This document shows positions 1-23,685 of a stretch of 23,685 bases of DNA, in pieces. The notes beneath the pieces were generated by a model that saw nothing but the letters and a program-made list of their open reading frames with translations, had not been told where the DNA came from and did no database searches. The stretch comes from Buchnera aphidicola (Lipaphis pseudobrassicae). GTDB lineage: Bacteria > Pseudomonadota > Gammaproteobacteria > Enterobacterales > Enterobacteriaceae. The stretch lies in assembly GCF_005081185.1 (NCBI RefSeq), contig NZ_CP034870.1, positions 434,511-458,195 of the forward strand, written 5' to 3'. Positions within the stretch are counted from its first letter, which is position 1, and the number at the start of each line of letters is the position of its first letter. A program made the position numbers and the translations under genes.

Positions 1-55
1 TTTTTATTTAAAAATATTAATATTTTAATATAACTTACTTTAAAGAAGAACAAAA

Positions 56-304
56 ATGGTAAAAATTCGTTTATCTCGATATGGGACAAAAAAACGTCCT
101 TTTTATAAGATGGTAGTAGCTGATAGCCGCTTTTCTAGAGACGGTCGTTTTATCGAACGTATTGGTTATTTTGACCCTATTGCAAAAATTAAATCTAAAA
201 AAATTCAATTAAATTTAGATCGTCTAAATTATTGGAAAAATCAAGGTGCACAAATGTCAGAAAGAACTAAAAAAATAATTAAATTATTCAATGAAAAAAA
301 ATAA
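56..304 (+). CDS. rpsP: 30S ribosomal protein S16
   Basis: Small-subunit ribosomal protein that binds 16S rRNA in the body of the 30S particle and helps its assembly. The 82-residue product has the same length as E. coli S16 and keeps the family opening MVKIRLSRYGTKKRPFY and the block ADSRFSRDGRFIERIGYFDP. The ATG follows a purine stretch (aagaag) that can act as a ribosome binding site. It is the first gene of the rpsP-rimM-trmD-rplS operon, and its end overlaps the start of rimM by 14 bases. The first 55 bases hold no recognisable gene; the E. coli neighbour on that side, ffh, is not visible. Confidence 0.97.
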   Translation: MVKIRLSRYGTKKRPFYKMVVADSRFSRDGRFIERIGYFDPIAKIKSKKIQLNLDRLNYWKNQGAQMSERTKKIIKLFNEKK

Positions 305-851
305 TATTATAAAAACTAAGTTAAACCCACTAATTAATCCAATATTAATAGGAAAAGTAGGAAAACCTTACGGCATACTAGGTTGGATAAATATTTTTTC
401 TTTTTTAGAAAAACAAGAAAAAATTTTTAATTATTTTCCATGTTTTTTTTTAAAAGAAGAAACATGGACGAAAATTCATCTTGATAATTGGAAAAAATAT
501 AAAAAAAATTTTATAATACATATCAAGGGAGTTTTTGATCGATCAGAAGTAATGCAAATGACTAATTCAGATATTATCATTAATAGTCATCAATTACCTA
601 TATTAAAAAAAAATGAATATTACTGGTTTCAAATTATTCAGCTCAAAGTATTTAATATCAATAAAATATATTTAGGAAAAGTAATTGATTTAATTAGAAC
701 AAAAAGCAATGATATTTTGATAATTAAAAATGAATTAAAAAACTATAAAAAAAACATTCTAATACCTTTTATTTATGACAAAATAATAAAAAAAATAGAC
801 ATTAATAACAACATTATAATAGTCGAATGGAATTTAATTAGAACAACATAA
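291..851 (+). CDS. rimM: Ribosome maturation factor RimM
   Basis: 16S rRNA processing and 30S maturation factor that binds ribosomal protein S19. At 186 residues it is close to the E. coli length (182). The N-terminal RimM domain shows ILIGKVGKPYGILGW near residues 18-32, and a PRC-barrel-type C-terminal half begins around the YYWFQII segment. The chosen ATG lies inside rpsP and gives about nine residues more than E. coli; with no clear Shine-Dalgarno, translation is probably coupled to rpsP. A T9 run at 443-451 sits in frame. Divergence from E. coli is high, as usual for this protein in symbionts, but the motif order is intact. Confidence 0.94.
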   Translation: MKKNNIIKTKLNPLINPILIGKVGKPYGILGWINIFSFLEKQEKIFNYFPCFFLKEETWTKIHLDNWKKYKKNFIIHIKGVFDRSEVMQMTNSDIIINSHQLPILKKNEYYWFQIIQLKVFNINKIYLGKVIDLIRTKSNDILIIKNELKNYKKNILIPFIYDKIIKKIDINNNIIIVEWNLIRTT

Positions 852-1613
852 ATGAAAAAAATCAACGATAATGCATTAATATGGTTTCAAATCATTACAA
901 TTTTTCCAGAAATGTTTCGTGCAATTACTGATTATGGAATAACTAAAAAAGCAATTTGTAACAATATTATTAATATTGATTTTATTAATCCAAGAAACTT
1001 TTCTAAAAATAAATATAAATCTATAGATGATCGTCCTTATGGAGGAGGACCAGGTATGCTAATGTGTTTTGAGCCACTATATTTATCCATTCAATATGCA
1101 AAGTCTATATTGAAAAATGCAACGATTATTTATTTATCTCCTCAAGGAACAGTATTTCAACAGAGTAATATATCAAAATTAATCGATAAAAAAAAAATTA
1201 TTTTTATATGTGGTAGATATGAAGGAATAGATCAAAGAATTATTGATTATTATGTAAACGAAGAATGGTCTATTGGTGATTATATACTTACTGGTGGTGA
1301 ATTAGCTGCGATGATTATGATTGATTCTATTGCTCGATTAATTCCAGGAGTTATTAAAAAAAAAGCATCAATAAAAGAAGAAACATTTTCTAAAAATTTA
1401 CTTGATTATCCTAATTATACCAGACCCAAAAGAATAAACAATATATCAGTTCCTGAAATATTATTATCTGGAAATCATAAAAAAATTCATTTTTGGCGGT
1501 TACAACAATCATTATATAAAACATTGATAAATCGTCCTGATCTTCTAAAAAGAGTACTAACAAAAGAAGAAAAAACATTATTAGATGAATATAAAAAAAA
1601 ATATGATAAATAA
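852..1613 (+). CDS. trmD: tRNA (guanine-N1-)-methyltransferase TrmD
   Basis: Makes m1G37 next to the anticodon of tRNAs reading CUN, CCN and CGG codons, using S-adenosylmethionine, which prevents +1 frameshifting. The SPOUT fold with its trefoil knot is visible as IYLSPQG, CGRYEGIDQR and SIGDYILTGGE, followed by the catalytic-region segment LLDYPNYTRP. Length is 253 residues (E. coli 255). The ATG directly abuts the rimM stop codon (TAAATG), so coupled translation is likely. The N-terminus is about nine residues longer than E. coli before the conserved FPEMFRAITDYG. An in-frame run of ten A lies at 1188-1197. Confidence 0.97.
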   Translation: MKKINDNALIWFQIITIFPEMFRAITDYGITKKAICNNIINIDFINPRNFSKNKYKSIDDRPYGGGPGMLMCFEPLYLSIQYAKSILKNATIIYLSPQGTVFQQSNISKLIDKKKIIFICGRYEGIDQRIIDYYVNEEWSIGDYILTGGELAAMIMIDSIARLIPGVIKKKASIKEETFSKNLLDYPNYTRPKRINNISVPEILLSGNHKKIHFWRLQQSLYKTLINRPDLLKRVLTKEEKTLLDEYKKKYDK

Positions 1614-1660
1614 AACTACTATGGTTTATTTCTTTATTCATCTAATTTAAAGGAACATAT

Positions 1661-2008
1661 ATGACAAATATTATTCGTGAAATCGAAAAGAAACAAATAA
1701 AAAATAATATACCTATTTTTAGGCCTGGTGATACTGTAGAAGTTAAAGTATGGGTTATTGAAGCTTCCAAAAAACGTTTGCAATCATTTGAAGGAATTGT
1801 TATAGCAATCAAACATCGTTATTTAAATTCATCTTTTACTGTACGTAAAATATCTAATGGAGAGGGTATTGAACGTGTTTTTCAAACACATTCTCATAGC
1901 ATAGATGAAATTCTTGTAAAAAGAAAAGGTTTAGTAAGAAAAGCAAAACTATATTACTTAAGAAATAGAACTGGAAAAGCTGCTCGTATCAGAGAGAGAA
2001 TCAAGTAA
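1661..2008 (+). CDS. rplS: 50S ribosomal protein L19
   Basis: Large-subunit protein at the 30S-50S interface. The 115 residues match the E. coli length, with the signatures [38 protein letters not shown] and [18 protein letters not shown] good Shine-Dalgarno (aaagga) lies eight bases before the ATG, the strongest in this operon and in keeping with a separately initiated, highly expressed gene. A strong intrinsic terminator follows 18 bases after the stop and closes the operon. Confidence 0.98.
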
Positions 2009-2026
2009 AAAATATTAATAGTATAT

Positions 2027-2064
2027 ATGCAGTCACGATATGCTTCTTGACTGCATTATTTTTT
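2027..2064 (+). terminator. Intrinsic terminator of the rpsP-rplS operon
   Basis: A perfect 9-bp stem (ATGCAGTCA at 2027-2035 with TGACTGCAT at 2048-2056) and 12-base loop is followed by a T-rich tail ending in six T at 2059-2064. Its G+C content stands out from the surrounding AT-rich spacer. It lies between convergent rplS and tldD and on sequence works best for the plus strand. Confidence 0.85.
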
Positions 2065-2104
2065 CAAAATTCTATAAATTGTAAGCTAACTTGTAATTGA
2101 GAAG

Positions 2105-3556
2105 TTAATTTGTTCCACCTATTGTTAGGCTATCTAATTTAATAGATGGTTGACCAATTCCAACTGGAATATTTTGTCCATCTTTTCCACAAAAACCCAT
2201 TCCGTTATCCATTTTTAAATCATCTCCAACCATTGATACTTTTTGCATTACTTCTATACCTGATCCTATTAAAGTTGTATTTTTAATCGGTGTAGAAATT
2301 TTTCCTTTTTTTATTAAATAAGCTTCTGAGGTAGAAAAAACAAATTTTCCTGAAGTAATGTCAACTTGACCTCCAGAAAAATTGACTGCGTATACTCCAT
2401 AATCAACACTTTTAATTATATCTTCTGTTTTTGATTTTCCAGACAGCATATAAGTGTTCGTCATACGAGGCATAGGTAAACAAGAATAAGATTCACGACG
2501 ACCATTTCCAGTAGATTTAGTACCCATTAAACGTGCATTAAGCTTATCTTGCATATATTTTTTTAATATTCCCTTTTCTATTAAAACATTGTATTGACCT
2601 GGAGTACCCTCGTCATCAATACTTAATGAACCACGTTGATCATATATTGTTCCGTCATCAATAACTGTACATAATTCTGAAGCAACTTTTTTTCCAATCA
2701 TATCAGTAAAAATTGAGGTTCTTCTTCTATTAAAATCTCCTTCTAAACCATGTCCTACTGCTTCATGTAATAATACTCCTGGCCAACCGGATCCTAATAC
2801 TACAGGAAACATTCCTGATGGTGCTTCTTTCGAAGATAAATTTAATAAAGCTATACGAACTGCTTCCTTAGACCAATAATCAATTCTAACTTCATTTGAT
2901 ATATCATCTTTTTTTAAAAAAAAATTATAGTCAGTACGACTACTTCCTCCACTTCTACCATGCTCTCTTTTTCCATGATCTTCAACTAAAACAGTAATAG
3001 AACAATATACTAAGGGTCTTATATCAGAAGCTAAATTTCCATCAGTTGATGCAATTAAAACTTGTTCATATGAACCTGTTAAAGTAACATTTACTTCTAC
3101 AACACGATTATCAATACTACGAGCTATATGATTTGCTCTATAAAGTAAATCATTTTTTTCTATAGTAGAGAATGTTGTTAATGGATTAATTTTACTATAA
3201 AATGGTATTATCTTTTTTTTTGATAATGTTTTTATTTTTCCTTTTCCTTTAGAAAAAATAATACTATTAGCCATATTAGTACTTTTTCTTAAAGAGTCTA
3301 TTGATATTTGATCTGCATATGCAAATCCTGTAGTTTCTCCTTGAATAGCTCTTACTCCCACCCCTTGATCTGAATGATAGTTTCCTTCTTTTATAATTCC
3401 ATTCTCTAAAAACCAAGATTCATAAAGATGAGATTGAAAATAAAGATCACCATAATCTATTTTACGATTGGATAATTCTTCTAACGCAACAAAAAGATCT
3501 TGATGATTGATTTTATTTCGAGTTAATAGAGATTCAGTAACTAATTCAAATGTCAT
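2105..3556 (-). CDS. tldD: Metalloprotease TldD
   Basis: TldD forms a zinc protease heterodimer with TldE/PmbA that trims unfolded peptides. In E. coli it processes microcin B17 and degrades the antitoxin CcdA. The 483 residues are full length (E. coli 481). The zinc motif [11 protein letters not shown] starts at residue 264, and the conserved C-terminal stretch [17 protein letters not shown] is present. The partner gene is not in this window. tldD converges on rplS and is divergent from aroQ across a 142-base AT-only spacer. In a symbiont with no microcin, the retained role is probably general peptide turnover; that is inference. Confidence 0.96.
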
Positions 3557-3600
3557 TCCAACCTACTTAAATTTATAATATTCTTGTAAAAACTTATTAT

Positions 3601-3634
3601 AAAATATAAAATATAAAATATGAAATATAAATAT
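3601..3634. repeat. Heptanucleotide tandem repeat
   Basis: Three perfect copies of AAAATAT (3601-3621), one copy with a single change (GAAATAT, 3622-3628) and a six-base partial copy lie in the divergent spacer between the starts of tldD and aroQ. The tract is composed only of A and T apart from one G. It probably contributes to promoter-region flexibility or is a replication-slippage product. Confidence 0.7.
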
Positions 3635-3698
3635 AATTTTTCCAAAAATTATTTTTTTAAAATTTAAAATACATCTCATTTTGGTTGGATATAAAATA

Positions 3699-4154
3699 AT
3701 GAAAAAAACAATAAATGTACTAGTAATAAATGGACCTAATTTAAATCTTTTAGGAACTAGAGAAATTGAAATTTATGGTAGTTTAAGTTTATCTGATTTG
3801 TTAGAAAAATTAGAAATAGAATCTAAAAAACTTAATATTGTTTTAAAACACATACAATCTAATGCAGAATCTATTCTAATTGATAAAATTCATTCGTCAA
3901 AAAATACAATTGACTATATTATTATCAATCCAGCAGCTTTTACACATACAAGTATAGCAATTAGAGATGCATTAATTGGAGTTAATATTCCTTTCATTGA
4001 AGTGCATATTTCAAATATTTATTCTAGAGAAGATTTTCGTTCTCATTCATGGTTGTCCGATATTTCTCAAGGTGTTATAAGTGGACTAGGTATTGATGGT
4101 TATACTTGGGCATTAAAAACAATATATAATAGATTAATAAAAAATAAAAAATAA
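3699..4154 (+). CDS. aroQ: 3-dehydroquinate dehydratase, type II
   Basis: Third step of the shikimate pathway (3-dehydroquinate to 3-dehydroshikimate), part of making aromatic amino acids for the insect host. The type II family is recognised from [12 protein letters not shown], the lid tyrosine Y26 in EIYG, N77 in [10 protein letters not shown]103 in EVHISN and the ending [10 protein letters not shown]. With the ATG at 3699 the protein is 151 residues, normal for the family; a TTG 18 bases upstream is unlikely. E. coli uses the unrelated type I enzyme AroD. The usual REPEIYG motif reads REIEIYG here. It converges on fis. Confidence 0.95.
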
Positions 4155-4193
4155 TAAATTTTTTACATTTAAACTTAAAAATATAAAATATTT

Positions 4194-4241
4194 TGCACTC
4201 TCTTATTAAGAAATTAATTCTGTATAAAAATAGAAAGTGCA
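4194..4241. repeat. Inverted repeat between convergent aroQ and fis
   Basis: TGCACTCTCT (4194-4203) pairs with AGAAAGTGCA (4232-4241) at nine of ten positions across a 28-base loop that itself contains the small hairpin AGAAATTAATTCT. No T-run directly follows on either strand, so it is not a textbook terminator. It may form a 3'-end structure for aroQ, for fis or for both. Confidence 0.5.
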
Positions 4242-4264
4242 GCGAATACAACATTTAAAAATAA

Positions 4265-4561
4265 TTAATTCATCCCATATTTTTTTAATTTTTTCCGTAA
4301 CGTGCTACGATTAATTCCCATCATTAATGCTGCACGTGTTTGATTTCCTCTAGTATGCTGCATAACTATATCTAATAAAGGTTGTTCTAATTCTGCTAAC
4401 ATCAATTCATATAAATTATTTACACATTTTCCATTTAAATTTAATAAATAATATTTTAAAGATTTTTTCACTAATGTACGAAAAGGTTTTTTGACAACTT
4501 GGTCTTGAGAATTTTTAGTAGATATGACTAAAAAATCTGTTTTTATAGGATCTTCTAACAT
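4265..4561 (-). CDS. fis: DNA-binding protein Fis
   Basis: Nucleoid-associated protein that bends DNA and, in E. coli, activates rRNA and tRNA promoters and adjusts supercoiling. The 98 residues match E. coli exactly in length. The helix-turn-helix half (residues 74-98, from [13 protein letters not shown]) is nearly identical, with contact residues N84, R85, T87 and K90 kept; G86 is S here. The N-terminal part has diverged more but keeps the NSQDQV segment. A strong Shine-Dalgarno (AAGGAG) lies about 11 bases upstream of the ATG. The E. coli operon partner dusB is absent, so fis stands alone. Its retention suggests that supercoiling control remains one of the few global regulators here. Confidence 0.97.
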
Positions 4562-4747
4562 AATATTGTCAACTCCTTATTTTTTACAATGTATATGTTT
4601 TTATAAAATTAAAAAATAAACATGCAAGATAAGTAATCAATAAATCTTATACAAATTTTACAAAATATTTTTTTAACGTTTTAAATAAAAATAAATAATA
4701 CATTTTATTAAAAATAAACACTATAAAAAAAATAGTTTTTTATATTA

Positions 4748-4767
4748 TTACATTTTTACAAATGTAA
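4748..4767 (-). terminator. Possible terminator hairpin at the end of rluD
   Basis: A perfect 8-bp stem (TTACATTT with AAATGTAA) and 4-base loop overlaps the rluD stop codon. On the minus strand a T8 run follows roughly a dozen bases later, so the spacing is poor for intrinsic termination. It may instead protect the mRNA 3' end. Confidence 0.4.
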
Positions 4768-5700
4768 AATAAGATTTTTCATATCTTCAGGAAGAGGTAT
4801 TGTCCAAGACATTAAATTTCGATTAGTAGGATGATAGAATGAAAGATGACTCGCATGTAGTGCTTGACGAGAAAAGTAATATACTTTCTTATTGTTGGAA
4901 TTTTTGTATTTTTTATGATTTGTAAAACGATTCACTCCACTATAAATAGGATCTCCCACCAACGGATATCCAATATGTAACATATGGACACGAATTTGAT
5001 GTGTTCTTCCTGTCTCTAATCTTATTGAGATATGTGTATGAAACTTAAAATGACGAATTATTTTATAATGTGTAATCGATTTTTTTCCTAAACAATGTAC
5101 TATCATACATTTTCTTTTTTTATTATGACGCATTATAGGCATATTTATAGTTCCACCTGAAATCATATTGCCTCTAACAATACCTTGATATTCTCTAGAC
5201 ACTTCTCGTTTTTTTAATAATTTTAATAGATAATTATAAGCATAAAAAGTCTTTGCAATGACCATTAATCCACTAGTGTCTTTATCTAAACGATGGACAA
5301 TTCCTGCTCGAGGTAAATATTCAACATTTTTATAATGATATAATAATGCATTAACAATAGTACCGTTTTTATTACCAGCACCTGGATGAACAACTAAACC
5401 AGGAGGTTTATTGATTACTAGTATTTCATTATCTTCATATACAACATTTAAATGAATTCTTTCTGGAAGATTCGATTCAATATTTTCTAAAGAAACATGT
5501 ATAGCAATCATCTCACCTCCTAATATTTTTTTATCAGGTTGATTTACTATACTATTGTTGACAAATACTTGATTAATAAGAATTAATTTCTTTAAATAAG
5601 AACGAGAATATTCTTTAAATAATTTAGATAACACTTGATCTAATCTTTTTCCTGTCAAGGAAATACAAGATACAACTGCTTTTAATTCTATTTTTTTCAA
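4756..5700 (-). CDS. rluD: 23S rRNA pseudouridine synthase D
   Basis: Makes pseudouridines 1911, 1915 and 1917 in helix 69 of 23S rRNA, which matter for ribosome assembly and peptide release. The 314 residues (E. coli 326) have an N-terminal S4 RNA-binding domain (about residues 16-75) and an RluA-family catalytic domain with HRLDKDTSG. The catalytic aspartate falls at D139, the same number as in E. coli. Further signatures are INKPPGLVVHPG and LETGRTHQIRVH. It is divergent from bamD, which is its next neighbour in E. coli too, so this junction is ancestral. Confidence 0.97.
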   Translation of the reverse strand: MKKIELKAVVSCISLTGKRLDQVLSKLFKEYSRSYLKKLILINQVFVNNSIVNQPDKKILGGEMIAIHVSLENIESNLPERIHLNVVYEDNEILVINKPPGLVVHPGAGNKNGTIVNALLYHYKNVEYLPRAGIVHRLDKDTSGLMVIAKTFYAYNYLLKLLKKREVSREYQGIVRGNMISGGTINMPIMRHNKKRKCMIVHCLGKKSITHYKIIRHFKFHTHISIRLETGRTHQIRVHMLHIGYPLVGDPIYSGVNRFTNHKKYKNSNNKKVYYFSRQALHASHLSFYHPTNRNLMSWTIPLPEDMKNLILHL

Positions 5701-5845
5701 AAAAATTATCCTTGCTATAAATAAATATTTTTATATATAAAAAACTTAATCTATAAATACTATAAAAAATGCTATTCTATGATAATACTATATTATAAAT
5801 ACTTTTAATAAAAAAATTTTATTAATTTAAAACAAATAGATCCCT

Positions 5846-6580
5846 ATGAAAAAAAAATACAAAATTATATTTATTTTTATAATTATATGTTTAAACTTAA
5901 CAGTACACTGTAAATCTTCAAATAATTATTTCTTTATAAGAACACATATACTTTATGAAAAATCAAGACAAAAACTCAAAGAAAACAAATTTGATGAAGC
6001 AATAAAAATATTAGAAACAATTAAAAATGATAATATTACTAATTTTAATAGTGATAAGATTCAAATTAATCTAATTTATGCATATTATAAAAATTTTAAT
6101 TTTAATATGGCTCAAAAAAATATACAGGAATTTATACACTATCATCCAAACCATATAAACATGGATTATATATTATATATACAATCTTTAATTAGTTTAG
6201 CTATGGATAAAAATACATTTTTTAAATTCTTTCCTATTGAATATTGCAAAAGTGATCCAATTCATGCGATTAACGCATTTTTTCAATTAAAAAGTTTGAT
6301 ATATTATTTTCCTAAAAGTCCATATATTATTAACGCCAAAAAGCACATGATCTATATAAAACGTCGTTTATCAGAACATGATTTTGCAATTTTAAAGTTT
6401 TATTTTTCATGTCATCAATATATAGCTGTAATAAATAGAGGAGAAGAAATCATTCAAAAATATCCAGATACACTAGCCGCAAGAAAAACACTTATATATA
6501 TGCAAAAATCTTTTTTTGCTTTAAACATTTTTGACACTGCAAAAAAAATATCAAAAATAATATCCTTAAACACTGCTTAA
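5846..6580 (+). CDS. bamD: Outer membrane assembly factor BamD
   Basis: Essential lipoprotein of the BAM complex that inserts beta-barrel proteins into the outer membrane together with BamA. The 244 residues (E. coli 245) start with a basic N-terminus and a hydrophobic stretch (residues 6-20), then C22, the predicted lipidated cysteine. The preceding residues T-V-H are a poor lipobox. The rest is TPR-like helical repeats, with LIYAYYKNFNFNMAQ, DYILYIQSL and the late YPDTLAARKTLIYMQ matching BamD. A run of nine A follows the ATG directly. Sequence identity is low but the length, motif order and position beside rluD agree. Confidence 0.92.
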   Translation: MKKKYKIIFIFIIICLNLTVHCKSSNNYFFIRTHILYEKSRQKLKENKFDEAIKILETIKNDNITNFNSDKIQINLIYAYYKNFNFNMAQKNIQEFIHYHPNHINMDYILYIQSLISLAMDKNTFFKFFPIEYCKSDPIHAINAFFQLKSLIYYFPKSPYIINAKKHMIYIKRRLSEHDFAILKFYFSCHQYIAVINRGEEIIQKYPDTLAARKTLIYMQKSFFALNIFDTAKKISKIISLNTA

Positions 6581-6654
6581 AAAATCAATTCACACTTTTA
6601 AAAAATATTTAATTATAAGCTAACATTTTTTTTTAAAGTAAAAAAAGAATAATT

Positions 6655-9300
6655 ATGAATAAAACAACTAACGAAATACGTCAAAAATTTTTAAATTTTT
6701 TTGAAAGAAAAGGACACGTTATTCTTCCTAGTAGTTCATTAATACCACATAATGATTCTACTTTATTATTTACTAATGCAGGTATGAATCAGTTTAAAGA
6801 GTTTTTTTTAGGTCAAAAAAAAATTTGCTATCCTCGAATAGCAACAGCTCAACATTGCTTAAGAACTGGCGGTAAACATAACGATTTAGACAATGTAGGA
6901 TATACTTCTAAACATCATACATTTTTTGAGATGCTTGGAAATTTTAGTTTTTCTGATTATTTTAAAAAAGAAGCAATCGAATATGCTTGGGAATTATTAA
7001 CATCAAAAAATTGGTTTAATATACCTAAAAATAAATTATGGATTTCAGTATATAAAGATGATTATGAGACATATGAAATATGGGCAAATATCATTCAAAT
7101 ACCTACTGAACGAATTATAAAAATAGGTGATAAAAATCAATCTAAATATAATTCAGATAATTTCTGGCAAATGAGTGATACTGGTCCATGTGGACCATCT
7201 ACGGAAATTTTTTATGATTATGGTGATAAACCTATAACAAATTCAGTAGAATTTTTAGAAAATAAAAATGATCGTTTTATTGAAATCTGGAATATTGTTT
7301 TTATAGAATTTAATCGAATTTCTAAAACAAAAATTGTTTCTTTACCAAACAAGTCTATAGATACAGGAATGGGTCTAGAAAGAATATCTGCTGTTTTGCA
7401 AAACGTAAATTCTAATTATGATATCGATATATTTCAAGAATTAATTAAAAAAGTTGCTTTATTTAGTTGTGTAAAAGATTTAAATAATATTTCTTTAAAA
7501 ATTATAGCTGATCATATTAGATCATGTGCCTACATCATTGCAGAAGATATTATACCATCAAATGAAAATCGAGGTTATGTTTTAAGAAGAATTATTAGAA
7601 GAGCATTAAGACATGGACATAAAATTGGAATCAAAAAAAGATTTTTTTATAAGCTAGTTGATGTTTTAATACAAGTCATGGGTACTAGTGCGAATATATT
7701 AAAAGAAAAAAAAGAACAAATAGAAGAGATATTAAAAACAGAAGAAATACAATTTTACCAAACTCTTGATAAAGGTTTAAAAATATTAAATCATGAACTA
7801 AAGAAAACAAAAAATACAATATTATCAGGAGAAACTGCTTTTTATCTTTATGATACGTTTGGATTTCCAATTGATTTAACAGCTGACATATGTCGTGAAA
7901 GAAATATAAAAATAGATTATATTAATTACAAATTATTGAAAGAAAAACAAAAAAAACAATCTAACATAAAAAATAAATTTCATAAAGATTATAGTAATAC
8001 GGTGATTATAAATGATACATGTTTATTTGAAGGATATAAAAAACATAAAACAGCATCTGTAATAAAACACATTTTTGTAAAAAATCAAGCTGTTCAAGAA
8101 ATTTTAATAAATGAAACTGGAATCATTTTTCTTGATACAACAACATTTTATGGAGAATCAGGTGGACAAGTTGGTGATATAGGTGAACTATATCATAAAA
8201 ATTCACGTTTTATAGTAGAAGATACAAAAAAGTACGGCAATACAATAGGACATATTGGAAAAATTATTTTAGGAAAAATGCAAATCAATGATAATGTATA
8301 TACTAAAATTGATAAAAATTATAGACATTCTATTCAACTAAATCATTCAGCTACACATTTACTACACGCTACATTACGAAAAATATTTGGTAAAAATGTA
8401 CATCAAAAAGGTTCTTTAGTTAATAGTACATATTTAAGATTTGATTTTTCTTATTCTAAACCTATAAAACTATCTGAAATACAAGAAATTGAACATATTA
8501 TTAATATGAAAATTCGTGATAATATTCTAATTAAAACTAAGAAGTTAACTTTAGAAGAAGCAAAAAAAAAGAATGCTATGTGTTTATTTGAAAATAAATA
8601 TGATTCAATTGTTCGTGTTGTATTTATCAACAATGATTTTTCTATAGAACTTTGTGGAGGAACACATACAAAAAGAACTGGAGATATTGGATTATTCAAA
8701 ATTACTTCCCAATCAAGTATCTCATCAGGAATTAAAAGAATTGAAGCTAAAACTGGACAAAAAGCAATAGATTATTTACATGAAAAAGATAATAATATAA
8801 AAGATATATCACTTATATTAAATTGTAATCAATATCATATAAAAGAAAAAATACATCAAATAATAAAACAAACAAAAGAATTGGAAAAAAAAATAATTAA
8901 TTTTCAACAACAAGAAAGTTTAGATTATGTAAAAACATTAATTAAACATGCTAATGATATAAAAGGAATAAAATTTATATCAAATATTTTTTACAATTAT
9001 GAACATAAACTATTAAGAATAATAGTTGACAAATTAAAAAAAGAATTAAAAAAAACCATTGTTATTTTAATAAATATTGTTAAAAATCGTTTTACTATAA
9101 TTATAGGAGTTACAGAAAATTTAACTAATGATGTAACAGCAATAAGTATTATGAATATAATTATGAAAAAAATACATGGAAACGGTGGAGGGAAAAAAGA
9201 AATTGCTGAAGGAGGAGGTATCAATACAAAACAACTACCTATGATTTTGAATCATATTCAATTATGGATTAATACTCAATTAAAAAACAAAAAAGAATAA
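6655..9300 (+). CDS. alaS: Alanyl-tRNA synthetase
   Basis: Charges tRNA-Ala, recognising the G3-U70 pair. The 881 residues (E. coli 876) cover all domains: the class II catalytic core (motif 1 region FTNAGMNQFK, DTGPCGPSTEI, motif 3 GMGLERI), the tRNA-recognition domain (RRIIRRALRHG), the editing domain with zinc-type ligands H564, H568, C667 and H671 (HSATHLLH and CGGTH), and the C-terminal C-Ala domain with the glycine-rich GNGGGKKEIAEGGG near the end. The order alaS-csrA-tRNA-Ser-tRNA-Arg-gshA is as in E. coli. The product is lysine-rich, like its neighbours, with no frame break. Confidence 0.98.
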   Translation: MNKTTNEIRQKFLNFFERKGHVILPSSSLIPHNDSTLLFTNAGMNQFKEFFLGQKKICYPRIATAQHCLRTGGKHNDLDNVGYTSKHHTFFEMLGNFSFSDYFKKEAIEYAWELLTSKNWFNIPKNKLWISVYKDDYETYEIWANIIQIPTERIIKIGDKNQSKYNSDNFWQMSDTGPCGPSTEIFYDYGDKPITNSVEFLENKNDRFIEIWNIVFIEFNRISKTKIVSLPNKSIDTGMGLERISAVLQNVNSNYDIDIFQELIKKVALFSCVKDLNNISLKIIADHIRSCAYIIAEDIIPSNENRGYVLRRIIRRALRHGHKIGIKKRFFYKLVDVLIQVMGTSANILKEKKEQIEEILKTEEIQFYQTLDKGLKILNHELKKTKNTILSGETAFYLYDTFGFPIDLTADICRERNIKIDYINYKLLKEKQKKQSNIKNKFHKDYSNTVIINDTCLFEGYKKHKTASVIKHIFVKNQAVQEILINETGIIFLDTTTFYGESGGQVGDIGELYHKNSRFIVEDTKKYGNTIGHIGKIILGKMQINDNVYTKIDKNYRHSIQLNHSATHLLHATLRKIFGKNVHQKGSLVNSTYLRFDFSYSKPIKLSEIQEIEHIINMKIRDNILIKTKKLTLEEAKKKNAMCLFENKYDSIVRVVFINNDFSIELCGGTHTKRTGDIGLFKITSQSSISSGIKRIEAKTGQKAIDYLHEKDNNIKDISLILNCNQYHIKEKIHQIIKQTKELEKKIINFQQQESLDYVKTLIKHANDIKGIKFISNIFYNYEHKLLRIIVDKLKKELKKTIVILINIVKNRFTIIIGVTENLTNDVTAISIMNIIMKKIHGNGGGKKEIAEGGGINTKQLPMILNHIQLWINTQLKNKKE

Positions 9301-9313
9301 AAATTTTTTTAAT

Positions 9314-9356
9314 TTTTTGATTAAATAAATTTATCTCAGATCAAAAATATTTTTTA
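9314..9356 (+). terminator. Weak AT-rich terminator after alaS
   Basis: TTTTTGAT (9314-9321) pairs perfectly with ATCAAAAA (9340-9347). An inner TAAAT/ATTTA pair lies in the loop, and a T-rich tail follows. The stem is mostly A-T and would be weak; it is placed correctly, just after the alaS stop. Confidence 0.35.
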
Positions 9357-9451
9357 AAATATACAATTTATTAATTCAAATATATTTATATTAAATGTAA
9401 TAGATTACAAGATTTTTGGTCTACTTTTAACCCTATATTATTCATAACACC

Positions 9452-9493
9452 ATGGAGTGGAAAAGTCGCACTCTTTTAAAATATTTTAAGGAG
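9452..9493 (+). promoter_or_regulatory. csrA leader: hairpin and GGA sites including the Shine-Dalgarno
   Basis: The leader has a 5-bp G+C-rich stem GAGTG (9455-9459) / CACTC (9469-9473) with a 9-base loop, directly followed by four T. A GGA lies at 9454-9456, and a second GGA lies in the Shine-Dalgarno AAGGAG (9488-9493), seven bases before the csrA ATG. CsrA binds GGA-containing sites and in E. coli represses its own translation this way, so this may be an autoregulatory leader. It could equally be a terminator for alaS transcripts. Confidence 0.5.
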
Positions 9494-9500
9494 CACAATA

Positions 9501-9686
9501 ATGCTGATTCTCACTCGTCGAGTTGGCGAAACATTAATAATTGGAGATGAAATAACTGTAACAGTACTAGGAGTTAAAGGTAACCAAGTTCGCATTGGTG
9601 TAAATGCCCCTAAAGAAGTTTCCGTACATCGCGAAGAAATATACCAACGTATTCAAACTGAAAAAAAACAACAAAAAAAATGTTAA
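9501..9686 (+). CDS. csrA: Carbon storage regulator CsrA
   Basis: Dimeric RNA-binding translational regulator that recognises GGA motifs and, in E. coli, controls glycogen, glycolysis and flagellar mRNAs. The 61 residues match E. coli in length and almost in sequence: [30 protein letters not shown] and [11 protein letters not shown], with the RNA-contact residues L4 and R44 kept. This is one of the least diverged proteins in the window, implying strong purifying selection. It has an excellent Shine-Dalgarno (AAGGAG) and its own perfect terminator just downstream, so it is probably a single-gene transcript. I see no CsrB/CsrC-like RNA, which would carry many GGA hairpins. Confidence 0.98.
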
Positions 9687-9693
9687 TTTATAC

Positions 9694-9731
9694 TGCATCT
9701 TACTACTTTTGAAGTAAGATGCACATTTTTT
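9694..9731 (+). terminator. Intrinsic terminator of csrA
   Basis: A perfect 10-bp stem (TGCATCTTAC at 9694-9703 with GTAAGATGCA at 9714-9723) and 10-base loop is followed after two bases by six T. It starts seven bases after the csrA stop codon, and separates csrA from the tRNA transcript. Confidence 0.88.
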
Positions 9732-9766
9732 ATATTTTATATCAATGTGAAATTAGCAAAATATGT

Positions 9767-9794
9767 TTGACTTATATTCAAAAAAAAGTAAAAT
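9767..9794 (+). promoter_or_regulatory. Sigma-70-type promoter of tRNA-Ser/tRNA-Arg
   Basis: A -35 box TTGACT (9767-9772, five of six to consensus), a 16-base spacer and a -10 box TAAAAT (9789-9794, five of six) lie between the csrA terminator and tRNA-Ser. The expected start near 9801 would leave a leader of about 17 bases. A TTGAC hexamer is rare in such AT-rich DNA, which adds weight. Confidence 0.62.
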
Positions 9795-9817
9795 AATAAA
9801 TATAAAAAGTAAAGTTA

Positions 9818-9906
9818 GGTGAGATGGCCGAGAGGTTAAAGGCGCTCCCCTGCTAAGGGAGTATGTAAAAAATTTTGCATCGAGGGTTCGAATCCCTCTC
9901 TCACCG
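9818..9906 (+). tRNA. serV: tRNA-Ser (GCU)
   Basis: Reads AGC and AGU serine codons. The acceptor stem GGTGAGA/TCTCACC is perfect, the D-arm is GCCGAGAGGTTAAAGGC, the anticodon GCT is at 9852-9854, a long class II variable arm (ATG-AAAA/TTTT-CAT pairing) is present, and the T-arm is GAGGG TTCGAAT CCCTC with discriminator G. The 3' CCA is not encoded and must be added by the nucleotidyltransferase. It is nearly identical to E. coli serV, which also sits downstream of csrA. Confidence 0.97.
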
Positions 9907-9952
9907 ATATTTTGTAATTAATTTTTAATTCATAAAATTCATCATATTTTTT

Positions 9953-10026
9953 GCATCCGTAGCTCAGTTGGATAGAGTACTCGGCTACGAACCGAGCGGT
10001 CGGAGGTTCGAATCCTTCCGGATGCA
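9953..10026 (+). tRNA. argV: tRNA-Arg (ACG)
   Basis: Reads CGU/CGC/CGA after A34 is deaminated to inosine by TadA. The acceptor GCATCCG/CGGATGC is perfect, the anticodon ACG is at 9987-9989 in the loop CTACGAA, and the T-arm is GGAGG TTCGAAT CCTTC with one G-U pair that E. coli lacks. CCA is not encoded (four A follow the discriminator A). It lies 46 bases after tRNA-Ser, so the two are probably one transcript. E. coli has four tandem arg copies here; only one remains. Confidence 0.97.
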
Positions 10027-10132
10027 AAAATAAAACATCTAAAATCTCTGATATATAAAAAAATTTAAAATACATGTCTTATCTAGAATATAATTTTTAA
10101 AATCTTCATATAATTAATTAAATATTTAAATC

Positions 10133-10146
10133 AGGAGTATAAATTG
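10133..10146 (+). promoter_or_regulatory. Shine-Dalgarno and TTG start of gshA
   Basis: AGGAG at 10133-10137 stands six bases before a TTG codon at 10144. The TTG is followed by codons aligning with the E. coli GshA N-terminus, and no in-frame ATG fits better, so this site sets a non-ATG start. Confidence 0.8.
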
Positions 10147-11685
10147 ATACAAGATATCTCGAAAAAACTTACCTGGTTAAAAAAAAACCCAGGAATTTTA
10201 AAAGGTATTTTTCGAGGAATTGAGCGTGAAACTTTAAGAATTAAAAAAAATGGAAAATTTTCTGAATCTTTGCATCCTAAATCAATTGGATCGCCTTTAA
10301 CACATAAATGGATTACTACTGATTTTGCAGAAAATCTGTTAGAATTTGTTACTCCAACTAGTAATAACATAAATTATCTAATATCTTTTTTAAAAGACCT
10401 TCATTCCTTTGTCGCATTAAAAATACAAAATGAAAGAATATGGCCTTTTAGCATGCCATATTGTTATGATAACGATACAAATATTAAAATTGCTCAATAC
10501 GGAATTTCTAATCTTGGAAGAAAAAAAAATATTTACCGAATAGGTCTAAAAAATCGATATGGTAATCTCATAAATACTATTTCAGGTGTACATTATAATT
10601 TTTCATTGCCGTTGAATTTTTGGATGCACTCTAAAGAACAAAATCAAAAAGATGTTGTTTCATCAGGGTATTTAAATTTGATTAGAAATTATTATCGATT
10701 CGGTTGGATTATTCCTTATTTATTTGGATCATCCCCAGCCATACCATCACATTTTTTACAAAATACAAAAAAAAAATATCAATTTAAGAAAAATAAAGAA
10801 AATATATTTTACTTACCATGGTCTACCTCACTGAGAATTAGTGATATTGGATATACTAGTACAAAAATAATAGATTTAAACATCATGTTTAATGATTTAA
10901 ATTCATATCTCAAGTCTCTAAAAAAAGCTTTAACAACACCATACAAAAAATTTGTAGATATAGGATTAAAAGATAAAAACGGTAATTTTCAACAGCTAAA
11001 CACTAATATTTTACAATTAGAAAATGAGCTTTATACACAAATAAGACCTAAAAGAACAACACGTAATGGTGAAACACTTATAGAAGCTCTAAATTCAAGA
11101 GGAATTGAATATGTAGAAATAAGATCATTAGATATTAATCCTTTTTCTCCTATAGGAATAAATAAAAATCAAATATTATTACTAGATTTATTTTTAATTT
11201 GGTGTGCTTTAATTGATGCACCTAAGATGAATAAATCAGATTTTTTATTTACAACTAAAAATTGGGAGAAAATAATTTTTGAAGGAAGAAAGCCTAATCA
11301 AAAAATTTATATTAATCAAAAAAATGAAAAAAAAACACTAGTTGAAATAGGTGAAACTATATTCAAAGATTTAAATAAAATAGCATATATACTCGATAAT
11401 AGTGAAAATAATTTTTTATACCAAAAAGCATGCAAAAAAATAATTTCATTTTTCAAAAATCCAGAATTAACTTATTCAGCTCAATGTTTAAAACGTTTTA
11501 TTCAAACCGGTGCGAAAAAAACTGGATTAGAATTATCAAACAAATATCATAAAATTTTTATAGAAAGATCTGATCGAATCTTTTATAAAAAATTTTTAGA
11601 AGAAGAAGTAAAAAATTCACATCAAAAACAAAAAAATATCGAACAAGAAGATATATTATCTTTTGAAGATTATATAAAAAAATAA
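10144..11685 (+). CDS. gshA: Glutamate-cysteine ligase
   Basis: ATP-dependent, rate-limiting first step of glutathione synthesis, joining glutamate and cysteine by a gamma bond. The 513 residues (E. coli 518) carry the proteobacterial GshA signatures [10 protein letters not shown] near residue 22, [17 protein letters not shown] near residue 50, [23 protein letters not shown] and [13 protein letters not shown]. The start is TTG with a good Shine-Dalgarno; E. coli gshA also starts with TTG. It follows the tRNA pair as in E. coli, where yqaB lies between. gshB, the second step, is not in this window. Transcription probably ends at a hairpin shared with metK. Confidence 0.97.
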
Positions 11686-11706
11686 AAAAGATCATGCTCA
11701 TCAAAA

Positions 11707-11753
11707 ATATGGGACAGGATAATAATATTAATCCGTTTTTTTACGTCACATAT
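11707..11753 (-). terminator. Outer hairpin, likely metK terminator
   Basis: On the minus strand, ATATGTGAC (11753-11745) pairs with GTCCCATAT (11715-11707) at eight of nine positions and runs straight into a run of T. It encloses the gshA hairpin in its loop. It lies about 60 bases beyond the metK stop codon. Confidence 0.5.
11717..11742 (+). terminator. Inner hairpin, likely gshA terminator
   Basis: GGATAATA and TATTAATCC form a stem (one bulged A) whose base is GGAT/ATCC, followed after one G by seven T at 11736-11742. This is correctly ordered for the plus strand and lies about 30 bases after the gshA stop. Confidence 0.65.
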
Positions 11754-11815
11754 TCTGTTTAATGCTTAAAAGAATAATATATTTAATTTTTAATATCAAA
11801 ATATATTTAATCACA

Positions 11816-12955
11816 CTAACTAGATAATGCATTTACCTTATCAATTTTTTCCCATGGAAAACCTTCTCTTCCAAAATGACCATAAACTGCAGTTTTGAGA
11901 TAAATAGGTTGTAGAAGATTAAGCATTTTAATTAGTCCATATGGACGTAAATCAAAAATATTACGAACTAACGAAATTAAAGATTGATTGCTTATTTTTC
12001 CTGTTCCAAAAGTATCTATCATAATAGAAATAGGTTCTGCTACACCAATAGCATATGAAAGTTGAATTTCACATCGATCAGCTAAACCTGCTGCGACAAT
12101 GTTTTTAGCTACATATCTAGCTGCATACGCAGCAGATCTATCTACTTTTGAAGGATCTTTTCCAGAAAAAGCACCTCCTCCATGTCTAGACATACCACCA
12201 TATGTATCAACAATAATTTTACGACCTGTTAAACCACAGTCAGCTACTGGACCGCCTATAACAAATCTACCTGTAGGATTAATAAAGAATTTAGTGTTTT
12301 TTGTTAACCATCTTTTTGGTAATACCGGTTTTATTATTTCATCCATGATAGCATCCTTTAAAATATTTTGAGAAATATTTTCTAAATGCTGAGTAGAGAA
12401 AACTACAGTATCTATTCCTAGAATATTTCCATTATTATATTTAAATGTTACTTGACTTTTAGCGTCAGGTTTTAACCAAGGTAAAATTTTGTTTTTTCTT
12501 AATTCAGATTGTTTTTTCATTAAAAGATGAGCATAAGTAATAGGTGCCGGCATTAAAACCTCGGTTTCGTTGGTAGCATAACCAAATATAATACCTTGAT
12601 CTCCAGCTCCTTGATCTAATGGATTAATCCGATCTACACCTCTATTTATGTCTAATGATTGTTTTCCAATCGTACTTAATACTGCACAAGAATTAGCATT
12701 AAATCCTGTATCAGAATCAATATAACCAATATTTTTAATAGTATTACGAGTAATTTCTTCTACATCAACCCATGCAGTGGTTGTAATCTCTCCTCCAATT
12801 ATAACCATTCCTGTTTTAACGTATGTTTCACAAGCAACACGTGCTTTTTTATCTTGTTTAAGTATTTCATCAAGTAAAGCATCAGAAATTTGATCAGCAA
12901 TTTTGTCTGGATGACCTTCTGAAACAGATTCAGAAGTAAAAAGATATTCATTCAT
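11816..12955 (-). CDS. metK: S-adenosylmethionine synthetase
   Basis: Makes S-adenosylmethionine from methionine and ATP, the methyl donor for TrmD and RsmE in this same window and the cofactor of the radical SAM enzyme QueE. The 379 residues (E. coli 384) show [18 protein letters not shown] at the N-terminus, [12 protein letters not shown], the phosphate loop [16 protein letters not shown] and the ending [11 protein letters not shown] Shine-Dalgarno-like GGAAG stands about six bases before the ATG. It faces endA divergently across an AT-rich spacer. I see no match to the MetJ operator AGACGTCT upstream, so methionine repression of the E. coli kind seems lost. Confidence 0.98.
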
Positions 12956-13223
12956 TTTAAGCTTCCTTATTATTGTAATAATTATTTTTTTAAACTCAGA
13001 AAAATATGTAAAAATATAATGATAAATATAAACTATATTAAATTTAATTATATTTATTTTTTATTTTAATTAATTTTTATTTTTTAAAAATTTATTTAAA
13101 AGAATATATTGATATTTATTGCTAAGAAATAAAAAATATATTATATAATTATATAAATAAAAAAATAAAAAATATATTTTCTTATTAAGAACATATCATA
13201 TAAAAAATAATAAAGATAAAAAA
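12956..13223. other. AT-only divergent spacer between metK and endA
   Basis: These 268 bases are almost pure A and T and hold no convincing gene, RNA or conserved box. A 15-base direct repeat (AATAAAAAATATATT at 13128-13142 and 13164-13178) is present but is of low complexity. Promoters for both divergent genes must lie here, yet the composition makes any -10 match meaningless. Confidence 0.5.
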
Positions 13224-13939
13224 ATGATAAAAAAAGTAATGATTTTAATCAGTATGTTTTTTTTTTGTTTTCAATAAAATTTAATAATAGTAAACAAAAA
13301 AATATCAAAAATTTTTATAAAGCAAAACTCAACGCAATTAAAATCCATCAAAATGCACCGGGTTCATTTTACTGTGGATGTAAAATTATTTGGAAACAAA
13401 AAAAAGGAATTCCTATTCTATCATCTTGTGGATATAAAATCCGAAAAAATAAAAATCGAGCAATGCGAATTGAATGGGAACATGTAGTACCAGCATGGCA
13501 ATTTGGACATCAAAAAACATGTTGGAAAAAAGGAGGTCGTAAAAAATGTAAAAATGATCAAAAATATCGATATATTGAATCTGATTTATATAATTTACAA
13601 CCAGCGATTGGAGAAATAAATGCAGATCGTTCCAATTTTATGTATGATGAACTAAAAAACTCAATTCCAAAATATTATGGAAAGTGTAAAATGAAAATAG
13701 ATTTTAAAACAAAAACAGTTGAACCACCTGAAAGAGCTCGAGGTGCAATAGCTAGAACTTATTTTTATATGAGTGAAAAATATAAAATTACTTTATCTAA
13801 AAAACAAAAAAATTTATTTAAAAAATGGGATAAAAATTTCCCTGTAACAACATGGGAGTGTAAAAGAGAAAAATTAATATTTCAAAAACAAGGCTATCAT
13901 AATAATTATGTTTATAAAAAATGTATCCTTAAAAAATAA
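13224..13939 (+). CDS. endA: Endonuclease I, frame broken at a T10 run in the signal peptide
   Basis: Periplasmic DNA endonuclease that in E. coli cuts double-stranded DNA. The body (from about 13265) is clearly End[25 protein letters not shown] (histidine of the beta-beta-alpha-metal fold), [34 protein letters not shown] and VTTWECKRE, with all eight E. coli cysteines kept. The only ATG start with a signal-peptide-like stretch, [14 protein letters not shown] at 13224, is in another frame and stops at 13275-13277. The two frames meet in ten T (13257-13266). One extra T, or a -1 slip, would give a continuous exported protein. A leaderless start at TTG 13265 is the alternative. rsmE follows 14 bases later, as in E. 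coli. Confidence 0.85.
13257..13266 (+). repeat. T10 homopolymer at the endA frame junction
   Basis: Ten consecutive T separate the signal-peptide frame from the mature nuclease frame. In the ATG frame, bases 13259-13265 form a T TTT TTT slippery heptamer in the phase needed for -1 slippage. Runs of this length are also sites of RNA polymerase slippage in AT-rich symbionts. Confidence 0.9.
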
Positions 13940-13953
13940 TAGTATTAAATATC

Positions 13954-14697
13954 ATGAAAAATAATATTCCACGTATTTATATAAAAGAAAATTTAGATGT
14001 AAATCACATTTATTCTTTATCAAGAGATAATATACACTATATCAAAAATGTATTAAGAATGAAACATCAAGATGTAATAGAAATTTTTAATGGTACTAAT
14101 AATATTTTTTTAGCTAAAATAATATTTATTTCTATTGAAAAAATTCAAATTAAGATTTTTAAAAATCAACTTAAAAAAACTGAATCTCCAGTTAATATTC
14201 ATTTAGGACAAGTAATTTCCAAACATGATAAAATTGATTCTATTATAGAAAAATCAATTCAAATGGGTGTTAATAAAATTACTCCTTTATTTTCTGAATA
14301 TTGTAATATTCAGAAAAAGTTTTTTAATACATCTCATAAAATACAGCGTTGGAACAAAATAATCATATCTACATGTCAACAGTGTAATCGTAATATTATT
14401 CCCAAAATAAAAACTCCTGAAAATATTTTTTCATGGTGCCAAAAAAATAAAAAAAACGATATGAAAATTATTTTTCATCCAACATCTTATACAACAATTA
14501 ATCAATTAACTCAATCTAAAAAATATATTCGAATAATTATTGGTCCTGAAGGTGGTTTTTCAAAATATGAAATTAAAAAAATTGTTGAATACGGATTTAC
14601 TGCAATAAAACTAGGTCCTAGAATATTAAAAACAGAAACCGCTGCAATTGCAGCAATTAGTGCAATACAAATAAAGTTTGGTGATTTTATGATGTAA
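13954..14697 (+). CDS. rsmE: 16S rRNA m3U1498 methyltransferase
   Basis: Methylates U1498 of 16S rRNA near the decoding site, using S-adenosylmethionine. The 247 residues (E. coli 243) show an N-terminal PUA-like domain (IPRIYI, then HYIKNVLRMKHQDVIEIFNG) and a C-terminal SPOUT domain with IIIGPEGGFSKYEI and LGPRILKTETAAIAAISAIQ forming the cofactor knot. It is 14 bases downstream of endA, an ancestral pair. In E. coli gshB follows; here the next gene is fau on the opposite strand, so a deletion or rearrangement lies after rsmE. Confidence 0.95.
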   Translation: MKNNIPRIYIKENLDVNHIYSLSRDNIHYIKNVLRMKHQDVIEIFNGTNNIFLAKIIFISIEKIQIKIFKNQLKKTESPVNIHLGQVISKHDKIDSIIEKSIQMGVNKITPLFSEYCNIQKKFFNTSHKIQRWNKIIISTCQQCNRNIIPKIKTPENIFSWCQKNKKNDMKIIFHPTSYTTINQLTQSKKYIRIIIGPEGGFSKYEIKKIVEYGFTAIKLGPRILKTETAAIAAISAIQIKFGDFMM

Positions 14698-14744
14698 AAA
14701 AAATATACTCTAATCTTTCATTAATTCTGATATTTAAAATTTGT

Positions 14745-15329
14745 TTAAAAATACCATATTTTATTAGGAGTTAAAATGATAGGTAAAGAAACGTCCCAGG
14801 GTTTTCTAGGTATAGTTGATATCAATTGAAAATCATAAGAAAACCCTACTGGAAAAAAATTATTTTTCCAGTCTCTTAAACAAGTATCATAAAATCCTCC
14901 ACCCATTCCTAATCTCATGCCTGTTTTATCAAAAGCTACTAATGGTACAATTATTGTATCTAGATAATATATTGAAATAATATCTTTAACATTAAAAAAA
15001 GGTTCTAATATATTATATTTATTATAATATAAAATAGAATTGTAATAAAAAGGAGCGAAGAATAATTTTCTTTTATAAGGATGTATTATAGGAACAAAAA
15101 CTTTCTTTTTATTTAACCATAATTTTAATATTAAAGGATATGTATTTATTTCACCATCAAATGGTAAAAATAAAGCAATATTCTTAGAATTATAAATAAA
15201 TTTACAGGTATATGCAAGTTTTGTAATTTGAATGGATGCATTATATTGTTCTTTGAAACTTAAAGATTTTCGTATAACTCGTATATACATACGAATATCA
15301 TTTCTATTTTTAAAAAATTTTTTTGACAT
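14745..15329 (-). CDS. fau: 5-formyltetrahydrofolate cyclo-ligase
   Basis: Converts 5-formyltetrahydrofolate to 5,10-methenyltetrahydrofolate with ATP, recovering an inhibitory folate by-product (ygfA in older E. coli naming). The 194 residues are of normal size, with the basic start region [33 protein letters not shown] and the family signature [16 protein letters not shown] near residue 138. It follows rpiA by only 12 bases on the same strand, so the two are probably co-transcribed. In E. coli fau lies near rpiA but in the opposite orientation, with serA between. The 6S RNA gene that precedes fau in E. coli is not here. Confidence 0.93.
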
Positions 15330-15341
15330 AGTTACATTATT

Positions 15342-16010
15342 TTACTTCATTTTTCTAATTACTTTAATTCCACTTTTTGTCCCAATCAAGGCAATATCAG
15401 CACGTCTTTTAGCAAATAAACCTACTGTCACAACGCCAGGTAACGAATTAATTTTTTTTTCCATAGATATAGGATCTTTTATACATAAATTATATACATC
15501 TATTATAATATTACCGTTATCTGTAATAATATTTTTTCGATATTTTGGTTGTCCTCCAATTTTTATTATTTCTTTAGAAACGTACGACAAAGCCATTGGA
15601 ATAATTTCAATAGGCAAAGGGAATCTACCAAGAACATTCACTATTTTTGATTTATCAACGATACAAACAAATTTTTTTGACATTGCAGCAATAATTTTTT
15701 CTCTAGTTAAAGCCGCTCCTCCTCCCTTGATCATTTGCATCTGATGATTTATTTCATCAGCACTATCAAAATAAATAGTAAGTGAATTAAAATTTTTTAA
15801 GTTAAAAACTTGTATTCCTTGTTTTTGTAACAAAGATGTAGAAGTATTAGAACTAGATACTGCTCCATATATTATATCTTTTATTGTACTCAATGCTTCA
15901 ATAAAGTAAAAAATAGTCGTCCCGGTTCCAACTCCAATAATAGCACCAGGATGAATATAATCTAGTGCAGCCCATGCTGCTTTTTTTTTTAATTTGTCTA
16001 CTAAATTCAT
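15342..16010 (-). CDS. rpiA: Ribose-5-phosphate isomerase A
   Basis: Interconverts ribose 5-phosphate and ribulose 5-phosphate in the non-oxidative pentose phosphate pathway, feeding nucleotide and shikimate synthesis. The 222 residues (E. coli 219) show IGVGTGTT (phosphate loop), [24 protein letters not shown] with the catalytic lysine K95, and VTVGLFA. The catalytic acid motif is DSADE (D82, D85), whereas the family usually has DGADE. A run of ten A lies near the start in the coding sense (15981-15990). No clear Shine-Dalgarno is seen. Confidence 0.97.
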
Positions 16011-16158
16011 AATGTAAAAAACTTATTTTAAAAAAATAAAAAATATCTTGCATAATTTAATTAGAAATTCACAATTTATAAATTATAAACTTATAAACTT
16101 ACATTTTTAAAAAAATATTGTTTATTTAAAGGAGTTTAAAAATAGATAATATTTAGAA

Positions 16159-16233
16159 TGGCTGGGGTACCTGGATTCGAACCAGGGATGCCGGTATCAA
16201 AAACCGGTGCCTTAACCTCTTGGCTATACCCCA
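16159..16233 (-). tRNA. glnU: tRNA-Gln (UUG)
   Basis: Reads CAA and, by wobble, CAG. The acceptor TGGGGTA/TACCCCA is perfect, discriminator G is followed by an encoded CCA (16161-16159), the anticodon TTG lies at 16200-16198, and the T-arm is CCTGG TTCGAAT CCAGG. It is nearly identical to E. coli glnU, with one extra base in the D-loop. It is last in the Met-Leu-Gln cluster and close to glnS, whose product charges it. Confidence 0.97.
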
Positions 16234-16254
16234 ATATTTATATGTTTTAAAATA

Positions 16255-16336
16255 TACGGGAGGCGAGATTTGAACTCGCAAACCTTTCGGTGCCAGAACC
16301 TAAATCTGGTGCGTCTACCAATTTCGCCACTCCCGC
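16255..16336 (-). tRNA. leuW: tRNA-Leu (UAG)
   Basis: Reads CUA and other CUN codons. The anticodon TAG lies at 16302-16300 in loop TTTAGGT, a class II variable arm is present, and the T-arm is GCGAG TTCAAAT CTCGC. The acceptor is GCGGGAG/CTCCCGT, so the first pair is G1-U72 instead of the E. coli G1-C72. Discriminator A is present and CCA is not encoded. It is the middle gene of the cluster, as in E. coli metT-leuW-glnU. TrmD is expected to methylate its G37. Confidence 0.97.
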
Positions 16337-16344
16337 TAAAAAAA

Positions 16345-16421
16345 TGGTAGCTACGACGGGATTTGAACCCATGACCCCAGCGTTATGAGTGCTGTGCTCT
16401 AACCAACTGAGCTACGTAGCC
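16345..16421 (-). tRNA. metT: Elongator tRNA-Met (CAU)
   Basis: The anticodon CAT lies at 16387-16385 in loop CTCATAA, and the D-arm GCTCAGTTGGTTAGAGC and T-arm TTCAAAT match E. coli metT. CCA is encoded (16347-16345). There are two departures from E. coli: the first acceptor pair is G1-U72 (GGCTACG/CGTAGCT), and the anticodon stem CAGCA/CGCTG ends in an A31-C39 mismatch. It lacks the initiator's three G-C pairs in the anticodon stem, so it is the elongator. It is first in the tRNA cluster. Confidence 0.95.
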
Positions 16422-16448
16422 TATGAAATATTTAGTTATCTAATGATT

Positions 16449-16482
16449 ATTATACTTTATAATATATCAATTGAATAATCAA
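16449..16482 (-). promoter_or_regulatory. Candidate promoter of the Met-Leu-Gln tRNA cluster
   Basis: On the minus strand a consensus TATAAT (16454-16449) and an overlapping TATAAA (16461-16456) lie about 28 bases before tRNA-Met. A TTGATT (16482-16477) is 22 or 15 bases upstream of these, so the spacing is not ideal. Placement is right but AT content makes chance matches likely. Confidence 0.35.
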
Positions 16483-16537
16483 CAAAAATATTTTCTATAA
16501 ATTTATATTTAGACAAATAAAAATTAGCGAGAATAAA

Positions 16538-18214
16538 ATGAATAATACAACAAAAAAATATCAAAATAATTTTATTGGACAAATTATAAATAAAGACTTT
16601 AAAGAAGATGATAAATTATCACTTCACACTCGGTTTCCACCTGAACCAAACGGATATCTTCATATTGGTCATGCGAAATCAATATGTTTAAATTTTGAGC
16701 TTGCAAAAATATATAATGGAAAATGTAATCTTCGATTTGATGATACAAACCCATTAAAAGAAAATATCAAATATATTAATGCAATTCAAGAAGATATTAA
16801 CTGGTTGGGTTATAAATGGCATAACAATATACATTATTCTTCTGAATATTTTTCAAAATTATATAAGTATGCAAAGGAATTAATCAAAAAAGGTCTTGCT
16901 TACGTTGATCAATTAACAAAAGAACAAATACGCGAGTATAGAGGAACTTTAAAAAAACCAGGAAAAAATAGTCCATACAGAGATAGAACCATTCAAGAAA
17001 ATATAGAATTATTTCAAAAAATGAAAAAAGGAGAATTTTCTGAAGGAGAAGCCTGCTTGCGTGCAAAAATTGATATGGAATCTCCTTTTATCATCATGCG
17101 TGATCCAGTTATATATAGAATAATTTTTACTAAACATCATCAAACTAAAAAAGAATGGTGTATATATCCCATGTACGATTTTGCTCATTGTCTTTCTGAT
17201 TCTATTGAAGGAATTACGCATTCATTATGTACATTAGAGTTTCAAGACAATAAATTTCTATATAATTGGATTTTAAAAAATACTAGTGTAGAAAAGCATC
17301 CTAAACAATATGAATTTTCTCGATTAAACTTAGAATTTTGTATTTTATCTAAAAGAAAATTATCAATATTAATTAAAAAAAACGTTATAAAAGGATGGGA
17401 TGATCCTCGTATACCAACTTTATCTGGTTTAAAAAGAAAGGGATACACACCATCTTCTATTAGAAGTTTTTGTGAAAAAATTGGTATAACTAAACAAAAT
17501 AGTTTAATAGAATTTTCTATGTTAGAACACTGTATTAGAAAGGAATTAAATAAAACAGCAATTCGCACTATGGCCGTTTTAGAACCAATTAAAATATTTT
17601 TATATAATTTAGATGAAAATCATAGAGAAATATTTACAGTTCCTAATCATCCTAAAAAGCCAGAACTAGGAACTCATGAAATTCTTTTTACTAATATAGT
17701 ATATATTGATAGATCAGATTTTAAAGAAAAATATAATAAAAAATATAAAAAATTAAAACTTGGAGGAGAAATACGTTTAAGATATGCTTATGTAATAAAA
17801 GCAGAAAAAATAGAAAAAGATAAATATGATAATATCATTCAAATTACATGTTACTGTGATATAAATACTTTAGGAAAAAAATCAAAAAATAATAAAAACC
17901 CTTCAGTAATACACTGGATTTCCATAAAAAATGTATTTCCAGCAGAATTTAGAATTTATAATCATTTATTCAATATAAAAAATCCGGAAAGAGAAAAAAA
18001 TTTTATTTCGTATATTAATCCAAATTCATTAATAATAAAAATGGGATTTATAGAAAAAAAAGTAGGAAAGAAAATAATAAAAAAAATAGGAGAAACATTT
18101 TTTCAATTTGAAAGAATTGGTTATTTTTGCTTAGATAATATTGATTCTGAAAAAAATAAATTAGTATTTAATCGTACTGTTGGTTTACGTGATTTATGGA
18201 ATCCAGAAAAATAA
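16538..18214 (+). CDS. glnS: Glutaminyl-tRNA synthetase
   Basis: Charges tRNA-Gln directly with glutamine. This class I enzyme has 558 residues (E. coli 554). The HIGH motif is at 42-45 within [15 protein letters not shown], and the KMSKS equivalent is LSKRK at 270-274 (E. coli MSKRK). The Rossmann core region includes RFDDTNP and [22 protein letters not shown], and the C-terminal anticodon-binding beta barrels end in [11 protein letters not shown]. There is no strong Shine-Dalgarno. It is divergent from the tRNA cluster that includes its substrate tRNA; the E. coli asnB and nag genes between them are lost. Confidence 0.98.
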
Positions 18215-20149
<1,935 letters not shown>

Positions 20150-20175
20150 AATTTTTAAATATATTAAGGTAAAAA

Positions 20176-21480
20176 ATGTCTAAAATTATAAAAGTTATAG
20201 CTCGTGAAATAATAGATTCACGAGGCAATCCTACTATAGAATCTGAAGTACACTTAGAAGGAGGTTTTGTTGGTTTAGCTTCTTCTCCTTCTGGAGCTTC
20301 AACAGGTTCTTTAGAAGCTTTAGAACTAAGAGATAGAAACAAAAATAGATTTTTTGGAATGGGAGTTAAAAAAGCAGTTACACTAGTTAATGAAAAAATA
20401 TCAAATATTTTAAAAAATAAAAATGCTAAAAATCAACATGATATTGACCATACTATGATTGATTTAGATGGTACAATTAACAAATCAAAATTAGGAGCCA
20501 ATGCTATTTTATCTGTTTCTTTAGCTGTTGCTAAAGCAGCGGCTCTATCAAAAGGTATGCCATTATATCAACATATTGCAGAAATTAATAATACTCCAGG
20601 TATTTTTTCTATGCCTCTTCCGATGATTAATGTTATTAATGGTGGAAAACATGCAAATAATAACATTGATATTCAAGAATTTATGATTCAACCAATAGGT
20701 GCAAAAACAATTAAACAAGCTATACGAATGGGATGTGAAATTTTTCATGCGTTAGGTTTGTTACTAAAAGAAAAAAATATGAGTACAACAGTAGGAGATG
20801 AAGGAGGATATGCTCCTAATTTAAAATCTAATGAAGAAGCTTTAAATTTAATTCAAAATGCAATACAAAAAACTAAATATAAAATAGGAACAGATATACA
20901 ACTAGCAATAGATTGTGCTGCATCTGAATTGTATAATAAAAATAATAAAACATATGAACTAAGAGGAGAAAAAAAGAATTTTTCTTCAAAAGAATTCACG
21001 CATTATTTAGAAAAATTATCCAATAAATATCCTATTTCTTCTATTGAAGATGGACAAGATGAATCTGATTGGGATGGATTCTTATATCAAACCAATCTAT
21101 TAGGAAAAAAAATACAACTAGTAGGAGATGATCTATTTGTTACTAATAAAAATATTTTAAAAAAAGGAATTAAAAAGGGTATTGCAAATTCTATTTTAAT
21201 TAAATTAAATCAAATTGGAACATTAACAGAAACACTTGAAGCAATAAATATGGCAAAAAAATCAAATTATAGTGTTATAATATCGCATCGATCCGGTGAA
21301 ACTGAAGATGCATATATAGCTGATTTATCCGTAGGAACATCATCTGGACAAATTAAAACTGGTTCAATGAGTCGTTCTGATAGAACAGCAAAATATAATC
21401 AATTGATTAGAATTGAAGAAGTTTTAGGTAAAAAAAATGCACCATTTCATGCATTAAAAGAAATTACATCAGCATTCTAA
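20176..21480 (+). CDS. eno: Enolase
   Basis: Glycolytic dehydration of 2-phosphoglycerate to phosphoenolpyruvate. In E. coli it is also a degradosome component bound to RNase E. The 434 residues (E. coli 432) contain the motifs [56 protein letters not shown] with catalytic E209, [19 protein letters not shown] with catalytic K343, and [19 protein letters not shown] lies seven bases before the ATG. The phosphoenolpyruvate it makes also feeds the aromatic pathway that AroQ serves. Confidence 0.98.
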
Positions 21481-21514
21481 TCTAGAAAATAAAAATCATT
21501 CTCTAAAAAAGAAT

Positions 21515-21555
21515 CAGGTATTTTTTAAAAAAATATGCCTGTTTCTTGTTTTTTT
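21515..21555 (+). terminator. Intrinsic terminator of pyrG-eno
   Basis: CAGGTAT (21515-21521) pairs with ATGCCTG (21535-21541), including one G-U pair. The AT-rich inner part can extend the stem, and a T-rich tail ending in seven T (21549-21555) follows. It sits 35 bases after the eno stop and just before queE. Confidence 0.7.
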
Positions 21556-21567
21556 AAATGTTAATTA

Positions 21568-22239
21568 ATGAGAAAACTTATGTACTATCCAGTGAATGAA
21601 ATGTTTCAAACAATACAAGGAGAAGGTTACTATAGTGGAATACCATCAATTTTTATTCGATTGCAAGGTTGTCCAGTTCATTGCAAATGGTGTGATACAA
21701 AACATACATGGACATGTTCTGATACGAATAAAATTTCTATCGAAGAATTGATAAAAAAAAATATATCGAATAAAACATGGAGTTATATTGACGTTAAAAC
21801 AATAATTTTCAATATAAAAAAACAAAAATGGAAAGCTAGACATATAGTCATCACCGGTGGAGAACCATGTATATATAATTTATCATTTCTTACATATGGG
21901 TTAGAAAAGAATGGATTTACTTGTCAAATCGAAACAAGTGGTACTAAATTAATTAGCTGTTCTTTTAATACCTGGGTAACAGTTTCACCTAAAAAACATA
22001 AAAATACATTGTATAGTTCAATATTACGAGCAAATGAAATTAAATATCCAGTTTTAAAAAAAGAAGATTTATCATATTTAGATGCAATATTATCAATATT
22101 AAAAAATCGAAAAAACTGTCATATTTTTTTACAGCCGATTAGTCAAAACAAAGAATCATTGAAAATTTGCATCGAAACATGTATCATTAGAAATTGGCGA
22201 CTTTCTATACAAATTCACAAATATATCTTGATAAGATAA
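21568..22239 (+). CDS. queE: 7-carboxy-7-deazaguanine synthase QueE
   Basis: Radical SAM enzyme turning 6-carboxytetrahydropterin into 7-carboxy-7-deazaguanine on the way to queuosine in tRNA. The 223 residues match E. coli, with the iron-sulfur cluster motif CPVHCKWC (C35, C39, C42), NEMFQTIQGEGYYSG at the start, ITGGEPCIYNL (SAM-binding GGEP) and LQPISQNKE near the end. The E. coli protein begins MQYPINEM, so the ATG at 21580 (MYYPVNEM) is an equally good start; no Shine-Dalgarno decides. It converges on queD, the preceding step, with only 16 bases between the stops. Confidence 0.95.
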   Translation: MRKLMYYPVNEMFQTIQGEGYYSGIPSIFIRLQGCPVHCKWCDTKHTWTCSDTNKISIEELIKKNISNKTWSYIDVKTIIFNIKKQKWKARHIVITGGEPCIYNLSFLTYGLEKNGFTCQIETSGTKLISCSFNTWVTVSPKKHKNTLYSSILRANEIKYPVLKKEDLSYLDAILSILKNRKNCHIFLQPISQNKESLKICIETCIIRNWRLSIQIHKYILIR

Positions 22240-22255
22240 ATGTTTATAATTGTTT

Positions 22256-22618
22256 TTAATTTCCTTTATAAATACATCCAGATGTACAAGTTTCTTTAAC
22301 AATTACAGCAGTTAATAAAGGTAATTTAGATTTTAAATTATTCCAAATCCATCGCGCTAAAATTTCACTAGTTGGATTTTCTAATCCAGGTATTTTATTT
22401 AGAAAATTATGATCTAACTGATCATAAATAGGCTTAAATTTTAATTTAATATCAGAATAATCTATAATCCATCCAGTTTCTTTTTTAACTGTTCCTTTTA
22501 ATTCTAAACGAACTGAAAAAGAATGACCATGTAATCGTCCACATTTATGTCCTTTAGAAACATAAGGTAAATAATGTGCAGCTTCAAAAATAAATTCTTT
22601 AAATATTGTAGTTGTCAT
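22256..22618 (-). CDS. queD: 6-carboxytetrahydropterin synthase QueD
   Basis: Makes 6-carboxy-5,6,7,8-tetrahydropterin from 7,8-dihydroneopterin triphosphate; its product is the QueE substrate. With the start at MTTTIFKEF it has 120 residues, as in E. coli. The zinc histidines H15 (FEAAHYLP), H30 and H32 (RLHGHS), the catalytic C26 (GHKCGRL) and [13 protein letters not shown] are all present. An ATG 12 bases upstream would add MYKY, which the E. coli protein lacks. QueC, QueF, Tgt and QueA, needed to finish queuosine, are not in this window. Confidence 0.96.
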
Positions 22619-22639
22619 GTACTTATACACACGTATATA

Positions 22640-22663
22640 TTAGTTAGTTAATTAGTTAGTTAA
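22640..22663. repeat. Tandem 12-bp duplication upstream of queD
   Basis: TTAGTTAGTTAA occurs twice head to tail (22640-22651 and 22652-22663), itself built of TTAG/GTTA tetramers. It lies in the spacer between the end of nlpD and the start of queD, where it would sit in or near the queD leader. Confidence 0.75.
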
Positions 22664-22684
22664 TAAATTTAAAAAAATTAAATT

Positions 22685-23685
22685 TTAATAAAAATTATTT
22701 TTTTTGTTAATCTTTGGTAAAATACTTAATGGATTTACTGATTCCCCTCTATAACGTATTTCAAAATAAAGACGGACTAACTTTTTTTCTGATAAACCCA
22801 TTGTAGAAATTTTTTGATTTGCACGTACTTTATCTCCTAATTTTACTAAAATTAAATCATTAAAAGCATAAATACTAAGATAATCTTCATCATGTTTAAT
22901 GATAATTAATCGTCCATATTTTTCAAATAAATCAGTTACAAAGACTACTTTACCATCGGCTACTGAGAAAATTGGTTGTCCTTTAAAGCCAGAAATTTCC
23001 ATTTCTTTATTTTTTGATTTAACATTGTAAAAATATTGAATATTTTTAGTATTTACAGGCCAATTCCAATTTTTAGAAAAAATAGAAGATTGTATTTTTA
23101 ATCGAGAATTATTTTTTTTAAAATCCTTGTTATTTAAAAAACATAATTTCATAGATTTTGTATCATAATTATTTAACTCATTTTTTAAAAAATTTGACAT
23201 ATTTAAAGAATTTTCAAATAAAAATTTACAAGAAATAATGTTTTTTGTTTTTTTTTCATTTCGTTTTGCAATTGAACAACTATATTTATTTTTATCTATT
23301 AAAAAATTACCTATCCATATTTTTTGACCTACAAAAATTTTATAAGGTTTTTTAATAAAATTAAATTTAGACAATTCATAATAACTATGACCAGATTTTT
23401 TTCCAATAGAATAAAGAGTATCTTTAGATTTTACGACATAAAACATTTTAAATTTATTTTTTTTAAAAACTCCAATAAAATTATTATTAGAAATTATAAA
23501 TTCTTCTTTATTTAAAGAAAAATTTTTCATTTTTACAAATGAAAAGCATTCATTTTGTTTTAAAAAAATAAATTTTCTTATGTTATTTTTGTAAAATTTA
23601 GCACGTAAATTATTTTTCTGATAAAATAAAATATTTTTATTTATTTTTAATATAGAATATGCAAAAACAAAATCATTAAAAACAA
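22685..23685 (-). CDS. nlpD: NlpD-like LysM/LytM envelope protein, 5' end beyond the window
   Basis: In E. coli NlpD is an outer-membrane lipoprotein that activates the amidase AmiC during cell separation. The first in-frame ATG (23530) gives 281 residues, but the frame stays open upstream to the window edge (at least 51 more codons), so the gene is probably cut by the window. A LysM domain starts at MFYVVKSKDTLYSIG (about residues 29-73 from that ATG). A poorly conserved linker and a C-terminal LytM/M23 domain follow (GFKGQPIFSVADGKVVF, GRLIIIKHDEDYLSIYAF, LYFEIRYRGESVNPL). The histidines used by active M23 enzymes are absent, as expected for a non-catalytic activator. EnvC is the alternative, but LysM plus VNPL favours NlpD. 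Confidence 0.82.
   Translation of the reverse strand, partial: VFNDFVFAYSILKINKNILFYQKNNLRAKFYKNNIRKFIFLKQNECFSFVKMKNFSLNKEEFIISNNNFIGVFKKNKFKMFYVVKSKDTLYSIGKKSGHSYYELSKFNFIKKPYKIFVGQKIWIGNFLIDKNKYSCSIAKRNEKKTKNIISCKFLFENSLNMSNFLKNELNNYDTKSMKLCFLNNKDFKKNNSRLKIQSSIFSKNWNWPVNTKNIQYFYNVKSKNKEMEISGFKGQPIFSVADGKVVFVTDLFEKYGRLIIIKHDEDYLSIYAFNDLILVKLGDKVRANQKISTMGLSEKKLVRLYFEIRYRGESVNPLSILPKINKKNNFY

Follow-up and report, generated by a model that had tools for sequence, protein, structure and literature searches.

In the aphid symbiont Buchnera aphidicola (Lipaphis pseudobrassicae), endA is read here as a working gene that has inherited a frameshift at a run of ten T within its signal peptide, with the two frames joined by slippage of RNA polymerase; we put the probability of this reading at about three in four. 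Since the gene is split into two frames at a T run, production of the complete enzyme probably requires slippage by the copying machinery there. The window, by which we mean the entire 23,685-nucleotide stretch that was analysed (NZ_CP034870.1, positions 434,511 to 458,195), places the signal-like N-terminus of EndA and the nuclease in different frames that meet at exactly ten T. The features of the locus, all on the + strand and numbered from the first letter of the window, are as follows.

13224..13256, + strand: ATG-frame start of endA: N-region with positive charge (MIKK), then the initial portion of the signal peptide's hydrophobic core (sequence, translation)
13257..13266, + strand: T10 run at which the nuclease frame meets the ATG frame (sequence; T10 or T9 in broken relatives)
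13259..13265, + strand: T TTT TTT heptamer in phase with the ATG frame, a possible ribosomal -1 site (sequence and frame)
13275..13277, + strand: TAA ending the ATG frame (translation)
13265..13939, + strand: endA nuclease frame including its stop codon, in -1 with respect to the ATG; its first standard start is TTG 13265 (ORF, Pfam match)
13310..13924, + strand: region matching solved endonuclease I (query residues 16-220), with all eight cysteines inside (alignment to PDB sequences)

Translation from ATG 13224 gives a signal-like peptide of 17 residues, and the nuclease frame is open over 239 codons, with no ATG, GTG or TTG ahead of the TTG at 13265. The nuclease frame matches Pfam Endonuclease_1 (PF04231, E 8.6e-38) as well as five PDB endonuclease I sequences (E 1.3e-77 or better), and the nearest named public relatives of the protein are from Buchnera. 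Alignment to the solved enzymes begins at nuclease-frame residue 16, about 44 bases 3’ of the run, so the break lies inside the signal peptide and the catalytic domain is whole. A preliminary description of this DNA had held that the signal-peptide start and the nuclease occupy different frames at T10, that a T TTT TTT heptamer lies in phase there and that all eight cysteines are kept. The coordinates were borne out, with the break recurring across the genus; the heptamer was found where it was said to be, and each of the eight cysteines aligns with a cysteine of PDB chain 2pu3_A. The window has a GC content of 23-28%, and its gene order, with names assigned from the translations, is presumably rpsP-rimM-trmD-rplS ... 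gshA-metK / endA-rsmE ... pyrG-eno-queE-queD. A promoter scan of 12930-13300 returned five sites against 6.2 expected. Elsewhere in the window, gshA apparently starts at a TTG (10144) preceded by an AGGAG motif (10134-10146), and matches to the ygfA-like gene (14745-15329) and the queE-like gene (21568-22239) were found in only 13 and 22, respectively, of 35 orthologous stretches.

Thirty-six genomes of the same genus were searched, and endA was present in 35. Comparison of the run and frame among them, a check that the preliminary description had proposed, placed the same break at the same position and in the same phase in 28 genomes, with T10 in 26 and T9 in two. These include the symbionts of all four of A. 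pisum Tokyo (G029), A. kondoi (G002), U. ambrosiae (G016) and S. graminum (G001). In 27 of the 28 broken genes, the lengths 5’ and 3’ of the run vary by whole codons; the gene of the U. ambrosiae symbiont (T9) departs from this by one base on each side, which leaves the overall phase intact. The ATG and a MIKK/MLKK-like start recur genus-wide, and the ATG-frame stop lies -1 to 65 nt past the run in 25 broken genes, while the other three lack a stop in the first 150 nt from the ATG. The frame is open in seven of the 35 genomes, where the signal-like N-terminus is in frame with the nuclease, so the break is not indispensable. Three public EndA proteins (P0004, P0005 and P0027) also have a continuous signal peptide and nuclease, which suggests that the frame has re-opened in additional lineages; P0004 seemingly regained it 3’ of the run.

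The break appears to be older than the split between the aphid tribes Aphidini and Macrosiphini, and thus tens of millions of years old. In a FastTree phylogeny built from nine neighbouring proteins, leaving out best matches that covered <70% of the query, the deepest branch of the genus holds a broken endA (G024), with support of only 0.49-0.51 at the deepest nodes. Broken genes occur on both sides of the tribal split, in symbionts of S. graminum and Aphis nasturtii, which we take to be Aphidini, and of Acyrthosiphon and Brevicoryne, which we take to be Macrosiphini, and the open frames are scattered. Parsimony required a minimum of seven steps, resolved as one break and six re-openings when breaks were made costly, and twelve breaks were needed when re-opening was forbidden. 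Judged from this distribution, endA looks like one inherited break. The age of the split used by Degnan et al., as given in the relevant passage of PMC3164680, has a mean of 65 million years and a range of 50-70.

The run itself has been kept long. A T run of at least nine is found in endA of 31 of the 35 genomes and one of at least ten in 27, more genomes than for each of 99 control clusters of A/T runs in 13 neighbouring genes, whose best values were 26/35 and 17/35, respectively. Four A-run control clusters were nearly as persistent, with at least nine bases in 22-26 genomes; T runs made up just five of the 99, and the best of those listed reached nine or more in 10 of 34 genomes. Matches covering <85% of the query were left out of the control-cluster analysis and of the codon-position and Phe analyses, as were six gene-genome matches holding a stop, in each case near the C-terminal end. 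TTC makes up 9.1% of Phe codons, and in the 13 neighbouring genes it is used in at least one genome at 132 of 148 conserved Phe columns; interruptions of the run were found in 0 of the 28 broken endA genes. In a small control on spacers, 43 comparisons drawn from 12 pairs, with every matched run entered once per partner, showed runs of at least nine bases unchanged in length 22 times. Eleven of these 12 pairs have endA broken in both members, and its run is of equal length in all 11.

Two rival explanations deny either the break itself or a working gene. Long homopolymers are generally error-prone, and a length error at the run could stem from sequencing, the dull alternative named in the preliminary description, or from assembly. 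Such an error fails as an explanation, because a single broken phase is shared by 26 separate genomes with T10 and two with T9, while seven relatives are open; we give such an error virtually no chance. The other explanation is pseudogenization, with endA inactivated and starting to decay; the literal frame break and the loss of the gene in one genome (G023) might speak for it. Against it stand the genus-wide extent of the break, its repeated re-opening, and a nuclease in which internal stops were found in none of the 35 same-genus genes. Nuclease dN/dS was 0.14-0.48 in nine pairs with both members broken, and 0.26 or less in eight of them. In the ATG frame 5’ of the run, diversity is greatest at third codon positions (permutation p 0.005; 26 T10-broken genomes), and 3’ of the run the third codon positions are again the most diverse, now those of the nuclease frame, both in the first 60 nt (p 0.014; 25 genomes) and beyond (reached in 0 of 20,000 permutations; 25 genomes). 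By these patterns, both segments stay coding, each in its own frame. What real decay of endA looks like is seen in the 36th genome, G023, where just an eroded remnant is left between metK and rsmE (L122, about 9180-9800). The decay in sister strains that had been named as a refutation was thus sought and, G023 excepted, the result went against it; the earlier claim of selection rather than decay holds, and with the intact nuclease, the dN/dS values and the contrast with G023 we rejected decay as very improbable.

If the gene works, the two frames must either be joined or be used separately. In the latter case, translation of the nuclease would begin independently, at a codon such as ATT or TTG within or past the run, and the enzyme would remain cytoplasmic, with the upstream peptide acting as a leader or having no role. 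Public gene calls of broken strains (P0002, P0008, P0010, P0019, P0023 and P0025) do have their starts, at differing points, within the run or beyond it, which means that they omit the signal peptide, and a TTG lies before or close to the run in six of the 28 broken genes. However, in 15 of the 28 the nuclease frame lacks any ATG, GTG or TTG between its upstream stop and the WEH motif; in seven the first such start lies at least 61 nt past the run. The upstream ATG frame is itself conserved as coding, and its stop is at no fixed place, which means that restart is not coupled to termination. The missing start codons in 15 of 28 genes and the unfixed stop led us to set aside both an internal start and leader-peptide coupling as quite improbable. 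Joining could also take place at the ribosome, by -1 frameshifting on T TTT TTT with the mRNA staying at U10. Because the heptamer of the window lies in phase, a ribosomal -1 shift would give the same protein as +1 slippage, and the runs and phases in the broken genomes allow it. However, none of eight sequences folded from among the 28 broken genes had downstream RNA structure stronger than shuffles (z -1.5 to +0.7, folded without pseudoknots), and the run has 9-10 bases in 28 of 28, where the heptamer needs seven. Transcriptional slippage, according to the part of PMC1088944 that treats it, needs about nine bases; a run kept this long therefore favours transcriptional slippage over a heptamer shift, which we consider unlikely.

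Slippage of RNA polymerase on the T10 of endA would lengthen the run by one U, or shorten it by two, in a fraction of the mRNAs, and in these the signal peptide would be joined to the nuclease. The remaining mRNAs would yield a short hydrophobic peptide only (17 residues in the window), since the break lies inside the signal peptide. The genome encodes a DsbA-family protein and signal peptidase I, which would make export and disulphide formation possible. We infer the making of the joined protein, a shift during transcription and export of the enzyme. The preliminary description had likewise proposed rescue by polymerase slippage; given the persistence of the run, the coding character of both segments and the finding of no stimulating structure in the eight genes folded, this is the best-fitting account of the sequences, and its placing of the shift in RNA rather than at the ribosome stays provisional. 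A public protein, P0007, agrees with the EndA of the A. pisum type at 202 of the 202 residues compared and has the joined frame, with four Phe, one of them extra, as T11 would give. This protein would require a change in nucleic acid, which counts against a ribosomal shift; it derives from a source with the label ‘lgn’, whose longest contig measures 1,790 nt, and may reflect transcript slippage, strain variation or error. In a study of Buchnera transcription, 151 of 157 insertions fell in homopolymers, and the same data, in the portion of the report that deals with them, held no detected frame-restoring cases (PMC5574713).

Outside the genus, a family search sampled 392 genomes, and all 22 listed matches from genomes of 1.4 Mb or less were examined. 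An in-frame start precedes a hydrophobic-looking N-terminus, as judged by eye, in 21 of these 22. The exception, a reduced symbiont of the same family (G206), has endA split at T8 in the same phase as the window: in L102 1466-1498 the ATG at 1466 reads MLSAALLFIFFTPR..., a T8 lies at 1491 and the nuclease is in a different frame. This split looks independent of the genus-wide break. A further contig scan for relatives returned three, all distant. Within the genus, rsmE (G004, G014) and queE (G011, G025) are also broken at A10 or A12 runs (L042 10403-10412, L052 10204-10213, L049 17850-17861 and L062 17053-17062), each in only two genomes among those with a match. In addition, metK is fragmented over two frames in G016 (L054) and has no match within the stretch fetched from its sister G019 (L057), which suggests that metK has been lost in this clade.

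Frameshifts rescued by slippage are already known from symbionts. Wernegreen, Kauppinen and Degnan reportedly described ancient homopolymer frameshifts in Blochmannia in 2010 (MBE 27:833) and argued that selection keeps them. As in Blochmannia, where a dnaX frameshift is, in the section of PMC3017870 concerned, common to two species, an A/T run in endA joins two frames of a conserved gene in an AT-rich reduced symbiont and the break is shared between lineages; unlike there, it is found in 28 of 35 genomes and on the deepest branch, and lies inside a signal peptide. The poly(A) frameshifts of Buchnera and Blochmannia in Tamas et al. (2008, PNAS), as summarised in passages of PMC3164680 and PMC3017870, come from the same organism group and have the same proposed mechanism. 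Those rescues are experimentally supported, whereas that of endA is proposed here from its sequence. Programmed transcriptional slippage has been measured for Shigella mxiE and spa13 and Thermus dnaX, according to excerpts of PMC5009743 and PMC1088944, and there too two frames are connected through roughly nine consecutive A or T. The longer product of mxiE, as given there, requires slippage; the shift in endA, by comparison, is deduced rather than measured, and its short product has no assigned role.

A search of openly licensed papers returned no report of a frame break in endA. The gene has two traits of an ancient frameshift rescued by slippage: a shared break at an A/T run of at least nine bases and purifying selection on both segments. 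Recurrent murF breaks were read by Degnan et al. as four independent events, unlike endA, which looks like a single one, and of 69 pseudogenes in their four Buchnera genomes 42 were confined to a single genome and arose from homopolymer mutations (both as stated in part of PMC3164680). Set against these single-genome cases and the rsmE and queE breaks in two genomes each, endA is unusually old and widespread, and is notable for its breadth, age and position.

That most lineages have not re-opened the frame could reflect either a selected low dose of the enzyme or tolerance, since slippage may suffice. Selection may have kept T9-T10 out of frame for more than 50 million years as a regulatory device, with slippage metering a small dose of periplasmic nuclease; we offer this tentatively, as the odds seem to us to lie against it. 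That the share of in-frame transcripts could set the nuclease dose had been suggested in the preliminary description. Such a candidate device may have arisen twice, with the split in G206 as the second case. Because the break appears old and is common to most of the sampled genomes, the question of tolerated noise versus selected control becomes testable. ‘Endonuclease I’ is among six families whose signal-peptide-less members associate with endosymbionts, according to the part of PMC5952966 that lists them, and the endA break could explain this listing, at least for these Buchnera. The case is also a warning that symbiont genes scored as frameshifted or as lacking a signal peptide can be functional.
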